A stretch of DNA of 64,000 nucleotides from an uncultured Candidatus Saccharibacteria bacterium. Lineage in GTDB: Bacteria > Patescibacteriota > Saccharimonadia > Saccharimonadales > Saccharimonadaceae. The DNA is taken from NCBI GenBank assembly GCA_948435375.1, contig CAOJGQ010000002.1, positions 1-64,000 on the forward strand, read 5' to 3'. This document shows, one piece after another, positions 1 through 64,000 of the stretch (position 1 is its first letter; each line of letters begins with the position of its first letter). The notes below the pieces were generated by a model. It was given only the letters and a program-made list of their open reading frames with translations, was not told the origin of the DNA and ran no database searches. A program made the position numbers and the translations under genes.

Positions 1-92
1 GCCCCAAGAAGTCAAGCTTCAGCCAACCAAAACTAGGTACAATAACTCCAATAATCCAAACATCCATCAAAAAACATGAATCGGAAAACCAG
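1..92. repeat. Half of a palindromic element, copied at 39770-39846
   Basis: This stretch repeats the right half of the palindromic element at 39686-39846 almost base for base, including GCCCCAAGAAGTCAAGCTTC and the stem side CAACCAAAACTAGGTACA. The other arm would lie left of the window. The stem bases that differ from the 39.7 kb copy (ATAACTCC against AAGCTCC) fall where the missing arm would have to change as well. It lies just 3' of the first variable cassette, in the same relative position as at 39.7 kb. Confidence 0.6.
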
Positions 93-160
93 AACTAGAC
101 AGTCAAAGACTAGTGTAGGCTTCATTACTATTAATTCTTCGTCAAACAGAATCAGGAAAC

Positions 161-370
161 CTAGAAATCGGAAGTTGGGCTTGCGTGGACCGTAAAGCCA
201 TGCCAACGTGTATTACTATTGGATGGAGTAATATAGTTAAAGTAAAGCGAAAGATTATAAGCATATTGGTCATTAGATGAATAGCTTGTTCCTAACCAAG
301 AATGAGTCTGTTCACCTGCCAGTCTCAGGGCGCCAAGCTCTAGAATTACATACCCGCCACGAGTTAGATA
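161..370 (-). pseudogene. FISUMP-like variable cassette A, no start codon
   Basis: Open frame of 69 codons reading YLTRGGYVI at its start and RWHGFTVHASPTSDF at its end. It resembles the C-terminal part of a Fib_succ_major (FISUMP) domain. There is no ATG, GTG or TTG between the upstream in-frame stop and this frame, and no ribosome-binding site, so it is not an ordinary gene. It begins with the block ATATCTAACTCGTGGCGGG and ends with GGCTTTACGGTCC, both shared with four other cassettes in this window. The middle is the most divergent of the five. It could be a silent cassette, a retrohomed copy or a gene remnant. Downstream flank repeats link it to the copies near 39.8 and 54.3 kb. Confidence 0.6.
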
Positions 371-462
371 TATAGATAGAATCGGTACTGTATTTATTGT
401 GATAGTAGTGTTGTCCTATGCTTATGATATTCTGAGAGTCAATACGAATGTTGATAATGGTA

Positions 463-490
463 TTGGTTTTTGATGGCGTAGTGTTATAAT
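463..490 (+). promoter_or_regulatory. Promoter of the cation exchanger gene
   Basis: TTGGTT at 463-468 and TATAAT at 485-490, with a 16-base spacer. A strong ribosome-binding site (AAGGAGG) follows just before the ATG at 517. Confidence 0.5.
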
Positions 491-516
491 GAAAATGTGA
501 TATACGAAGGAGGTAA

Positions 517-1470
517 ATGATTCTGAATATTACTTTGCTGATCGTGGGGTTTGTACTCCTGATTAAGGGTGCGGATGTTTTTGTGGATGGGGCATCGAAC
601 ACAGCGCAGAATTTCCGAGTTTCGAAAATGCTGATTGGCCTGACGATTATCGCTTTCGGTACTAGTGCGCCGGAGCTTGCGGTGTCGCTGAGCGCTTTGG
701 CTTCAGGTAGTACGGACATGGTGCTGGGCAACGTGATGGGTAGCTGTATTTTGAATATTTTGTTGATTTTGGGTATTGCGGCGGTGATTCGACCGGTGCG
801 AATCAAAAGCAACACCGTGCGGAAAGAGTTGCCGCTTTGTATGATGATTTCGACTTTGCTCGCCGTGTTGTTTTTGGACAGTGCGATCGGTAGCGGTGCG
901 CCAGACCAAATTACGCGGGCTGATGCTTTTGTAGCTTTGCTTTTCTTCGCTGTGTTCTTGTACTATCTAATCACACTTGCGAAGCAGAAGAAGGATGAGC
1001 AAGGAGTCGAAAAGCCCAAATTTAAACTTGGTAAGTCGCTACTTTTGGTGGCGTTGGGGTTGGCGGGTATTATTATTGGTAGCCAGTTGGTGGTGGACAG
1101 TGCTTCGGGGATTGCAACGACGATTGGGCTGAGTGAGCGTGTGATTGCACTGACGGTGATTGCGTTTGGCACTTCTTTGCCGGAGCTGGTGACGACAATT
1201 GTGGCGTCGAAGAAAGGTGAACAAGATCTCGTGGTGGGGAATATCATCGGCAGTAATATTTTCAACATTTGTATCGTTCTCGGCGTGCCGGTAGCATTGT
1301 TTGGCACCGTAACACCGGTGAGTTTTCAGATGTTGGATATTGTGGCGCTAGTAGCTTCGGCAGTCCTTCTATTCGTCTTCGCCTTGACTAAGCGTAAGAT
1401 TACGCGAACCGAAGGGGCGATGATGTTGGCGGCTTTTGTGGTGTATTATACTTTGGTGATTATAGCTTAA
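517..1470 (+). CDS. Calcium/sodium antiporter, CaCA family (YrbG-like)
   Basis: Integral membrane exchanger, expected to export Ca2+ in exchange for Na+ or H+. The 317 residues form about ten hydrophobic segments. The two inverted alpha-repeat signatures of the family are present: GTSAPELAVS near residue 50 and GTSLPELVTT near residue 225, each carrying the acidic residue that coordinates the ion. Length matches YrbG. The start at 517 is set by AAGGAGG a few bases upstream. It is the only plus-strand gene in the first 4 kb and stands alone. The hydrophobic loop between the two halves is short and charged (KQKKDEQGVEKPKFK). Family assignment is firm; the transported ions are inferred from the family. 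Confidence 0.92.
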   Translation: MILNITLLIVGFVLLIKGADVFVDGASNTAQNFRVSKMLIGLTIIAFGTSAPELAVSLSALASGSTDMVLGNVMGSCILNILLILGIAAVIRPVRIKSNTVRKELPLCMMISTLLAVLFLDSAIGSGAPDQITRADAFVALLFFAVFLYYLITLAKQKKDEQGVEKPKFKLGKSLLLVALGLAGIIIGSQLVVDSASGIATTIGLSERVIALTVIAFGTSLPELVTTIVASKKGEQDLVVGNIIGSNIFNICIVLGVPVALFGTVTPVSFQMLDIVALVASAVLLFVFALTKRKITRTEGAMMLAAFVVYYTLVIIA

Positions 1471-1473
1471 ACT

Positions 1474-2232
1474 CTAGTTTTCGAGACCAACAGCGGGCTC
1501 ATTTGGGCAAGCTTCGAGCGCATGAGCAATTGCATCATGCTCGGCCTGAGTGACCCAGAGTGAATATTTATGTTTGACAGAAACTTGGCGGGCGACGTAT
1601 TGGCAGCGAAAAGCCTTGTTCGGCGGCAGCCAAGTAGCGGCGTCGCCATCAGATTTCCCCTGGTTGGCACTAGCGTCAACAGCGAGAAGATTGAGTGGAT
1701 CGGTGGCGAGATTGTAGCGCTCTTCGGCGGTTTTGTATTGCGCACCCTTTTGCCAAGCATCGGAAAGGGCGACGACGTGATCAATTTGGATACCTTTGGA
1801 AAATTCAGCCTTGGTATGGAAGACTAGATGTGAGCCAGTGTAGGGTTCGTCAAATTCGCCGGCGACCACAGTGCACTTATCAGCGTCGAGCGTGGCGCTT
1901 TCTCCAATTTCGCGGCGGATGATGCGCTGGCGCAAACTGCAACCTTCAATGGTGGGCCAAGATTTATAAAATTCTTCACGGTTGTAGCCGGTTTTTGGTG
2001 CGCGTCCTTTGATTTCGAGCTGTTCCAAGATATTGACCGCTAACGGTGCGCCAGAGATAGCATCATTTGAACTCGCGGGAGAGGTAGGATTTCCGGTCGA
2101 TTCAGCAACGGCGGGACTTTCGAGGATTTTTTCATAACTCGCCGGGTTAGCGCAGATTACACCGACCAATCCGGCTAGGACAGCGAAGATGGCGGCGATA
2201 CGTTTGGTGCGATATTTGAGTTTTGGTTTCAT
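1474..2232 (-). CDS. Secreted HNH-family endonuclease (DUF1524/GmrSD C-terminal type)
   Basis: Probable exported nuclease. A basic start and hydrophobic segment at residues 10-28 look like a signal or anchor, followed by a Ser/Pro/Ala linker. The catalytic part carries IDHVVALSDAW near residue 150, then RYNLATDPLNLL and a Lys/Asp-rich segment ending WLPP, the usual order in DUF1524 nucleases. Such enzymes may degrade external DNA and supply nucleotides to an organism with limited biosynthesis; that role is inferred. The promoter is leaderless: TGTTACAAT ends six bases before the ATG. It converges on the exchanger gene with a three-base gap. Confidence 0.85.
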   Translation of the reverse strand: MKPKLKYRTKRIAAIFAVLAGLVGVICANPASYEKILESPAVAESTGNPTSPASSNDAISGAPLAVNILEQLEIKGRAPKTGYNREEFYKSWPTIEGCSLRQRIIRREIGESATLDADKCTVVAGEFDEPYTGSHLVFHTKAEFSKGIQIDHVVALSDAWQKGAQYKTAEERYNLATDPLNLLAVDASANQGKSDGDAATWLPPNKAFRCQYVARQVSVKHKYSLWVTQAEHDAIAHALEACPNEPAVGLEN

Positions 2233-2332
2233 GTCTCTATTGTAACACTAAAATCTTGTGGCAAGGAAAAGTACAGAAGATGAATCTTTGGGTTCGTTAA
2301 ACTGGATGGCGAAATATTTGGCTGTTAGTGGA

Positions 2333-2704
2333 TTATTTTTCGTTCTTGGCCTCTTTCTTCATTTTCTCAATCATAAGTTTTTTATATTCTAGATCAATCT
2401 TTTCTTTCTCGGCTTGTTTGGCCTGCTCTTTTTGAACGTTTGTGACCATTTCGTTGGCTAAGGCCTTGAGTTTCTTTTTGGTCGAGAGGCCAAGATGGAC
2501 GAAAAGAATTCCCAGGAATAGCATGATAGCTATCCCAATGCCGTCGAACAAAAGGCCAATTGGCAAACAAAGTATCAGACTAGTGCTTCAGATCAGAGCT
2601 TTAGTGCTGGCATACCGAGCTTGTGGAGATATCGGATCGTCGCTCGCGTAAAAACGTAGGTCCGCATCGGTGCGGAGTTTTTGAATTTCGTCTTCTGTTG
2701 ACAT
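2333..2704 (-). pseudogene. Small membrane protein gene interrupted by an in-frame TGA
   Basis: The frame opens with ATG at 2704 behind AAGGAA and encodes 38 residues (MSTEDEIQKLRTDADL and on) before a TGA at 2588-2590. It then continues in the same frame through a transmembrane segment (LLFDGIGIAIMLFLGILFV) and a Lys/Glu-rich coiled tail to the stop at 2333. A TTG at 2566 could restart translation but has no good ribosome-binding site. The simplest reading is a nonsense mutation in a small single-pass membrane protein. Two separate short cistrons or read-through remain possible. No recognised family. Confidence 0.55.
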
Positions 2705-2722
2705 TGTGATTAGTTCCTTCTA

Positions 2723-3694
2723 TTAGTTGTAGATTTTTTCGACGAAAACATCTTTATTGGTCGGGTTGTACCAGCACCTCCAGAGGCTACGGTCTTGATG
2801 CCACATGACGATTTTATAATAGTCGCCGTCCTTGTTGATATCCGTCGAAGCATAATCCGTCAGGCTAACGCCCTTTTCTTTACCGTAGGACCAGCAGGTA
2901 TTAGCTATGGTGTCAATGGATGGGGCGGCCGGGGCGGATGGGGCCGAGGGTTGGTTATTTGAGCTTTCTTGTTTGGGTGTTTCGGTAGGCGCGTTACTGC
3001 TACTAGACGAATCATTGTTATTTTGCTTTTGCTGTTCGGCATCCGAATTGCAACGGTCATAAGTATAGTTCCAGTCATAGCCTTTAGCGCTACAATCGCT
3101 TTTGGCTTGTTTTTCGGCGGTTTGCTTCGCGTCGTATTCGGCTTTTTTCTGGTTATATTCGGACTGTGTTACGCACTTAGAACTCCATAGCTTAAGATTT
3201 TTAAGTTCGCAGGACTTTTCGGTTTCGTACTTTTCGCAACTGCCGTCGGAGGAGTGGTAACTATATTTCATGCCATCATCACTAGGTTGGGATTCACAAG
3301 CAACTCTGGCCTTTTCCTTTTCTTCCTCTTTTCGCCTTGCTGCTGTCTCCTCTTCTTCGAGCCTTTTTACTACATTGTCACAGCCAAAAAACCTAGCTGA
3401 ATCTAGACTATCGACTCTTTCGCACATCCAGTCGTTTGATTGTTTTTGCGAAATAACCGAGGCAATACTTAGGACGATCACGCCGGCGACGGCGGCGCAA
3501 ATAATTTTTTGGTTTTTGGGGAGTGCTTTGAACTTTTCGATCAGCTTTTTGATCATCTCAGTGAGACTTTTGATCGCGTCTTCCAAATTAAATTTTTGTG
3601 GCTTGTTTGCCGTTTTTATTTCTTTAGTCTCCTTCGTTTCTTCAGTTCTCTTTGCTGCTTTTGCTGCTTTTGCTTCTTTCGTTTCTTTTGTCAT
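2723..3694 (-). CDS. Single-pass membrane protein, coiled coil and Ser/Pro-rich, unknown function
   Basis: I do not recognise the family. The chosen start at 3694 follows AAAGGAAA; an ATG 12 codons earlier lacks one. The order is a Lys/Glu/Ala-rich cytoplasmic part, a transmembrane helix (IICAAVAGVIVLSIASVI) near residue 70, a charged coiled coil (RLEEEETAARRKEEEKEK), a segment with several cysteines spaced as if disulfide-bonded, a Ser/Asn/Pro linker, and a C-terminal domain rich in Trp and Tyr. The topology suggests an extracellular C-terminus. Both neighbours on this strand are broken, so this may be the last intact gene of a decaying surface-protein cluster. Confidence 0.7.
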   Translation of the reverse strand: MTKETKEAKAAKAAKRTEETKETKEIKTANKPQKFNLEDAIKSLTEMIKKLIEKFKALPKNQKIICAAVAGVIVLSIASVISQKQSNDWMCERVDSLDSARFFGCDNVVKRLEEEETAARRKEEEKEKARVACESQPSDDGMKYSYHSSDGSCEKYETEKSCELKNLKLWSSKCVTQSEYNQKKAEYDAKQTAEKQAKSDCSAKGYDWNYTYDRCNSDAEQQKQNNNDSSSSSNAPTETPKQESSNNQPSAPSAPAAPSIDTIANTCWSYGKEKGVSLTDYASTDINKDGDYYKIVMWHQDRSLWRCWYNPTNKDVFVEKIYN

Positions 3695-3710
3695 ATATTT
3701 TCCTTTCTTT

Positions 3711-4275
3711 TTATTCTTTTGAATAATCAATTGTTTTTACTGCCGTGTTGGGATGCCAGGATTTATAATACTCAAAACCATCTAATGCATTTTGATACAT
3801 TTCATCGCCATTCGATGCGGTCTGAAACTGAAGTGGAATAATACAGTGAAATTCTTCCGCTTCGAAGTCGTACCTAAGACCTCCATGATATTCACATTCG
3901 GTCTGATTGTATATACCTATGTCGTAGTTGGGGTCTCTTGGCCATTCTCTGTACCTACCTAGTTCGGTCAAGTACGCTTGGTATTCCTCCTCGGATTTAT
4001 CGGGATTTTTGGCTACACATTCCTAGCGTGGATACGAGCCTTCGGATTCAGTCGCGTCGGCAATTCTGACGGGTTCAGTTTTAGCGTAAGTCCATGAACA
4101 GTCAGTATATAGCCTCAACAAGAGGCTCAATAATTGGAGTCGGGATCTGTCCGATAACAGGAACAGAGGTGACTAGCGGGATGAGATTTGAGATAGATTT
4201 TGCAACCGTCAGCCCAACATAGCAAGCCGCCCCAACATCAGCTACCCAGCATAAAATTTTAATAACTAATTTCAT
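3711..4275 (-). pseudogene. Secreted or membrane protein remnant with a frameshift and a nonsense codon
   Basis: ATG at 4275, behind AAAGGG, opens 57 codons with a hydrophobic N-terminus (MKLVIKILCWVADVGAACYV). That frame stops in TGA just after LVEAIY. The next frame continues with plausible protein (DCSWTYAKTEPVRIADATE), meets a TAG, and runs on as ECVAKNPDKSEEEYQAYLTE to a stop at 3711. The clean resumption in a shifted frame points to one old gene with a small indel and a nonsense change. The cysteines and Tyr-rich tail resemble the neighbouring gene at 2723-3694 in style only. Function unknown. Confidence 0.6.
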
Positions 4276-4460
4276 GATACCCTTTCTGTCGCAACTAAAA
4301 AAGCGACCACATGTTGATCGCGAAATCTTCTACAAACGGAGTTTTGAAGTCCTATTTGCTACACATGGTCGCATTTCTAACTTCAAAACATCCATGATAG
4401 GACATTCCATTTGTAAAAAGATTTCGCACTTCCACTATAACATAAAAGTTATAAATGTAA
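4276..4460 (-). promoter_or_regulatory. Structured leader upstream of the broken gene, with promoter
   Basis: On the minus strand TTTACA and TATAGT, 16 bases apart near 4435-4460, form a promoter. The RNA that follows carries GCGAAATCTT pairing with AAGATTTCGC about 90 bases away, GTCCTAT with ATAGGAC, GTTTTGAAG with CTTCAAAAC, and finally GCGACCATGT with ACATGTGGTCGC followed by six U. Some of these helices exclude each other, as in an attenuator or riboswitch. The rest of the gap to 4660 is AT-rich and shows no convincing gene. No known RNA family is recognised. Confidence 0.4.
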
Positions 4461-4660
4461 AAGACTTGTTGCGAAATTCTGCAGCAAAAAATCTTGAGCT
4501 AAAACGCTTATCGGTTGAACTACCTCAAATCGATACTACTCCAATCTCGGTGAATATGGTAAAATTGTTGAAAGATGGTCTTACTCTTGAAGAGGAGGCT
4601 TATCCAAATGACGAAAATAGCGATGATAGAAATTTTCTGAAAAACGAAAGGTTGGTTTAA

Positions 4661-5629
4661 ATGTTGAAAGTAGGAATTGTAGGTTTGCCGAATGTGGGAA
4701 AATCGACATTGTTTAACGCTCTGACGAATGCGGGGGCGCTGGCGGCAAATTATCCCTTTGCGACGATTGAGCCGAACGTGGGGATTGTGGCGGTGCCCGA
4801 TGAGCGCTTGGCGGTCCTGGAAAAAATGTATGATGCGAAAAAAGTGATTCCGGCGACGGTAGAATTTGTTGATATTGCCGGATTGGTCGGCGGAGCATCA
4901 AAGGGCGAAGGGCTGGGTAATAAGTTTTTGGCATATATTCGCGAATGTCAGGTGATTTGTCATGTAGTGCGAGTGTTCAAGGATACGAACGTGGTGCGAG
5001 CGGAAGGCTCGAAAGACCCGCAACATGATATTGGCGTAATTACGACTGAGCTGGAGCTAGCCGATCTCGAAACGAAGGAACGCGTAGCGAAAAAACGCAA
5101 GGGTAGTGAGGCAGCGGAGGAAATTCCCTTTTTGATGGATAAGCCGGTGATTTATATGTTCAATGTCGATGAAGACGAGCTGAAGGATAAAGAGCTTAAA
5201 AAACGACTAGCCGAGAGTGTGGCGCCAAATCAAGCGGTTTTTGTCAATGCGAAGCTTGAGGCGGAAATGTCGGAGATGACGGCGGAAGAACGGAAAGAAT
5301 TTTTGCAGGAGTTCGGCGTGGAGGAGGATGCGCTGAGCGAACTAGTGAAGGCGGCGTATGAGACGCTGGGTTTGCAAAGTTTTCTTACGGCGGGGTCAAA
5401 AGAAGTGCGAGCTTGGACAATTCGCCAAGGCGCAACGGCACCGGAGGCGGCTGGTGAGATTCATACTGATTTTCAGCGGGGATTCATTGCGGCAGAGGTG
5501 ATGAAATATGAAGATTTGGTCGAGCTAGGTAGCGAACAAGCCGTGAAAGCGGCGGGTAAACTCCGCACAGAGGGTAAAACTTATGTCATGCAAGAGGGAG
5601 ACGTTGTCGAGTTCCGGTTTAATGTCTAG
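4661..5629 (+). CDS. ychF: Redox-regulated ATPase YchF (Obg-like)
   Basis: P-loop ATPase of the OLA1/YchF group, ribosome-associated and linked to stress responses. The P-loop GLPNVGKST is at residues 8-16 and DIAGLVGGASKGEGLGNKF lies near residue 70. NVDE stands where canonical GTPases have NKxD, as usual in this ATP-preferring family. The C-terminal TGS-like part (FLTAGSKEVRAWTIRQGATA to FRFNV) is intact. At 322 residues it is about 40 shorter than E. coli YchF; the shortening is in the coiled middle. The ATG at 4661 follows AAGG at a loose distance. It is monocistronic and convergent with the next gene. Confidence 0.95.
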   Translation: MLKVGIVGLPNVGKSTLFNALTNAGALAANYPFATIEPNVGIVAVPDERLAVLEKMYDAKKVIPATVEFVDIAGLVGGASKGEGLGNKFLAYIRECQVICHVVRVFKDTNVVRAEGSKDPQHDIGVITTELELADLETKERVAKKRKGSEAAEEIPFLMDKPVIYMFNVDEDELKDKELKKRLAESVAPNQAVFVNAKLEAEMSEMTAEERKEFLQEFGVEEDALSELVKAAYETLGLQSFLTAGSKEVRAWTIRQGATAPEAAGEIHTDFQRGFIAAEVMKYEDLVELGSEQAVKAAGKLRTEGKTYVMQEGDVVEFRFNV

Positions 5630-5682
5630 GCTGATGAGAAGGATTGGTCCTGAGCGTGGGCTTTGGTTGGGGAATGTTGCGC

Positions 5683-5717
5683 AAAAAATATGGCTGCCAT
5701 AATAAATTGGCAGCCAT
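5683..5717 (-). terminator. Rho-independent terminator of the gene at 5763-6080
   Basis: Perfect 10-base stem ATGGCTGCCA/TGGCAGCCAT with an 8-base loop, followed on the minus strand by a run of T. It also lies downstream of ychF on the other strand, without a T run there. Confidence 0.75.
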
Positions 5718-5762
5718 AAGTAAGGTTCCCGGCGGATTTTTGCCGAAAGTCTGGGATTTAGA

Positions 5763-6080
5763 TTAGTGAGCGTGACGTTGTCTCGGAGTAAAAAGCGAGA
5801 CTGGCGGTAAGAACCCAATCACTTTCTTTTGGCTAGAGTTGGTATAGAGCACGCCGTAATGATCGGCGAATGCTTTTTCGCACCCCGTATTTATGCGAAA
5901 GCCGCCAACTTCCTGGAATACTTCTGAATCGCCGTTGAGATTACTAACCATATTACGGACATTACTTAAGGTTAGCAGTCGCCCTGATAGCGTTTTGGCA
6001 ATTTTCCTAGCCTCGCTAGGGGTGATTGAGCTTTCTAATTCCCTATTGTAGTCTTTTGTTTTTCTTGTAATTTCAATCAT
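5763..6080 (-). CDS. Small soluble protein, unknown function
   Basis: The start at 6080 is fixed by AAAGGAGG just upstream; a longer frame reaching 6119 would include the ribosome-binding site. The 105 residues are mostly polar, without a signal or membrane segment, and begin with a helical Lys/Arg/Glu stretch followed by TPSEARKIAKTLSGRL. A promoter near 6205-6235 (TTGTAT, 17 bases, TATAAT) would give a leader of about 130 bases with a possible hairpin. No family recognised. A strong terminator follows, so it is a separate transcription unit. Confidence 0.65.
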   Translation of the reverse strand: MIEITRKTKDYNRELESSITPSEARKIAKTLSGRLLTLSNVRNMVSNLNGDSEVFQEVGGFRINTGCEKAFADHYGVLYTNSSQKKVIGFLPPVSLFTPRQRHAH

Positions 6081-6337
6081 TTTTATTCCTCCTTTTTCTC
6101 CCCTTGGGATTCGTGGCAAGCTATAATAATGTTTTTAGTTTGCCATGTTGAAATTACCATAGTTACAGACAAGGCTCGAAGTTGTTCGCCTCGACCCTTA
6201 TATTCTATTATATCACAGATTAGCGAAAAATACAATACTTTTGGCGGATTTATTGAATTTTGGTTATTTTTCTTGAAAAAGCAGTAAATTTTACTGGATT
6301 TTTCCAAAAAATGGAGGTTTTCTGGTTCAGAAGTCGT

Positions 6338-7369
6338 TTATGCAAGGGCAAACCAAGCTTCGATTTGGGGTGGAACACCACTGGCAGCAGCAGCGGCAAG
6401 AACGGGCTGGTGTTTAATTTCGGGGTGCTGGGAGAGAAAAGCTTGAGCAGCGAACTGCATTTGGCACTGTTTTGCGGCGGTAATTTGCTCGAGGCTAGTA
6501 CCATGATTAGTATTTTTGCGATATTTAACTTCGGTGAAGAAAATTTGGTTTTCGAGGGTTGAAATTAGGTCGATTTCGTAGGCTTTAGTCTTGAAATTAT
6601 GAGCAATAATGTTATGACCTTGGCTCTTGAGATAATCCGCTACGAGATTTTCAGCATATTGTCCACGAGCCGTAGGGCTTGCGGTAATTGCGGTTCTGGG
6701 ACCAGATCTGGCTAAAATCGAGATGCCCGGTTGTTTATTTTGCGCAATCTTTTGGATGGGCTTGAAACTTTGGCGATGCTCAGGGCAAGTACCATATTTT
6801 TCTAGTGCGGCGCGATGAGCGGCAGTGCCGTAGCCGACGTGACGTTCAAAGCCATAGTCAGGATACTGGTTAGCGAGATTTTTCATATACTCATCGCGGG
6901 CGACTTTGGCGATGATTGAGGCGGCGGAAACTTCTTTGATTAAAAAATCGGCCTTTTTGAGCAGAGTAACACGGTCAGAGAGAGGCGTGTCGTCTAGAAA
7001 GTTGATCGTACCGTCGATGATAATTTCGGTGAAGGGAGTTTTGGTGGCTAGGACTTGTTTGACGGCGCGACGCGTGGCTAATTTCAAGCTAGCGCTGAGG
7101 CCACGCTGATCAAGTTCGGGAGCTGATACCCAGCCAAGTCCCGTGGCGGCAGCCTCACTCAGGATAATTTTGCTGAGAGCTGTGCGCTTTTTGTCAGTGA
7201 GCTTTTTCGAATCAGTCAGACTGTGCCAAAAATCTTGAATTTCCGTGGGTTGTTGTAGTAGATTTTGGGCAAAGAATTTTTCACCTAGAACTACGGCGCC
7301 AACAACAAGCGGCCCCGCCCAAGGACCGCGTCCGACTTCGTCAATGCCGAGAATACAAGTCTCGGGCAA
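6338..7369 (-). CDS. rnhB: RNase HII fused to a YraN (UPF0102) nuclease-like domain
   Basis: Residues 1-210 are RNase HII, which removes RNA from RNA-DNA hybrids and misincorporated ribonucleotides. DEVGRG at 10-15 holds the first catalytic acids, and IIDG and the SIIAKVARDEYM region follow in order. From about residue 235 a second domain starts (ARGQYAENLVADYLKSQG). It has the PD-(D/E)XK-like core EIDLIS and FTEVKYR typical of YraN/UPF0102. The two are often adjacent genes in bacteria; here they are one frame with an approximately 25-residue linker. It follows rplS with a two-base gap, a common bacterial order. YraN's own activity is poorly defined. Confidence 0.93.
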   Translation of the reverse strand: MPETCILGIDEVGRGPWAGPLVVGAVVLGEKFFAQNLLQQPTEIQDFWHSLTDSKKLTDKKRTALSKIILSEAAATGLGWVSAPELDQRGLSASLKLATRRAVKQVLATKTPFTEIIIDGTINFLDDTPLSDRVTLLKKADFLIKEVSAASIIAKVARDEYMKNLANQYPDYGFERHVGYGTAAHRAALEKYGTCPEHRQSFKPIQKIAQNKQPGISILARSGPRTAITASPTARGQYAENLVADYLKSQGHNIIAHNFKTKAYEIDLISTLENQIFFTEVKYRKNTNHGTSLEQITAAKQCQMQFAAQAFLSQHPEIKHQPVLAAAAASGVPPQIEAWFALA

Positions 7370-7371
7370 GG

Positions 7372-7968
7372 CTAAGCTTTCTTTTCTTGATCGGTGATAG
7401 ATTCTTTGACTTCTTCGATTTTTTCGCTGACGTTTTTCACGGCTTCAGCAGCTTGATCTTTGATCTCTTCTGCAACTTCGGCAACTCCGTCGGCGACCTT
7501 TTCTGCAACTTCCTCAGCTTTGTCGGTAACATTTTCAGCGACGTCTTGTGCAACTTCAACGGCTTCGTGAGCAGCAGCGGCAATTTCGCTGGTCAAATCG
7601 TTGACGGCGGCACGATCAAAGGCCTTGTTGGTCAAACGAGCAGATTTACCAGAGCGTTCGCGCAGATAAGAAAGGTTTTTGCGACGCACTTTAGCGCGGC
7701 GAACAATCTCAATTTTCTCAACCAAAGGATTATGGATCAGGAAAGATTTTTCAACACCAACGCCCGAGGCAATTTTGCGCACGGTAATGCGAGCGGTGTG
7801 AGAATCTTTGCGATCGGTGCGAATTACGACACCTTCGAAGACTTGAAGGCGGAATTTATCACCTTCTTTGATTTTTTGGGTGACTTTGACAGTATCGCCA
7901 GAGCGTACATCGACTACTGCGGCTTTTTTCTGGGCGTCACCAATTTTTTTCAAAACTGTAAAACTCAT
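7372..7968 (-). CDS. rplS: 50S ribosomal protein bL19 with long acidic helical tail
   Basis: The first 115 or so residues are a standard bL19 (GDTVKVTQKIKEGDKFRLQVFEG, then RRAKVRRKNLSYLRER), a large-subunit protein near the subunit interface. The last 80 or so residues are an Ala/Glu/Lys/Val repeat (AEEVAEKVADGVAEVAEEIK) predicted to form a long amphipathic or coiled helix not found in ordinary bL19. The ATG is preceded by AAAGG at a loose distance and by TTAAAAT as a candidate -10. Several other ribosomal proteins in the window carry similar low-complexity tails. Confidence 0.95.
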   Translation of the reverse strand: MSFTVLKKIGDAQKKAAVVDVRSGDTVKVTQKIKEGDKFRLQVFEGVVIRTDRKDSHTARITVRKIASGVGVEKSFLIHNPLVEKIEIVRRAKVRRKNLSYLRERSGKSARLTNKAFDRAAVNDLTSEIAAAAHEAVEVAQDVAENVTDKAEEVAEKVADGVAEVAEEIKDQAAEAVKNVSEKIEEVKESITDQEKKA

Positions 7969-8046
7969 ATTTTAACCTTTATATATTACAACTACTAGTC
8001 ATTTTAACATACTTTTTCTTCTTTGGGAAGGGTAAAGTGGCAAAAA

Positions 8047-8628
8047 TTACTTTTTCAGTGCTAAACGAATGCGATCTTCAACCGGCAAGGTTGGGTCAAT
8101 CTCGGCCAAAGCAGCAGAGGCTTCTTTGAGCTGGAAACCGAGGGCGATGAGCGCATCGAGCGCCTCATCTTTTGGCGCCTGTGTTGCCGAGAGGCTGAAT
8201 TTGGTTTCGGTGGCGCCGTAATGCGTCGGGGCGCCGACTTTATCGCGCAGGTCAACGATTACGCGTTCGGCGGATTTCTTACCGACACCGGCAGCTTTAG
8301 AAATAAAACCGGCGTCAGTGTTAGCAATCGCGTTGCGGACTTCTTCGGCCGAGCCTAAACTCAAGATGCCGATGGCGGCTTTAGGGCCGATGCCACTCAC
8401 GGCAATCAGCATTTCAAATAAGCGTTTGGCGGCAAGACTAGAAAAGCCATAGAGCTCTTCGGCATTTTCGCGCACAGCGTGATGCGTGTAGAGTTTGGCC
8501 TGGTCGTTCAAATTGACCGATTCGATGTCGGGAGCAGGGATAATTACTTCGTAACCGATCCCCTGAACGTCAATGATGATTGAGCTTGGCAGCTTTTCGG
8601 TGACGGTGCCAAAAATATGTGCAATCAC
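8047..8628 (-). CDS. ruvA: Holliday junction branch migration protein RuvA
   Basis: Tetrameric junction-binding subunit that loads RuvB. The N-terminal OB fold (MIAHIFGTVTEKLPSSIIIDVQGIGYEV) is followed by two helix-hairpin-helix motifs (ISVSGIGPKAAIGILS-like at residues 75-92 and AAGVGKKSAERVIVDLRDK at 110-130) and the small C-terminal domain that contacts RuvB. The length of 193 is normal. Its start overlaps the stop of the upstream gene by four bases (ATGA), so the two are translationally coupled. ruvC lies one gene upstream; ruvB is not in the window. Confidence 0.96.
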   Translation of the reverse strand: MIAHIFGTVTEKLPSSIIIDVQGIGYEVIIPAPDIESVNLNDQAKLYTHHAVRENAEELYGFSSLAAKRLFEMLIAVSGIGPKAAIGILSLGSAEEVRNAIANTDAGFISKAAGVGKKSAERVIVDLRDKVGAPTHYGATETKFSLSATQAPKDEALDALIALGFQLKEASAALAEIDPTLPVEDRIRLALKK

Positions 8629-9083
8629 TTTTTGCGACGCCCGAGGAGGTTAAGAACGATGATTGTCAGCAAAACAGCGCCGAGTGCGCAAAGCGAAATC
8701 ACCATGGGCCAGATACTAGGCTCTTCGACGGTGGTTTCTTCCTCAAAATCGACGAGGCTAGAATTATCATCGATATTAATATTTTCGACCGTGCTGCCGT
8801 CTTCTAAGTTGCGGCCACCAGTGATTGAATTAGTATCACTGGTATTCTCGGTATTGCCCGTCGCTTCAGTATTTTCCGTCTCGGTTGGCGCCGTGCCCTG
8901 AGACTCGGAATTGGCGTCGCCATTTTCGCCTAGATTTACCGTTTCGGAGCCAGAGGCGGAAGAATCATCCGGCACTTCGATTGCTCCCTGATTAATTTCT
9001 TCGGCGTGGGCTAGGGGAGAAAAAAGACAGCCGCAAGCCAGGGCTAAAATAAATACTCCCAAAAAACTTTGTTTTTTCGTCAT
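8625..9083 (-). CDS. Exported, membrane-anchored acidic low-complexity protein
   Basis: 152 residues with a clear signal peptide (SFLGVFILALACGCLFSPLAHA), a Ser/Glu/Thr/Asn-rich acidic spacer of about 85 residues, and a C-terminal transmembrane helix (PMVISLCALGAVLLTIIVLNLL) ending in GRRKK. This is the layout of a surface stalk anchored at its C-terminus. It sits between ruvC and ruvA and overlaps ruvA by four bases, although nothing in it suggests DNA repair. The promoter TGCTAAAAT lies in the 3' end of ruvC, and AAGGAG precedes the ATG. Function unknown. Confidence 0.75.
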   Translation of the reverse strand: MTKKQSFLGVFILALACGCLFSPLAHAEEINQGAIEVPDDSSASGSETVNLGENGDANSESQGTAPTETENTEATGNTENTSDTNSITGGRNLEDGSTVENINIDDNSSLVDFEEETTVEEPSIWPMVISLCALGAVLLTIIVLNLLGRRKK

Positions 9084-9135
9084 AAGGACTCCTTGTTTGA
9101 CTTAATTTTAGCATAGAATGAAGATGCTGACAAAC

Positions 9136-9603
9136 TTAAGCAGTTCGTTTAGCGGCGAAAGAATGGACGATGGCCACAGCGAGTGCGTCCGCAGCATCAT
9201 CAGGTTTAGGGACGGTAGCAAGCTTGAGGTGGACGCGGACCATTTCCTGGATTTGTGGCTTGTGTGCTTGACCATAACCGCAAATCGCTTTCTTGATTTG
9301 GTTTGGGCTATATTCGAAAATCGGCAGGCCAGATTGTTTAGCAACCAGCAGACAGACGCCACGTGCTTCGGCGACGGAAATGCCAGTGGTAATGTTTTGT
9401 TTGAAAAAGAGTTTTTCGATCGCCATGACATCAGGCCGATTTTGCTTGATAATTTCGTGCAGAGAATTATATATGTCTTCCAAGCGATCGGGTAGTGGCG
9501 TGTGCGGAGGAGTAGCGATGACGCCATAATCGATTGGGTGTTGCTCTTCAATCACGCCAAATCCACAAATCCCGGTGCCAGGGTCGATGCCAAGAATTCG
9601 CAT
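9136..9603 (-). CDS. ruvC: Crossover junction endodeoxyribonuclease RuvC
   Basis: Holliday-junction resolvase. The RNase H-like fold shows the catalytic aspartate in GIDPGTGICGFGVIE at the N-terminus, the glutamate in IEKLFFKQN near residue 64, and the C-terminal DDAADALAVAI pair of acids. Its 155 residues match the usual length. It begins two bases after the radA stop and belongs to a DsbA-like, radA, ruvC run on the minus strand. Confidence 0.96.
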   Translation of the reverse strand: MRILGIDPGTGICGFGVIEEQHPIDYGVIATPPHTPLPDRLEDIYNSLHEIIKQNRPDVMAIEKLFFKQNITTGISVAEARGVCLLVAKQSGLPIFEYSPNQIKKAICGYGQAHKPQIQEMVRVHLKLATVPKPDDAADALAVAIVHSFAAKRTA

Positions 9604-9605
9604 AG

Positions 9606-10961
9606 CTATTCGTTGACGTATTCGATTAGAGTTTGGCGGAGGTCTTTGACTGGGATAACGAATGGATCACGGGCCGTAGCGGGGCCAATAGCATGAGTAA
9701 AACCGAGTTTTTTGGCCTCAGCGATGCGTTGATCGGGACGAAAAACTGAACGAACTTCCCCACCCAGCCCGACTTCGCCAAAGACAACAAAATCCTCGGC
9801 CAGCTTCCGCCCAGCAACGGCCGAGGCAATAGCGAGGCAGATTGCGAGATCAGCGGCGGAGTCTTTAATGTTTAGACCGCCGACCACGTTGAGGAAAATG
9901 TCTTTATCACCAAGTTTGAGTTTGGTGCGGCGTTCAATCACGGCGACCAGTAAGTTCAAACGGTTGAGATCAAAGCCGGACGTCGTACGCTTAGGATAGC
10001 CAAAATTGGTTGGAGTAGCGAGAGCTTGAATTTCGACGAGGATTGGTCGGGTGCCTTCGAGCGTGGCCAGAATAATAGAGCCGTCGGTGTTTTGGCGCTC
10101 AGAAAGGAGTGAGGCGGAAGGATTTTCGACTTCGGAGAGACCCTGTTCGCTCATTTCGAAAATCGCTGCTTCGGAGGTTGAACCAAAACGATTTTTGATA
10201 GCGCGGATGATTTTGAAGCCACCGTAACGATCACCCTCGAAGTTCATCACGACATCAACCAAGTGCTCGAGGACCTTCGGGCCGGCCAAAGTACCTTCTT
10301 TTGTGACATGGCCAACGATAATTACGGCGGTGCCAGAAGTTTTGGCGGCACGAATGATGAGATTACCGCAGTTGGTGACCTGGGAAATGCCTCCAGGCGC
10401 AGAGGAAATTTCCGCGAGGGTGAGGGTTTGGATTGAATCGACGATGATGAGGTCGAATTCCCCGCTCTCAATAGTTTTGGCGATATCGTTGGCGGAGGTA
10501 CTGCTGGCGAATTTCAGGTTGTCGGCTTCGGCGCCAAGACGAATGGCGCGGAGCTTAACTTGGCCGGCGGATTCTTCGCCAGAAATATAGAGTACTTTGT
10601 GAGTTTCGGCGATGGTAGCACAAATTTGCATCAGCAAGGTGGACTTACCGATGCCGGGTTGACCAGCAAGTAGCGAAACACTACCGAGCAAAATTCCGCC
10701 GCCTAAAACTGTATCAAAATCTTTAAAACCTGTACTAAGACGCTCTTTGGCGTCGCTAATTTCGAGATCTTTGATCGAAACAAAATCCAAGGTTTTGCCG
10801 GAACTTTGGCCACGACCAACAGCGGACTTTTCTTCACGGCTATCTTCATCGAATTGTTGGATGAGCGAGCTCCAAGCGCCGCATTTATTGCAACGGCCGG
10901 TCCAGTTTTTATAAACGGCACCGCATTGCTGGCAGGCAAATTGCGTATGGGATTTTGCCAC
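9606..10961 (-). CDS. radA: DNA repair protein RadA (Sms)
   Basis: RecA-like ATPase and helicase that promotes branch migration in recombination and natural transformation. It has the N-terminal four-cysteine zinc finger (CQQCGAVYKNWTGRCNKCG), Walker A GQPGIGKST near residue 95, the RadA signature KNRFGS near 258, and the C-terminal Lon-protease-like domain (LNVVGGLNIKDSAADLA). The start is GTG and shares a base with the TAG stop of the upstream gene (TAGTG), so translation is probably coupled. Length 451 is normal. Confidence 0.97.
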   Translation of the reverse strand: MAKSHTQFACQQCGAVYKNWTGRCNKCGAWSSLIQQFDEDSREEKSAVGRGQSSGKTLDFVSIKDLEISDAKERLSTGFKDFDTVLGGGILLGSVSLLAGQPGIGKSTLLMQICATIAETHKVLYISGEESAGQVKLRAIRLGAEADNLKFASSTSANDIAKTIESGEFDLIIVDSIQTLTLAEISSAPGGISQVTNCGNLIIRAAKTSGTAVIIVGHVTKEGTLAGPKVLEHLVDVVMNFEGDRYGGFKIIRAIKNRFGSTSEAAIFEMSEQGLSEVENPSASLLSERQNTDGSIILATLEGTRPILVEIQALATPTNFGYPKRTTSGFDLNRLNLLVAVIERRTKLKLGDKDIFLNVVGGLNIKDSAADLAICLAIASAVAGRKLAEDFVVFGEVGLGGEVRSVFRPDQRIAEAKKLGFTHAIGPATARDPFVIPVKDLRQTLIEYVNE

Positions 10962-11704
10962 TAATTATCCTTGTTGTTTGATTTTTTGTTTTTGGTGGGG
11001 TTTTCAATCCCGCGCTCGTCGAGCATTTCGTCAATTTTTTGGCGCAAGGTTTTCAAAAACTCATTAGTGTTCATGCCGCGTTGGTCGATTAGTTCTCCGT
11101 CAAGGTAGAACGTTGGAGTCCAATCCACACCGACTAGTTGAGAGAGCTGACGATCGAAGGAGATCTTTTGTGATACGGCTTTGCTTTTCATATCGGAACG
11201 GAATTTCTCAAGATCGCCCTTGCTATTACTGGCTTCGTTGAAATATTCTTCAAACTGTTGCTGGCGCTCATTGGCGTTGGAATAGTACCAATCGTTTTGC
11301 TTAGAATAGAGCAAGTTCTTGTATTCTTCCCAGTAGCCTTGGATGGCAGCGGCATTAGCGGCCGAAGCGGCAGCTGTACCATTGTCATGGTAATCCATGA
11401 TATAAGTGCGCAGAACGACTGCGACTTTACCATCGTATTCTTCGATAATCTCGTTAATATACGGGTTGATTGGAGCACACGCAGTACACTGATAATCACC
11501 GTATTCATAGATTACGATAGGCGCATCAGCACTGCCAGAAATATTTTCGCTTAGACCGCCAGAATTCTCGTCGGCGGGGATAATGTTGTTAAGGTCGTAT
11601 TGACTATAATCGATGCCAGAACGGTTTTGGATAACACTAATACTAATCAAGCCGGCAAAAGCAGCAATAATAATTCCAACAATGATCCAATTTTTCTTAT
11701 CCAT
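10961..11704 (-). CDS. DsbA-family membrane-anchored thiol oxidoreductase
   Basis: An N-terminal membrane anchor (WIIVGIIIAAFAGLISISVI) is followed by a thioredoxin-fold domain with the active-site motif CTAC near residue 76 (YGDYQCTACAPINPY) and the cis-proline loop WTPTFYLDG. It should act outside the membrane to form or shuffle disulfides. That fits the cysteine-bearing exported proteins near 3 kb; the link is inferred. Length and the FxxYxCxxC arrangement match DsbA/BdbD-like proteins common in CPR bacteria. Its promoter interlocks with that of the divergent CBS gene. The ATG is preceded by GGAGGAT. Confidence 0.9.
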   Translation of the reverse strand: MDKKNWIIVGIIIAAFAGLISISVIQNRSGIDYSQYDLNNIIPADENSGGLSENISGSADAPIVIYEYGDYQCTACAPINPYINEIIEEYDGKVAVVLRTYIMDYHDNGTAAASAANAAAIQGYWEEYKNLLYSKQNDWYYSNANERQQQFEEYFNEASNSKGDLEKFRSDMKSKAVSQKISFDRQLSQLVGVDWTPTFYLDGELIDQRGMNTNEFLKTLRQKIDEMLDERGIENPTKNKKSNNKDN

Positions 11705-11737
11705 GATATCCTCCGACTCGATTATCTGACTCTAAAA

Positions 11738-11758
11738 TGCTATAATGGTATTATAGCA
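11738..11758. promoter_or_regulatory. Interlocked divergent -10 elements
   Basis: TGCTATAAT on the plus strand and the identical sequence on the minus strand face each other across three bases, forming a perfect palindrome. The plus copy serves the leaderless CBS gene starting at 11758, and the minus copy the DsbA-like gene. Both cannot be occupied by polymerase at once. Confidence 0.6.
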
Positions 11759-12504
11759 TGAAAAAGACGGATCTTTGGAATAATTTACGCCGGTATTTGT
11801 ACAAATTCGGGCAGGATGTACGAAAATTCGTACGAAATATTCGACATGGCTTAAAAATTCGTACAAAAAAATTCTTGCGCAAGTTCACGAAGTGGATTGA
11901 CCCGAAACTGGAACCTTATCGGATAAAAAAACAGCCGAGTAAGGCATTGGAGTTGCATATCCCGCAGACTTTGGATGAGTTTCTGGAACTAATCAAAGCG
12001 ATGCCGAAAACGGCGCTGACGGCACGTGAGCGAGGCGTCATTGCAACGGTGATGACTTTTCCAGAACGTAAAGTGGCGGAAGTAATGTTGCCAAAAGAAG
12101 AAATTACTTATGTCAAAGAAGACGAGGTTTTAGGACCTTTGACTTTGGATCGACTGTATCGATCGGGGTTTGCACATTTTCCGGTGATTAATCAGAAACG
12201 AGAGATTGTGGGGCTGCTACACACGACGGCACTGAATAGCCTGGAGATTCGGGAAGCGAGTCGGGCGAGTGAGATTTTGGATAGGAAGATTTGTTATTTG
12301 CGCGATGATTATACTTTATATCAAGCATTAGCGGCTTTTTACCGAACGAATTGTTACTTCTTTATCGTGGTTGATCCGTTTGAGCGGATTGTAGGAATGT
12401 TGACTTATCAAATGTTGGCGGATTTGCTGCTGGGTGAAGCGCCTCAGGATGATTTTGATCGCGATAGTGATCGGACTGCGGTGGCGAAACGCAAGATGCG
12501 TTGA
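11758..12504 (+). CDS. CBS-domain protein, CorC/HlyC-like
   Basis: The first 60 residues are very basic (RRYLYKFGQDVRKFVRNIRH and following). Then comes the region typical of the CorC/CNNM group just before the Bateman module (FPERKVAEVMLPKEEITYV), and two CBS repeats at about 110-165 and 170-230 (GFAHFPVINQKREIVGLLH and YFFIVVDPFERIVGMLTY). There is no DUF21 membrane domain, so it is a soluble or peripheral protein that may bind adenosine nucleotides. The mRNA looks leaderless, with TATAAT ending 11 bases before the ATG. Ligand and partner are not evident. Confidence 0.85.
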   Translation: MKKTDLWNNLRRYLYKFGQDVRKFVRNIRHGLKIRTKKFLRKFTKWIDPKLEPYRIKKQPSKALELHIPQTLDEFLELIKAMPKTALTARERGVIATVMTFPERKVAEVMLPKEEITYVKEDEVLGPLTLDRLYRSGFAHFPVINQKREIVGLLHTTALNSLEIREASRASEILDRKICYLRDDYTLYQALAAFYRTNCYFFIVVDPFERIVGMLTYQMLADLLLGEAPQDDFDRDSDRTAVAKRKMR

Positions 12505-12515
12505 TGATTTGGCAC

Positions 12516-12566
12516 AAAAAAGTCCCAGCTCTCTTTGTTCAACTTTGAACGAAATAAAGCCGGGAC
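12516..12566 (-). terminator. Terminator after the 31-residue gene
   Basis: GTCCCAGCT and AGCCGGGAC form a nine-base stem with one mismatch, around a second hairpin (TTGTTC/GAACGAA). The A run 12516-12521 becomes a U tail on the minus strand. Confidence 0.7.
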
Positions 12567-12604
12567 GACGCGTATGAAACTAGGATTAAACCAGAGATCT
12601 GAAA

Positions 12605-12700
12605 TCAGAAGCTTTGATTTATCTCAATGAATTCTTGCCACGGTGCAGGTGGAAACTGCGGATCGCGGCGCGATTGAATCTTCTTTCGTTTGCTACGCAT
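12605..12700 (-). CDS. Possible 31-residue basic peptide with structured leader
   Basis: A short frame starting at 12700 with AGGAG eight bases upstream. It encodes MRSKRKKIQSRRDPQFPPAP followed by WQEFIEINQSF: a basic N-terminus, a proline hinge and an acidic amphipathic end. A promoter candidate (TTGTTT, 17 bases, TATACT) lies near 12780. The leader between them can fold with GTTGTCA pairing to TGACAAC around a CGGC-tttt-GCCG hairpin. The strong terminator at 12516-12566 closes a unit of about 260 bases. This could equally be a small RNA containing a chance frame. Confidence 0.45.
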   Translation of the reverse strand: MRSKRKKIQSRRDPQFPPAPWQEFIEINQSF

Positions 12701-12819
12701 TGATTCTCCTGTTTAGTTGCGGTTGTCAAGAGGCGGCAAAAGCCGATCGACCAAGATCACTGACAACTGTTAGTTAGTATACCAAGGAGTGGGCGCAAAA
12801 ACAAGCTTCTGGGTCAGTT

Positions 12820-13626
12820 TTACAACATTATTAGGGTGACGCCGAGCACTACGAGAGCGAGCGCAATACGATATTTGCCGAAAGTTTGGAGCGACTTGGG
12901 CTTTTTGAGGTAACGTAGTAAGAAATGCAGAGCAAAGAAGCCAACAATGAAAGCAAGCAAGTTAGAAAAGAAGAGAGCGTCGAGATTCTCAGCAAAATAA
13001 ATGCGGTCAGTTTCACTGAGAAAAAGTTTGAAGGTGACGCCAAGCATGATGGGGATAGAGGCGAGGAAGGAATATTCGGCGGCGGATTCGGAATCGAGGC
13101 CAGTGAGGCGGCCGGCGATGATTGTGGTGCCAGAGCGTGAAGCACCAGGAATTAGGGCGATAGTCTGGGACAGGCCGATAATCAACGCGCGAGCAGGAGT
13201 GAGTTGGTTTTCGTTTTCGAGTTTCGACATGTGGGGAATCTTATCGATTAAAAGCATGATAAAACCAATAACCATCATGGCGAGGCAAACAGTGATAAGT
13301 GAGTTGAAAAACGGATTTTGTTCAATAAAACTGGATAGGATTAGACCAATGACACCAGCTGGGATAGTCGTGATGACAAGGTTGATGGCAAGTTTGTAAT
13401 TTCGTTCCATGAACACGTCTTTGAGAATTTTCCAAATACGTTTATGGAAATATAACAGCAAGGCGAGCAATGTGCCGATATTAACGAACTCAAGGAATAG
13501 ATGGAAATTAGCGGCCTCCATGTTGAAAAGGTGCATGATAATTTCAAGATGTCCAGAGGAAGAAACCGGGATAAATTCGGTTAAACCTTGAACAATACCT
13601 AGAAGAATTGCTTGTAGAAAATCCAT
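12820..13626 (-). CDS. uppP: Undecaprenyl-diphosphatase UppP (BacA)
   Basis: Membrane phosphatase that recycles undecaprenyl pyrophosphate, the carrier for cell-wall precursors. The signature GIVQGLTEFIPVSSSGHLEI at residues 9-28 contains the catalytic E and H, and PGASRSGTTI near residue 168 is the second conserved motif. Eight hydrophobic segments and 268 residues are normal. The promoter is leaderless (TGTGCTATAAT, six bases, ATG). It fits functionally with murJ and uppS in this window. Confidence 0.97.
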   Translation of the reverse strand: MDFLQAILLGIVQGLTEFIPVSSSGHLEIIMHLFNMEAANFHLFLEFVNIGTLLALLLYFHKRIWKILKDVFMERNYKLAINLVITTIPAGVIGLILSSFIEQNPFFNSLITVCLAMMVIGFIMLLIDKIPHMSKLENENQLTPARALIIGLSQTIALIPGASRSGTTIIAGRLTGLDSESAAEYSFLASIPIMLGVTFKLFLSETDRIYFAENLDALFFSNLLAFIVGFFALHFLLRYLKKPKSLQTFGKYRIALALVVLGVTLIML

Positions 13627-13655
13627 ACGCTAATTATAGCACATGCTGAGCGGAA

Positions 13656-15335
13656 TTATTGAATGTTGCGGAAAAGAATGTGTTTGATGCGTTCGAAAAT
13701 TGGTTTGACTTGCGGCAGATCAAGAAAGTAACCAGCCAAAAGGTATGCAATAGCAGAAGTAAAACAAATTAGACAGAATTTCGGAAAAATGATGAAGATT
13801 GAATCGTCGGTAGCCATGAGCGGGAAGAACTTAGTCATGGAATAGGCTACGCAGCCAGTGATGGCGGTGGCGAAAATCATTTTCCAAAAATTGCTGCGGA
13901 AATTATGGTCGAGGAGTTGCTGATTGGACTGGCGCTGCAAAATGCCGATTAGGATAATAATTTCGATGATAGCGCCGATGGACTGCGCCCAGCCGAGACC
14001 TTCGGGACCACAGCCGATAAGTGTGAAGACAATGGCAAGGACGATGCTCAGTCCGACTGCAATAATTGAAACGATAAAGGGCGTTTTGGTGTCTTGGTGG
14101 GCGTAAAAACCGCGCGAGACAATGTGAAAAACCGAGCGGGCGAAAATTGAAATCACGAGCGTAGCAAGCACTGAGGAAATGAGCGGGTCACCACCGTTTT
14201 TGATAAAACTAACCACGTAGCCACGGGCAAACAAAGCAATAATTGTCACAGGTAAGGAAATCCAGATAATTGTACTGAGGGCAGTGCGGAAAGTTTGACG
14301 GAACTTATCTTCTTTGCCTTCACCGAGTTCCTCGGTAAGTTGCGGGAAAAAGGCCGTGGATATCGCTACGCCGACGAGGTTGACCGGCATTTGCGACAGG
14401 CTGGAGGCTTGTTGGTAAGAACGCAAAGCGCCGGCGCCCATGCGGGAGGAGAGGTTAGTGGTGACGATAGTATTGACATAATCGATGCCTTGGTCAAGAC
14501 TGCGGGCGGGTAAAAGTTTGAGCACAGAGCGAAAGCCCTGATTGCGCCAGCTAATTTTGAAATCATAGTCAAAACCGAGACCGAAAAGTCCAACGAGGCT
14601 GGTAATGACCTGGAGAATCGCGCCGAAAACTACGCCCAGCGCTACGCCCATGATGCCACCTTCGAAAATTTGCCAGCCGAAGATATTGATGCCGCCAGTA
14701 AACCAGACAATACCAACTAAAATGCCTACATTGTAGAGCGCGGGGGCCAGGGCATAAAAGACGAAACGGCCCAGAGCTTGTTGAATGCTAGATAAAATGG
14801 TCGAGATTGCAAACAAGAATGGGTTGATCGCAATGACACGCATCATATTAATAGCAAGAATCATACCAGATTCGTCGAGGCCTGGGCCAACGATATAACG
14901 GACGAGCGGATCAGCAAAAAGCATGATCAAAATAGAGGCAGCGAGCGTGATGAGCGCCATGAGATTTAGGATGCTAGAGCTAAGCTCCCAAGCAGATTTT
15001 TTGTTGCCAGTAGTGAGGCGTTGGTTAAAAACTGGAATAAAACTGACGGCTAAAGCACCCGAAGTCAAGATGAAGAACATGAAGTCGGGGATAGTAAAAG
15101 CGGCGGTATAAGCATCGATGCCAGTGGGATAGGTGTCAAGATAGTATGAGTTAAGTAAGCGATCGCGAAAAATGCCGAGTAGGGCTGAAATTAGCGTGGA
15201 GCCTGCCAAAATAACTGCGGCCAGCTTGATCGAAAGCTTGGAATTGGCCATACTGACGACCGAACGAAAATGGAAGCGTTTCTTCGGTCGGGCCTTTTCG
15301 CTAGTATTATGCTTTCCAAAAATCTTTTTTAGCAT
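13656..15335 (-). CDS. murJ: Lipid II flippase MurJ (MviN family)
   Basis: MATE-like membrane transporter that flips lipid-linked cell-wall precursor. There are about 14 hydrophobic segments across 559 residues. Family landmarks are the first helix region (AAVILAGSTLISALLGIFRDRLL), FNQRLTTGNKKSAWELSSS, and VSRGFYAHQDTKTPFIVS in the C-terminal half. The first 30 residues are a Lys/Arg-rich cytoplasmic extension. The ATG follows AAAGGAGGGG. It lies upstream of uppP on the same strand, with a separate leaderless promoter between them. Confidence 0.94.
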   Translation of the reverse strand: MLKKIFGKHNTSEKARPKKRFHFRSVVSMANSKLSIKLAAVILAGSTLISALLGIFRDRLLNSYYLDTYPTGIDAYTAAFTIPDFMFFILTSGALAVSFIPVFNQRLTTGNKKSAWELSSSILNLMALITLAASILIMLFADPLVRYIVGPGLDESGMILAINMMRVIAINPFLFAISTILSSIQQALGRFVFYALAPALYNVGILVGIVWFTGGINIFGWQIFEGGIMGVALGVVFGAILQVITSLVGLFGLGFDYDFKISWRNQGFRSVLKLLPARSLDQGIDYVNTIVTTNLSSRMGAGALRSYQQASSLSQMPVNLVGVAISTAFFPQLTEELGEGKEDKFRQTFRTALSTIIWISLPVTIIALFARGYVVSFIKNGGDPLISSVLATLVISIFARSVFHIVSRGFYAHQDTKTPFIVSIIAVGLSIVLAIVFTLIGCGPEGLGWAQSIGAIIEIIILIGILQRQSNQQLLDHNFRSNFWKMIFATAITGCVAYSMTKFFPLMATDDSIFIIFPKFCLICFTSAIAYLLAGYFLDLPQVKPIFERIKHILFRNIQ

Positions 15336-15353
15336 TTCCCCTCCTTTGCCATA

Positions 15354-16598
15354 TTAGATTTCGGTTGCTCCGCCCAAGTATTCGCGCAAAGCTGCTGGGA
15401 CTTTTAGTTTGCCGTTTGGCTCAGCATAATTTTCTAGTACTGCAACCATAGTGCGGGCAAGCGAAATAGCCGTGCCGTTCAAAGTATGCAAAACTTCAAC
15501 GTCACCATCAGCGCGACGAACACGAATGTTGAGACTGCGGGCTTGAAAATCCGTACAGTTTGAGCAGCTAGTGAGCTCGCGATATTTTTGATCCACCGGG
15601 CTCCAATATTCAATGTCATATTTTTTTGCAGCTGGAGCGCCGAGATCGCCCGCGGCGATATTAATTACACGGTACGGAATGCCAAGTTCTTGCCAAATCT
15701 CCTCTTCAATCGCGCGGATTGTTTCGTGCATTTCGCGAGATTTTTCTGGTAGACAGAAAACGTACATTTCGAGTTTGTTAAATTGATGAACGCGAAAAAG
15801 GCCACGGGTATGTTTGCCATAAGTTCCGGCTTCTTTGCGGAAACAAGCGCTATAACCAGCGAGGCAAATTGGCAAATCTTTTTCATCAATAATTTCATCC
15901 ATGTGATATCCAGTAAGTGGCATTTCGGCGGTTGCGATTAAGGCTAGATCTTCACCTTCGACGAAATATTCATCGCTCTGCTCGCTGCTACGCGGATTGA
16001 ACCCGCAGCCTTCCAAGATTTTGCTAGAGACGAGATCGGGAACGGTCATAAATTGAAAACCATGTTCAAGGACCTTTTTAAGGCCAAATTGCAATAAAGC
16101 GTTTTCGAGTAGAGCGAGACCGCCTTTCAAATAGTAAAACTTTGCACCGGCGACTTTCGCCCCACGGGCAAAATCTACCCAATCACGACTTTCCGCATAA
16201 TCAAGATGGTCAACACCGGTGGTTTTATGCTCACCCCAGCTCGTAACTTCAACGCTGCATTCTTCGGCGCCCAGCGGCACATCGTCAAAGATAATATTCG
16301 GCACACTTTTTAACCCTTGTTCGATTTTATTTTCAATTTCGGCAAGTTGTGGTTCGATTTCTGCTAGTTCGGCTTTAATTTTCTTCCCTTCTTCAATCAA
16401 AGCTTGATCGGGTTTGCCGTTTTTCATTTTACCGGCAATTTCATTACGAGTTTGGCGTAGTTTTTCGACTTTTTGGAGAATTTCACGGCGCTGGTCATCA
16501 AGCTGCAACAAATCCGAGATACTAACCGAATAACCTTTTTCCTGGGCAGATTTTTCGACTAGTGTTTGGTTGGCGCGTATGAAATTAATGTCTAACAT
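15354..16598 (-). CDS. serS: Serine-tRNA ligase
   Basis: Class II synthetase that charges tRNA-Ser. An N-terminal coiled-coil arm (residues 25-100) is followed by motif 2 (CFRKEAGTYGKHTRGLFRVHQF) and motif 3 (LNGTAISLARTMVAVLENY). The true start is the ATG at 16598 (MLDINFIR). A longer frame reaching 16616 would translate the promoter itself, because TGTGCTATAAT ends six bases before this ATG. The mRNA is therefore leaderless. Length about 414 is normal. Confidence 0.97.
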   Translation of the reverse strand: MLDINFIRANQTLVEKSAQEKGYSVSISDLLQLDDQRREILQKVEKLRQTRNEIAGKMKNGKPDQALIEEGKKIKAELAEIEPQLAEIENKIEQGLKSVPNIIFDDVPLGAEECSVEVTSWGEHKTTGVDHLDYAESRDWVDFARGAKVAGAKFYYLKGGLALLENALLQFGLKKVLEHGFQFMTVPDLVSSKILEGCGFNPRSSEQSDEYFVEGEDLALIATAEMPLTGYHMDEIIDEKDLPICLAGYSACFRKEAGTYGKHTRGLFRVHQFNKLEMYVFCLPEKSREMHETIRAIEEEIWQELGIPYRVINIAAGDLGAPAAKKYDIEYWSPVDQKYRELTSCSNCTDFQARSLNIRVRRADGDVEVLHTLNGTAISLARTMVAVLENYAEPNGKLKVPAALREYLGGATEI

Positions 16599-16650
16599 AT
16601 ATATATTATAGCACACTTAGAGAAGGACTGATGAGAAGAAAGTGCAGAGA

Positions 16651-17562
16651 TCAGGTTTTGATGGCGCGAGTGGTGTTTTTGATCCGGTTGATGGATTTTT
16701 GGAGCTTAATGCCTTCAGCTTCGGAAAGGGTGGGGCTGAGGCGCTGAATAATACCAGCGCGACCGACAATGGTTGGAAAACCATAAAAGGTATCGGCAAA
16801 ATCGTCATAACTCGACACGCAAAGCATACGACGTTCGTCGTTCAAAATCGAATTAATGATTTGTACCGTAGCAGCGCCGATACCATAGAAGGTCGCGCCT
16901 TTACGATCAATAATTTCATAAGCTTTCTTAGTAACGATCGCTTCTATTTTATTCAATTTATTAGACTTAATCAGATCCGTCAGCTTTTCGCCACCAACGT
17001 TGGCGCTCGACCAGAGGGCGAATTCGCTATCACCATGTTCCCCGATTTGATAAGCATGAACTGATTTGGGATGAATAGCTAATTCTTGACTAACTTGAAA
17101 ACGCAAACGTGCACTATCAAGCACTGTCCCGCTACCGATGATGTGTTCGGCTGGCAAACCAGAAAGCTTCCATGTGGCATAAGTCAAAGCGTCCATGGGG
17201 TTCGAAACTATCAGAAAGATACCATCAAAACCGCTCGCCATAACTGGAGTGACGATGGACTTTAGGATTTGATAGTTCTTTTGCAATAGATCAGTGCGAG
17301 TTTCGCCGGGTTTTTGATTAGCTCCAGCCGTAATGACGCATATGTCGCAATCTTTAGCGTCTTGATAACTGCCAGATTTAATTTTGAGAAAACTGGGCGC
17401 GGTGGCAAGAGCATCGGAAAGATCCATCGCTTCACCTTCAGCGTCAGCAGCATTCAAATCAGTGAGAATAATCTCGCGGACGGCAGTGCGCTGGTTAATG
17501 AGAGCATAAGCGATGCTTGCGCCTACATTGCCCGTACCAACAATCATAATTTTGTTTTGCAT
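16651..17562 (-). CDS. ldh: L-lactate dehydrogenase
   Basis: NAD-dependent reduction of pyruvate to lactate, the likely fermentative end step. The Rossmann motif GTGNVGASIAYAL is at the N-terminus, the mobile loop reads GANQKPGETR, and the catalytic histidine lies in IGEHGDSEFALWSSANVGG. Glutamine in the loop where malate dehydrogenases have arginine favours lactate over malate. 303 residues. TATAAT ends 10 bases before the ATG, so the mRNA is nearly leaderless. With gapA elsewhere in the window it supports sugar fermentation. Confidence 0.94.
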   Translation of the reverse strand: MQNKIMIVGTGNVGASIAYALINQRTAVREIILTDLNAADAEGEAMDLSDALATAPSFLKIKSGSYQDAKDCDICVITAGANQKPGETRTDLLQKNYQILKSIVTPVMASGFDGIFLIVSNPMDALTYATWKLSGLPAEHIIGSGTVLDSARLRFQVSQELAIHPKSVHAYQIGEHGDSEFALWSSANVGGEKLTDLIKSNKLNKIEAIVTKKAYEIIDRKGATFYGIGAATVQIINSILNDERRMLCVSSYDDFADTFYGFPTIVGRAGIIQRLSPTLSEAEGIKLQKSINRIKNTTRAIKT

Positions 17563-17599
17563 AACTACTATGATTATAGCATAAGCAGGCCAAAGTGGT

Positions 17600-17622
17600 T
17601 TTATAAAAGCCTCGGGCTTTTA
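17600..17622 (-). terminator. Terminator downstream of lysS
   Basis: AAAAGCC and GGCTTTT form a perfect seven-base stem with a three-base loop between the lysS stop and the ldh promoter. Confidence 0.6.
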
Positions 17623-17645
17623 GCATTGTGGGCTTTGTATTCTCC

Positions 17646-19097
17646 TTATCTCTTGCTACGAATAATCGGGAAAGGTACGGCTTCGCGTCCCGAAACGCCT
17701 TCAAGTAGCCAGAAATTGCGTTCGCTGTTACCCCATCCACAAGCGGGCGGCATACCATATTCCAACATTTCAACGAAGTCAAGATCGAGCATTTGCGCTT
17801 CATTATCACCAGCATCGCGCATAGCTTGTTGCTGCTCGAAACGCGCAAGCTGATCGAGCGGGTCGTTCAGCTCGCTATAGCCATTACCCATTTCAGTACC
17901 GGCGATAATCGGATGGAACCTTTGCGTCACTAAAGGATTTTCTTCGCTGACTTTGGCTAATGGGCTGAGACTGAGCGGTTCCTCAATCAACCAATATGGT
18001 CCAGCGGAAGTTTTACGAATAAGTTTCCAAAGATTATCAATTAGGCGGCTATCGTTGGTCTTTCCGTTAACTTGCACGCCATTTTTCTGCAAAATTGCAT
18101 GGATTTTGTCGCGATCAGGATGAAAAACATCAATCCCAAACTTCTCCATAAGTAGATCAGCATATTTTACGCGCGGCCACTCACAGTCAAGATCAATTTC
18201 AAAACCGCTGACCTGGAATTTTAACGTACCCCAAGTTTTCTGAGCAACATACTTAATCATTTCTTCGTAAAGTCGCATGCCATCTTCATAGTTTTCGTAG
18301 GCGGCGTAGCTCTCGAAAGCGATATGCTCCGGCAAATGTTCATCGTCCACGCCTTCATTACGAAATCGCGGACCAATGTCGTAAACTTTTTCAAAACCGC
18401 CGCCGAGTAGGCGTTTCAAGGGCAATTCTTGACTAATGCGCAAATAATAATCTTCGTCGAGCGCATCCATGTGAGTGGAAAAAGGCGTAGCGTCGGCGCC
18501 ACCGGTAGTCTTTTCGAGAATTGGTGTGTTGATTTCGATAAAACCGTGTGCGTTCATGAAGTCACGCGTGGCTTGCCAGAATTTCGAGCGACGAATCAGT
18601 CTTTCCCGCACCTCGGGGTTAACGTTCATGTCGATATAGCGTCGACGATAGCGTTCTTCCTTGTTCGTGAATCCATCGTAACCAGGCAACGGTCGCAAAC
18701 TTTTAGTCAAGAGTCGAACACTATTTGCAAAAACTGAAATTTCACCAGTGGTTGTCTTGTCAACTCGCCCGCGGGCTTCCACAAAGTCGCCACTATCGAG
18801 CAATTTTAAATCTTTGAGGCCAAATTCATGTTCCGGTTTATCATCAGTCTTTTGCATAAAAATCTGTAGCTCGCCGGAATCGTCGCGCAGCTTCAAAAAA
18901 GCAATCTTGCCAAAAGAGCGAATAGCGACAATTCGTCCCGCAATACAAACAGTTTCGCCTTGTTTTTGATCAAAGTTGGTAAGAATCTCGGCGATTTTTG
19001 TATCACGAAAAGACTTTGCCGGGTAGGGGTCAATCCCGCGTTCTTTGATAAGGTTTAGTTTGCGCAAACGCTCGTCACGATAGTCATCCAATGTCAT
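17646..19097 (-). CDS. lysS: Lysine-tRNA ligase, class II
   Basis: An N-terminal OB-fold anticodon-binding domain (VCIAGRIVAIRSFGKIAFLKL) is followed by the class II core with motif 2 (FRNEGVDDEHLPEHIAFESY). The C-terminal motif 3 is divergent: MPPACGWGNSERNFWLLEGV replaces the usual GGxGxGIDR stretch, but the motif arginine (SER) is kept. The start is the ATG at 19097 (MTLDDYRDERL). A longer frame from 19133 reads through TGTGCTATAAT, which ends seven bases upstream, so the mRNA is leaderless. Function is secure from overall layout. Confidence 0.95.
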   Translation of the reverse strand: MTLDDYRDERLRKLNLIKERGIDPYPAKSFRDTKIAEILTNFDQKQGETVCIAGRIVAIRSFGKIAFLKLRDDSGELQIFMQKTDDKPEHEFGLKDLKLLDSGDFVEARGRVDKTTTGEISVFANSVRLLTKSLRPLPGYDGFTNKEERYRRRYIDMNVNPEVRERLIRRSKFWQATRDFMNAHGFIEINTPILEKTTGGADATPFSTHMDALDEDYYLRISQELPLKRLLGGGFEKVYDIGPRFRNEGVDDEHLPEHIAFESYAAYENYEDGMRLYEEMIKYVAQKTWGTLKFQVSGFEIDLDCEWPRVKYADLLMEKFGIDVFHPDRDKIHAILQKNGVQVNGKTNDSRLIDNLWKLIRKTSAGPYWLIEEPLSLSPLAKVSEENPLVTQRFHPIIAGTEMGNGYSELNDPLDQLARFEQQQAMRDAGDNEAQMLDLDFVEMLEYGMPPACGWGNSERNFWLLEGVSGREAVPFPIIRSKR

Positions 19098-19114
19098 AAT
19101 ATATATTATAGCAC

Positions 19115-19159
19115 AAAAAACGGGGACTTTCACAGATAAAACTATGGGGTCCCCGATTT
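19115..19159 (-). terminator. Terminator between greA and lysS
   Basis: CGGGGAC (19121-19127) pairs with GTCCCCG (19149-19155). A and T runs on both sides make it usable in either direction. It ends greA transcription just before the lysS promoter. Confidence 0.75.
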
Positions 19160-19161
19160 TG

Positions 19162-19605
19162 TTAGTTTACGGACTTAACTTTAACTTTTTTACCATTAAA
19201 GTCAAATTCTTCACCAGTTTTACGTCCGAGTAGCAACTTGCCAATTGGCGATTCATGAGAGACTTTACCTTCTAGTGGGTTCGCTTCGACTGGACCAACT
19301 ATTGTATAGGTAAAATCTTTACCAGACATATTAATCTCGACGGTCGAACCGATTGAGACTTTGTCGCTCTTTCGAGTTTTGATTAAGACAGCATTTTTGA
19401 GTGTATCTTCAATCTCGATAATTCGATTCTCAACGTTTTTCTGCTCAGTGCGAGCGTCAGTGTATTCCTGATTTTCGGAAAGATCACCAAAAGCTCGAGC
19501 CATAGCAATTCTTTCCGCGATTGCTGGACGCTGCGCAACCAATTCAGCAAGTTCTTTTTCTAATTCGGCATATCCTGCCGGTGTGAGGTTGATAGTCTTT
19601 TTCAT
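19162..19605 (-). CDS. greA: Transcription elongation factor GreA
   Basis: Secondary-channel factor that stimulates transcript cleavage by stalled RNA polymerase. The N-terminal antiparallel coiled coil ends in the acidic tip (ARAFGDLSENQEYTDAR), and the C-terminal FKBP-like domain contains VSIGSTVEI and SPIGKLLLGRKTGEEFDF. Length 147, slightly below the usual 158. It is followed by a strong terminator. Confidence 0.96.
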   Translation of the reverse strand: MKKTINLTPAGYAELEKELAELVAQRPAIAERIAMARAFGDLSENQEYTDARTEQKNVENRIIEIEDTLKNAVLIKTRKSDKVSIGSTVEINMSGKDFTYTIVGPVEANPLEGKVSHESPIGKLLLGRKTGEEFDFNGKKVKVKSVN

Positions 19606-19650
19606 AACTACTTGAGTTTATTATGTTTTAAATCTAAAGTCAAGCGCAAA

Positions 19651-20886
19651 CTAGGCAAGTTCTTTGGCAAAGTCGGCAGTTTTAATAAGTTTAGTCTCGC
19701 CAGTTTTGCGGTCGGTGACCTCCACAGAGTCTTCTTTGAGGCTATTTTCCGAAATCACGACGCGGTATGGCATACCGAGCAAATCAGCGTCGGCAAACTT
19801 TTCGCCTGGATGGACTTCAGCGCGATCGTCGATTAGCACGGTTTCTTCGTGGCCAGCATAGAGCTCTTCGGCCTTTTGCATACCTTCGTCACCGATACCC
19901 ATGAGATAATATTTATATGGCGCAAGATGTTCTGGCCAGACCAGGCCTTTGTCGTCGCACATTTTTTCGGCAATCACGCCCATGAGACGAGAAACGCCAA
20001 TGCCGTAACTACCCATGAAGACTGGTTCTTTCTTGCCATCTTTGGTGTCGTATTCAAGGCCAATAGCGCCAGAATATTTCGTGCCAAGAGTGAAGATGTT
20101 GCCAACTTCAGCAGCTTTGGCAGATTTGAGCTCTTCGCGTTTGACGCCGAGATCCTTCAGCACTTCGTCATTCAAAACTTCATCGTTCAAGACTACGCTC
20201 TTATCTTCGTTAAACCAAATGAGATCTTCGCCAACTTCGGTGATGGTTTGGAACTCGTGGCTATATTTGCAGAAAACACCGCCGCTGGCGAAAGTTTGAT
20301 ATGTGTCATCGCCAATGCCGAGTCGGATATAAATCTTCTTGTAAGCTTCAGCGACTTCGTCGTAGAATTTCTGATGCGACTCACGATCAAGTGAGAAGCT
20401 ATAAAGATCTTTCATGATAAATTCGCGAGTTCTCATGATACCAGATTTAGCACGGAGCTCATTGCGGAACTTAGTTTGGAACTGATACGGATAAGCCGGC
20501 AAATCTTTGTAACTTGAGATATAAGTTTTCATGAGATTGGTGAGTGGTTCTTCGTGGGTTGGTGCAAGACCGAGTTCACCACCAGCTGCCAAAGTTGTGC
20601 GGAACCAAATATCCATTTTTTCAATATCCCACCGATCGGTTTTCTGCCATGGTTCAGGGTTCTGCAAGGTCGACATTAAGAGTTCTTGGCTACCAATCTT
20701 GTCGAGCTCTTCACGAACGATCTGTTTGATATTTTCGATCACGCGTAGCCCAAGTGGCAGATAGTCATAGACTCCGGCTAGTTCTTTGTAGACATAGCCT
20801 GCACGCATAAGATATTGAGCGCCGCGCGCCGTTTCATCTTTCGGTGCAGCCCGAAGGGTTTTGGTAAAAAAATGTTTATAACGCAT
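19651..20886 (-). CDS. proS: Proline-tRNA ligase, short form without the INS editing domain
   Basis: Class II synthetase with motif 1 (YLPLGLRVIENIKQIVREEL), motif 2 (FRNELRAKSGIMRTREFIMKD) and motif 3 (GIGVSRLMGVIAE), and a C-terminal anticodon-binding domain. At 411 residues it lacks the roughly 180-residue INS domain that edits Ala-tRNA-Pro in typical bacterial ProRS, as seen in alphaproteobacterial-type enzymes. A free-standing editing factor may exist elsewhere. The promoter is leaderless (TGCTAGAAT, six bases, ATG). Confidence 0.95.
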   Translation of the reverse strand: MRYKHFFTKTLRAAPKDETARGAQYLMRAGYVYKELAGVYDYLPLGLRVIENIKQIVREELDKIGSQELLMSTLQNPEPWQKTDRWDIEKMDIWFRTTLAAGGELGLAPTHEEPLTNLMKTYISSYKDLPAYPYQFQTKFRNELRAKSGIMRTREFIMKDLYSFSLDRESHQKFYDEVAEAYKKIYIRLGIGDDTYQTFASGGVFCKYSHEFQTITEVGEDLIWFNEDKSVVLNDEVLNDEVLKDLGVKREELKSAKAAEVGNIFTLGTKYSGAIGLEYDTKDGKKEPVFMGSYGIGVSRLMGVIAEKMCDDKGLVWPEHLAPYKYYLMGIGDEGMQKAEELYAGHEETVLIDDRAEVHPGEKFADADLLGMPYRVVISENSLKEDSVEVTDRKTGETKLIKTADFAKELA

Positions 20887-20923
20887 GCTATTATTCTAGC
20901 ATATCTGCTTTTTCTTTGGAAGA

Positions 20924-21745
20924 CTAGAGCATGAGAATATATAATATATAGAATGCAATACCGTTATTCAGCATATGTAGCAAAATACCACTCCAGAGCG
21001 AGCCAGTGATCTCACGCAAACTACACATGATAATACTCAGAAAGAAAACGCTAACGCCAACATTCCATTGTCCATGCAAAACGGCAAAGAGCAGCGACGT
21101 AAGTAGCATAGCCGGAACAAATTTCAATTTGGCACGCAGTTTACCAAAAAGCCAACCCCGCATAACTAATTCCTCAACAATCGGTGCAATAAATACTAAA
21201 GCTAGCATAGCGAAGAAACGGTCTGGACCAGATATAAGGCCATTAAACCCAACATCTTGAGCTTGTTCAGCATCAAACCACGGGAAAATTTGCATTAAGT
21301 TTGTGGCGAGATTGGCGACAAAAATATATACTACGTAACCAATCGGCGCAAGACCGATATCAGTAAGAGTAGGCCACTTGTTGATTCCTAGTTCTTCAGA
21401 ATTGGTAGTTAAATCTTTGACGAAAGTGTTTTCTTGTTGCGCTGGAGTGATTTTGGTGGATGAACCAGTTTTCGCACTATGCGGCGGGTTAGATGACTGA
21501 TCGGTCTTATTTTTGATCAATTTTGCCAGCCTAGGCGGGACAAGAAGCACGAGTGCTAGCGAGAGCGAGTAGGTAAGCAGATCGTAAGTTGAGATCCAAA
21601 GTGGCTTTGTAATCTGATCGCCCAGCAATGCAACCATGGGCAGGGCGACGATAAACTGACTAATTATCAACGAAAGTGCCGCCCAGGCTAACAGAAAAAC
21701 TACATAATAGATTGTCGAACGATTGGTCTTAGATTTCTTTTTCAT
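20924..21745 (-). CDS. CPBP-family intramembrane metalloprotease
   Basis: Membrane protein with about seven hydrophobic segments and the ABI/CAAX-protease motifs. PIVEELVMRGWLFGKL supplies the glutamate pair and arginine, and FAVLHGQWN the metal-binding histidine. The family includes Rce1-like proteases and bacteriocin-immunity proteins; the substrate is not evident. A charged cytoplasmic loop of about 55 residues separates the second and third segments. It lies 13 bases after rseP on the same strand and is probably cotranscribed. Confidence 0.85.
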   Translation of the reverse strand: MKKKSKTNRSTIYYVVFLLAWAALSLIISQFIVALPMVALLGDQITKPLWISTYDLLTYSLSLALVLLVPPRLAKLIKNKTDQSSNPPHSAKTGSSTKITPAQQENTFVKDLTTNSEELGINKWPTLTDIGLAPIGYVVYIFVANLATNLMQIFPWFDAEQAQDVGFNGLISGPDRFFAMLALVFIAPIVEELVMRGWLFGKLRAKLKFVPAMLLTSLLFAVLHGQWNVGVSVFFLSIIMCSLREITGSLWSGILLHMLNNGIAFYILYILML

Positions 21746-21758
21746 ACTCGAAGTCCGA

Positions 21759-22946
21759 CTAGAATAGTCTCACGATGTCTAGAATCGTGATTAGAACGAT
21801 GAGCGCCATCAGGACCATGAAAGCGCGCGAGACGACTCGTTCTTCAGTTTCTTTGGTGAGTTTTTTGCGGCGTAGGCGATAGATCGCGATGAGTAACCAA
21901 CGTCCGCCATCAAGCGCCGGAATCGGCAGGATATTCATACAGGCCAGTGAGACAGAAATTAGCGCAGCGAGGAATGCCAGATTGCTGAAGCCCGTGCTAG
22001 CGAAGGCGGGAAAAATTACGCCAATGATGCCGACAGGACCGGAGACCGAGTCGCCAACCTGGCCAATATCGCTACGGCCTGCTTCACGGACTTCGTCGTT
22101 GGGGCTGAATTGACGCACAACACCAGAGCAGAGATTCCAGACCATTTCGCCTAACCCACGGAAGGTTTCGCCGGTGAGTTGGATTGTGGTGCCGAGGCCA
22201 ACGATCGGCGCCGACCAAGTGGATCGGATGAAAGTTTGGCTAGCCATACCGACACCAAGCACATATTTCGCGTCAGACGGGTTAAGCTTAGCGGAGAGAG
22301 TTTTTTCTTCACCGTTTCTTTCGACTGTATAGGTGGCTTCTTTACCGGCCCAGGCATCGCCGTAGCTTGTAACATCCGAAGCAAACTCAACGGTTTGATC
22401 GCCAACTTTCAGAACACGATCATCAACTGCGAAGCCCGCCTCAGCAGCAGGCGAACCCTCCTCCACGTGCGAGATAGTAACGCCGTTACTGACCTTTTTG
22501 GCATCCTGGCCAAGATAGAACTGGTGATCTAAAAACTGTGGCATGCCAACGAATGATACAATCGTGAGCAGAACAAAAGCAACTAGCCAGTTCATAACAA
22601 CACCGCCAAAGAGAATTTTGGTCTTGGCTTTAAAACTGGCAGCACCAAAAGTTCCCTTTCGCGTATCAGCATCAGATTCACCGTCCATTGAGCAGAAACC
22701 GCCAATCGGCAACCAGTTGATGCTAAAAATCAGACTATCCCGTTTTTTGCCCCACTCCCCGCGGGGGATTTTTTGCCATTTACCGTCTTTTTTCACCCAG
22801 GCAGCGAGCCGGGGCGGAAAACCGATACCAAATTCGTTTACCTTGACGCCGTTTCTGCGTGCCATGATAAAGTGCCCAAATTCATGTGCCACGACTAGCA
22901 ACATGAGAATGACCAAGCCAATAACAATACCGATAATTAATTCCAT
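21759..22946 (-). CDS. rseP: Site-2 intramembrane metalloprotease RseP (M50B)
   Basis: Cuts transmembrane segments of regulators or leftover signal peptides. HEFGH near residue 22 gives the zinc ligands and catalytic glutamate. A PDZ domain spans about 150-230 (GVTISHVEEGSPAAEAGFAVDDRVLKVG), and NILPIPALDGGRWLL near 335 carries the third ligand. The start chosen is the ATG at 22946 behind GGGAGG; a frame seven codons longer overlaps the end of uppS. The order uppS then rseP is common in bacteria, usually with cdsA between, which is absent here. Confidence 0.94.
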   Translation of the reverse strand: MELIIGIVIGLVILMLLVVAHEFGHFIMARRNGVKVNEFGIGFPPRLAAWVKKDGKWQKIPRGEWGKKRDSLIFSINWLPIGGFCSMDGESDADTRKGTFGAASFKAKTKILFGGVVMNWLVAFVLLTIVSFVGMPQFLDHQFYLGQDAKKVSNGVTISHVEEGSPAAEAGFAVDDRVLKVGDQTVEFASDVTSYGDAWAGKEATYTVERNGEEKTLSAKLNPSDAKYVLGVGMASQTFIRSTWSAPIVGLGTTIQLTGETFRGLGEMVWNLCSGVVRQFSPNDEVREAGRSDIGQVGDSVSGPVGIIGVIFPAFASTGFSNLAFLAALISVSLACMNILPIPALDGGRWLLIAIYRLRRKKLTKETEERVVSRAFMVLMALIVLITILDIVRLF

Positions 22947-22956
22947 TTTTGCCTCC

Positions 22957-23643
22957 CTATTTACCAAATCGACGATTACGTTTTTGATATTCGCCTAAGA
23001 TCGCCGCGCAATCTTCTATCGTAATATCCGGAAAATTCTTTTCCAAGAACAAAAGTTCACTATATGCCGCGCGCCAGAGCTGAAAGCCCGAAAGTCGGGA
23101 TTCACCACTAGTGCGGACGATCAAATCACAGTCTGGGACTTCGGGATGATAAAGATAACGGCGGAAATTTTCGGGCGAAAAATCTTGCTCGCCGGTAGCC
23201 ACCATTTTTTTTGCGGCGTCGGCGATTTCGGCTTGGCCACCATAGTTAAAACAGAGACAAACCGTCATACCGGTATTCGTTACTGAATCTTGTTCAATTT
23301 GCTGGAGTTTTTGCCAAAGCTTTGGCTCGACTGGCTCAGCACGGCCCATGATAACTAAGCGTAAATTCTTTTTGCGTAATTGCTTATGCATCTTTTCAGC
23401 CATCTCGGCGACAAGTTTCATAAGATAGCTGACTTCTTCGGGTGATCTTTGCCAATTCTCGGTGCTAAAGGTGAAGAATGATAAGAATTCAACTCCGGTT
23501 GGCGCAAAAAACTCCACAATCTCTTCAAAACGACCATAGCCGCGCCGATGGCCTTCAAGCGTGGGGAGACCACGTGCTCTCGCCCAGCGGCGGTTGCCGT
23601 CAGGGATGAAGCCGATGTGGCGAGGGAGATTTTCGCCAGCCAT
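22957..23643 (-). CDS. uppS: Isoprenyl transferase (undecaprenyl diphosphate synthase)
   Basis: Makes the long-chain polyprenyl diphosphate carrier for cell-wall synthesis. The catalytic loop FIPDGNRRWARARGLPTLEGH at residues 12-32 binds the pyrophosphate, SFFTFSTENWQRSPEEV follows, and DCDLIVRTSGESRLSGFQLWRAAYSEL is the C-terminal signature. 228 residues. Its ATG overlaps the frr stop (TAATG), so the two are coupled. Confidence 0.96.
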   Translation of the reverse strand: MAGENLPRHIGFIPDGNRRWARARGLPTLEGHRRGYGRFEEIVEFFAPTGVEFLSFFTFSTENWQRSPEEVSYLMKLVAEMAEKMHKQLRKKNLRLVIMGRAEPVEPKLWQKLQQIEQDSVTNTGMTVCLCFNYGGQAEIADAAKKMVATGEQDFSPENFRRYLYHPEVPDCDLIVRTSGESRLSGFQLWRAAYSELLFLEKNFPDITIEDCAAILGEYQKRNRRFGK

Positions 23644-24185
23644 TAGATTGCCATGATCTCCGCTGATTTTTCTTTGAATAGCGCGTCGATCTTGTTGCTG
23701 TATTCTTTCGTCAACTCATCAACACTTTTTTCGGCTTTTTTCGTCACATCTTCAGGAAGCTCGGCTGTCTTCAACTCTTTGCGCGCTTCTTCGCGAATGT
23801 TACGAATGGCGACTTTGGCTTCCTCGACTTTGGTAGAAGCAGTCTTGACGATTTCCCTACGACGTTCCTCGGTGAGAGGCGGGACGGGTACGCGCACCAC
23901 ACGGCCATCGTCTGAAGGGTTCAAACTCAAGGTCTGGTCGCTACGAATGGCGGCGGAAATGTTTTGGATATTGCTGGGGTCAAAAGGCGTAACGAGCAGC
24001 ATAGTCGCATCGGCGGTCGTGACGTTGGCAACTTGGTTAAGTGGCATGAATTCGCCATAGGCTTCGACTTTTATATTCATCAGCATGTCTGGGTGAGCTC
24101 GACCCGTGCGTACTTTTTTCATCTCGCCCTGAAAGCGAGTAATGACATTCTCCATTTTGGCTCGATATTCCCCATCGTCAAACAT
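23643..24185 (-). CDS. frr: Ribosome recycling factor
   Basis: Splits post-termination ribosomes together with EF-G. The start at 24185 (MFDDGEYRAKMENVITRFQG) gives 180 residues, the normal length; a longer frame from 24242 would cross the promoter. Landmarks are VRTGRAHPDMLMNIKVEAYG near the N-terminus, PPLTEERRREIVK in the middle and EYSNKIDALFKEKSAEIMAI at the end. The ribosome-binding site GGAAGGTG is also the 3' arm of the hairpin described at 24189-24231. Confidence 0.97.
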   Translation of the reverse strand: MFDDGEYRAKMENVITRFQGEMKKVRTGRAHPDMLMNIKVEAYGEFMPLNQVANVTTADATMLLVTPFDPSNIQNISAAIRSDQTLSLNPSDDGRVVRVPVPPLTEERRREIVKTASTKVEEAKVAIRNIREEARKELKTAELPEDVTKKAEKSVDELTKEYSNKIDALFKEKSAEIMAI

Positions 24186-24188
24186 AAA

Positions 24189-24231
24189 ACACCTTCCGTT
24201 TATACTGTTTCTAGTATAGCACGGAAGGTGT
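24189..24231 (-). promoter_or_regulatory. frr promoter nested in the loop of a tsf terminator hairpin
   Basis: ACACCTTCCGT (24189-24199) and ACGGAAGGTGT (24221-24231) form a perfect 11-base stem ending in TTTT on the minus strand, a terminator shape for rpsB-tsf transcripts. The loop contains the frr -10 TGCTATACT (24213-24221), and the 3' arm contains the frr ribosome-binding site. RNA started in the loop lacks the 5' arm and leaves the site free; read-through RNA would sequester it. Confidence 0.6.
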
Positions 24232-24263
24232 CTGGTCGGCAAGTAGCCGAGTGAAGTTAAGCT

Positions 24264-24887
24264 TTATTCGGTGACACCGAGCTCAAGGCGCTTGAACTGA
24301 CGGACTGTAATGTTTTCGCCCATTTTAGCGATTGCTTCCTTGAGGAAGTCGGCAACCGTGAGGTCTTCGTTCAAGATATAAGGCTGCTCGAGCAAAACTT
24401 TGTCCGAGAAAGCCTTCTTGAGTTGACCGTTGATGATCTGATCCTTCATGTTTTCCGGACCATGGAAATTATCTTCGAATTCCTTGCGCTTTTTCGCCAT
24501 AATGTCTTCTGGAACGTCGTTAATACTGACGTAGGCTGGGTTCATTGAAGCAATTTGCATAGCAATTTTGTGCGCCAGATCTTTAAATTCATCGGTTTTA
24601 GCGACAAAGCTGGTCTCACAGTTGACCTCGACGATGGCGCCGAGACGACCATCATGTACGTAAGTTTCGATCAAACCTTCGCGGGTTTCGCGATCACCGC
24701 GTTTCTCGGCCTTGGTCAAGCCTTTTTTACGCATGGCGTCGAGGGCTTTGTCGAAATCGCCCTTTGCTTCGACTAGGGCTTGCTTCGCATCGGTCAAACC
24801 GACTCCAGAAAGTTCTTTGAGCTTCTTGATCAGTTCGATTGAAATAGCTTTGACTTCGTTTGCTTTTTCTTTGAGTTCTTCGCTCAT
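24264..24887 (-). CDS. tsf: Elongation factor Ts
   Basis: Nucleotide exchange factor for EF-Tu. The N-terminal UBA-like domain contains LRELTGAGMMDCKKAL-type sequence here read as LSGVGLTDAKQALVEAKGDF. The core has the family signature GRLGAIVEVNCETSFVAKTDEF followed by LAHKIAMQIA. 207 residues, a compact version. AAGGAGG precedes the ATG. It follows rpsB by 17 bases in the conserved rpsB-tsf-frr order. Confidence 0.97.
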   Translation of the reverse strand: MSEELKEKANEVKAISIELIKKLKELSGVGLTDAKQALVEAKGDFDKALDAMRKKGLTKAEKRGDRETREGLIETYVHDGRLGAIVEVNCETSFVAKTDEFKDLAHKIAMQIASMNPAYVSINDVPEDIMAKKRKEFEDNFHGPENMKDQIINGQLKKAFSDKVLLEQPYILNEDLTVADFLKEAIAKMGENITVRQFKRLELGVTE

Positions 24888-24904
24888 TTTGCCTCCTTAA
24901 ATAT

Positions 24905-25612
24905 TTATGCTTCTTTCTTCTGCTCGCCAGCTTTGATAGCGGCAACGAAGTAATCCAAGATTAGTTGGACAGATTTGATTGCGTCGTCGTTAGCGGGGAT
25001 AGGATAGCTAATGTTAGTTGGGTCAACGTTAGTGTCGGTGATAGCGAAAACTGGAATATTGAGCGTTTTTGCTTCTTTGATGGCGTTTTTGTCCTGGACG
25101 GCGTCAACCACGATTACGGCAGCTGGTTGCTCAGACATTTCTTTGATCCCCCCGTAGCGTTCGTTCAAAAGATCGATTTCCTCCTGGTAGCGCTGGACTT
25201 CGAGCTTCGAATAGCGCGCTTCGAGCTCACCGGAAGCCATGCGTTTCTCGAGGTCTTTCAGTTTGCGGATTTGACGATTAATGGTCGTAACATTGGTCAA
25301 AATACCGCCTACCCAGCGCACGGTAACATAAGGCATATTAACGCTTTCGGCGGCTTCCTTCGTGATCTCTTTGAGCTGCTTTTTGGTGCCGACGAAGAGG
25401 ACTTTTTTACCATTAGCGGCAATTTTAGTAAGCTCGGGCAGAGCTTTTTCGAGCGCTTCAACAGTTTTCTCAAGGTTGATAATGTGGCCACCTTGGCGCT
25501 TGCTATGAATATATGGTGCCATCTTGGGGTGCCAACGGCTAGTTTTGTGACCGAAGTGCGCACCGGCTTCGAGGAGCGCCTTCATATCGATGTTCTTAGG
25601 ATCGACTGACAT
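24905..25612 (-). CDS. rpsB: 30S ribosomal protein uS2
   Basis: Small-subunit protein with DMKALLEAGAHFGHKTSRWHPKM at the N-terminus, TVRWVGGILTN in the middle and PVFAITDTNVDPTNISYPIPANDDA near the C-terminus. 235 residues, normal. AAAGGAAAA precedes the ATG. It heads the rpsB-tsf operon and has a long structured leader with its own -35/-10 promoter. Confidence 0.98.
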   Translation of the reverse strand: MSVDPKNIDMKALLEAGAHFGHKTSRWHPKMAPYIHSKRQGGHIINLEKTVEALEKALPELTKIAANGKKVLFVGTKKQLKEITKEAAESVNMPYVTVRWVGGILTNVTTINRQIRKLKDLEKRMASGELEARYSKLEVQRYQEEIDLLNERYGGIKEMSEQPAAVIVVDAVQDKNAIKEAKTLNIPVFAITDTNVDPTNISYPIPANDDAIKSVQLILDYFVAAIKAGEQKKEA

Positions 25613-25742
25613 AAAGTTTTCCTTTCTCTACACTAGGGGTGACGCAAAAGCGAAAAACACTATTTTGCAGGAAAACACCTCTAGCTGGTTCGTTATTTAT
25701 AGTATATAGTACCATTTTATCACACTTTTTTCAAAAAGTCAA
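25613..25742 (-). promoter_or_regulatory. rpsB promoter and folded leader
   Basis: TTGACT (25737-25742) and TAAAAT (25714-25719), 17 bases apart, precede a leader of about 95 bases. In it CTAGAGGTG pairs with CACCCCTAG, enclosing an inner GCAAAA/TTTTGC hairpin, close to the ribosome-binding site. The layout suits autogenous control by S2, as known for rpsB leaders in other bacteria; that regulation is inferred. Confidence 0.55.
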
Positions 25743-25851
25743 TTCTTTTTTGAGATTTGCCGGAAATTTGATCGAAATCTGCGATTTTTACCCATAAAGT
25801 CGGGTTCGGCGCTTTACATCTTGGGTTAAGTTTGCTATAATACGAGCAATT

Positions 25852-26190
25852 ATGAGTAAAAAAGTTACACATCCACAGGATTATCGTTATGTTGTGTTTT
25901 CGGATGAGGCGGCGGGTTTTTCGTTCTTGACTCGTTCGACGGCGCAAAGTGAAGAGACGATTAAATGGGAGGACGGCAAGGAATATCCTTTGATCAAGGT
26001 GCAAATTTCTTCTGCCTCGCATCCCTTCTTCACTGGTGAAGAGAAAATCATCGACACGGAAGGTCGTGTTGACCGCTTTAAGGCGCGAGCGAAGCGGGCT
26101 GAAGAACTCCGCGCCAGCTTGGCTAACAAAGCTAAGAAAGCTGAAAAAGAAGCCGCCAAAAAGGCTGAGAAGTCAAGCGAAGGGGAATAG
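25852..26190 (+). CDS. rpmE2: 50S ribosomal protein bL31, cysteine-free type B, with basic tail
   Basis: Large-subunit bridge protein. Residues 1-80 match bL31 type B ([24 protein letters not shown], then [11 protein letters not shown]). None of the zinc-binding cysteines of type A are present. The last 30 or so residues are a Lys/Ala/Glu-rich tail ([18 protein letters not shown]). The mRNA is nearly leaderless: TGCTATAAT ends 10 bases before the ATG. A terminator follows at 26212. Confidence 0.93.
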
Positions 26191-26211
26191 GTTAGATTTT
26201 CCGTACAAAAG

Positions 26212-26245
26212 GATCACTCTGGCGAAGGTTAGGGTGATTTTTTTA
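26212..26245 (+). terminator. Terminator of rpmE2
   Basis: ATCACTCT pairs with AGGGTGAT (G-U pairs included), followed by seven T. Confidence 0.75.
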
Positions 26246-26267
26246 TAGCCGAGCATAGTAGTTGCGC

Positions 26268-26302
26268 ATAAAACAAGGAGGTCGTTCATTGACCTCCCTT
26301 TG
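26268..26302 (-). terminator. Terminator of the gene at 26397-26627
   Basis: AAGGAGGTC (26275-26283) pairs with GACCTCCCTT (26291-26300). The minus strand continues with a T-rich stretch. The 95 bases between it and the gene contain the 12-base palindrome TTATCATGATAA but no gene that I can support. Confidence 0.65.
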
Positions 26303-26396
26303 TGATAACGCCTAAAATCTCTGCTCTTCTTATTGGAGCTTTTACCATGGCTAGTTATCATGATAAGAATCACATACGCACTACCTGGCCTTCATG

Positions 26397-26627
26397 CTAT
26401 CTGTGATATCTTGCAACAAGGCTACTCGGATCTTTTCCAGCTGCTACATACCGATCATAGACCTCACTAGCTGATCCGGACCAACCGGTTTCATAGTCAT
26501 TGATGTGACCATCTATAAGTTGGCTCTTATCAGCGTTGACATAGGTACCGTATTGCTGCCCGCCATAGCCCGTTGGCTGGCTAAACATTGGACGATTTGC
26601 TTCGCGGTTGTCAGAGAATAATCTCAT
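26397..26627 (-). CDS. Small Gly/Tyr/Ser-rich soluble protein, unknown function
   Basis: 76 residues beginning MRLFSDNREANRPMFSQPTG and ending VAAGKDPSSLVARYHR. There is no signal or membrane segment. A GGGGGTG ribosome-binding site precedes the ATG. The middle (YGTYVNADKSQLIDGHINDY) is polar and rich in Tyr, Gly and Asp. It is flanked by its own terminator and by the pair of variable cassettes at 26833-27302. No family recognised; the good ribosome-binding site and terminator argue that it is real. Confidence 0.6.
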   Translation of the reverse strand: MRLFSDNREANRPMFSQPTGYGGQQYGTYVNADKSQLIDGHINDYETGWSGSASEVYDRYVAAGKDPSSLVARYHR

Positions 26628-26832
26628 ACATTTTCACCCCCTTTGTATGGATTTTGCCGGCAATAAAGTTGTAGGCAAATGATCCTAAAGTTCACATCAC
26701 TCTGCGAATGAGCAGAGCTTGCTTTTTTATTTTACTACATCTCCTTATTTTTAGCAATATTTATAATATGATTTTTAAAAATCTACAGGTTTTAACTTGC
26801 GGGCTCTATAAATATCTCTGAAAGTTCCTATA
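26628..26832. other. Gene-free AT-rich segment with one hairpin
   Basis: Upstream region of the small gene on the minus strand. CTCTGC/GCAGAG (26700-26717) followed by TTGCTTTTTT is a terminator shape on the plus strand, just ahead of cassette B. The remainder is AT-rich, with an in-frame TAA at 26809 that closes the cassette frame on its 5' side. I see no gene. Confidence 0.5.
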
Positions 26833-27024
26833 TATCTAACTCGTGGCGGGTATATGGATAGAAGTACTGGTTCTTTGAAGTTCGCAGATGTTGCGGGGTC
26901 CTACTGGGGAGCCAGCGCCTATCCATCCGCACCATATACATACTATCTCAACTTCAATAATACCGTCGTTGTTCCATCTGACTATAACTCTCGCTGGATT
27001 GGCTTTACGGTCCAAATTCCATAA
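26833..27024 (+). pseudogene. FISUMP-like variable cassette B, no start codon
   Basis: The only plus-strand cassette: 63 codons reading YLTRGGYMDRSTGSLKFADV at the start and RWIGFTVQIP at the end. The preceding in-frame codons (ISLKVPI) run back to a stop at 26809 without a start codon. The invariant 5' block ATATCTAACTCGTGGCGGG and 3' block GGCTTTACGGTCC are intact. The middle keeps the FISUMP pattern (SYWG, TYYLNFNN, VPSDYNSRWIGFTV) but differs from cassettes C, D and E at third positions too, so it may derive from another template. It forms an inverted pair with cassette C about 90 bases away. Confidence 0.62.
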
Positions 27025-27116
27025 TTGTAATAATTAGAAAGATGTCTAGTTTCAGTCACACTCGCGGACAGCTGTCCGCCGTAGGAGTTTTGCGCTTGAG
27101 GCTATTTTTGCCTAAG
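27025..27116. repeat. Palindromic spacer between inverted cassettes B and C
   Basis: Contains the perfect 16-base palindrome GCGGACAGCTGTCCGC (27064-27079) and a second hairpin CTTGAGGC/GCCTAAG. It lies between the 3' ends of two convergent cassettes, the position in which a DGR target-site hairpin would be found. No gene. Confidence 0.5.
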
Positions 27117-27302
27117 TCACCGGACCGTAAAGCCGCCCCAGCGATTGTTGTCGTGCGACGGGAAGACGTTAGCGCTATTGAAATTGAGGTAGTACGCAGA
27201 GAGCTCCGACGGGTAGGCAGGGATAGCCCAGTAGTCGCCACCGTCGCCCGCGACCCTCAAAGAGCCAGTAGCCATATTCATATACCCGCCACGAGTTAGA
27301 TA
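27117..27302 (-). pseudogene. FISUMP-like variable cassette C, joined to the helicase stop codon
   Basis: 61 codons from YLTRGGYMNMATGSLRVAGD to RWGGFTVR and a TGA. It is collinear with cassettes D and E without gaps. Its 5' flank is identical to that of cassette D over about 42 bases including the 5' block, and that identity ends in the TAA that is also the stop codon of the helicase gene (27324-27326). In frame the cassette is therefore preceded by a stop and has no start codon. Differences from D and E lie almost only at codon positions 1 and 2 (for example GAC/AGC/ATC and GGT/AAT/GTT). Confidence 0.68.
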
Positions 27303-27323
27303 TATAGGAGATTTTGAGATGTT

Positions 27324-30300
27324 TTAGCTCGACGGGTTAGAAGTGGCAATGAGTTTTTCAATGAAAGCTTTGACATCTTTCAGAGTGCGCGACTTGTCGG
27401 CAGGGATGTTTATCTCAGGATTGTCGAGGAAGTCAAGCGATTTGATCTGGTGATAAACGGCTTTGGCAAGCGTGCGGAGCTCTTGCTCGTCGGCAGCGTC
27501 ATATTCATAGACTTTGTCATAAACTTTACCTTCTTGGTCAGGTGAGACAAAGAGGATATGTCCGCGCGTGATACGATATTTTTGAAAACTGGGCGAATTA
27601 TTCAGAAGCAGTTTATAGAAGATAAGTTGCTGGCGATATTTGTAGAGATTAGGGCGACTTTCCCACTTTGCGTCGTGATACTTGCCAGTCTTAAAGTCAT
27701 AAATTTCAATCGTTTTAGCCTGATCGTCAATCTCGAGATGGTCGATTTTGCCAGTGATTGGGATATTATCAAAGCTCGGATGCTCGGGGTGGAGATTAAC
27801 TTCAGCTCGCGCGCCGGAATGACGAAGCAGCGCGCCAAACTGCTGCAAAGCAATCTCAAGGCCATACTTTCCTTTGTCAACGAGATCACGAATTTCCTGT
27901 TCGGGCAGTGGCATTTTTTGGGCTTCGGTTTGGTAAAATTCGATTGCCTGGGTGCCATCAAGACCATGACTAGTGATTTGTTCAAAAGTGGCGTGAATAA
28001 GATTACCATAGGCAATACTATCAGTGAGCGGTTCGTCGGGCGCACGGAGAATTTTGCGACGATAAATCTCTTCCGGGCCGGCAAAAATAATGTCAACGAA
28101 ACTAGTGAGGTCAGAAGCAGTCAAACGATAGTTCTCGAGACGCTTCTTCAGAATAAGTTTCAGGTTTGGCGACAAGGTTTGGTAATTACTCAGCCAGTGA
28201 TATTTAACATTCGTGAGATGGTCTGGTGTCGCGAGCTGTTCATGAACGTGAATAGTCTGTGCCTCTATCGGTAAGTAGGGAGAGTCGGGCTGAGAATTCT
28301 TCTCATCGCGCAGTTCGCCCAGATAGCTGAGGCGTGCCACCGTGCGACCGTTGAAATCGGTCACTGAATTCGTCATGATAAGATGATCACGCGCGCGAGT
28401 GATGGCGACAAAAAGCAGGCGAAGACGCTCGTCATCGGTGATGCCAGTATGACGAATCTGCAAGAGATTGCATGGCAAGGTGAAAGTCGTGTTATTTCCT
28501 TTCGCTTTTCCCCAGGCCATTTCATCCACGGCTAGCATGAAAACATGCTTAAACTCGAGTCCTTTACTTTTATGCGAAGACATGATCTGCACACAATCGG
28601 AGTCGTCTTGGTAACTACTAGTGCTCGAAATACTGGCGCCGGCCGCCGCATAGTCAGCCAACATGGCGACAAAATCAGCCAGCTTGGGCTGAGTATTCTG
28701 GAAATGCTTTGAGGTTGCATCGCGCAATGCTCCGAGATTTTCATAGAACTCCAGCTCCGCGCTGGGCGAAACGCCCGCGGCATAAAACTTAAGGTAGGGA
28801 GAAGTAAAGCCACCGAACGGTCTGGCACCGGTCGCATAATCCAGCCAAAGTTCAAGCGGCACTGTGAAGCTGGCTTGAACGAGCGCTGCGAGCCACTGAG
28901 CAAGCTGAGACAATTTCGCATCATCACCTTTTTGCAGATATTCGAGCGCGTTTGTACTGGTATGGGCTTTTTCGACTGCCAAAATCACCGCCAGCGGATC
29001 AAGCTCAAAACAAGGCAGCGCCAAAAGTTCAAGCAGACGGTGTTCAACGCGTTGACCACTAGCGAGGCCTTGGACAAATTCTGCGAGTACAATTAAGCCA
29101 TGGATTTTCTCATCTTCAAGGATGTTGGTTTTCTTTTCGTAAGCGATATTAATATCGTGGGTCTTTAGATGCGGCAAAAGTGGCGCGATATATTTATGTT
29201 TCGGCGCAATAACCGCAATGTCGCTCGGACTTTCGCCAGATTTGATCAGATCTGTGATTTGTCCAGCAATCCAAGCATATTCATCATCAGCAGTGAGAAA
29301 TTCGTGACGCTCGATTTGGCTTGCGGTTGACTCGACAGACTTCTGACTTGAACCGCTGGTCTGCAACTGCTTCGTACTGCTGGCACTTTTATCTCCTTGT
29401 CCTTCAGCCGTCTGCTTCGTCAAATCGCGCATCGAGCGCAGAATTTTGGCGACTTGGTGCTTTTTAGAAAAGCTTTCGTCGACTTGCTCGGCTACGCGAT
29501 GCGAAAAATCGAGAATTTCGCTAGTACTACGGTAATTATCGAGCAAAGTGACGATTTTGGCTTGATAATAATTCTGAAAATCGAGCAGATTCGACGCGCT
29601 GGCGCCCTGAAATTCAAAAATTGCTTGGTCATCATCCCCCACCGCCATGACGACCGGACTTTCGTAGTCGGTCAAAAGCTTGATAATTTCAAATTGCGAA
29701 GGATTGGTGTCTTGAAATTCGTCGAGGAGAATATATTGGAAAGTTTCAGAAAGACTGAGCCGGAAGCCACGATCATGTTTCAAAGCGCGAATTGCCTCCT
29801 CAATCATGTCGTCAAAATCATACCAACCTTCGGCGTGCAAAGTTTCGTCGTAACGTGACATAACATGCGAAAGTGAAAGGAGCTTTTTGTTCGCGATATA
29901 ATCTTTCAGGCGGAACTGATTATCATCGGTGCGTTCGAAGCGGCGGTTTTTCCAGGCGGTGAGCGGGGAAACCGACGGCTTCTCCTTCGCTTCGGCTTCG
30001 TCGATCAGCTCTTTCAATTCACGCGCCAGAATGTTAGCAATTGGCTCGATACTGCCAACAATCGGCTCAGGGCTGGAGAATTTGGCCAAAACCGTGAGGA
30101 TTGGTAGATAAACTTGTTCTAAGGCCGCTGCAAATTTCATACGCGGGACTAACTTTTCTAGAAGAGGCGAGATCTCGAGTGAAAGATTGCTACTATCCTC
30201 AAGATTGCGCTCAGCAATAGCTCTAAGATCGTCGCTCGAAAGCCGGGCAGACTTGGTCTTGCTAATCGTATCAATCAAGTCATTAATGTCGGCGGTTTTA

Positions 30301-30692
30301 AGAATATCGGTGGCAGGTAGCTTCTCGCGAATTTGGCGGAAAATTTTATGTTTAATAATGTCATCGGCGGTAGAGTCAAAGTTACGGTCGAGGTTTTCGG
30401 CATAGTTTTTATAACGTTCGAGGATACTGGTGCCAAAAGCGTGGTAAGTGTGGATGTTCACCTTGGCTGCAGCCTGGCCAACCATGGTGCCAAGGCGGTC
30501 GCGCATGTTGCTGGCGCCGGATTCGGTGAAGGTGAGACAAAGGATGTTTTCGGGATTAGTGTCGGTGTGCTCGAGAATGTAGGCGACTTTGGCCGAAAGC
30601 AGTTGCGTTTTGCCGGTGCCCGGACCAGCCAAAACCAGGAGTGGCCCCTCAATATATTCAACGGCAGATTGTTGTTCCTTGTTCAAACCCAT
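27324..30692 (-). CDS. UvrD/Rep-family helicase with C-terminal PD-(D/E)XK nuclease
   Basis: Superfamily 1A DNA helicase for recombinational repair, similar to AddA/RecB or to actinobacterial UvrD-nuclease fusions. Walker A is LAGPGTGKTQLL near residue 20, the DEXX box is LLDEFQDTNPSQFE near 330, then GDDDQAIFEFQGAS and the C-terminal helicase motifs (IMSSHKSKGLEFKHVF, RLLFVAITRARDHL). Residues 940-1090 form a RecB-type nuclease (GKIDHLEIDDQAKTIEIYDF, then KTGKYHD). 1122 residues. The mRNA is nearly leaderless: TATAAT ends eight bases before the ATG. The stop codon abuts variable cassette C. Confidence 0.93.
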   Translation of the reverse strand: MGLNKEQQSAVEYIEGPLLVLAGPGTGKTQLLSAKVAYILEHTDTNPENILCLTFTESGASNMRDRLGTMVGQAAAKVNIHTYHAFGTSILERYKNYAENLDRNFDSTADDIIKHKIFRQIREKLPATDILKTADINDLIDTISKTKSARLSSDDLRAIAERNLEDSSNLSLEISPLLEKLVPRMKFAAALEQVYLPILTVLAKFSSPEPIVGSIEPIANILARELKELIDEAEAKEKPSVSPLTAWKNRRFERTDDNQFRLKDYIANKKLLSLSHVMSRYDETLHAEGWYDFDDMIEEAIRALKHDRGFRLSLSETFQYILLDEFQDTNPSQFEIIKLLTDYESPVVMAVGDDDQAIFEFQGASASNLLDFQNYYQAKIVTLLDNYRSTSEILDFSHRVAEQVDESFSKKHQVAKILRSMRDLTKQTAEGQGDKSASSTKQLQTSGSSQKSVESTASQIERHEFLTADDEYAWIAGQITDLIKSGESPSDIAVIAPKHKYIAPLLPHLKTHDINIAYEKKTNILEDEKIHGLIVLAEFVQGLASGQRVEHRLLELLALPCFELDPLAVILAVEKAHTSTNALEYLQKGDDAKLSQLAQWLAALVQASFTVPLELWLDYATGARPFGGFTSPYLKFYAAGVSPSAELEFYENLGALRDATSKHFQNTQPKLADFVAMLADYAAAGASISSTSSYQDDSDCVQIMSSHKSKGLEFKHVFMLAVDEMAWGKAKGNNTTFTLPCNLLQIRHTGITDDERLRLLFVAITRARDHLIMTNSVTDFNGRTVARLSYLGELRDEKNSQPDSPYLPIEAQTIHVHEQLATPDHLTNVKYHWLSNYQTLSPNLKLILKKRLENYRLTASDLTSFVDIIFAGPEEIYRRKILRAPDEPLTDSIAYGNLIHATFEQITSHGLDGTQAIEFYQTEAQKMPLPEQEIRDLVDKGKYGLEIALQQFGALLRHSGARAEVNLHPEHPSFDNIPITGKIDHLEIDDQAKTIEIYDFKTGKYHDAKWESRPNLYKYRQQLIFYKLLLNNSPSFQKYRITRGHILFVSPDQEGKVYDKVYEYDAADEQELRTLAKAVYHQIKSLDFLDNPEINIPADKSRTLKDVKAFIEKLIATSNPSS

Positions 30693-30720
30693 ATAATTAT
30701 TATAGCACTGATTGCGCGTC

Positions 30721-31926
30721 TTACCGGCGTTGGAGAACGATAAGATTCTCTAGGTGCGGGGTGCGGGGGAAGAAATTGAAAGGCTGGACATGGGCAATTT
30801 CGTAGGCTTTGGTTAGCATGACAACATCGCGTGCCTGAGTGGCGGGATTGCAGGAAAGATAAATGATCGTGGGCGGCAGAACAGTCAAGAAACGCTCAAT
30901 AAGCTTCGGATCACAGCCAGCGCGCGGCGGATCAACAATGACGGTTTGGTCGGGCTGGACATACTCGAGAGCGTCTTCGGATTTAGCAAGGATAGTCTTG
31001 GCATTTGTAAACTTGGCATTATTCTCAAGTTCCCGGTAGGCCGATTTGTCGCACTCCACCAAAGTCAACCTGCGATCGGCTGCCACCGAAAGTCCAATCG
31101 TCCCCACCCCAGCATAGAGATCTAGCACTTGGTCGGTCTGAACGAATTGCGCGATTTCCCGAAGTGCCATTTCATAGACTAGCAAATTAATCTGGAAAAA
31201 GCCGTTGGGTGAATAACTATATTCACGGCCTAGGATTGTGTCATGTAATTCCGGGAAAACTGGTCGTGGTTGATGATTGATAAACGGTCCACCGGCCACC
31301 TCACCAGTTTGGCTGGCGCGCAGCAAAACTGATTGAATACTGCGAGCGTCAACTTTCTGTGCATTGAGGTTATGGACGATTTCCTGCATTTTTTGCCAGA
31401 TTTCTGGTCGCTCAATGCTCGATTTCTCAATCGGCAGTTTGCGGTGCGAGCCGCGCTGATGAAAAGCCGGAAAAATCTGCGCCGTTTCGTGGTCGTAGTA
31501 GAGCGCGTATTCCATTTTGTTGCGATAAAAATATTCCTGGCCATCGGTCTGTACGCTAAAATCCGTCGGCAAAGTGATTTTCTGCTGTCGAAAATTTTCG
31601 CGCAAAATCTGGGCTTTCTGCGCCAATTCGGATTCATAAGTCATAATTTGCCAAGGTGAAGTCGAGAGATAGCAGGCGTCGCGCGGCTCGATGCGCGAAC
31701 TTGAGGCTTGCTCGATTTTGGTAGCAATACCTTGCAAATAGCTAGATTTGGATTTCGTAAGCTGAAATTCGGTGATGATTTCGCCCGGCAGAGCATTCCA
31801 AAGCATAACTTTTTTACCATCCGCGAGCGTACCTAAGGCCTCACCGCCGGGAATAAGCTTTTCAACAATTATTCGTTCTGTGATATATTTTTCACAGTTT
31901 TTGGCGGTTTTTGAGCGATTTTTCAT
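30721..31926 (-). CDS. TrmA/RlmD-family RNA (uracil-5) methyltransferase
   Basis: SAM-dependent enzyme modifying uridine in tRNA or 23S rRNA. An N-terminal TRAM domain (ERIIVEKLIPGGEALGTLAD) is followed by the Rossmann core (VLDLYAGVGTIGLSVA), then VDPPRAGCDPKLIERF with the general base region, YLSCNPATQARD carrying the catalytic cysteine, and the family end NFFPRTPHLENLIVL. The iron-sulfur cysteines of RlmD are not evident. Which RNA it modifies cannot be told. It lies 35 bases after the ABC permease and may share its transcript. Confidence 0.92.
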   Translation of the reverse strand: MKNRSKTAKNCEKYITERIIVEKLIPGGEALGTLADGKKVMLWNALPGEIITEFQLTKSKSSYLQGIATKIEQASSSRIEPRDACYLSTSPWQIMTYESELAQKAQILRENFRQQKITLPTDFSVQTDGQEYFYRNKMEYALYYDHETAQIFPAFHQRGSHRKLPIEKSSIERPEIWQKMQEIVHNLNAQKVDARSIQSVLLRASQTGEVAGGPFINHQPRPVFPELHDTILGREYSYSPNGFFQINLLVYEMALREIAQFVQTDQVLDLYAGVGTIGLSVAADRRLTLVECDKSAYRELENNAKFTNAKTILAKSEDALEYVQPDQTVIVDPPRAGCDPKLIERFLTVLPPTIIYLSCNPATQARDVVMLTKAYEIAHVQPFNFFPRTPHLENLIVLQRR

Positions 31927-31961
31927 GATTTTTGCACTTTTTTATTCGTTTGGTGATATAT

Positions 31962-33263
31962 TTATTCGTAGCGCAAGGCATCAATTGGGTTTTTCTTGGC
32001 GGCTTTTCGAGCCGGCATGGTACCAGCCAAGAAGGCGATAAACATGATAATACCGACGATGGGGAGGATATTTTCGGGGGTGAATTTCATCAGCTCAAAA
32101 GTCGGGAAAACCTCGAGAAAACCACCCGGAGCGTGGGTATAATAATTTGCAAGGTAGCCAATACCAACCGAAGCCGCGACACCGAGCACTGAACCCCAGA
32201 AACCTAGCAAAATTGCTTCGACCGCAAAGCTGAGGAAAATCTTGAATGAGGACATGCCGAGCGCCTTATCGAGACCAATTTCACGCGTACGTTCCTCAAC
32301 TGACATGTAGAGGGTGTTGATAATCCCAATCGCAGCGGCCACGAGCGCAATCGCCCCGAAAACCATAAAGACAATCATGATGACATCAAAGAACGAACGA
32401 ATCATGCCCATCATATCTTCCACAGTGATGCCAGTGTAGCCGGCTTTTTCCAAGACATCTTTGATTTCGTCAGCACTGTATTTTGAATTGTCAAACTGGG
32501 CTTGCAGAGCATAAACTGAGGATTTCTGTTCGTCGGAAAAATATTTGGTGTTTTCCTTGTAGATAGCGGCTTCGAGATTGTCGGAGACTAGTGATGCGTC
32601 GATTGCAACCACGCCCGGAGCAATCACGCCGACCACGGTAGCCTCAAACTTTTTTAGTTCCTTAGTCATGGGGTCTTCGGTGGTGAGGGTCACTTTCTGG
32701 CCGAGCGCTGCTTCGTCGGATTTGAAACCGAGTACTTCAGGATAGCCAGACTGGAGGGTGATTTCATAATTCTTTGCATCACGCTCCGGCAGACGACCGG
32801 CAGTAGTGGCGATTGTAAATTTCCCTGGAATCATGCGACCAATCTGAATTTGATATTTATTGTCAGATTTTTTGCTAGTGATATATTCAACCGAGACCAG
32901 GCGATTTTCTTGTACGCTGTCAACGATAATGCCGTCGAGTTGTTTGATTTCGGCGATGTCATCTTGGTCGAGGGTTTGAATCGTGCCGCCAGCTTGGTAT
33001 TCGACGGGCTTGGTGCCGCCCATACCCATGGCACTACCACTCATCATGCTATTCATCGTCCCGGATGCCGTGATCATGAGGTAGTCTTCACCGCCGAGGC
33101 TCTGCGTCTGTTCGTCGATAAAATCGTTCACTCCAGTATTGATTGCGGCGTTCAGAATAATCGTCAAACTGCCGACAAAAATCGCTAAGATGGTTAGGAA
33201 AGTGCGCAGCTTGTTGCGGAAAAGATTATGGTTGGCAGTACGAATGAGATCAAATAGACGCAT
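31962..33263 (-). CDS. MacB-like ABC transporter permease
   Basis: One N-terminal membrane helix (LRTFLTILAIFVGSLTIILNAA), a periplasmic-type MacB_PCD domain of about 240 residues, and three C-terminal helices (FMVFGAIALVAAAIGIINTLYM and on) forming an FtsX domain. EERTREIGLDKALGMSS is the cytoplasmic coupling motif. MacB-type machines work by mechanotransmission and often handle peptides, lipoproteins or toxins; the substrate here is unknown. Its ATG overlaps the ATPase stop (TAATG). Confidence 0.92.
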   Translation of the reverse strand: MRLFDLIRTANHNLFRNKLRTFLTILAIFVGSLTIILNAAINTGVNDFIDEQTQSLGGEDYLMITASGTMNSMMSGSAMGMGGTKPVEYQAGGTIQTLDQDDIAEIKQLDGIIVDSVQENRLVSVEYITSKKSDNKYQIQIGRMIPGKFTIATTAGRLPERDAKNYEITLQSGYPEVLGFKSDEAALGQKVTLTTEDPMTKELKKFEATVVGVIAPGVVAIDASLVSDNLEAAIYKENTKYFSDEQKSSVYALQAQFDNSKYSADEIKDVLEKAGYTGITVEDMMGMIRSFFDVIMIVFMVFGAIALVAAAIGIINTLYMSVEERTREIGLDKALGMSSFKIFLSFAVEAILLGFWGSVLGVAASVGIGYLANYYTHAPGGFLEVFPTFELMKFTPENILPIVGIIMFIAFLAGTMPARKAAKKNPIDALRYE

Positions 33264-34201
33264 TAGGCTTCCTCCTTTTTGGTGGTTTTCTTGCGCGCGC
33301 TAGAACGCGTGGTTTTGGCAGTTTTAGTGGTTGAGTCGGATGTTTTCTCGTCTGGTTCATCAGATTTCGAAGTTTTCCCAGTCCGGCTAGACTTTACGGC
33401 ACGCTTGGCGGCGGCAGCGGTGGCCTTGGCAAGCTCGCCGAGTTCAGAATCTTCGTCGACGTTGGCGGTCAGGTGGGTGACACGCGTAGTAGTAGACTTG
33501 CGGGCGCGTGATTTCTTCGGCTTGGCACCGGTCGAAATCTCGCCGTCGACGATGCGAATCTGGCGGTCACAAAGCTTTGCCAAGTCTTCGTCGTGCGTGA
33601 CAATCACCAGCGTAACGCCCTTCTTTTTATTCAGATCGAAGAGCAGCTTCGTAATCATCTCGCCGGTCACGGAGTCGAGGTTGCCGGTCGGTTCGTCAGC
33701 AAAGAGGATTTTCGGATGGTTGACAATGGCGCGAGCGATACAGACGCGTTGCTTTTGACCGCCGGAAAGGTTGTTGGCCTTGAACTTGATTCGTTCGGAA
33801 AGGCCGACCGTACCGAGAGCCTTGGCGGCCATGTTTTTGCGAGCTTTGCGGCGGATTTTAGCGATTTTGAGCGGCAACATGACGTTTTCGATCACGGTGT
33901 CCTGGGGGTTCATAAAAAACTGCTGAAAAACAAAGCCAAAGGTGGCGTTGCGCAGCTTATTGAGCTTGCGATTGCGAAGTTTAGTCGAGTCAACGCCGTC
34001 AATCTTGATGCTGCCAGAAGTTGGGCGATCGAGCAGGGCGAGCAAATGCATCAAAGTCGACTTACCCGAACCGGATTTGCCGACGATTGCAACCGATTCG
34101 CCTTCATAAATATCAAGGTCAATATGTTTCAAGGCTTCAAAAGCCGTCGAGCGTTTACCATAGACTTTTACCAAGTCTCTTACTTCAATCACCGTATTCA
34201 T
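33263..34201 (-). CDS. ABC transporter ATP-binding protein, MacB/LolD type, with basic tail
   Basis: Walker A GKSGSGKST near residue 41, the Q-loop, signature LSGGQKQR, and Walker B ILFADEPTG, followed by the conserved VIVTHDEDLA. Residues 1-225 are the ATPase. The last 85 or so residues are a Lys/Ser/Thr/Arg-rich low-complexity tail (SSRTGKTSKSDEPDEKTSDS) without known function. It pairs with the downstream MacB-like permease. The promoter is leaderless (TGTGCTATAAT, seven bases, ATG). Confidence 0.93.
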   Translation of the reverse strand: MNTVIEVRDLVKVYGKRSTAFEALKHIDLDIYEGESVAIVGKSGSGKSTLMHLLALLDRPTSGSIKIDGVDSTKLRNRKLNKLRNATFGFVFQQFFMNPQDTVIENVMLPLKIAKIRRKARKNMAAKALGTVGLSERIKFKANNLSGGQKQRVCIARAIVNHPKILFADEPTGNLDSVTGEMITKLLFDLNKKKGVTLVIVTHDEDLAKLCDRQIRIVDGEISTGAKPKKSRARKSTTTRVTHLTANVDEDSELGELAKATAAAAKRAVKSSRTGKTSKSDEPDEKTSDSTTKTAKTTRSSARKKTTKKEEA

Positions 34202-34253
34202 AGCAGAGATTATAGCACAATTTTCTCAGAAAGGCTAGATTTTTCGGTTTTTA

Positions 34254-34282
34254 TTGACTTTTTCAGCTAAGTGTGCTATAAT
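34254..34282 (+). promoter_or_regulatory. Strong promoter directed against the 3' end of cysS
   Basis: TTGACT, 17 bases, TATAAT with an extended TGC and the initiation sequence GGAGGGATAG. No plus-strand gene follows; transcription would be antisense to cysS. The same promoter class drives real genes elsewhere in the window. Confidence 0.55.
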
Positions 34283-34312
34283 GGAGGGATAGAGTGCCTT
34301 ATTTTGGCCAAA

Positions 34313-35710
34313 TTACTTGAGATATTGCCAAATTTGACCTTCAGGAGTGTCGAGTATAGCAAAACCCATTGCGGCTAGTTTGTCACGCAGTCTATCCGAT
34401 TCAGCATAATCTTTCGCGGCGCGCGCGACTTCGCGCTGTTTTAGTAAGGTTTGGACTTCGGCGCTAGGCACGGGACTATCGTCAAGCAAGCCGAGACCAA
34501 ACCACTCGTCGATTTGCTGCCAGAAAGCCAGGCTAGTCAAGTCCGCACCATCAATCAGAGCAAAGGCGGCCGGTGAGTTCAGATTCTGATTGAGTTCGGC
34601 AAAAATCGCGGCGAAGAGCTTAGTTTCCGCAGCCTTATCCATGAAGGCTTTTTGGCTATTTTGGCTATTTTGCCCATTTTGCTCGGTCGCTTGGCTGGCG
34701 CGAGCAATCCGGTTGCGCCAATTCAAGCGCCGAGCGTGCGCCGCAGCGAGGTTCTCCCAAGTGAAATCGCGCTCGGATTGATAATGGCCTTGGAGCACCC
34801 AAAGTTTAAAATCGAGTGGCGAGAAGCCGTGGTCCTGAATATCTTGGAGCGTGATTGTGTTGCCGAGGCTCTTGGAGATTTTTTCGCCGGCGACGGTGAG
34901 GAAGTTGCAATGCAGCCAGAAACGTGATAGCTGACGGTCGAACGCCGCTGCGCTCTGAGCGATTTCGTTGGTGTGATGAATGGGGATATGGTCGATACCA
35001 CCGGTGTGAATATCAATCGGCTCACCAAGCTCTTCGTGGATAATGGTCGAGCACTCGAGATGCCAGCCGGGATAGCCTGGACGACCGAGAAAATCCCAAC
35101 GCATGGCGTGTTTTTCACCGGGCTGGATAAATTTCCAGATGGCAAAATCAGAAATATGGCGTTTTTCGTCAGACAACGCGACCCGCGCGCCGGCCTTCAA
35201 CTGCTCGAGGTCGAGATGGGCAAAATCGGCATAAGCGGGAAATTTAGTCGTATCATAATAAATCCCGTCCTGAGTCTCATAAGTATAACCTTTGTCAATT
35301 AGGGTCTGAACAACTTTTTGGTCGGCGGCAATGTAGTCCGTGGCGCGGGCGATTTTGGCCGGCTCGAGCAAATTGAGTGCATGATAGCCCTCGAGAAACT
35401 GCATGCTGTAATATTCCGCTACTTCCCAAACGGTTTTACCACTTTTTCGGGCGCCTTTTTCAAGCTTATCTTCGCCTTCATCGGCGTCCGAGCTCAAATG
35501 CCCAACATCGGTGAGATTGAGCACACGATTCACCTTCCAACCGTTCCCTTCCAGAGTGCGCAGCAATAGATCCCAATAGACATAAGCGGCGTAGTTACCA
35601 ATATGTGGCATGCTATAAACCGTCGGGCCACAAGTATAAATCTTGACGTTCTCAGGGTCTTGGGGGCGAAAATTTTCAAGTTTTCTGGTCAAAGTGTTGT
35701 ATAATTTCAT
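34313..35710 (-). CDS. cysS: Cysteine-tRNA ligase
   Basis: Class I synthetase. The N-terminal zinc-ligand cysteine and HIGH-type motif lie in YTCGPTVYSMPHIGNYAAYV (HIGN). GYPGWHLECSTI and HTGGIDHIPIHHTNEIAQS carry the remaining zinc ligands, and EKISKSLGN is the KMSKS motif. 465 residues. Its ATG overlaps the stop of the upstream hydrolase gene (ATGA), giving a DHH-hydrolase-cysS run. Confidence 0.97.
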   Translation of the reverse strand: MKLYNTLTRKLENFRPQDPENVKIYTCGPTVYSMPHIGNYAAYVYWDLLLRTLEGNGWKVNRVLNLTDVGHLSSDADEGEDKLEKGARKSGKTVWEVAEYYSMQFLEGYHALNLLEPAKIARATDYIAADQKVVQTLIDKGYTYETQDGIYYDTTKFPAYADFAHLDLEQLKAGARVALSDEKRHISDFAIWKFIQPGEKHAMRWDFLGRPGYPGWHLECSTIIHEELGEPIDIHTGGIDHIPIHHTNEIAQSAAAFDRQLSRFWLHCNFLTVAGEKISKSLGNTITLQDIQDHGFSPLDFKLWVLQGHYQSERDFTWENLAAAHARRLNWRNRIARASQATEQNGQNSQNSQKAFMDKAAETKLFAAIFAELNQNLNSPAAFALIDGADLTSLAFWQQIDEWFGLGLLDDSPVPSAEVQTLLKQREVARAAKDYAESDRLRDKLAAMGFAILDTPEGQIWQYLK

Positions 35711-36669
35711 TTTTCATTCTCCTTTCGAGCCTCAGCCACCACTTCAGCTTCTGCGTCATTTTTCGTACTATCTGCTTGGGATTTTTCGGCCCGTGCAAGT
35801 TCTTTTTGAGCCTTTTTGAGCTCAGCGACAATCTTCACGCGTTTGTTGGAAGTGATATCGTGATGCGCTAGGACGCTAATATATTTAATATAAGCGGGAT
35901 TTTCTTTAGAGGCCTTGATCAAATTCGAGCGCACAACTAGCGGGTCAAAACGACCGTGGATAATCAGGGTTGGGACGCGGAGTTTGGTGAAAGTCTGGAA
36001 ATTATGTGGGTTCAAGATGATATTTTGCATTGAACGATCAAAAGCGCGAGTTTTGAGATAATTGCTGCGGAAGCTGGAAAAACGCTGAATCAACCGCGCG
36101 ATCACGTCGACTGCTGGCTCTTCTCCGGCCAGGCGATGGAGCGACGAATAGGACTTCGTATATATCTTGTCCGGAAAACGGGCCATTTCCTCGGCCATCA
36201 AGACTGGCGGTGAGACCAAAATCACTCGCGCAAGGTCAAATTTGTGCTTGAAGTTGGCGACAAAATCGGCCGTGATGAGTGCACCCATGGAATGACCGAC
36301 TAGGACGAGCGGAGTTTTGACCTTAAGCTTTTTCAGGGTGCGTTCGAGTGCCAAGTCATATTCTAAGTAGTCGTAATCGAGCCAGTTAGCATGAAGCGAG
36401 CGGCCAAAACCGAGCAAATCCAGCGCAACCAAACGGACATTATCGAGTTCTCCGCCCTTGACTATCTGGCCGATCGAGCGGCGCCAACCCTCAGAAGTGG
36501 CGGCAATGCCGTGGAGAAAAACGACGGTCAAATTCGGCTGGCCAGGCGTAATATCGTGGCTAACGTGCATCTTGATTTTGTGATGGCGCAGTGCTTTGTA
36601 CCAAAACCAAGTCAGCCAATCATACGGCGTGCGTAAACGGCGGACGACTCGACTGGTGAGCTTAGTCAC
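35707..36669 (-). CDS. Alpha/beta hydrolase
   Basis: Probable esterase or lipase-like hydrolase of unknown substrate. The oxyanion region VVFLHGIAATSEGW is followed by the nucleophile elbow LVGHSMGALITADF, the acid in IIHGRFDPLVV and the histidine in LAHHDI. The last 45 or so residues are a charged coiled tail. The best start is GTG at 36669, which overlaps the end of the DHH gene by eight bases; the longer frame to 36822 lies wholly inside that gene and has no coding support. A membrane-proximal Trp/Tyr-rich segment near residue 15 could bind lipid. Confidence 0.85.
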   Translation of the reverse strand: MTKLTSRVVRRLRTPYDWLTWFWYKALRHHKIKMHVSHDITPGQPNLTVVFLHGIAATSEGWRRSIGQIVKGGELDNVRLVALDLLGFGRSLHANWLDYDYLEYDLALERTLKKLKVKTPLVLVGHSMGALITADFVANFKHKFDLARVILVSPPVLMAEEMARFPDKIYTKSYSSLHRLAGEEPAVDVIARLIQRFSSFRSNYLKTRAFDRSMQNIILNPHNFQTFTKLRVPTLIIHGRFDPLVVRSNLIKASKENPAYIKYISVLAHHDITSNKRVKIVAELKKAQKELARAEKSQADSTKNDAEAEVVAEARKENEK

Positions 36670-37651
36670 GCTGGGTCTCCGTTTCTGCGAGCATTGGCGG
36701 CAGCATTCTGACGAGATCAGCCACCACTTCTTCATAGCTGGTATCATAAGTACGAAAACCAGCCGCATACGGATGTCCGCCGCCGCCGAAGAAGCCAGCA
36801 ATCTGGTCGGCAATCGGTACACTGGTGCGGACTTTGCCGGTCACTTTGCCATCGGGATAAGTCTTGATCGCGATGGCAACCTCAACGCCGGAAACGAGTT
36901 TCATTTCCTCAAGAATCAAAACGTTAGGATTATATTCGTCGGAATATTGTTGAATCTCAGAAAACGGAATATGGATCGTGGCGAGCTTGCCATCCAAGGC
37001 ATAGTCAATACGCTTGATCAAGTCGGCCTTGTAGTCCAGGATACGGGGTGATTTTTTCATAAATTCACGGCGACGTTCGTCAAGCTCAGCTGGGTTCGCG
37101 CCAAGATCAATCAGATCGGCCATTACGCGCATCGTGTCAGACGTAGTCGAAGCGCTGACTAGCCCAAGCGTATCAGAAGAAATCGCCGAGTAGAGCGCCT
37201 CGGCCGAGGTGGGCGGGATGGGGAGTTTTTGGTCTTTGGCGATTTTATAAATCAAATCGGCACAGGCCGGCAGAGGCTCGATAATCGCGGTGTGCGGCAA
37301 ATCGAGATCGTCTGGAGTCTCATGATGATCAATAACTAGTACTGGATTATGATAAAGCGCATGTTTGATCGCCGAATCATCCAACAATTTCGAAAGTAAG
37401 ACACTGGCTGCCGTATCAACGATAATATAGCCATCGGCACGAAAGTCAAAATCAATACTGACGCGCGACCAATCGGGAAAATAGTGGAGATATTTCGGCA
37501 CATCAACCGGGCAGTAGAGCGTATTTTCGGTATCTTTCAGTAGATAATCTAGCGCAATGGCCGAGCCGAGTGAATCACCATCGGGATTTTCGGCTTGGAT
37601 AATACAAAGGCGATTTTTGTTAGCTAAAAATTCGGAAAATTGGTCATACAT
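36662..37651 (-). CDS. DHH-family phosphoesterase, NrnA-like
   Basis: Probable nanoRNase or pAp phosphatase. Conserved features in order are AENPDGDSLGSAIAL (first metal motif), DTAAS, VIDHHETPDD (the DHH motif), SSDTLGL, and the C-terminal DHHA1 domain with GGGGHPYAAGF. 329 residues. It could also act on cyclic dinucleotide products (pApA, pGpG), which cannot be resolved from sequence. The promoter is leaderless (TGCTATAAT, six bases, ATG). Confidence 0.93.
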   Translation of the reverse strand: MYDQFSEFLANKNRLCIIQAENPDGDSLGSAIALDYLLKDTENTLYCPVDVPKYLHYFPDWSRVSIDFDFRADGYIIVDTAASVLLSKLLDDSAIKHALYHNPVLVIDHHETPDDLDLPHTAIIEPLPACADLIYKIAKDQKLPIPPTSAEALYSAISSDTLGLVSASTTSDTMRVMADLIDLGANPAELDERRREFMKKSPRILDYKADLIKRIDYALDGKLATIHIPFSEIQQYSDEYNPNVLILEEMKLVSGVEVAIAIKTYPDGKVTGKVRTSVPIADQIAGFFGGGGHPYAAGFRTYDTSYEEVVADLVRMLPPMLAETETQRD

Positions 37652-37694
37652 AGCTCAATTATAGCATGAAATCGTGATTTTTGGGCAAAAACTA

Positions 37695-37723
37695 TTGACT
37701 TTTTATGCGAAGTGTGCTATAAT
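37695..37723 (+). promoter_or_regulatory. Strong promoter directed against the 3' end of the next gene
   Basis: TTGACT, 17 bases, TATAAT with extended TGC and GGAGAGATG. It lies between the DHH gene start and the end of the permease-like gene at 37759. There is no plus-strand gene with a ribosome-binding site downstream, so it is a candidate antisense promoter. Confidence 0.5.
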
Positions 37724-37758
37724 GGAGAGATGAAGTGCAGTCGATTGTGATGATTGGG

Positions 37759-38511
37759 CTATTTTTCTATCTTTTTGGCGGTGTCGGCTTGGTGGCTGCT
37801 GGTATTCGTTTGAGTGTCGCTTGTTTTGCGATTTGTGCGTTTTCTCGGCGTTTTGATTGGTTTTTTAGAGGGGGTTTGAGTCGGGAAGGCCTTGACGAGG
37901 CGGCGGTTAAGCTTACCTTTACCCATCAGGGCGGCACGGACATGCTCGGTGATTTCTTCGGTAGCATCGCGCTGGGCGGTGCCGACGGTGACGCGCACGC
38001 CAATGATTAGCCAGAGTGAAAGCAGAATATCAGCCACCAACCAAGCTAAAAGCAGACTAGCCAGAGCGTAAGTCGCCCAAGGAGGCAACGCTCCAAACAT
38101 TGCGAGCAGGCCAGGCGTGGCGATTTTAACAATCAGAATCCCGGCGACGCCAAAAAGCAGCGACGATTCGAGACAGATACGACCGTTAAGATTGAAGGGC
38201 TTATCGTTATAATCCCACCAGCGGACGCGAAAGAGTCGCTCCATTAAAACACTAACGGTGTATTCGAGAATAGAGCCACCAACCACGGCAACGCAGAAAA
38301 TTGCGAACCAGTTTTCGGTGGGTGCGAGAATAAGCGAAATCAATAAGGCACCAGTGCCATAAATTGGACAAATTGGGCCGATTAAAAAGCCGCGATTGAC
38401 GACTTTTCGATGTTCGAATATAGTAACGATGACTTCGATTAGCCAACCAAGTGAAGAATAGACCATGAAGAGTAAAAACCAAGTTGTCAGTGTATAAAAA
38501 GTCTCGGACAT
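37759..38511 (-). CDS. Putative ABC-transporter type IV membrane protein (CmpB family, PF06541-like)
   Basis: About five transmembrane helices in the first 185 residues, including the family pattern YSSLGWLIEVIVTIFEHRKV followed by VNRGFLIGPICPIYGTGALL and the Glu/Tyr-Trp-Asp-Tyr segment RWWDYNDKPFNLNGRICLESS. The last 65 residues are a basic cytoplasmic tail. Function in the family is poorly known, despite the name. Its ATG overlaps the rmuC stop (TAATG). Confidence 0.8.
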   Translation of the reverse strand: MSETFYTLTTWFLLFMVYSSLGWLIEVIVTIFEHRKVVNRGFLIGPICPIYGTGALLISLILAPTENWFAIFCVAVVGGSILEYTVSVLMERLFRVRWWDYNDKPFNLNGRICLESSLLFGVAGILIVKIATPGLLAMFGALPPWATYALASLLLAWLVADILLSLWLIIGVRVTVGTAQRDATEEITEHVRAALMGKGKLNRRLVKAFPTQTPSKKPIKTPRKRTNRKTSDTQTNTSSHQADTAKKIEK

Positions 38512-39662
38512 TAGATCTCCAATTCCCCGATTAGCCGGACACTTTCGCCTTCAGAAAGGGTCTCGACGCCTTTTAATTTGCGCTCGATTTGGCGGGAAGT
38601 GGTCTCGGCGTCACCGATTTTGTTGGCGGTTTCTTGAAGCTTTTTGCGAGTTTGAGCGAGCAGGTCGCCGAATTTGCTGAACTGGGTCTTCACGGCGCCA
38701 AGGGTTTGCCAGACTTCGGCTGAGCGTTTTTCGATCGCGACGGAACGAAAGCCCATGGTGAGGCCGGAAAGGATGACCGGGAGAGTCGACGGTGAAGCGA
38801 GTGAAACGTTGTATTTCTGGCGTAGTTCTTCGTCAAGCCCGGGAATGCGCAGAATCTCGGCATATAGACTTTCGGTTGGCACGAACATGACGCCAAAATC
38901 AGTGGTCGCGGGCGGATCAAGATATTTCGTGGAGATCTTTTTCGCCTGAGTCTGGACATCGGTCTTGAGTGCGCGACGAAAAGTCTCGATCTCGGTACGC
39001 GCTCCTTGGTCATAGGCGGCGAGCAGGCGGGAATAATTTTCAATCGGAAATTTGGAATCAATTGGCAAATAAACGTTCTCTGCTGTCTTGCCAGGCATTT
39101 TGATGGCAAATTCAACCCGGTCGTTGCTGCCAGATTTGGTGATTATGTTTTCTTCATACTGACCAGGAGCGAGACAATCTTGAATTAAATTCCCGAGCTG
39201 GACTTCGCCATAAATCCCGCGAGTTTTGACGCCTTCCATGACTTTCTTGAGGTCGCCCACGCCACTAGCCAAAGTTTTCATTTCGCCTAGACCTTGGTAA
39301 ACTTCGGTAAGCTGACTGGAAATTTGCTTAAAGCTCTGGTTAAAACGTTGTTCGACCGATTTTTGCAACTTTTCGTCCACGGTGAGTCGCATTTCTTCGA
39401 GTTTTTTCGCATTGTCGTCTTGCAAGGTCTTCACACGAGTGTCAAGGGTGCGCTGAATATTATGCAAGCTTTCGGCAATTTCGTGGCGATTTTCGCGGAA
39501 GGCACTCTCGATTTTGGGCGTAAGCTTATCAAGTTCCCCCTCGACTCGAATTAGACGCTCCGTTAAGCCGGACAAATCGCGATTAGGAGCAGACTTTCTC
39601 AACAAAAGCATAATCAGGATAGCGACGGTGGTGAGGTTGAGGATGAGTAAGATGGTATCCAT
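38511..39662 (-). CDS. rmuC: DNA recombination protein RmuC family
   Basis: A short N-terminal membrane anchor, a long coiled coil over residues 30-130, then the RmuC nuclease-like domain (GNLIQDCLAPGQYEENIITK, LPIDSKFPIENYSRLL, DFGVMFVPTESLYAEIL). In E. coli RmuC limits inversions at short inverted repeats, which is of interest because palindromic elements are abundant beside this gene. 383 residues. The promoter is leaderless (TGCTATAAT, six bases, ATG). Confidence 0.93.
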   Translation of the reverse strand: MDTILLILNLTTVAILIMLLLRKSAPNRDLSGLTERLIRVEGELDKLTPKIESAFRENRHEIAESLHNIQRTLDTRVKTLQDDNAKKLEEMRLTVDEKLQKSVEQRFNQSFKQISSQLTEVYQGLGEMKTLASGVGDLKKVMEGVKTRGIYGEVQLGNLIQDCLAPGQYEENIITKSGSNDRVEFAIKMPGKTAENVYLPIDSKFPIENYSRLLAAYDQGARTEIETFRRALKTDVQTQAKKISTKYLDPPATTDFGVMFVPTESLYAEILRIPGLDEELRQKYNVSLASPSTLPVILSGLTMGFRSVAIEKRSAEVWQTLGAVKTQFSKFGDLLAQTRKKLQETANKIGDAETTSRQIERKLKGVETLSEGESVRLIGELEI

Positions 39663-39685
39663 AAGGATATTATAGCATGATTTAG

Positions 39686-39846
39686 TTTTTCGATTCTGAT
39701 TTTGCGAAGGAGGCGTGCAGTATTGGAGCTTTGTACCGTAGTTTTGGTTGACGAGAGCCTCAGCCCCAAGAAGTCAAGCTTCAGCCAACCAAAACTAGGT
39801 ACAAAGCTCCAACAATTCAAACATCCATCAAAAACAGAATCAAAAA
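39686..39846. repeat. Palindromic element with terminal inverted repeats
   Basis: Outer repeats GATTCTG (39692-39698) and CAGAATC (39835-39841) enclose a long stem: 28 bases from 39723 pair with 27 bases ending at 39812 with a single bulge. The loop carries GCCCCAAGAAGTCAAGCTTC. The right half recurs at 1-92. It sits immediately 3' of variable cassette D. Confidence 0.7.
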
Positions 39847-39854
39847 GCTGGAAA

Positions 39855-40052
39855 TCAGTGGCGTCTTGATTGGACCGTAAAGCCGCGCCAACGATCGTTG
39901 TCGTTCGATGGGTAGACGTTAGCGCTAGTGAAATAGAGATAGTACGCATAGAGCTCTGACGGGTAGGCAGGGATAGCCCAGTAGTAGCCATTGCTGCCCG
40001 CGTCCCTCAAAGAGCCAGTAGTCATATACACGTTCCCGCCACGAGTTAGATA
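39855..40052 (-). pseudogene. FISUMP-like variable cassette D, no start codon
   Basis: 65 codons from YLTRGGNVYMTTGSLRDAGS to RWRGFTVQSRRH. It is collinear with C and E without gaps. In frame it is preceded by NISKSPI and a TAA, with no start. The aromatic and small-residue pattern (GYYWAIPAYPSELYAYYLYF, then SANVYPSNDNDRWRGFTV) fits a FISUMP or DUF1566-like C-type-lectin fold. It lies between the terminator of the lipoprotein gene and a long palindromic element. Confidence 0.68.
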
Positions 40053-40083
40053 TATAGGAGATTTTGAGATGTTTTACAAGCCA

Positions 40084-40107
40084 AAACCATCCCCGAAGAG
40101 ATGGTTT
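40084..40107 (-). terminator. Terminator of the lipoprotein gene
   Basis: Perfect eight-base stem AAACCATC/GATGGTTT with a short T run on the minus strand. Confidence 0.6.
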
Positions 40108-40157
40108 AAACGCCCCGTTAGCCCAAGAAGCTGATTGAGGCCTTCTAATTCAATGCC

Positions 40158-41249
40158 TTATTTTGAGTCGTCTTTGTTGTCCAGGTTGAAAGCATCTTCC
40201 ATCGTTGACTCTTTTTGTTCTGGATCGACGTAGAACTCAAACCGAAACAACGACGACATGTTAGATGGATAGTTGTCGGCGGCTATCATGTCAATGATGA
40301 CACCTCCGGGAACCAAAATTGCATCAGCGCCACTTTGGTCCGCGGAACGTAACGACCTGGACACCACATGCTCGCCAGTGACTTTATAGTTGCCGGAATC
40401 ATCCTTGACGGCTTTAATGCTATAGCAGCCTACCTCTTCTTGCCAGTGCAAGGTAACCGGCTGATCGCAAGAAAGTCGTGCACCGCTAGTTACGCCGGGC
40501 ACATTCTGAGCGGTGATGGATGCTCGAATACTGTTGCTAATCCATTCTTCGGTCTTATCTGCGGTGTCACCTGCGTCGTCAGAATCGTCCGGCGCTGTCA
40601 AATCATCCTGATCGTTACCCGGCGTCAAGGCTCTCGGAGCTTCCAGGATGATCTCCGGCGCCTTCGCGTCGCCAACGGTCGATTCGGGCAATTCCGGATC
40701 ATACGTGGCGTTATTATTTAAGTAGATCAGCACCTCGTAGGTTTTGCCTGGTTCAAGTTGATACGAAATTAGCGTATCATCCCGAATCAAATGTTCAAGC
40801 TCGAGCGTCTCCGGCTGGCCTGACAGTGTTTCGCGCACATAAATGAAATTGCGCTGATCGCCAACAATCGGATCGCCAATCATACGATTCAGAGCTGGCT
40901 TCTCAGGTCTATCCTCCAGAAGATAGACAAATTGGTTATCCGCGCCGAGCCAACAACTTTGATTGGCTACGGGCGTAGCCAGCGGATAAGCCGCTAAATA
41001 ATCCTGCAGACTGGTCGCATTTCGCGCTTGTTGGCTAGTGAGCTGATCTTGGCTAGTGGCCGGATTAGCGACGACAGTCTGCTGCCTTTCGCTGGCAGGG
41101 TCAATCTCCTCCTCGTTCGATTCAGTTTGAGTTTCGTTCGACGTTGTACTCTTTTCCGGCTTAGCAACACTTTTGACGGGCGACTGACCGCAGCCCCCAA
41201 GCATTAACACGATGAGCGCCATAATAATAACTTGTTTCAGTTTTAACAT
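40158..41249 (-). CDS. Lipoprotein of unknown function
   Basis: A lipobox (LMLGGC, cysteine at residue 20) predicts lipid anchoring on the outer face of the membrane. A Thr/Ser/Glu-rich spacer of about 60 residues follows, then a domain with two aromatic, beta-rich parts separated by an acidic Asp-rich linker (GNDQDDLTAPDDSDDAGDTA). The second part includes RASITAQNVPGVTSGARLSC. No enzyme motif seen. A strong promoter, a leader of about 150 bases and GGAGGGG before the ATG suggest high expression. Surface exposure is inferred. Confidence 0.8.
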   Translation of the reverse strand: MLKLKQVIIMALIVLMLGGCGQSPVKSVAKPEKSTTSNETQTESNEEEIDPASERQQTVVANPATSQDQLTSQQARNATSLQDYLAAYPLATPVANQSCWLGADNQFVYLLEDRPEKPALNRMIGDPIVGDQRNFIYVRETLSGQPETLELEHLIRDDTLISYQLEPGKTYEVLIYLNNNATYDPELPESTVGDAKAPEIILEAPRALTPGNDQDDLTAPDDSDDAGDTADKTEEWISNSIRASITAQNVPGVTSGARLSCDQPVTLHWQEEVGCYSIKAVKDDSGNYKVTGEHVVSRSLRSADQSGADAILVPGGVIIDMIAADNYPSNMSSLFRFEFYVDPEQKESTMEDAFNLDNKDDSK

Positions 41250-41406
41250 GTTACCCCTCCTTCATGGTTTTGATGCCAAATTCTTATGGCATTGGATATG
41301 TTTTTTAAGTGTCTGGACAATTTTGTTAAACCCACCTTATTTTGAACCGCTAACGGCTGCGCAACAGAGGTAGGAGTTTTTGGGATTGTCCCAACCCTAT
41401 CCTTCC

Positions 41407-41435
41407 ATTGTAGCACACTTTTTCATTTTTGTCAA
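41407..41435 (-). promoter_or_regulatory. Promoter of the lipoprotein gene
   Basis: TTGACA (41430-41435), 17 bases, TACAAT (41407-41412), with extended TGC and the GGAAGGATAG initiation sequence shared with other strong promoters here. Confidence 0.65.
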
Positions 41436-41524
41436 TACTTTTGGCTGAAGTGGCGCGATTTTCTGTTTTACGAATTTGAAGAAAACGTAAACTAGAGCAA
41501 TAATAAAGCCTTCGTCGCACGCCG

Positions 41525-41553
41525 AACCCCACTGCTTGAATAGCAGTGGGGTT
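41525..41553 (-). terminator. Hairpin after rpoC
   Basis: Perfect 12-base stem AACCCCACTGCT/AGCAGTGGGGTT with a five-base loop between the rpoC stop and the lipoprotein promoter. There is no clear T tail on the minus strand, so it may terminate weakly or only stabilise the 3' end. Confidence 0.5.
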
Positions 41554-41582
41554 ATTTGTTGGCTGAGACTTTGCGCTAAATC

Positions 41583-44500
41583 TTACAACTCGGCGACGTC
41601 GGCAGCTGAGGGCATGTCGGCGGTCATATCAATCGTTTCGTCGGCAATTTCTTCTTCCTCAGCATCGGTGAGGGCGAGAGGTTTGACGCCAGTGCCGACT
41701 GGGATCTTGCGACCAATGATGACGTTCTCTTTCAGACCGTTGAGGTGGTCAACTCGACCGTTGATGGCGGCGTTGATTAAGACGCGAGTAGTATCCTGGA
41801 AGGACGCAGCCGAGAGGAAGGAGTCGGACCAGATCGAAACCTTGGTGATACCGAGCAACAAGTTCTCATAAGTGGCAGGTTCTTTGCCGGTCGCTTCGAG
41901 CCGCTTGTTCTCAGCCACGATCGCAGCGCGTGAGACGATGTCGCCAGAGACGAAGCTCGAATCGCCGGCTTCGTCAATCATAACGCGACTAAACATCTGG
42001 CGCACGATGATCTCAAGGTGTTTGGCGGAGATTTCGTGGCCCTGCGCAGCGTAAACGGCAATCACGTCGTTCATGATATAGCGAGCGGTTTCGTCGGCAC
42101 CTTTATATTTCAAGAGATCCTGAAGGTTCAATGAACCAGTGGTGAGACGATCACCGGCTTCGAGCATATCGCCACTCTTGACCAAGAGTTCAGCTTCGTT
42201 CGGGATTTCGACTTTGACGGCGGCGCCAGCCTCGGCGACAATCACAATTGCATCTTCGACTAGCTCAGCAATACCATCAGTCATAGCGATGAGCGGTTCT
42301 TTACCTTCACCCTTGTCAGCGAGGACGTCGCCAGTTTTGACACTAGCACCATCACGGACGCGAGCGGTGCGGCCACCGAGCTCCATACGAGTGGTGTCGC
42401 CGGAATCTGGAGTAATCTGAACAACGTATTTACTATTGTCTTCCCAGACCTCAACACGACCGGAGACTGGAGTGACATAGGCTTGGCCTTTCGGTGCGCG
42501 AGCCTCGAGCAGCTCTTCCACACGCGGAAGACCGCGGGCGATAGCACCGGAGCCGGCCACGCCAGAGCCGTGCTTAGTGTCGAGTGTAAGCTGGGTACCA
42601 GGTTCACCGAGCGACTGGGCAGCAATCACGCCGACTGGCTGATGCGACTCGACCAAGACGCGAGTCGACATGTCGACGCCGTAGCTCTTACGCGGCACAC
42701 CACTCACGGCAGTAGTGGTGAGGACGGACTGAATCTTCACGCTTTCAATCTTTTCGTCGCGTTCGATTTGGTCCGCAATCTCTTGGCTGATGAGCTGGTC
42801 AGCGTCAACATAACCAGGCACCGGAGCGGCGGTATAGCGACCAGCAATGCGGGCGGCAAAGCCAATACCAGTATATTCACTCTCCTTGCGGAAGACCTCG
42901 AAGCCTGGATCTTCGGCTGCTTCGTCGGTAGTAAAGACATCTTGGGCAACGTCAACCAGACGACGAGTCAGATAGCCGGAGTCGGCAGTACGTAGCGCGG
43001 TCGAGACCTGACCTTGGCGAGCGCCTCGAGTAGCGATAAAGCTTTCAAGGGTGTTAAGGCCTTTCTTGTAGCTACTCTTGACTGGGAGCTCAATTTCGTT
43101 GTTGTTAATGTCGACCATGATACCGATTTCGGCGGACGCGAGCTTAATGTTACTAATCGAGCCACGCGCACCAGAGTTCACCATGACGGCGATGTCGGTG
43201 TCCATGCTGGCAAGTTTACTCTTCAAGAAGTCAGAAATCTTCTTGTCGATGTCGCGCCAGTTGTTGACCGTAAGACTGTAGCGTTCTTCTTCAGTGACGA
43301 GGCCTTGGTCGAATTGCTCCTGGATCAAAGCGGTCTTAGCATCACCTTCAGCGATAAAGTCGTCGATTTCGGAATAAGTCGGGTAGTCGTCCTTCGCGGT
43401 CGAGACCGAAGCGATTGTTTCGTATTCAAAGGCTAGGTTCTTAACAGCGTCAGCGGTCTTCACCATAGTTTCGGCGCCGTATTGGTCGAAGATTTCGGCC
43501 ATAACATGCTTGAGCTGCTTGCTGGTCTGAACTGAATTGTCGTAAGCATATTCTTTTGGCAAAACTTCGTTGAAGATTGCACGGCCGAGCGTAGTGTTGC
43601 GAATTTCCTTCTTAGCGAAAACGCGAATCGGAGTTTGCAGGGTGATTAAACCTTGGTCATAGGCCATTTCGGCTTCGTAGATTGAGCTGAAAGGCTTGAC
43701 TTCTTCAGTATCAGCGCCTGGTTTATCGTAAGTAAGGTAGTAAATACCGAGCACGACGTCCTGGTAGATTGCGAGCACCGGAGCACCATCGGCTGGTTTG
43801 AGCAAGTTTTTGCCAGCTGACATGAGTTCGCGCGCTTCGGCCTGGGCCGCATCAGAAAGCGGCAGGTGGACCGCCATTTGGTCACCGTCGTAGTCGGCGT
43901 TAAAGCCGCTCGCGACCAAAGGATGGAGCTGGATAGCCTTACCATCGATCAATTTGGGTTGAAAAGCCTGAACCGATAATCTATGTAGACTTGGGGCCCT
44001 ATTTAATAGAACATACTTCCCCTTGATGCATTCGTCGAGACCGTCCCAAACTACTGCTTCGCCAGCGTCAATCATGCGAGTAGCGGTGCGGATATTAGCG
44101 GCGTGTTCATTAGTCATGAGCCAGGAAATCACGAATGGTTTGAAAAGTTCGAGTGCCATCTGTTTCGGCAGGCCGCATTCATTAAGCTTAAGCTCTGGAC
44201 CAACCACAATTACTGAGCGACCAGAGTAGTCAACACGTTTACCAAGCAAGTTTTGGCGGAAACGACCTTGTTTACCCTTCAAGAGATCAGAAATACTCTT
44301 GAGCTTGCGACGGCCGTTTTGAGCGCTAGCGCTGCGGCTGCCATGAACAGCAGAGTTATCAATCAGGGCATCGACTGCTTCCTGGAGCATACGCATTTCG
44401 TTGTGGCGAATAACTGCGGGGGCGTTGAGCTCGATTAGCTTGCGCAAACGATTGTTACGATTAATCACGCGGCGATAAAGATCGTTCAAGTCGCTAGTGG

Positions 44501-45449
44501 CGAAACGTCCACCAGGCAAAGCGATCATTGGACGCAGATCGGGTGGGATCACGGGCACGACAGTCATGATTAAGTCAAGCGGCTTAATACCAGCGGCTTC
44601 CATACCTTCGAGCACTTTGAGTCGCTTCATGATTCGCTTCTGCTTTTGACCTTTGGTCTCTTCGACTTCGGCGCGCAGTTCGTCAATCATTGACTTAAGA
44701 TCGATTTCATCGAGGAGCTGTTTGATTGCCGTAGCGCCCATTTCAACTTCAATCAATTCGTCATAATCATCAGGCAAGTTGCGGTACGCTGATTCACTGA
44801 TTACTGCACCTTTTTGCAGACTACCAAGGGCATTTTTGCGCATCAGGTAATCCGCTTCGAGCTCTTCGAGTTCTTTAGCCTGCTGGTCAGCCAGAGCTTT
44901 AGCGTTGGCGTTTTTATCCTCGGCCATTTTTTCGTAGCGCAGGTGAATTGCTTCACGCGCTGCAACCGTATTAGCTTCAAGATCATCCAAACGCTTGGCA
45001 ATTTCCTCATCTTTAGCGTCAACGATAAGGTATGAGGCAAAATAAACCACTTTCTCAATATTTTTCACGGTCAAGTTAAGCAAGACACTAAGCGCGCTTG
45101 GTGTGCCGCGCATGAACCAGATGTGAGCAACTGGTGCGGCAAGTGTGATATGGCCCATACGCTCACGGCGAGAAATACTCTTAGTGACGAGATTCCCTTC
45201 CTTGTCGACCGCGGCCTCGCGCGAACGCACGCCTTTAAGCTTTGAATCGTGCGGGTTAATATCCTTGACCGGGCCGAAGATTCGTTCGCAGAACAAACCA
45301 TCGCGTTCCGGTTTTTGGGTGCGATAGTTAATGGTTTCTGGCTTCAAAACTTCGCCGTAGCTCCAGCCTAGGATGTCTTCCTTGCTGGCAACGCTCAAAC
45401 GAATTGAGTCAAAATCGTTGGCGCTGATATAATTATCCATCCAAGCCAT
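41583..45449 (-). CDS. rpoC: RNA polymerase beta' subunit, lacking cysteines at both zinc sites
   Basis: Catalytic subunit; the metal-binding loop NADYDGDQMAVHLPLS is intact, as are GVIAAQSLGEPGTQLT and the bridge-helix region. The N-terminal zinc ribbon, normally CxCGKYKR and CDRCG, reads DINPHDSKLKGVRSREAAVD here, with no cysteine. The second site, normally C plus CxxxxxxCxxC, reads SVLTTTAVSGVPRKSYGVDM, also without cysteine. The start at 45449 (MAWMDNYISAND) follows the rpoB stop by one base, with GAGGAG upstream; a longer frame from 45467 has no support. About 1288 residues. Confidence 0.97.
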   Translation of the reverse strand: MAWMDNYISANDFDSIRLSVASKEDILGWSYGEVLKPETINYRTQKPERDGLFCERIFGPVKDINPHDSKLKGVRSREAAVDKEGNLVTKSISRRERMGHITLAAPVAHIWFMRGTPSALSVLLNLTVKNIEKVVYFASYLIVDAKDEEIAKRLDDLEANTVAAREAIHLRYEKMAEDKNANAKALADQQAKELEELEADYLMRKNALGSLQKGAVISESAYRNLPDDYDELIEVEMGATAIKQLLDEIDLKSMIDELRAEVEETKGQKQKRIMKRLKVLEGMEAAGIKPLDLIMTVVPVIPPDLRPMIALPGGRFATSDLNDLYRRVINRNNRLRKLIELNAPAVIRHNEMRMLQEAVDALIDNSAVHGSRSASAQNGRRKLKSISDLLKGKQGRFRQNLLGKRVDYSGRSVIVVGPELKLNECGLPKQMALELFKPFVISWLMTNEHAANIRTATRMIDAGEAVVWDGLDECIKGKYVLLNRAPSLHRLSVQAFQPKLIDGKAIQLHPLVASGFNADYDGDQMAVHLPLSDAAQAEARELMSAGKNLLKPADGAPVLAIYQDVVLGIYYLTYDKPGADTEEVKPFSSIYEAEMAYDQGLITLQTPIRVFAKKEIRNTTLGRAIFNEVLPKEYAYDNSVQTSKQLKHVMAEIFDQYGAETMVKTADAVKNLAFEYETIASVSTAKDDYPTYSEIDDFIAEGDAKTALIQEQFDQGLVTEEERYSLTVNNWRDIDKKISDFLKSKLASMDTDIAVMVNSGARGSISNIKLASAEIGIMVDINNNEIELPVKSSYKKGLNTLESFIATRGARQGQVSTALRTADSGYLTRRLVDVAQDVFTTDEAAEDPGFEVFRKESEYTGIGFAARIAGRYTAAPVPGYVDADQLISQEIADQIERDEKIESVKIQSVLTTTAVSGVPRKSYGVDMSTRVLVESHQPVGVIAAQSLGEPGTQLTLDTKHGSGVAGSGAIARGLPRVEELLEARAPKGQAYVTPVSGRVEVWEDNSKYVVQITPDSGDTTRMELGGRTARVRDGASVKTGDVLADKGEGKEPLIAMTDGIAELVEDAIVIVAEAGAAVKVEIPNEAELLVKSGDMLEAGDRLTTGSLNLQDLLKYKGADETARYIMNDVIAVYAAQGHEISAKHLEIIVRQMFSRVMIDEAGDSSFVSGDIVSRAAIVAENKRLEATGKEPATYENLLLGITKVSIWSDSFLSAASFQDTTRVLINAAINGRVDHLNGLKENVIIGRKIPVGTGVKPLALTDAEEEEIADETIDMTADMPSAADVAEL

Positions 45450-45450
45450 T

Positions 45451-48400
45451 TTACAACTCCTCTCCAAGACCTGCTAGGTCTGAGTCATTATCACCATGCT
45501 CATCTCCTAGACCTTCGGCCTCTGTTACTTCTATTCCCTCATCATCCATCATTTCCTTGACTTCCTCGTCATCAAGGTCGACAAGCGTTTCAACCATGTC
45601 TTGGTGACCATGCTTGGCGTAAATTAAGCGATCATCTTGCGAGCGCTCAATTTCGCGCGAGGTCTTCTCAATTACTTCACTAGCGTCAGCTGATTCACCG
45701 TGGTCCAACAGGTCGACTTTTAGACCCAAACCTTGGAATTCTTTGACCAAGACGTTGAAACCTTCTGGCAGTTTCGGACCTTCGATTGGTTCGTGTTTAA
45801 TGATCGATTCGTAGGCTTTGGCGCGACCATAAACGTCGTCAGATTTAATGGTGAGCATTTCCTGCAAAGCGGTAGCAGCACCATAAGCTTCAAGTGCCCA
45901 AACCTCCATTTCCCCGAAGCGCTGACCACCATTCTGAGCTTTACCGCCGAGCGGCTGCTGAGTAACGGCAGTGTATGGACCGGTCGAACGGGCATGGATT
46001 TTGTCCTCGACCATGTGGTGAAGTTTAAGCATATGCATGACGCCGACACTGGTGCGTTCGTTAAATGGTTCACCGGTCAAGCCATCATAGAGCTGGACGC
46101 GGCCATCGCGAGCAAAGCCAGCTTTCTCGAGCTGCTCGGAAATAACTTCGTCCGGTACGCCGTTGAAAGACGGGGTAGCAACTTTATAACCGAGCGCACG
46201 CGCTGCCATACCGAGGTGGATTTCGAACAGCTGACCGAGGTTCATGCGGCTCGGCACGCCCATCGGGCTAAGCAAAACATCAATCGGCGTACCGTCTTCC
46301 ATGTACGGCATATCCTCGACTGGCAAAATGCGCGAAACCACACCTTTGTTACCGTGACGACCGGCAATTTTGTCGCCGACGCTAATCTTGCGCATTTCAG
46401 CAACGTAGATTTTGATTTGCATAAGAACGCCAGCTTTAAGCTCGTGCCCTTGTTCGCGGGTGTAGACGCGTACGCCGACGACCTTGCCAGTACTAGAGCC
46501 GTTCATACGGACCGAAGTGTCGCGGACATCTTTAGCTTTTTCGCCAAAGATAGCTCGGAGCAAGCGCTCCTCAGAGCTGAGCTCCTGTTCACCTTTTGGT
46601 GTGATCTTACCCACCAAGATATCGCCAGGTTGAACCTCAGAGCCAACTACCACAATACCGTCTTCGCCAAGGTGGCGCAGGCTTTTCTCCGGAACATTAG
46701 GGATGTCGCGGGTCACCTGCTCCGGACCAAGCTTAGTTTCGCGCACTTCAACGTCGAAATCTTTAATATTAATACTAGTTAGCTTATCGTCTTCAACTAG
46801 GCGCGAAGAAATGACGATTGCGTCGTCCATGTTGTAACCGCGCCAAGGCATAAAGGCGACTAGAAGGTCTTTACCAAGCGCTAGTTCGCCATCAGTGACT
46901 GAAGCGCCTTCGACTAAAATATCGCCTTTTTTGACCTTTTGACCACGTACAACCTTAATGCGCTGGTTATAACAACGGTCGTCGTTGGTCTTTTCAAAAT
47001 GCTCGAGCGGATATTCTTTTTCGCTATCTTTATATTTCACAATTACACTGACGCCATCGGCTTTCTGGACTTCGCCATCTGCCTCGGCGACTACGACCTG
47101 AGAAGTATTCATTGCGACGGCATGTTCGATACCGGTACCAACTGTGGCGGCATCAGTTTTGAGCAGCGGCACCGCCTGTTTTTGCATAGCGCAGGCCATA
47201 AGCGAGCGGTCAACACGGTTCTTCTCGACGAACGGAATAAGACTGGCTGAGGTACCAAGAATTTCCTTATGCGCGGCGTCGACGTGAGTGACAAGATTCG
47301 AAGCCACCTGGCTCGGGCGACCCTTAATACGAGCAGAAACCCACTCCTCGACAAATTCGCCTTTTTCGTTCAACTTAGCCGAAGCGTCAGCGATGATCAT
47401 ATCATCTTCACTGGCAGCGTCAACATAAATTACTTCGTTAGTGACTTTGCCATCTTTAACAACGCGATATGGTGCTTCGATAAAGCCATATTCGTTGATT
47501 CGAGCATAAGTAGCAAGGTTCAACACGAGGCCAACGTTGCCACCTTCCGGCGTTTCCACGGTACAGATACGACCGTAATGGGTCGGGTGAGCGTCACGCA
47601 CGTCATAGCCAGCACGTTCACGGGTCAAACCGCCGGGACCCATACTAGACAGACGGCGTTTGTGTGCTAGTTCGGAATAGCCGTTCACTTCGTCCATGAG
47701 CTGTGAAAGCTGTGAGCTGGAGAAGAATTCCTTCACGGCGGCGACCACGGGACGCGAGTTCAAAAGTTGCGACGGAGTAACATCTTCGGGTGAAACCATC
47801 GACATGCGGTCAAGAATATTGCGTTGCAGGCGCAGCATACCAAGGCGGAATTGGCGCTGGACCAACTCACCGACCAGTTTCACGCGACGATTCGACAGCG
47901 AGTCAATGTCATCGGCCGGTTCCTGAGTATTATTAAGGCGGATGATTTCGCTGATAATCGCGACTAAATCCTTCATCTGCAAAGTGCGGTGCGCAGCATC
48001 ATTCGGCGTATCAAAACCGAGGCGACGGTTAAGCTTGAAACGACCAACGCGCGAATAATCGTAGCGTCGATAATCGAAGAATGCACGCTCAATCATCGAT
48101 TTAGCGTTATCGACCGTCGCGAGATCCCCTGGACGTAGACGTCGATAGACCTCGAGCAAAGCAGCAGACTGGCTAGTCGTGGTGTCTTTGTCGAGTGTGG
48201 CGTTAATATAGCTAATTGCACCATTGTCAACTTCAGCAAAATGTGCGCGAATTTCGTCATCTTTGGCTACGCCAAGCGCTCGCAAAAAGGTGGTGACCGG
48301 AATTTTGCGCCGGCGGTCAATTTTAACATTGATACAGCCGCTAGTAGTAGTCTCAAATTCGAGCCAAGCTCCGCGGCCAGGAATCACCTTGGCACCATAA

Positions 48401-48858
48401 TAGCGGTGGCCGGCCACTTCATCGGCGGTGAAGAAAACACCAGCCGAACGGATAAGCTGCGAAACGACGACGCGCTCGGTGCCATTGATAATAAAGGTGG
48501 CACGGTCGGTCATCCAAGGATAATCGCCAAAATAAATGTCCTGCTCCTTGACTTCGCCGGTGACCTTGTTGGTTAGCTCAACTTGGACGTGAAGCGGGGC
48601 GGCATAGGTCGAAAGATTGTATTTTGCGGTCTTTTCGTCCTCAGCTGGAGTCTTGAAATAATAATCCTTGAAGCGCATCGACAACTTTTGACCAGTATAG
48701 TCGTCGATCGGGTTTAGTTCGTTGAACACTTCACGCAGGCCCGAACGCACAAAATCTTCCCAGCTATCTTTCTGGTGTGCGATGAGGTCGGGGATTGGAA
48801 GCGCTTGGTCGCCTTCAGTGAAAAAGACGCGACCCTGAGATTTGGTTGCTTTGCTCAC
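45451..48858 (-). CDS. rpoB: RNA polymerase beta subunit
   Basis: Landmarks are the rifampicin region (SSQLSQLMDEVNGYSELAHK then RRLSSMGPGGLTRERAGYDV), the catalytic lysine region (GRHGNKGVVSRILPVEDMPY) and the C-terminal clamp segment (GGKAQNGGQRFGEMEVWALE). The likely start is GTG at 48858 (SKATKSQGRVFF), with GAGGAAA just upstream. A longer ATG frame to 48936 would add a hydrophobic, unconserved stretch that overlaps leader RNA. The final 40 residues are acidic (DDEEVKEMMDDEGIEVTEAE). It forms a tight operon with rpoC. Confidence 0.97.
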   Translation of the reverse strand: MSKATKSQGRVFFTEGDQALPIPDLIAHQKDSWEDFVRSGLREVFNELNPIDDYTGQKLSMRFKDYYFKTPAEDEKTAKYNLSTYAAPLHVQVELTNKVTGEVKEQDIYFGDYPWMTDRATFIINGTERVVVSQLIRSAGVFFTADEVAGHRYYGAKVIPGRGAWLEFETTTSGCINVKIDRRRKIPVTTFLRALGVAKDDEIRAHFAEVDNGAISYINATLDKDTTTSQSAALLEVYRRLRPGDLATVDNAKSMIERAFFDYRRYDYSRVGRFKLNRRLGFDTPNDAAHRTLQMKDLVAIISEIIRLNNTQEPADDIDSLSNRRVKLVGELVQRQFRLGMLRLQRNILDRMSMVSPEDVTPSQLLNSRPVVAAVKEFFSSSQLSQLMDEVNGYSELAHKRRLSSMGPGGLTRERAGYDVRDAHPTHYGRICTVETPEGGNVGLVLNLATYARINEYGFIEAPYRVVKDGKVTNEVIYVDAASEDDMIIADASAKLNEKGEFVEEWVSARIKGRPSQVASNLVTHVDAAHKEILGTSASLIPFVEKNRVDRSLMACAMQKQAVPLLKTDAATVGTGIEHAVAMNTSQVVVAEADGEVQKADGVSVIVKYKDSEKEYPLEHFEKTNDDRCYNQRIKVVRGQKVKKGDILVEGASVTDGELALGKDLLVAFMPWRGYNMDDAIVISSRLVEDDKLTSINIKDFDVEVRETKLGPEQVTRDIPNVPEKSLRHLGEDGIVVVGSEVQPGDILVGKITPKGEQELSSEERLLRAIFGEKAKDVRDTSVRMNGSSTGKVVGVRVYTREQGHELKAGVLMQIKIYVAEMRKISVGDKIAGRHGNKGVVSRILPVEDMPYMEDGTPIDVLLSPMGVPSRMNLGQLFEIHLGMAARALGYKVATPSFNGVPDEVISEQLEKAGFARDGRVQLYDGLTGEPFNERTSVGVMHMLKLHHMVEDKIHARSTGPYTAVTQQPLGGKAQNGGQRFGEMEVWALEAYGAATALQEMLTIKSDDVYGRAKAYESIIKHEPIEGPKLPEGFNVLVKEFQGLGLKVDLLDHGESADASEVIEKTSREIERSQDDRLIYAKHGHQDMVETLVDLDDEEVKEMMDDEGIEVTEAEGLGDEHGDNDSDLAGLGEEL

Positions 48859-48980
48859 AGTTTCCTCACTTTTAGTGTTAATAATCTTTGCAGCGCCGAA
48901 GATTACTGTGATGCTGAGCGCCCCGAAAGTCGCCATCTCTGGGGCCTACAAAAAACACCACACACTACTTCTTATCAAGA

Positions 48981-49009
48981 ATTATAGCGGATTATGTCCA
49001 GAAAAACAA
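48981..49009 (-). promoter_or_regulatory. rpoB promoter
   Basis: TTGTTT (49004-49009), 17 bases, TATAAT (48981-48986). It gives a leader of about 115 bases before the GTG, containing a GCCCC/CGGGGC hairpin. Confidence 0.55.
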
Positions 49010-49021
49010 GGGGAAAATCTA

Positions 49022-49050
49022 TTGACTTTTTTAATGAAGTGTGCTATAAT
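49022..49050 (+). promoter_or_regulatory. Promoter of the gene at 49122
   Basis: TTGACT, 17 bases, TATAAT with extended TGC and a GGAAGTAGG initiation sequence. Confidence 0.7.
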
Positions 49051-49121
49051 GGAAGTAGGATACCTATTCGGTGTCTTGTATTCCCATATTTAGTAAAAAA
49101 TAGAAGAAAGGGGGCTTTAAT

Positions 49122-49778
49122 ATGGGAAAGGGGAAATTTTTAACAGAGGTAGGGCTCGAAATACGGGACCTCAAGATTATAGGTGGCTATTCGATGCTGT
49201 CGGACGGGCTGTCGGTCGCCGAGTGCACAAGCGAGAACGGCACCGTCTTCTCAAGTGGAGACTGGAAGGTGACGCTAAACAGGGCGTCGACGGAGTGCGC
49301 AGGTGCACGCATCCGAGTAGTGAGCGAGACTTACCGACGCGGAATTAACGAGTATTTCGGCTGGCTGTTGCTCGGAACTCGCGAAGGGTGTAAGTCGACA
49401 AAGTTTATACCGAATACGCGTTTCGATCCGTCGTGTAGGTTCGACATCGTAGAAGATACGTTGCCGGATGGCGAGTACGACTTCGAGTTTAACGTGGCGG
49501 ACAGTCGCTACACCGTGCTGATTTCAGACGGTGACGTCGAGACTCACCAATATTATGGACTGACACATGAGCCAAGAATCCTTTATACTGTAGAGGATGC
49601 AACTTGGGTGACATATGTAACCTCGCACGGTAAATGCAACGTCCATGAAAGTACGCTGGTCACGGAGTTGGATCCGGCAGTGGTGCAGGAAGCGCTAGAT
49701 TTCTCTCTGGGAGAGCTGGGTGCGGTGGAATTGGTCGATCTGCTGGGACTTTGGTCTGACCTGCTCGAGTTGGATTAA
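49122..49778 (+). CDS. Unknown soluble protein, orphan
   Basis: 218 residues with no signal or membrane segment. A GGGGG ribosome-binding site and a strong -35/-10 promoter support expression. The N-terminal half alternates short beta-like stretches (GDWKVTLNRASTECAGARIR) with several cysteines, the middle is aromatic and acidic (DGEYDFEFNVADSRYTVLIS), and the end is a leucine-rich helix (LDFSLGELGAVELVDLLGLW). Codons look more GC-rich than in neighbouring genes, which could indicate transfer. No family recognised. A hairpin terminator follows. Confidence 0.75.
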   Translation: MGKGKFLTEVGLEIRDLKIIGGYSMLSDGLSVAECTSENGTVFSSGDWKVTLNRASTECAGARIRVVSETYRRGINEYFGWLLLGTREGCKSTKFIPNTRFDPSCRFDIVEDTLPDGEYDFEFNVADSRYTVLISDGDVETHQYYGLTHEPRILYTVEDATWVTYVTSHGKCNVHESTLVTELDPAVVQEALDFSLGELGAVELVDLLGLWSDLLELD

Positions 49779-49782
49779 ATAA

Positions 49783-49838
49783 CCGCCCCGTGACCCTGTT
49801 GGTAACTTATGACTATTTGGGCTTGCCTCTCGGGGCGG
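49783..49838 (+). terminator. Hairpin after the gene at 49122
   Basis: CCGCCCCG (49783-49790) pairs with CGGGGCGG (49831-49838); the T tail is weak. Confidence 0.5.
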
Positions 49839-49886
49839 GCCTCATAGTTTTAAGAATCGAACAGTTTTGAGATTTTGATTGACAAC

Positions 49887-49917
49887 GTAAAACTACCCCC
49901 ACATGAGGGTAGTTTAC
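49887..49917. other. Hairpin in a gene-free stretch
   Basis: GTAAAACTACCC and GGGTAGTTTAC form an 11-base stem. The stretch 49840-50338 has no supported gene. It holds this hairpin, the small RNA candidate at 50017-50114 with its promoter, two copies of TTACAACATTTTG (near 50200 and 50257), and a terminator at 50312-50331. Confidence 0.5.
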
Positions 49918-50016
49918 TCACTTAAGCAGGGCTGATTGCCCAACAAAACTTAGTACTCGTCTTTTTGTTTAGGCTTGGAAAAACTTGACATCTGCTTTGT
50001 TCAGGCTTGAAACACC

Positions 50017-50114
50017 AAAAAACCGCCCTCTCTCAACACCTGGGCAGTTTTTTGAACACATAAGCTCTCAACTTAATCGTTGGCCTCGCAGTTAGCCATA
50101 TGTTCTTTCGAACT
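50017..50114 (-). ncRNA. Candidate small RNA of about 98 bases
   Basis: A minus-strand promoter at 50121-50149 would start RNA near 50114. The RNA contains GTTC-GAAA-GAAC (a GNRA-capped hairpin) and can pair GAACA with TGTTC over the middle. It ends in the terminator formed by AAAAAACCGCCC and GGGCAGTTTTTT. A nine-codon frame (MANCEAND) is too short to be convincing. No known RNA family is recognised. Confidence 0.4.
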
Positions 50115-50120
50115 GTTCTT

Positions 50121-50149
50121 AGTATAGCGGACTAGCGCGTTTTCGGCAA
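50121..50149 (-). promoter_or_regulatory. Promoter of the small RNA candidate
   Basis: TTGCCG (50144-50149), 17 bases, TATACT (50121-50126). Confidence 0.45.
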
Positions 50150-50311
50150 GACTTTTTCGATTTTTCGCGTCTTTTTGTTGGCAAATTTTTATGTATTTTT
50201 TACAACATTTTGGCTTTTATATCTGTTATTTTAGTGGAAAAGTGTGTTGTGAAAATTACAACATTTTGTCGTGTGCGAGATCGACATCTAGAACTTCGAG
50301 CGTTGTAAAAT

Positions 50312-50331
50312 GGACGCCATGAAAGGCGTCC
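50312..50331 (-). terminator. Terminator of the gene at 50339
   Basis: GGACGCC/GGCGTCC, a perfect seven-base stem, followed by ATTTT on the minus strand. Confidence 0.7.
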
Positions 50332-50338
50332 GAGAAAA

Positions 50339-50635
50339 TCAATGATAGAGGTTTGAACCGCCGATTTTGCACTTTAGTAAACGCCGAGTGCATTCTTGGT
50401 AGCCTGGTAGCTTATGCTCGTACTGACTATAAAAGCCCAGTTTTTCGGTAATTTCATCGTGGTTGAGATCTGGATCTCCTTTGATTTCCCGCCAGCTTAT
50501 CGCATGGCCAAGCGAGTTCGATTTCTTGACCAGCAGCTCCAGCCACTCCTTAGCGGTTCGGCTCGGGCAATTCTCCCTTATTACGCCCTTTTCAACTAGA
50601 CTTTTGAGCGGTTTTTTCTTATACATTGGTGGCAT
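50339..50635 (-). CDS. Small basic protein, unknown function
   Basis: 98 residues, start at 50635 behind AAGGGGG, with TGTTATAAT as -10 about 50 bases upstream and a terminator right after the stop. The protein is basic at both ends, has no membrane segment, and contains AKEWLELLVKKSNSLGHAIS followed by WREIKGDPDLNHDEITEKLG. This could be a helix-turn-helix or homing-endonuclease-associated repeat, but the match is weak. Three cysteines lie near the C-terminus. Function unknown. Confidence 0.65.
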   Translation of the reverse strand: MPPMYKKKPLKSLVEKGVIRENCPSRTAKEWLELLVKKSNSLGHAISWREIKGDPDLNHDEITEKLGFYSQYEHKLPGYQECTRRLLKCKIGGSNLYH

Positions 50636-50690
50636 TCTGATTCCCCCTTATTTTAATGTTCTCATTGATTTTGCACTATAATTATAACAT

Positions 50691-50725
50691 AAAAAAGGAA
50701 AGATGCACCACTCATTTTGTGATGC
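50691..50725 (-). terminator. Terminator of khpA
   Basis: GCATCAC pairs with GTGGTGC (one G-U pair); a T run follows on the minus strand. Confidence 0.65.
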
Positions 50726-50752
50726 ATTTTGGCTTCCTGATTTTCTGTTGGC

Positions 50753-51169
50753 CTAGATGTCGAGGTCGTCAAGATCAGCCAGTTCGGCGCGGGTTTTCTC
50801 AGCCCGCTCGTTTTCGCTTTCGCCACCATCGAGTGGAGCTTCTTGATTCTCTTCATCGGTGCGCAGCTCCCCGATAGCTTCGGCATCGGTACGAGTTTCG
50901 CGGGAATAATCCCCATCAATATCGTCGGTATTGACGACCTTGAGGTTGTAGCGAGCACCGTTTTTCGTACCAAGAACGCGGAGTAGGGTGCGAATGCTCT
51001 GAGCGGTAGCGCCACGCTTACCAATCACACGACCAACATCTTCTGGGTCGACGCTCAGGCTCAGCAAAACACCACGTTCGTCGATTTCACGGTCGACGAC
51101 GACTTTATCCGGGTTGTTGACAAGGGTTTTTACGATATATTCTACGAATTGTTGGTCGATAGTTGCCAT
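50753..51169 (-). CDS. khpA: KH-domain RNA-binding protein KhpA with acidic tail
   Basis: Residues 1-80 are a single KH domain with the GxxG loop in GRVIGKRGATAQSIRTLLR. KhpA/KhpB complexes affect cell division and small-RNA biology in Gram-positive bacteria. The remaining 58 residues form an acidic low-complexity tail (TDEENQEAPLDGGESENERA) absent from typical KhpA. It follows rpsP, the usual neighbour, but has its own promoter (TGTTATAAT near 51205). Cellular role inferred. Confidence 0.92.
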   Translation of the reverse strand: MATIDQQFVEYIVKTLVNNPDKVVVDREIDERGVLLSLSVDPEDVGRVIGKRGATAQSIRTLLRVLGTKNGARYNLKVVNTDDIDGDYSRETRTDAEAIGELRTDEENQEAPLDGGESENERAEKTRAELADLDDLDI

Positions 51170-51217
51170 AAGGTCTCCAGTTATTAGTTATGCTATGTTT
51201 ACATTATAACACAGGAC

Positions 51218-51272
51218 AAAAAAATGCCAAGAATTTTAGCCATGCAGGGCATTGGCCGACAACGCCCTGCAT
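51218..51272 (-). terminator. Terminator between rpsP and khpA
   Basis: ATGCAGGGC/GCCCTGCAT (nine bases) and an overlapping GCCAA/TTGGC stem lie before a seven-base T run on the minus strand. Confidence 0.5.
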
Positions 51273-51279
51273 TGGAGAA

Positions 51280-51663
51280 CTATTCTTTGGCGGTCTCTTC
51301 CGCGACTTCAGCTTCGGCAGCACCTTCGCTCTCGGCGACTGGTTCTTCTTTCGGCTGGTTTTTGCGCAGTTTGTCGGCGTGCTTAGCAGTTGCCTGCTTT
51401 TTGGTTGGTTCTTTGTACCAATCAGGAAGTTTAATCCCCTCAAGTTTCAAAATGCGCGCGACACGGCTGGAAGGCTGGGCGCCATTTTTGAGGTAAAATT
51501 CAATCTTTTCTTTGTCAAGCACAGTGGCTTTGGTGTGGGGGTTGTAGTTGCCGACCTCGGCTACAACACGACCCGAAAGAGGGTGGCGCTGCGCTTCTTG
51601 GACGACTATCCGGTACATCGGCAGATGTACGCGGCCATTACGCTGCATACGAATCGCTAGCAT
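51280..51663 (-). CDS. rpsP: 30S ribosomal protein bS16 with C-terminal tail
   Basis: The first 80 residues are bS16 (LAIRMQRNGRVHLPMYRIVV, LSGRVVAEVGNYNPHTK, GAQPSSRVARIL). The last 45 are a Lys/Ala/Glu-rich extension (KQATAKHADKLRKNQPKEEP and an acidic end) not present in standard bS16. AAGGAG precedes the ATG, and a strong promoter lies 80 bases upstream. Confidence 0.96.
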   Translation of the reverse strand: MLAIRMQRNGRVHLPMYRIVVQEAQRHPLSGRVVAEVGNYNPHTKATVLDKEKIEFYLKNGAQPSSRVARILKLEGIKLPDWYKEPTKKQATAKHADKLRKNQPKEEPVAESEGAAEAEVAEETAKE

Positions 51664-51742
51664 TTTTGCTCCTTAATTATTAGTTAAAATGATTATAACA
51701 AAGTTGAGTAGGTTTGTAAAGATAGAAATACTCTATCTTTCC

Positions 51743-51771
51743 ATTATAGCACACTTCGTTGAAAAAGTCAA
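51743..51771 (-). promoter_or_regulatory. rpsP promoter
   Basis: TTGACT (51766-51771), 17 bases, TATAAT (51743-51748), extended TGC and GGAAAGATAG. Confidence 0.7.
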
Positions 51772-51801
51772 TATTTACGCACTTGATTGTGGCTGATTGG
51801 G

Positions 51802-52524
51802 CTATTTTGTCCCGAGTCCGGCTTTGAGATAGCCTTTCACGGCTTCAGCAGCGGCTTTGCCTTCGGCCTCCTGCTTCGAATGGCCGACCCCCTCAGCTTT
51901 GAGCTGACCCGCAACGTAGACACCGACCGTGAAAACTTTATCGTGATCTGGGCCATCTTCGGCGAGAATTTTATAATTCGGGGTGGCGCCATCGTTGTGC
52001 TGGGCGAGTTCTTGGAGATAAGACTTCGGGTCGCGCCAAGAACCATCGGCGAGAATTTTGTCGATTTTGACCAAAATCCACTTCTGGATAAAAGCTTTAG
52101 CGGCGTCATAGCCTTGGTCGAGATAAATTGCACCGATGACCGCCTCGAAGCAGTCGGCTAGAATCGAAGCGTGGGCACGAGCGGAGCCGTGTTTTTCGCC
52201 CTTCGAGAGGCGAACTAGTGGTTCATAGCCCAAGGCTTCGCCGGATTCACCGATACTTTCGGTGCGTACTAAAGCCGAGCGCCAGGCGGTCATGATGCCT
52301 TCAGGTTCGTTATAATTACGATACAAAAAGTCTGAGCTGACAAGCTCAAGCACGGCGTCACCGAGGAATTCCAGGCGCTCATTATGTTCTTTGACGCTCT
52401 TTTTGTGCTCATTGACGTAGCTGCGATGAGTAAGCGCCGTGATTAAAAGGTCAATATCGTTAAATTCGAAACCGAGTTTTTCCTTGGCGAAATCTTGGTA
52501 GGCTTGTTTCTGATCTGGTGTCAT
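51802..52524 (-). CDS. rnc: Ribonuclease III
   Basis: Double-strand RNA endonuclease for rRNA and mRNA processing. The signature NERLEFLGDAVLELVSSDFL near residue 43 contains the catalytic acids, ADCFEAVIGAIYLDQG the second acidic pair, and the C-terminal domain (DPKSYLQELAQHNDGATPNY to EAEGKAAAEAV) is a dsRNA-binding domain. 240 residues. It lies seven bases after the Nudix gene, with AGGAG in the gap. Confidence 0.97.
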   Translation of the reverse strand: MTPDQKQAYQDFAKEKLGFEFNDIDLLITALTHRSYVNEHKKSVKEHNERLEFLGDAVLELVSSDFLYRNYNEPEGIMTAWRSALVRTESIGESGEALGYEPLVRLSKGEKHGSARAHASILADCFEAVIGAIYLDQGYDAAKAFIQKWILVKIDKILADGSWRDPKSYLQELAQHNDGATPNYKILAEDGPDHDKVFTVGVYVAGQLKAEGVGHSKQEAEGKAAAEAVKGYLKAGLGTK

Positions 52525-52531
52525 ATTTCTC

Positions 52532-53227
52532 CTAAATTCCTTGTCTAATTTTATTACGAGCGAGTAGCATCAGTTTCTCGATGTCCTCGTATTCAATTGC
52601 TTCGAGCGCATCATTGAATTTGAACCATTTAATCCCTTTCATCCATTCCTCCTTGGTCGGAATTTCGGCGTTGTCAAGCGCGCGCACGAGATAGATTTGG
52701 GTGGTCATCAAGACAAGCTTGTTGACGCGGCGATATTGAAAATGAATCTTGCCTAGCCAGGTCAAAACTTTGATGTGAAAAAGACCAGATTCTTCCCCAA
52801 TCTCGCGGATGGCGGTTTGTTTGGCATTCTCGCCGGGCTCGATATGACCCTTGGGAATGGTCCAGCGCCCCTTGGAATCCTGAATCAAAAGGATTTCGAT
52901 GTCTTGGTTGTCTTTGTTGCTGCGAAAAACGATGCCACCAGCGGTAGGTTCGCGTACTACCTCTTGGATGGCTGGTTTTTTGAAAACGCGGGCAGTGAAG
53001 CGCGAAACTGCATTAGTGCGTTCCTGCTCATTTTTCAGAGGTAACGCTTCCGGGATTTTGCGACTCTGAGTGGCTGGCACTTTAGCCTGCGGTATCGATG
53101 AGTGTTGCTCAGCTTTCGGCTTTGGTTGTGGCTGCTTCTTCGGGTTGGGCTGAGTTTGCTCCAGCTTCGCTCGTAGCTTTTGCTGTTTTTTGTTGCGACT
53201 TTGTCGACTTTGCTTTTTCTTGGTCAT
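52532..53227 (-). CDS. Nudix hydrolase with long basic N-terminal extension
   Basis: The Nudix box GHIEPGENAKQTAIREIGEESG is complete (GX5EX7REUXEEXGU). The domain fold starts at AGGIVFRSNKDN and extends to residue 220 or so, similar to MutT/DIPP-type enzymes; the substrate is unknown. The first 90 residues are a Lys/Gln/Pro-rich disordered extension. The start at 53227 follows GAGGAG. This extension overlaps the nusB tail for 119 bases in another frame. It is part of a nusB-nudix-rnc run. Confidence 0.87.
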   Translation of the reverse strand: MTKKKQSRQSRNKKQQKLRAKLEQTQPNPKKQPQPKPKAEQHSSIPQAKVPATQSRKIPEALPLKNEQERTNAVSRFTARVFKKPAIQEVVREPTAGGIVFRSNKDNQDIEILLIQDSKGRWTIPKGHIEPGENAKQTAIREIGEESGLFHIKVLTWLGKIHFQYRRVNKLVLMTTQIYLVRALDNAEIPTKEEWMKGIKWFKFNDALEAIEYEDIEKLMLLARNKIRQGI

Positions 53228-53681
53228 TTTGCTCCTCTTTGAGCGCACCTCCTTCATAAATCTGACGATAGGCAGTACCGAGGACGCCGTTAATGAATTT
53301 GGATGAGCTATCCGAGCCGAAGCCCTTGGCTAGCTCGACGGCTTCATTGATTGCTACTTTGGGCGGGACAGTCTCTGAACGATTAACTAGTTCGAATAAG
53401 CCGATACGCAAAATATTGCGATCGACGGCGGCGACGGTCGAAAGCGGCCATTCTGGGGCTAAAGGTTGGAGAACTTCATCGAGTTCGGTAAATTTGCTCG
53501 TGACATCGCGCGCCAAGGCATAAACGAATTCGGTATCTCCTAACGCTTTGGCATATGGCTCAATGTTTTTTGCGACGATAGTATCAATATCGGCCGTCGG
53601 ATCACCGGCTTGAGTCCGGAATTCATACTCATATAAACTCTGTAAAACAATAATTCTGCCCAAGTGCCGGTTACTAGCCAT
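53109..53681 (-). CDS. nusB: Transcription antitermination factor NusB with extended tail
   Basis: All-helical RNA-binding factor that joins NusE/S10 in rRNA antitermination. The core of about 140 residues shows HLGRIIVLQSLYEYEF, VAAVDRNILRIGLFELVNRS and PKVAINEAVELAKGFGSDSS followed by KFINGVLG. The last 45 residues (KEEQNDQEKAKSTKSQQKTA to AAS-rich end) are unconserved and lie in the 119-base overlap with the downstream Nudix frame. Confidence 0.94.
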   Translation of the reverse strand: MASNRHLGRIIVLQSLYEYEFRTQAGDPTADIDTIVAKNIEPYAKALGDTEFVYALARDVTSKFTELDEVLQPLAPEWPLSTVAAVDRNILRIGLFELVNRSETVPPKVAINEAVELAKGFGSDSSSKFINGVLGTAYRQIYEGGALKEEQNDQEKAKSTKSQQKTAKATSEAGANSAQPEEAATTKAES

Positions 53682-53693
53682 ATACCTTCCCTT

Positions 53694-53951
53694 TTATTTA
53701 GTTTTCTTAGTGATTTTTGTCGTCGACTTCTTCGTTTCAGCGCTCTTGCTCTTTGCGGCCTGTTTAGTCGCTTTAACGCTCAACTCGCGCGCCGGTTTAA
53801 CGGTTTTAACCTTGAGATTTGGGGTTTTCTTAGCGGTCTCAAAGGCTTTGACGGGAGAAAAACGGTTCACCGAGCGAGCCAATTTGAGCCGAAGATGGCT
53901 GCGGCGTAGACCAGTTTTGCGTGGGCTACTCTGTTTTTTAGGTTCAGGCAT
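53694..53951 (-). CDS. rpmF: bL32-like ribosomal protein, cysteine-free, with basic tail
   Basis: The start at 53951 (MPEPKKQSSPRKTGLRRSHL) follows AAGGAG; the longer frame to 54017 lacks one. The Pro-Lys-Lys/Ser-Arg/Arg-Arg-Ser-His pattern matches the N-terminal half of bL32, a large-subunit protein. The zinc-ribbon half (CxxC..CxxC) of usual bL32 is absent. It is replaced by a Lys/Thr/Ala-rich basic tail of about 50 residues. Location before nusB is unusual for rpmF. A generic basic DNA- or RNA-binding protein is the main alternative. Confidence 0.6.
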   Translation of the reverse strand: MPEPKKQSSPRKTGLRRSHLRLKLARSVNRFSPVKAFETAKKTPNLKVKTVKPARELSVKATKQAAKSKSAETKKSTTKITKKTK

Positions 53952-54089
53952 AATGCTCCTTAAATTTATAAAAAAGATTCTATGGTTGATTTTATCATAT
54001 TTTTTGGCAGAGAACAAGGGGTTTCTGGCTCAAGTTTGGTGAAGGTAATATCGTAATGAAGTCTACACGTTAATTTTGATTGCCAGCTA

Positions 54090-54213
54090 TTGGTTTTTCG
54101 ATTCTGTTCTAACGAAGGAGGCGCGTCGCCATATCCCGTCGTCACGGGTATGGCGCGCTCTTCCTCCTCGTAAGTCCGGATCCTCCTTCGTCAAAACATG
54201 AATCAAAAAACCA
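54090..54213. repeat. Palindromic element beside cassette E
   Basis: Terminal repeats GGTTTTTCGATTCTG and CATGAATCAAAAAACC enclose GAAGGAGG/CCTCCTTC and an inner stem of GCCATATCCCGT with ACGGGTATGGC. The unpaired parts GAGGCGCGTC and TCCGGATCCTC recur inside leuS at 57069-57175. A further partial repeat copy lies at 54214-54298. It is immediately 3' of cassette E. Confidence 0.65.
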
Positions 54214-54298
54214 GAACAAACAATCAAAGTCTTGGTGCACACTTCATTACATTATAATTCTTCGTCAAAGCAGGATCGAAAAACCAGAAGCAAAACAG

Positions 54299-54493
54299 TC
54301 AAGGTGTCGGTTGGACCGTAAAGCCGCTCCAACGATTGCTGCTGCTCGACGGGTAGACGCTAGCGCTATCGAAATGGAGGTTGTACGCATAGAGCTCTGA
54401 GGGGTCGGTAGTGCTAGCCCAGTAGAAGCCAACGATGCCCGCGTACCGCAAAGAGCCAGTAGACATATCCACGTCCCCGCCACGAGTTAGATA
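54299..54493 (-). pseudogene. FISUMP-like variable cassette E, no start codon
   Basis: 64 codons from YLTRGGDVDMSTGSLRYAGI to RWSGFTVQPTP. Collinear with C and D. The in-frame upstream codons (SPSFKTTLNLSI) reach a TAA without a start codon or ribosome-binding site. The 5' flank is a diverged form of that shared by C and D. Variable codons include GAC for AAC, GTT for AAT, TTC for TAC and AGC three times running where D has AAC or GAC. Confidence 0.68.
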
Positions 54494-54696
54494 TATAGAA
54501 AGATTCAGAGTTGTTTTGAATGATGGGCTGAGGTTTATACATGATTACGACGGTAACATTTGGCTGGAACGAACTGTGGCCGGTCACTTGGACCGGCCAG
54601 CCGTTTGCTTTGACTTGCAAAGCTCAGAAAAAAGAAAAGAGAAAATGTATGAAAAAGTGAAATTAGCTAGAGTTAACAACGTTTTTAGCCTTTAGG
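54494..54696. other. Gene-free segment with two hairpins
   Basis: Contains the perfect stem GGCCGGTC/GACCGGCC (near 54580-54601), and TTAGCC/GGCTAA beside the end of the next minus-strand gene followed by AAAAACG, probably that gene's terminator. A 68-residue minus-strand frame here runs out of frame into cassette E and is not supported. Confidence 0.45.
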
Positions 54697-55116
54697 CTAA
54701 GGGCCGCTTGTTTCCGCTAAATCTGCGGCATCAAAGTCGATCGCATCCGCCGCGCAGAGATGAAATCCCTCCATCGCATCATCTTCATCCTCGTCTAGCG
54801 CGGATTCGTCCTCCGCGAGCCAATAGCCTGCGTGCAATTCACAGTTTTCATACTCATCATCGTCGTCATCGTCTTCGTCATCGGCTAAAATGACTGGCGC
54901 AAGGTCATCAGCATAAGCGTTGACAAACCTAGAAAAACGCCGTAATACAGCGCTAATCAGCTCGGCGTGAACCTGCTGCTCAAGCTGAGCTTTTTGTTGC
55001 TCCTCGGCTTGTCTTCGAGCCGTCACGAAGCCGGCTAAGAGGCTGGCTAAGTACCCGCCAACAAAACTGATCGCGCTTATAATAAAAACGACAAACACTA
55101 ATTTTTCTTCTTCCAT
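54697..55116 (-). CDS. Single-pass membrane protein with acidic cytoplasmic domain
   Basis: 139 residues. An N-terminal helix (LVFVVFIISAISFVGGYLAS) is followed by a Gln/Glu-rich coiled stretch and a highly acidic region with a run of Asp (DDEDDDDDDEYENCELHAGY). GGGGGTG precedes the ATG. The acidic tail could bind cations or basic proteins; nothing further can be said. It stands alone between cassette E and leuS. Confidence 0.65.
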   Translation of the reverse strand: MEEEKLVFVVFIISAISFVGGYLASLLAGFVTARRQAEEQQKAQLEQQVHAELISAVLRRFSRFVNAYADDLAPVILADDEDDDDDDEYENCELHAGYWLAEDESALDEDEDDAMEGFHLCAADAIDFDAADLAETSGP

Positions 55117-55234
55117 TTAATATACACCCCCTTGGTCTATTACTTTGAAAGTAACCGTCTTAATTATACCATGCGCTTTAAGAGTCCGCAATGGAGAGAA
55201 ATCGGTCAATTTTAGAGAAGGTGTGGAAAAAGTA

Positions 55235-55263
55235 TTGACTTTTTCCATGATGTGTGCTATAAT
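55235..55263 (+). promoter_or_regulatory. Strong promoter with only a short RNA downstream
   Basis: TTGACT, 17 bases, TATAAT with extended TGC and GGAAGGATAAG. A strong terminator begins about 45 bases later, before the leuS 3' end, so it could make a short RNA of roughly 70 bases. Confidence 0.5.
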
Positions 55264-55310
55264 GGAAGGATAAGGGTAGGTTTTGACCGCTTCATTTTGT
55301 GATTCTAGCT

Positions 55311-55340
55311 AAAAAATCCCGGCGCCAGAAGGCCCGGGAA
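55311..55340. terminator. Bidirectional terminator, leuS 3' end
   Basis: TCCCGG(C)GCC-AGAA-GGCCCGGGA stem with A and T runs on both sides. Confidence 0.75.
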
Positions 55341-55376
55341 TTTAGTTTTTCTAGTCTTGATTGGCTTTTAGCAGGC

Positions 55377-58300
55377 TTAGACTACAATATTGATCAATTT
55401 AGCGCCTTTCGGGATAATCACCTTGCGAATTTCGTGATCCATGGTGTATTTTTGGACATTTTGGTCGGCTAGGGCATATTTTTTGAGCAGTTCGGCGTCG
55501 TCCAAAGCTGCGGTCTCGACTTTCAGACGAGCGCGCAACTTGCCATTGACCTGGACTACCAATTCCACTTCATCAGCGACCAGATATTTTTCGTCCCAGG
55601 TCGGCCAAGTATCGTCGGCGCCCAGTTTTTCGAGTATTTCGGAAGCGAGGTGCGGCGCAAAAGGTTTCAGGAGTTTTGCAAGTGTAATCACATCTTCGTT
55701 AGTGTGACCAGATTTATACAAATCATTGACAAATTCCATCAGGGCGGCGACAGCGGTGTTGAAACTTTGGCGGTGGAGGTCTTCGGTCACCTTTTTGATC
55801 GCCTTGTGACGTAAAGACGTTTCGGGGCCTGCGAGAGTCTTTTCTTCGCCAAATGCTAGCGTCCAACAACGGTTCAAAAATCGGTAGACGCCACCAATTG
55901 CTTTGGTGTCCCAAGCGGCGTCCTGGTCGTAGGGACCGATGAACATTTCGTAAGTGCGCAGAGTGTCGGCGCCATAGCCGCTGTCGATCACTTCGAGCGG
56001 GTCGATGACGTTGCCCTTGGACTTGCTCATTTTTTTGCCATCAGGGGCGTTAATATAACCGTTGTAAAGTAGCTGTTTAACCGGTTCGCGGAAAGGCAAA
56101 AGCCCAAGGTCAGCGAAGAATTTGCACCAAAAACGCACATAGAGCAGGTGAGCAACGGCATGATCGCCACCGACATAGACATCGGTTGGAGCCCAATATT
56201 TGACCGCGGCGGGATTCCAGGCAGCCTGGTCGTCGTGCGGGCTAGTATAGCGCCAGAGGTACCAGCTTGAGCAAGCATAACCGTCAAACGTATCAGTCTC
56301 GCGGGTACATTTAATGTCATTACCATCAGTGTCTTTCAGCGTCACCTCGAGCCAATCCTGCGCCTTGGCGAGCGGCGAGCGGCCACTTTCATCCGGCTGA
56401 TAATCTTTCACTTCGGGATGCATGACCGGCAGTTGGTCTTCCGGAATGGGGTGCGCACGACCATCCTTGTCATAAGCGATTGGGATTGGACAGCCCCAGT
56501 AGCGCTGACGCGAAATCAACCAATCGCGCATACGATACGTCGTCTTCAGGCGGCCAACACCCATACCTTCGAGCCAAGCCACAATTTCTTCACGTACGTC
56601 GCTACTGTTCTTACCGTTAAATTTACCAGAATTGACCAGCTGACCTTCACCGTGATAAATCCGACCGGCATCATCGGAATTCTCCGGTTTTTCGACCACC
56701 TCGATGACCGGCAGATCGAATTTTTCGGCAAACTCAAAGTCGCGCTCGTCATGGGCGGGGACAGCCATAATAGCGCCGGTGCCATAGCCCATGAGAACAT
56801 AGTCGGCCACCCAAATTGGCATTTTAGCGCCGGTGGCAGGGTTGATGGCGTAGCTACCGGTGAAAACGCCGGTTTTTTCCTTGCTTTCCTGACGTTCGAT
56901 TTCGGATTTTTTCAGGGTGACGGTACGATATTGGTCGACTTTTTGGCGAGTTTCGTCGGTGACGAGATATTTGAGCATGGGGTGCTCAGGGGCGAGGACG
57001 AGGAAGGTGGCGCCGAAGATTGTGTCGGGGCGGGTGGTGAAGACAGTAATGTTATCTAAATCTGCGAATGTCTCAGCCGTTTGCCTTCGAGGCGCGTCCA
57101 AAGCACCTGCCGTTGCAGGGCTTTGGCGCTCGTTCTCGTCGTAACTCCGGATCCTCTCAGGCAGAGACTGAGACGTTCGCCGCTCATCAGAATCATCAGT
57201 CTTCATTGATCGGGCGATGCGGGCGAAGGCGAGTTCGAGTTCATTCTTCATGCGTTTATCGCAATTCAAGAATTCATCGCGATCAAGCCACAAAGTATCT
57301 TGCGTGGCTTTTTCATTATCAGACACTTCTGCGCGTTCATCATTTTCGAGCGTAAAATATACTTGAGTAGCTTCAATTTCGCGGTTGACGTCTTTATGTT
57401 CGGCATAAAAACTGGCGCGGTATTCACCCAAAATTGCCTCAAATTTAAGATTCTTATAACCAGTCTCTTCTAAGACCTCACGACGGGCAGCGGCTTCTGG
57501 CGTCTCTTCACCTTCGACGCCACCAATCACGGGCGCAATGCAGTCCATTTTCTTGTAACTAATCGCCAGCCACTGATTGGTCTTGGGGTTATGAACAAAA
57601 GCCTGGATGGTGCGACGTTTGGTATTCGTTTTGCCAGCGCGGGGTGGTTCGCCCACAAAATGTGGCCCGCCATCAATCTGGAACTTGATCTCGGCACCTT
57701 CACTGCGACCAATCCAATTTTTCTGCATGGTTTTGATCTTGTCGGGCCAGTCGAGTTGGTCGATGTCGTCGAGTAGCTCGTCCGCATAGTCGGTAATCTT
57801 GAAAAACCACTGTTTCATCTTCTTTTTCTCGACTTCATGGCCACAGCGCCAGCACTTACCACCTTCGACCTGTTCATTGGCGAGGACAGTTTTGTCGACC
57901 GGACACCACCATTGATAAGATTCCTTCTGATAAGCGAGACCTTTTTTGTAGAGCTGAAGGAAGCACCACTGAGTCCATTTATAATATTCTGGGTCAGAAG
58001 TATTAATTTCGCGGCTCCAATCGACGGCATAGCCGAGCTTCTTCGCCTGCTTGCGGAAATTCTTGATGTTGGTTTGCGTAGCTTCTTGGGGTGAAATGCC
58101 GGTCTTGATGGCATAATTTTCGGCCGGCAGACCAAAAGTATCATAGCCAAAAGGTCGCAGCACGTTCAGACCCTGCTGAAGATAGAAACGCGTCAAAACA
58201 TCGACGATGGTAAAATTGCGGACATGGCCGACGTGCAGACCAGCACCGGAAGGATAGGGGAACATTTCAGCGAGGTATTTCTTCGGTTTGAGACTACCGT

Positions 58301-58400
58301 CAGGATTTTTGGCATCGAGCGGGCCAGCCTTGAAAGCCTCCGTCTCGTCCCAAATTTTTTGCCATTTTTGTTCAATTTTCAGCGGGTCATATCTATCCAT
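55377..58400 (-). CDS. leuS: Leucine-tRNA ligase with inserted Nudix domain and palindromic-element segment
   Basis: Class I synthetase. The HIGH motif is HVGH (56-59), the ZN1 cysteines lie in WWCPVDK and KCWRCGHE, the CP1 editing domain includes TTRPDT (455-460) and GTGAIMAVPAHDERDFEF, and KMSKSKGN is present. Between residues 245 and 445, just where CP1 begins, an insertion brings length to 1007 against about 820 expected. It contains a complete Nudix box (PVIGGVEGEETPEAAARREV followed by LEETGY) at about 290-315, within a domain spanning 256-395, then a polar segment at 409-444 encoded by a palindromic repeat. The mRNA is leaderless (TGCTATAAT, six bases, ATG). Confidence 0.96.
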   Translation of the reverse strand: MDRYDPLKIEQKWQKIWDETEAFKAGPLDAKNPDGSLKPKKYLAEMFPYPSGAGLHVGHVRNFTIVDVLTRFYLQQGLNVLRPFGYDTFGLPAENYAIKTGISPQEATQTNIKNFRKQAKKLGYAVDWSREINTSDPEYYKWTQWCFLQLYKKGLAYQKESYQWWCPVDKTVLANEQVEGGKCWRCGHEVEKKKMKQWFFKITDYADELLDDIDQLDWPDKIKTMQKNWIGRSEGAEIKFQIDGGPHFVGEPPRAGKTNTKRRTIQAFVHNPKTNQWLAISYKKMDCIAPVIGGVEGEETPEAAARREVLEETGYKNLKFEAILGEYRASFYAEHKDVNREIEATQVYFTLENDERAEVSDNEKATQDTLWLDRDEFLNCDKRMKNELELAFARIARSMKTDDSDERRTSQSLPERIRSYDENERQSPATAGALDAPRRQTAETFADLDNITVFTTRPDTIFGATFLVLAPEHPMLKYLVTDETRQKVDQYRTVTLKKSEIERQESKEKTGVFTGSYAINPATGAKMPIWVADYVLMGYGTGAIMAVPAHDERDFEFAEKFDLPVIEVVEKPENSDDAGRIYHGEGQLVNSGKFNGKNSSDVREEIVAWLEGMGVGRLKTTYRMRDWLISRQRYWGCPIPIAYDKDGRAHPIPEDQLPVMHPEVKDYQPDESGRSPLAKAQDWLEVTLKDTDGNDIKCTRETDTFDGYACSSWYLWRYTSPHDDQAAWNPAAVKYWAPTDVYVGGDHAVAHLLYVRFWCKFFADLGLLPFREPVKQLLYNGYINAPDGKKMSKSKGNVIDPLEVIDSGYGADTLRTYEMFIGPYDQDAAWDTKAIGGVYRFLNRCWTLAFGEEKTLAGPETSLRHKAIKKVTEDLHRQSFNTAVAALMEFVNDLYKSGHTNEDVITLAKLLKPFAPHLASEILEKLGADDTWPTWDEKYLVADEVELVVQVNGKLRARLKVETAALDDAELLKKYALADQNVQKYTMDHEIRKVIIPKGAKLINIVV
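57069..57175. repeat. Palindromic element inside leuS
   Basis: GTCTCAG (57070-57076) pairs with CTGAGAC (57168-57174), and CAAAGC with GCTTTG inside. The flanking segments GAGGCGCGTC and TCCGGATCCTC match the intergenic element at 54090-54213, while the stem sequences differ. It is translated in frame as a polar stretch (SLPERIRSYDENERQSPATA). Confidence 0.6.
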
Positions 58401-58463
58401 GAAGAAATTATAGCATATTTTAGGGAAAATTACTGGGAAAATCGGGTTTAGGCGTTAAAAGTA

Positions 58464-58492
58464 TTGACTTTTTCAGAGATACGTGCTATAAT
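58464..58492 (+). promoter_or_regulatory. Strong promoter with only a short RNA downstream
   Basis: TTGACT, 17 bases, TATAAT with extended TGC and AGAAGATAG. A terminator (58526-58559) follows within 40 bases of the likely start, before the convergent gene at 58591. Confidence 0.5.
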
Positions 58493-58525
58493 GAGAAGAT
58501 AGGCTTTGAGCATTCTACCCTACGT

Positions 58526-58559
58526 AAAAACTACCCGCCACAAAAGACGGGTAGTTTTT
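58526..58559. terminator. Bidirectional terminator
   Basis: AAAAACTACCCG and CGGGTAGTTTTT form a perfect 12-base stem usable in both directions. It ends the minus-strand gene at 58591 and any short RNA from the plus-strand promoter at 58464. Confidence 0.75.
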
Positions 58560-58590
58560 CTGCTGTCTAAGATCGTGTGGACTTTAGTGT

Positions 58591-59355
58591 TTATGGCTGC
58601 TCGGCACGCCAGATCACCTGCTCAGGAGCACCGCATCCGATACTAACAGTAACCGTAGATTCGTTGATATACATGGTGGTTTTACGCGGGAAGTCGAACC
58701 GGTTTAGGCCAATGCGTGCGCCAGCTTCACCCAGAATATGGTCGGGGCTATAGTCGACATCCAGGGTGCAACGTCCGACGGTGCCCATTTGTTCAGTGAT
58801 ACCGGCAGCAAGGCTCTCGCGGAAAATCTGCAATTCTGGTTCGGTTAGCTGGCGCTTGCTACCGCCAAACATGGTCATCAGATTAGCCAGGCCAGCTTCG
58901 CCATTATCCATCTTAGGATGCTGGATCATTTCCGCCCACCAGTCCACGGCCGCACCGATATAGTCATGCTCGCTGACTTTACTCGCGACGACAATGCGCT
59001 TGGGTACGTTCCAGCCGAATACTTCTTTGCATTCTCTGCGGACAGCTTCAGCAAAGTCGGGCTCAGCGATGGCATCAATTACCTGCAGAAGATAACGCAT
59101 CTGCGCTCTTGCTTGGACGCCATGGGTGATAAAATATTCTGGAAACTCCATTACGCCAGAAAAACCACAACGGTTTTTCTCCAAATCGTCCCTCACGCCC
59201 AGCAGTGTAACCACGACACCGCCTGGGTATAGGGTGCTATTGGCGACGCTGGCAAGATAATCCGTAAGAGCATAAACCTCTTCCGACATGCCGGGACAAA
59301 GCTTTCTCGCTTCGGCAAACTTTTTATTCACATCAGTCATCAACAATTCTTCCAT
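58591..59355 (-). CDS. Unknown soluble protein under a structured leader
   Basis: 254 residues, start at 59355 behind GGAGG. No signal or membrane segment. The sequence is a regular alpha/beta mix (EEVYALTDYLASVANSTLYP, GGVVVTLLGVRDDLEKNRCG, FGWNVPKRIVVASKVSEHDY) and ends in a beta-rich part (KTTMYINESTVTVSIGCGAP). I do not recognise a family or catalytic motif. Its roughly 230-base leader with alternative hairpins suggests conditional expression, and its own promoter and terminator make it a single-gene unit. Confidence 0.75.
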   Translation of the reverse strand: MEELLMTDVNKKFAEARKLCPGMSEEVYALTDYLASVANSTLYPGGVVVTLLGVRDDLEKNRCGFSGVMEFPEYFITHGVQARAQMRYLLQVIDAIAEPDFAEAVRRECKEVFGWNVPKRIVVASKVSEHDYIGAAVDWWAEMIQHPKMDNGEAGLANLMTMFGGSKRQLTEPELQIFRESLAAGITEQMGTVGRCTLDVDYSPDHILGEAGARIGLNRFDFPRKTTMYINESTVTVSIGCGAPEQVIWRAEQP

Positions 59356-59583
59356 ATTTCTCTACCTCCAAATTTTTTCCGTTTTCACGGTGCAAAATAT
59401 ACGACCGTAGTCTTATACTTAACACCGTAAAAAGCGGAAGGTATTGAGGTAAAGGAAGATGACAGCAGAAAATTAATGTTCGAAAACTCCTAATTCAGGA
59501 GGGTATTTCCCTTGCGAAAAATACCCTGTGTACACAGGGTGAACCTATACCACAATTTTTAGTCATGCAGATTCTCATCTGCA
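59356..59583 (-). promoter_or_regulatory. Riboswitch- or attenuator-like leader
   Basis: RNA from near 59583 contains, in order, GCAGAT/ATCTGC; ACCCTGTG/CACAGGGT followed by ATTTTT (59523-59540), a terminator shape; AGGGTATTT/AAATACCCT (59500-59508 with 59519-59527), which shares bases with the previous stem and excludes it; CTCCT/AGGAG; and ACGGTG/CACCGT closing a domain of about 45 bases just before the ribosome-binding site. No known riboswitch class recognised. Confidence 0.55.
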
Positions 59584-59590
59584 TACTTCG

Positions 59591-59619
59591 ATTTTATCAC
59601 AGATTTGATGTTTTGTCAA
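59591..59619 (-). promoter_or_regulatory. Promoter of the leader and the gene at 58591
   Basis: TTGACA (59614-59619), 17 bases, TAAAAT (59591-59596). Confidence 0.65.
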
Positions 59620-59693
59620 TACTTTTGTGATGTATTGCTTAGCCGATAAAAGCTGCGTTATGAGAGTTTTGCCGGATGTAGTAAAATAAGGTT

Positions 59694-60263
59694 ATGAAAC
59701 TAAAAATCGTCCTCCATAACATCCGCTCAACCTACAACGTGGGGGCGATTTTGCGCACGGCGGAGGGGCTGGGGGTGGAGCGAGTGATTTTCTCTGGTTA
59801 CACACCGCGCTATGACGACCCGGAGCTTTTGCCACATTTACGGGAAAAGTTGAATCGACAAATTGCCAAGTCGGCGCTAGGAGCGGAGGAAATGGTAGCG
59901 CGGGAGAATGTGGATGATCTGCCGAGCTGGTTAGCAGAAGAAAAAGTACAGGGCGGACTGGTCATGGGTCTGGAAAATAATTTGGCGCCAGAAGAGATAA
60001 AAAGACGGATAATGCTTGGGGCGAGTGATTGGCTTGAAGAGCAAATGGTTTCTCAGCAGGCTCCGCCGGAACAGCTGATTTTGATTCTGGGCGAAGAAGT
60101 CGAGGGGATTCCGAGCAAAATCCGGCAGGAATGTGATTATTTCCTGGAAATTCCGATGCAAGGGCGGAAGGAATCTTTCAATGTTTCGGTGGCGGCAGCG
60201 ATTGCGATGTGGGAGATTTTGAAACCAAGAGATGATGAGATTGAGCAAGAAAAAACGCACTAG
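59694..60263 (+). CDS. SpoU/TrmH-family RNA 2'-O-methyltransferase
   Basis: SPOUT-fold methyltransferase acting on tRNA or rRNA. Motif 1 is VLHNIRSTYNVGAILRTAEG, motif 2 LILILGEEVEGIP, and motif 3 EIPMQGRKESFNVSVAAAIA, which forms the knot with the SAM site. 189 residues, without an extra RNA-binding domain. The mRNA is leaderless (TAAAAT, six bases, ATG). The target nucleotide cannot be told. One of the few plus-strand genes in this half. Confidence 0.92.
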   Translation: MKLKIVLHNIRSTYNVGAILRTAEGLGVERVIFSGYTPRYDDPELLPHLREKLNRQIAKSALGAEEMVARENVDDLPSWLAEEKVQGGLVMGLENNLAPEEIKRRIMLGASDWLEEQMVSQQAPPEQLILILGEEVEGIPSKIRQECDYFLEIPMQGRKESFNVSVAAAIAMWEILKPRDDEIEQEKTH

Positions 60264-60328
60264 TAAGCTAGTACGTTTGATCGAAAAATTTCCGCCTTCT
60301 TACTGTATTGCTATCTTCGCCAATTAGG

Positions 60329-60904
60329 TTAATAGTGTATAATCTGGTCAAATTGCCTTAAATCAGCTTCGGAATAGTCTTCGGAGATTTTAATGCCACG
60401 CTGGCTGGTGTAGGTGGCTACACGGATAATTCGACCGAAAGCCGCGTCATCACAATAATTACAGCAAAATTGACGCTCCGCTAAACCATTAAAGGGTTGT
60501 GCTTTGACCAGAAGACTCAGATAATGTTTATTATTGGTCTTAATGTCAATAATGCTCCCATGCGGCCGATCAACCCCAGCAAGATAATAATGCAGCCGCA
60601 CATGAGACCGAAATATTTCAACTCGCCACAGATTGTAGCGCTGATCGGCGCCACTCAAGATACTCTCGACACACGGATGGTAGACCTTAAAGCGGTCAAT
60701 TTCGGTGTCGATAACATCCACGACGCTAACTTTGTCTTTCATCTTATAAACTTCGCTGTGGATTTGCAATTTGAGCGGCGCCAAGATCCAAGCAATCTCG
60801 AGCGGTGGCGCATCTAGAATCATTCTCAGACGCTCGTCTGGATTCAGTTTCGTCTCCGGCTCGCCGATATTCATGAAAATCTCACAAAATTCTGCACCTT
60901 TCAT
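60329..60904 (-). CDS. Unknown soluble protein
   Basis: 191 residues, start at 60904 behind GGAGGAG; a promoter (TTGACA 60985-60990, 17 bases, TACGAT) lies upstream. No membrane segment. The middle alternates beta strands and basic residues (RVEIFRSHVRLHYYLAGVDR, PHGSIIDIKTNNKHYLSLLV). FCCNYCDD near residue 147 is a cysteine cluster that could bind metal. The C-terminus is acidic. No family recognised. Confidence 0.7.
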   Translation of the reverse strand: MKGAEFCEIFMNIGEPETKLNPDERLRMILDAPPLEIAWILAPLKLQIHSEVYKMKDKVSVVDVIDTEIDRFKVYHPCVESILSGADQRYNLWRVEIFRSHVRLHYYLAGVDRPHGSIIDIKTNNKHYLSLLVKAQPFNGLAERQFCCNYCDDAAFGRIIRVATYTSQRGIKISEDYSEADLRQFDQIIHY

Positions 60905-60993
60905 TCTCTACTCCTCCTCTCAGGGATGGCAGAATTTTAAAAATACATCCCCCTTCCTTCTATCGTATCACATGAAGGCGCTTATGTCAATAC

Positions 60994-61728
60994 CTATTTG
61001 ATGATTTTCTCTTCATCCGAGAGGCCAAATTCTTCGTCTTCGGCGCTCGAGAAACCGTCGTAATAGTTGGTTTTGATGGGCGGATGGCCGATTTTGTTAG
61101 CGGCTTTGACGATTTCTGCGACATCGTCGGTGAGTTTGAAAATTTTGAGGTCGTTTTTACTGATTAGGCCGAGCGGAAGCATTTTGGCCTCGAAAAACTT
61201 GTCCAGCTGGCGCCAAAAACTCTTACCAAAGAGGAAAACTGGCATTTTTGGCATCTTCCCTTCTTGCATGAGGACGGTGATTTCGGAGAGTTCGTCGAGG
61301 GTGCCGAAACCGCCTGGGAACATAACGTAGACTTTGGCGGACATGGCGAGCATGACTTTGCGAGCGAAGAAATATTTGAAATTTAGCATGTCGGTGAGGT
61401 AGGGATTCGGGAATTGCTCGTGGCGCAGGGTGATGTTGAGACCAATGCTCTTACCACCGTATTCGAAAGCGCCTTGGTTGGCGGCTTCCATGATGCCGGG
61501 ACCGCCGCCGGTAATGACCGCATGGCCGTTCTGAGCGAGGAGCTGGCCGAGCTCGCGGGCTTTTTTGCAATATTTATTATCCTGAGGCAAGCGGGCGGAG
61601 CCGAAAATGGTAACGCCCTGCGGATAAGTACGGACGATTTTTAGGCCGCGTTCAAGGTCATTCGCATAAGCTTTAGCACGCTTAATGTCGGCGGCTTCGA
61701 GTTGTTTTAAAAAATCTTCATCTAACAT
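60994..61728 (-). CDS. LOG-family protein (TIGR00730-like nucleotide phosphoribohydrolase)
   Basis: Rossmann-like fold with the family motifs GGGPGIMEAANQGAFEYGGK and FPGGFGTLDELSEI (PGGxGTxxE), as in cytokinin-activating LOG enzymes and bacterial AMP phosphoribohydrolases. It probably cleaves nucleoside monophosphates; the physiological role is uncertain. The N-terminal 50 residues are a helical extension. The ATG overlaps the stop of the upstream rpe-like gene (TAATG). Confidence 0.9.
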   Translation of the reverse strand: MLDEDFLKQLEAADIKRAKAYANDLERGLKIVRTYPQGVTIFGSARLPQDNKYCKKARELGQLLAQNGHAVITGGGPGIMEAANQGAFEYGGKSIGLNITLRHEQFPNPYLTDMLNFKYFFARKVMLAMSAKVYVMFPGGFGTLDELSEITVLMQEGKMPKMPVFLFGKSFWRQLDKFFEAKMLPLGLISKNDLKIFKLTDDVAEIVKAANKIGHPPIKTNYYDGFSSAEDEEFGLSDEEKIIK

Positions 61729-62378
61729 TAGAGTAATACTCCTTTTTTCTCACTTTCGGCGACGAGGGATTGATACATGGCGGCAGGATCGGCGGCGCTC
61801 GAGATTGCGCTGCCGACGTTAATAACGTTCACTTCGTCATGGGCCAAGGCCCGGACATTGCTGAGGTTAGCGCCGCCATCCCAGCCGATTTCGACGGTTG
61901 GGTTGATAGCGCGGATGAGCGGTACCTTTTCGGCTTGGAGCATGTCGATCCTGCCGCCCTGCCGGCCGAGCTCTCCAGCAAAAATCATAACATGGTCGGC
62001 GGCCTGGATGGCAGCTGCGACCTTACCGGGGAAAGTGGTTTTCAGGAGAGCGAGGCCGACCTCAATTCCAGCTTGTTTAAGCTCGGCAAAGATGTTATTA
62101 ATATCGTCATTCACTTCAGCGTGCACAATACAAAGGCTGGGTTTCAGATTGATAATTTGCGGCAGATAACTACTGGGCTGAGCAGTCATGAGATGGAGGT
62201 CAATTTTTACGCCGGCGGAAAATTGATCCATGTCGCTTAGCGATACTAGGGTAGTAGGAGCGAAACTGCCGTCGGATGTATCAATCTGAATACGCTTAGC
62301 GAATTTAGCAAAGTTCTCGAGATTTTGGCGAAAAAGATTGGGGTCGTTAGTGGTAATAGTGGGGACGATTTCGGCCAT
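61728..62378 (-). CDS. Divergent ribulose-phosphate 3-epimerase-like TIM barrel
   Basis: Overall layout matches Rpe: IQIDTSDGSFAPT at the first metal-strand position (usually HVDVMDGHFVPN), KIDLHLMTAQP (usually DVHLM), then EIGWDGGAN and VNVINVGSAIS at the phosphate site. The usual first histidine is replaced by Gln and the Met-Asp-Gly motif by Ser-Asp-Gly, so metal binding and substrate may differ. 216 residues. It is in the gapA-rpiB-rpe run, which supports a role in pentose phosphates. Confidence 0.82.
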   Translation of the reverse strand: MAEIVPTITTNDPNLFRQNLENFAKFAKRIQIDTSDGSFAPTTLVSLSDMDQFSAGVKIDLHLMTAQPSSYLPQIINLKPSLCIVHAEVNDDINNIFAELKQAGIEVGLALLKTTFPGKVAAAIQAADHVMIFAGELGRQGGRIDMLQAEKVPLIRAINPTVEIGWDGGANLSNVRALAHDEVNVINVGSAISSAADPAAMYQSLVAESEKKGVLL

Positions 62379-62380
62379 GG

Positions 62381-62848
62381 TTATTTTTCTCCGGTTTCTT
62401 GGTCAAGTCGCTCGACACGATGAGCATAGCGTTGGTCAAGATTAGGGCGTGCATGGCAAAAAGCCTTGACGATTTTTTCCATATCATCGGCTGATAGCTC
62501 ATCGGCCGGCAAGCAAACGATGTTTGCCCAATCATGTTCGCGACCTAAAACGGCATCTTCGGGAGTTTCGACACGAACAGCGCGCGCGCCTTTTATACGG
62601 TTAGCTTGAATACAAACGCCATGCCCAGAACCGCAGAGCAATACGCCAAAACCATATTCATCCTTCGCCACCGCTTTTGCTACCGCCTTAGCTGGGTCAT
62701 TAAAATCGTCATTCTCCTCATATTCTTCCGCTCCGAGATCTTCAACCTTGACATTTTCGTGGCAATCTTTCAAAAGGTCAAAAAGCTCTTCCTTTTTCTG
62801 AAATCCGCGATGGTCGGCTCCGAGATAAATGGTATATTCTGGCATCAT
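62381..62848 (-). CDS. rpiB: Ribose-5-phosphate isomerase B (RpiB/LacAB family)
   Basis: Interconverts ribose 5-phosphate and ribulose 5-phosphate. IYLGADHRGFQKKEEL contains the phosphate-binding D-H-R, and LLCGSGHGVCIQANRIKGAR the catalytic cysteine and anion hole (usually GTGIGMSIAANK). HARPNLDQRYAHRVERL completes the site. 155 residues. It starts 24 bases after gapA and ends two bases before the rpe-like gene. Confidence 0.93.
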   Translation of the reverse strand: MMPEYTIYLGADHRGFQKKEELFDLLKDCHENVKVEDLGAEEYEENDDFNDPAKAVAKAVAKDEYGFGVLLCGSGHGVCIQANRIKGARAVRVETPEDAVLGREHDWANIVCLPADELSADDMEKIVKAFCHARPNLDQRYAHRVERLDQETGEK

Positions 62849-62872
62849 ATCTACTCCTTTCCTATTCTTACA

Positions 62873-63877
62873 CTATACACTGCGGCCAAAGTCAACTGAA
62901 AGTTCGACGAGACGGTTCGAATAGCCCCATTCGTTGTCATACCAGGCCACAACTTTGACCAAATTTCCACCAACAACATCGGTGAGCGGCAGGTCAACAA
63001 CGGCGGAATGTGAGTTGCCGCGGAAGTCCGAACTAACCAACTCGGCCTTCGAAACATCGAGGATTCCTTCATAATATGGTTCACGGGCGGCTTTCTCGAG
63101 GGCAGAATTAAGGTCTTCGACCGTAACATTATGCTTCAGGACGGCAGTAATATCGGCTAGCGAGACAATCAAGCTCGGTACGCGCACCGAAAGCCCGTTA
63201 AAACGGCCATCGAGGCTAGGAATTGTCAAGGCGGCGGCTTTCGAAGCACCAGTCGTGGTTGGGGCAATATTTACGCCAGCCGCGCGAGCTTCACGCAAGT
63301 CTTTCGCCACGTCGTCAACCAGGCGCTGTGAAACCGTATAGGAATGAACCGTGGTCATCATGGCTTTTTCGATACCAAAGTTATCCTCAAGCACCTTCAT
63401 GACTGGGGCGATACAGTTTGTAGTACAACTAGCACAAGAGATCACATCATCATCCGCGGTCACGACTTCTTCGTTCACGCCGAGCACAACCGTCTTCGCG
63501 CCAGCCCCTTTCGCGGGAGCGGAAATCACCACCTTTCGTGCGCCGGCTTTAATATGCATGCGGGCGTCTTCGGGTTTAGTAAAGTGGCCAGTACATTCCA
63601 GCACGACGTCGATTTGGAGCTTATCCCAAGGAAGCTTAACCGGCTCGGGCTCGTTCAGGAAGAGAATTTTATGACCATCAACAATAATATGGCGCTCGTC
63701 GTAGCTGACTTCATGATCATAGACTCCATAAGCGGAATCATATTTCAGGAGATGAGCGAAGGTCTTAGTATCGCCGAGGCTATTGATCGCGATCACTTCC
63801 GCGTCATGGCGCTCAAAAGCAATCTTGAAAGCCGATCTCCCAATCCGTCCGAATCCATTTATCGCGAGTCTAACCAT
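62873..63877 (-). CDS. gapA: Glyceraldehyde-3-phosphate dehydrogenase
   Basis: Glycolytic enzyme with NAD-binding INGFGRIGRSAFKIAFER at the N-terminus and the active-site cysteine in CASCTTNCIAPVMKVL near residue 155. The usual TTIHAYT segment reads TTVHSYTVSQRLVDD. 334 residues. It heads a gapA-rpiB-rpe-LOG operon of central carbon genes. AGGAG precedes the ATG; TGCTATAAT lies about 30 bases upstream. Confidence 0.97.
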   Translation of the reverse strand: MVRLAINGFGRIGRSAFKIAFERHDAEVIAINSLGDTKTFAHLLKYDSAYGVYDHEVSYDERHIIVDGHKILFLNEPEPVKLPWDKLQIDVVLECTGHFTKPEDARMHIKAGARKVVISAPAKGAGAKTVVLGVNEEVVTADDDVISCASCTTNCIAPVMKVLEDNFGIEKAMMTTVHSYTVSQRLVDDVAKDLREARAAGVNIAPTTTGASKAAALTIPSLDGRFNGLSVRVPSLIVSLADITAVLKHNVTVEDLNSALEKAAREPYYEGILDVSKAELVSSDFRGNSHSAVVDLPLTDVVGGNLVKVVAWYDNEWGYSNRLVELSVDFGRSV

Positions 63878-63906
63878 TGTTTTCTCCTAAAAAGTCCTTT
63901 AGGTTT

Positions 63907-63915
63907 ATTATAGCA
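63907..63915 (-). promoter_or_regulatory. gapA -10 element
   Basis: TGCTATAAT on the minus strand about 30 bases before the ATG. The rest of the window to 64000 is AT-rich; its last bases (CAGTCTTCATTC) resemble the repeat tails beside cassettes A and E but are too short to call. Confidence 0.55.
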
Positions 63916-64000
63916 TAAGGTTTTCAAAAAATGAAGATGGGTGATTTGGGTTTTCATGATATGTGGAAAGGTAAAAAGCTAATGGCAGTCTTCATTCTTT

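Follow-up and report, generated by a model that had tools for sequence, protein, structure and literature searches.

Transcription attenuators of the trp, pyr and his type combine mutually exclusive hairpins and a U-tract in a position between promoter and gene. In the antiterminators bound by BglG/LicT proteins, known as RAT elements, a short antiterminator hairpin overlaps the 5' arm of a terminator, and in the copy-control attenuators of the pT181/pIP501 plasmid type an upstream pre-emptor segment competes for a terminator arm. Transcriptional metabolite riboswitches likewise oppose a terminator to an antiterminator, and some regulate by sequestering the Shine-Dalgarno sequence, as is predicted for the gene described here. 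The leader analyzed in this study is carried, together with its promoter and gene, by the minus strand of a 64,000-nucleotide stretch of DNA from an uncultured Candidatus Saccharibacteria bacterium, this whole stretch being referred to as the window. It contains a terminator hairpin with a U-tract between promoter and gene and an upstream pairing that excludes this terminator, two of the features expected of an attenuator. In contrast to the trp/pyr/his type, the leader family to which it belongs has no conserved leader peptide, is used by unrelated genes, is often tandemly duplicated and possesses a fourth segment that would capture the terminator 3' arm and U-tract after read-through. The likeness to RAT elements is one of layout only, and no RAT consensus was seen when the leader sequence was compared by eye. 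Unlike the pT181/pIP501 type, the window leader is not accompanied by a detectable antisense promoter, since no plus-strand promoter with at least 9 of 12 consensus matches was found within 59356-59590. The family also differs from metabolite riboswitches by the lack of a conserved aptamer, of a common pathway and of an Rfam match, and a T-box model did not match the window leader. The attenuator is of a known kind, while its arrangement, portability and lineage appear, to our knowledge, to be new; in the open-licence papers searched, no family of regulatory RNAs was found described for Saccharibacteria.

Elements of the leader and their exclusive pairings

The elements of the window locus are as follows.

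59591-59619, minus strand: sigma70-type promoter, TTGACA (59619-59614), 17-nt spacer, TAAAAT (59596-59591)
59565-59584, minus strand: 5'-terminal hairpin ATGCAGAT-GAGA-ATCTGCAT, located where transcription is predicted to start
59544-59554, minus strand: segment 1 (UGUGGUAUAGG), candidate antiterminator strand, pairing with segment 2 and its loop
59533-59540, minus strand: segment 2 (ACCCUGUG), terminator 5' arm, from the sequence and compensatory changes with segment 3
59523-59530, minus strand: segment 3 (CACAGGGU), terminator 3' arm, from the sequence and a terminator-like scan call
59517-59522, minus strand: U-tract (AUUUUU) of the intrinsic terminator, from the sequence and the same scan call
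59500-59511, minus strand: segment 4 (GGGAAAUACCCU), pairing with 59527-59516 (segment 3 and U-tract) as helix H2
59446-59453, minus strand: anti-Shine-Dalgarno strand UUUACCUC, paired with GGAGGUAGA in both the MFE and the centroid fold
59376-59440, minus strand: long hairpin of the 3' domain (UUCCG..ACGGUG..CACCGU..CGGAA), z -7.7
59361-59369, minus strand: Shine-Dalgarno region GGAGGUAGA, paired with 59453-59446
58591-59355, minus strand: controlled gene, an orphan of 254 aa whose residues 129-252 match phrog_8937
58531-58554, no strand assigned: bidirectional terminator-like hairpin CUACCCG..CGGGUAG downstream of the gene, read from the sequence

The promoter agrees with the consensus at 11 of 12 positions and its -10 box is preceded by TG. 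Transcription is predicted to start at about 59584 and the ATG is located at 59355, which gives a leader of about 230 nt, the length proposed by an earlier sequence-only reading of this DNA. That reading had named a start of transcription inside the leader as one observation that would speak against it; a promoter scan of the window copy found no second promoter between the one at 59619-59591 and the gene. The folding energy of the whole leader was -90.2 kcal/mol, compared with -54.8 ± 4.1 kcal/mol for shuffled sequences (z -8.6), and each half was significant when folded apart (z -4.8 for the 5' half, -7.7 for the 3' half). On its other side the leader is bordered by a SpoU-type methylase gene (59694-60263, plus strand). 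A different leader motif, GACCATTAACAACCGAATC.TCTCAG, was observed directly after promoters in L013, L014, L015, L024-L026 and L028, upstream of what appear to be genes for small membrane proteins; the motif is similar to the region preceding the 16S rRNA in L020/L022 and may be boxA-like.

From 5' to 3', the leader consists of the 5' hairpin, segments 1, 2 and 3, the U-tract and segment 4. The terminator stem ACCCTGTG-TA-CACAGGGT occupies 59540-59523 and is followed by ATTTTT at 59522-59517, an element already proposed from the letters and reported in the same place by the terminator scan. The sequence-only reading had also noted that bases 59523-59527 are needed by a second helix, AGGGTATTT/AAATACCCT. 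Both the helix and the sharing are present, but these bases form the 3' arm of the terminator and a 5' arm in the second helix only, and the latter is really a 12-bp helix, H2, in which AGGGTATTTTTC (59527-59516) pairs with GGGAAATACCCT (59511-59500) around a GCAA loop. Segment 1 had been missed. Pairing 1:2 is compatible with 3:4, and neither can form together with 2:3. Because segment 4 is transcribed after the terminator and U-tract, H2 alone cannot prevent termination and cannot be the antiterminator, for which segment 1 is the candidate.

Re-use of a terminator 3' arm and U-tract by a following helix was found in the window copy only among 148 terminator-like elements in 464 kb of same-genus DNA. 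A structure-only scan without sequence motif, covering 553 kb including the fetched leaders, matched members of the leader family only; as the presence of members was part of the reason for fetching its loci, the 464-kb scan is the cleaner control. An attenuator-like arrangement lacking the fourth segment was noticed at about 64575-64690 of contig 2 of the window genome (L157 575-690, plus strand), where a promoter is followed by a hairpin and a T-rich tail (CCTAAGAGAGATTCTTAGGTATTTTATC).

Constrained folding of the 11 family members indicated that, in an RNA ending with the U-tract, the terminator fold differs from the best alternative lacking it by -3.5 to +5.1 kcal/mol. With segment 4 included, the read-through fold was predicted to be favoured in 11/11 members, by 2-13 kcal/mol, and segment 4 would therefore lock the RNA in its read-through state. 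In G430 the computed fold without terminator does not use segment 1. The balance of energies proved not to be a specific signature of the family: near-equal energies are also seen in many weak background hairpins and were for this reason not used as proof.

In the predicted fold of the window 3' domain, the long hairpin is flanked by UUUACCUC and GGAGGUAGA, whose pairing buries the Shine-Dalgarno sequence, in agreement with the earlier suggestion of further helices beside the ribosome-binding site. The same fold (z -6.2) is obtained for the leader of the orthologous gene in G252, where UCUCCGAGA pairs with UCUUGGAGG in the equivalent of the anti-Shine-Dalgarno pairing. None of the 57 pairs of a two-sequence consensus spanning both domains is broken, the changed pairs including three double changes, and all are kept between genes whose proteins are 61% identical. 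When searched alone in the genus, the 3' domain was present only in the window genome and G252. Since it was found in none of the other genomes of the genus, it belongs to the window/G252 gene, and the attenuator is more widely shared.

Distribution and conservation of the leader family

A DNA search of 149 relatives recovered two leader relatives, many of the other matches being to the promoter only. The oral TM7 HOT350 was added by a scan for the pattern in 84,980 species, which otherwise returned mostly ordinary intergenic terminators, and covariance models of the terminator/H2 core (R1 and R2) led to more members in the genus and the family. The covariance search advocated by the sequence-only reading has thus yielded homologous leaders, with compensatory changes in both exclusive helices. 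In total, the family comprises 11 leaders in 9 genomes, i.e. the window and 10 more Saccharibacteria loci: the window (G000), G252 (L119), G049 (L042), G039 contig 14 (L051), G039 contig 9 (L079), G155 (L088), G251 (L121), HOT350 L060/L061 (a near-identical pair counted once), HOT350 L074, G430 (L133) and G377 (L131). Members range from the same genus to the same family, G430 and G377 belonging to other genera of it, and to HOT350. The module is rare, clear members being present in 6 of 174 genomes of the genus. Weak model matches (L089-L114, L120, L122, L123 and L132) were rejected as not being leaders or lacking a promoter, which is the case upstream of L120 and L122. A search of Rfam 15 with the leader, at the gathering score and at E<=10, gave nothing credible, the matches below gathering being attributable to chance. 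A phage origin of the leader was also considered and dropped, as an exact-pattern search of viral contigs returned one ordinary terminator or nothing.

All 11 leaders share one arrangement, with promoter, 5' hairpin and segments 1 to 4 in the same order. In 8 members the 5' hairpin stands out significantly from shuffled sequences (p<=0.03 each), its sequences being wholly different; that such a hairpin is a general feature of promoters in the genus was unsupported in 31 background promoters. Linkers differ several-fold in length, and also in sequence, and the 11 members have no unpaired position in common other than in the segments and U-tract. CTGT...ACAG is conserved in sequence, as is the U-rich tract, the CTGT-to-ACAG distance being 0, 2 or 4 bp, and the flanks change together. 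Counts of such changes overstate the independent events, several members being related (window and G252; the HOT350 copies): at the terminator flanks 31 of 33 cells were paired with 7 double changes (permutation p 0.0016), and H2, whose counts are favoured by a search model that contained it, was paired in 98 of 99 cells, with 21 pair types and 20 double changes (0/5000 permutations). The terminator and segment 1 tests are free of this bias, and a covariation count on the fitted alignment was smaller than the H2 tally and concordant with it. The best single case is the G252 ortholog, in which CCC/GGG/CCC has become CTC/GAG/CTC in segments 2, 3 and 4 together. Complementarity of segment 1 to the terminator arm exceeded that of shuffled linkers at p<0.05 in 9 of the 11 members (Fisher p 8e-11), compared with 6% of 148 background terminators, none of which reached p<0.01; segment 1 is weak in G039 contig 9 (p 0.59).

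Five of the 11 loci (G039 contig 14, G155, G251, G430 and HOT350 L061) contain two copies of a 33-38 bp unit in tandem, and HOT350 carries both one-unit and two-unit versions of the leader. In the three loci run through TRF the copies were 100% identical within the locus, and units differ between loci, so the duplications are recent or the copies are kept alike.

Genes behind the leaders

A co-directional gene follows the leader at 9/9 loci where the contig continues, its start codon being 183-392 nt from the leader start; contigs end inside the leaders of G049 and HOT350 L060/L061, whose genes are not visible. The window protein, previously described as unclassified, is indeed an orphan, but its C-terminal half matches a phage family of unknown function, phrog_8937 (E 1e-16), and a Faecalibacterium phage protein matches at 32%; phage matches were obtained for this half only. 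A structure prediction reached a mean pLDDT of 38, too low to be used. The G252 ortholog mentioned above has the same leader. Distant relatives of the N- and C-terminal halves were observed as separate genes in G034 and G061, and the leader is absent upstream of these half-homologs. A match of the window protein profile to the murC gene of G002 was judged to be due to chance.

The other genes are different. The HOT350 leader gene (L060 311-1096, minus strand) encodes a DHH-family hydrolase (PADLOC DHH_CorA, 3e-35), that of G251 a lipoprotein-like protein (PF25682, 3e-30) and that of G039 contig 9 a DUF2807 protein, and no family could be assigned to the others. The PADLOC models matched by the hydrolase are candidate defence models. 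A tie of the leader to one protein family was discarded, given these unrelated genes and the half-homologs without leader, and the device is therefore not specific to a single pathway.

Proposed switch and competing explanations

With a probability of about two in three, we consider the leader to be a portable four-segment transcription attenuator, in which 1:2 together with 3:4 would correspond to read-through and 2:3 to termination. RNA polymerase would start at the TTGACA/TAAAAT promoter and make the 5' hairpin and segment 1, then segments 2 and 3. Pairing of 2 with 3 would create the intrinsic terminator, hairpin and U-tract, and release a short RNA of about 70 nt (OFF). If segment 1 holds segment 2, the terminator could not form and the polymerase would continue, segment 4 then pairing with segment 3 and the U-tract to lock the read-through fold (ON). 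For the window gene and its ortholog, pairing of the 3' domain with the Shine-Dalgarno sequence may provide an additional translational check. Computation supports the elements with their conservation and covariation, the complementarity of segment 1, the context and the distribution; that termination occurs at this site, that its balance is regulated and what kind of signal acts are inferred. The input is probably general, such as a trans-acting RNA-binding protein, an elongation factor or the speed of transcription, rather than a pathway metabolite, because genes without relation to each other share this module in other Saccharibacteria.

The sequence-only reading had proposed an unknown class of riboswitch or attenuator, of which the attenuator part is retained here. 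A small-molecule riboswitch, whose aptamer would bind a ligand and shift the balance between terminator and antiterminator, might be expected from the length of the leader, its strong fold, an expression platform typical of transcriptional riboswitches and, in the window, two domains with Shine-Dalgarno sequestration. The several-fold variation of the linkers and the lack of shared unpaired letters, of a common pathway among the controlled genes and of an Rfam family make it improbable, and the 3' domain, which would be the one remaining candidate for an aptamer, is confined to the window genome and G252. A leader peptide is also disfavoured since there is no conserved short ORF: the window has an ORF of 29 codons without Shine-Dalgarno sequence, and its ATG is present in G252 and G049 with TAG as the very next codon. 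This would leave a trans-acting factor or the speed of the polymerase as input.

An unregulated dampener, in which one or several leaky terminators would lower the expression of genes too costly at full promoter strength and the number of units would set the level, could account for the strong promoters, for the tandem units, identical in the three loci run through TRF, and for the unrelated, accessory nature of the genes; a promoter is also found upstream of the other leaders of the family. We hold it to be unlikely, as segments 1 and 4 are kept by selection although a dampener would not need them. The same segment 4 speaks against an independent small-RNA gene lying by chance upstream of a protein gene, since it would be outside the small RNA and yet covaries; the anatomy of promoter, 5' hairpin and 3' terminator suits such a gene, with an expected product of about 70-110 nt, but the co-directional gene at every testable locus and the single promoter of the window copy give this explanation a low probability. 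The least probable reading takes the element for a mobile, palindromic repeat of REP/MITE-like type or for a two-palindrome operator at the DNA level. The palindromes and tandem copies, the lack of relation between the flanks and the three copies in HOT350 would be in line with it, but at every locus showing both promoter and gene the element lies between them in sense orientation, with 1-3 copies per genome, its variable CTGT-ACAG spacing suits a hairpin loop and not a fixed dimer operator, and its flanks differ by compensatory changes. Spread in any orientation, of the REP/MITE type, was not encountered, the strong model matches being sense-oriented and in leaders.

Within the attenuator reading, it is possible, though we would say so only tentatively, that the leader is a lineage-specific, gene-independent module of Saccharibacteria acquired by several unrelated accessory genes, read by one common trans-acting factor or elongation signal, with expression adjusted through how many terminator units stand in tandem. 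Unmapped regulation is indicated by the recurrence of a control device before unrelated genes in the tiny genomes of these host-dependent bacteria. The family offers leaders suitable for testing, with natural compensatory mutants (window versus G252) and one- and two-unit versions (HOT350), and could be a starting point for the control of expression in Patescibacteria, named as a missing tool by a recent review (PMC11665869).

Some observations concern other genes of these genomes. In the window, the editing domain of a leucyl-tRNA synthetase (55377-58400, minus strand) is directly preceded by an inserted NUDIX domain (residues 262-379, Pfam E 6e-11), and a single ORF (6338-7369, minus strand) joins RNase HII to a nuclease domain of the UPF0102/YraN type. 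Close to the family member on G039 contig 14, an ORF (L008 2796-3035, minus strand) ends in GYWWSSRGSS...NNRYNGFSLRC, which we take to resemble the variable C-type-lectin-like proteins of diversity-generating retroelements.
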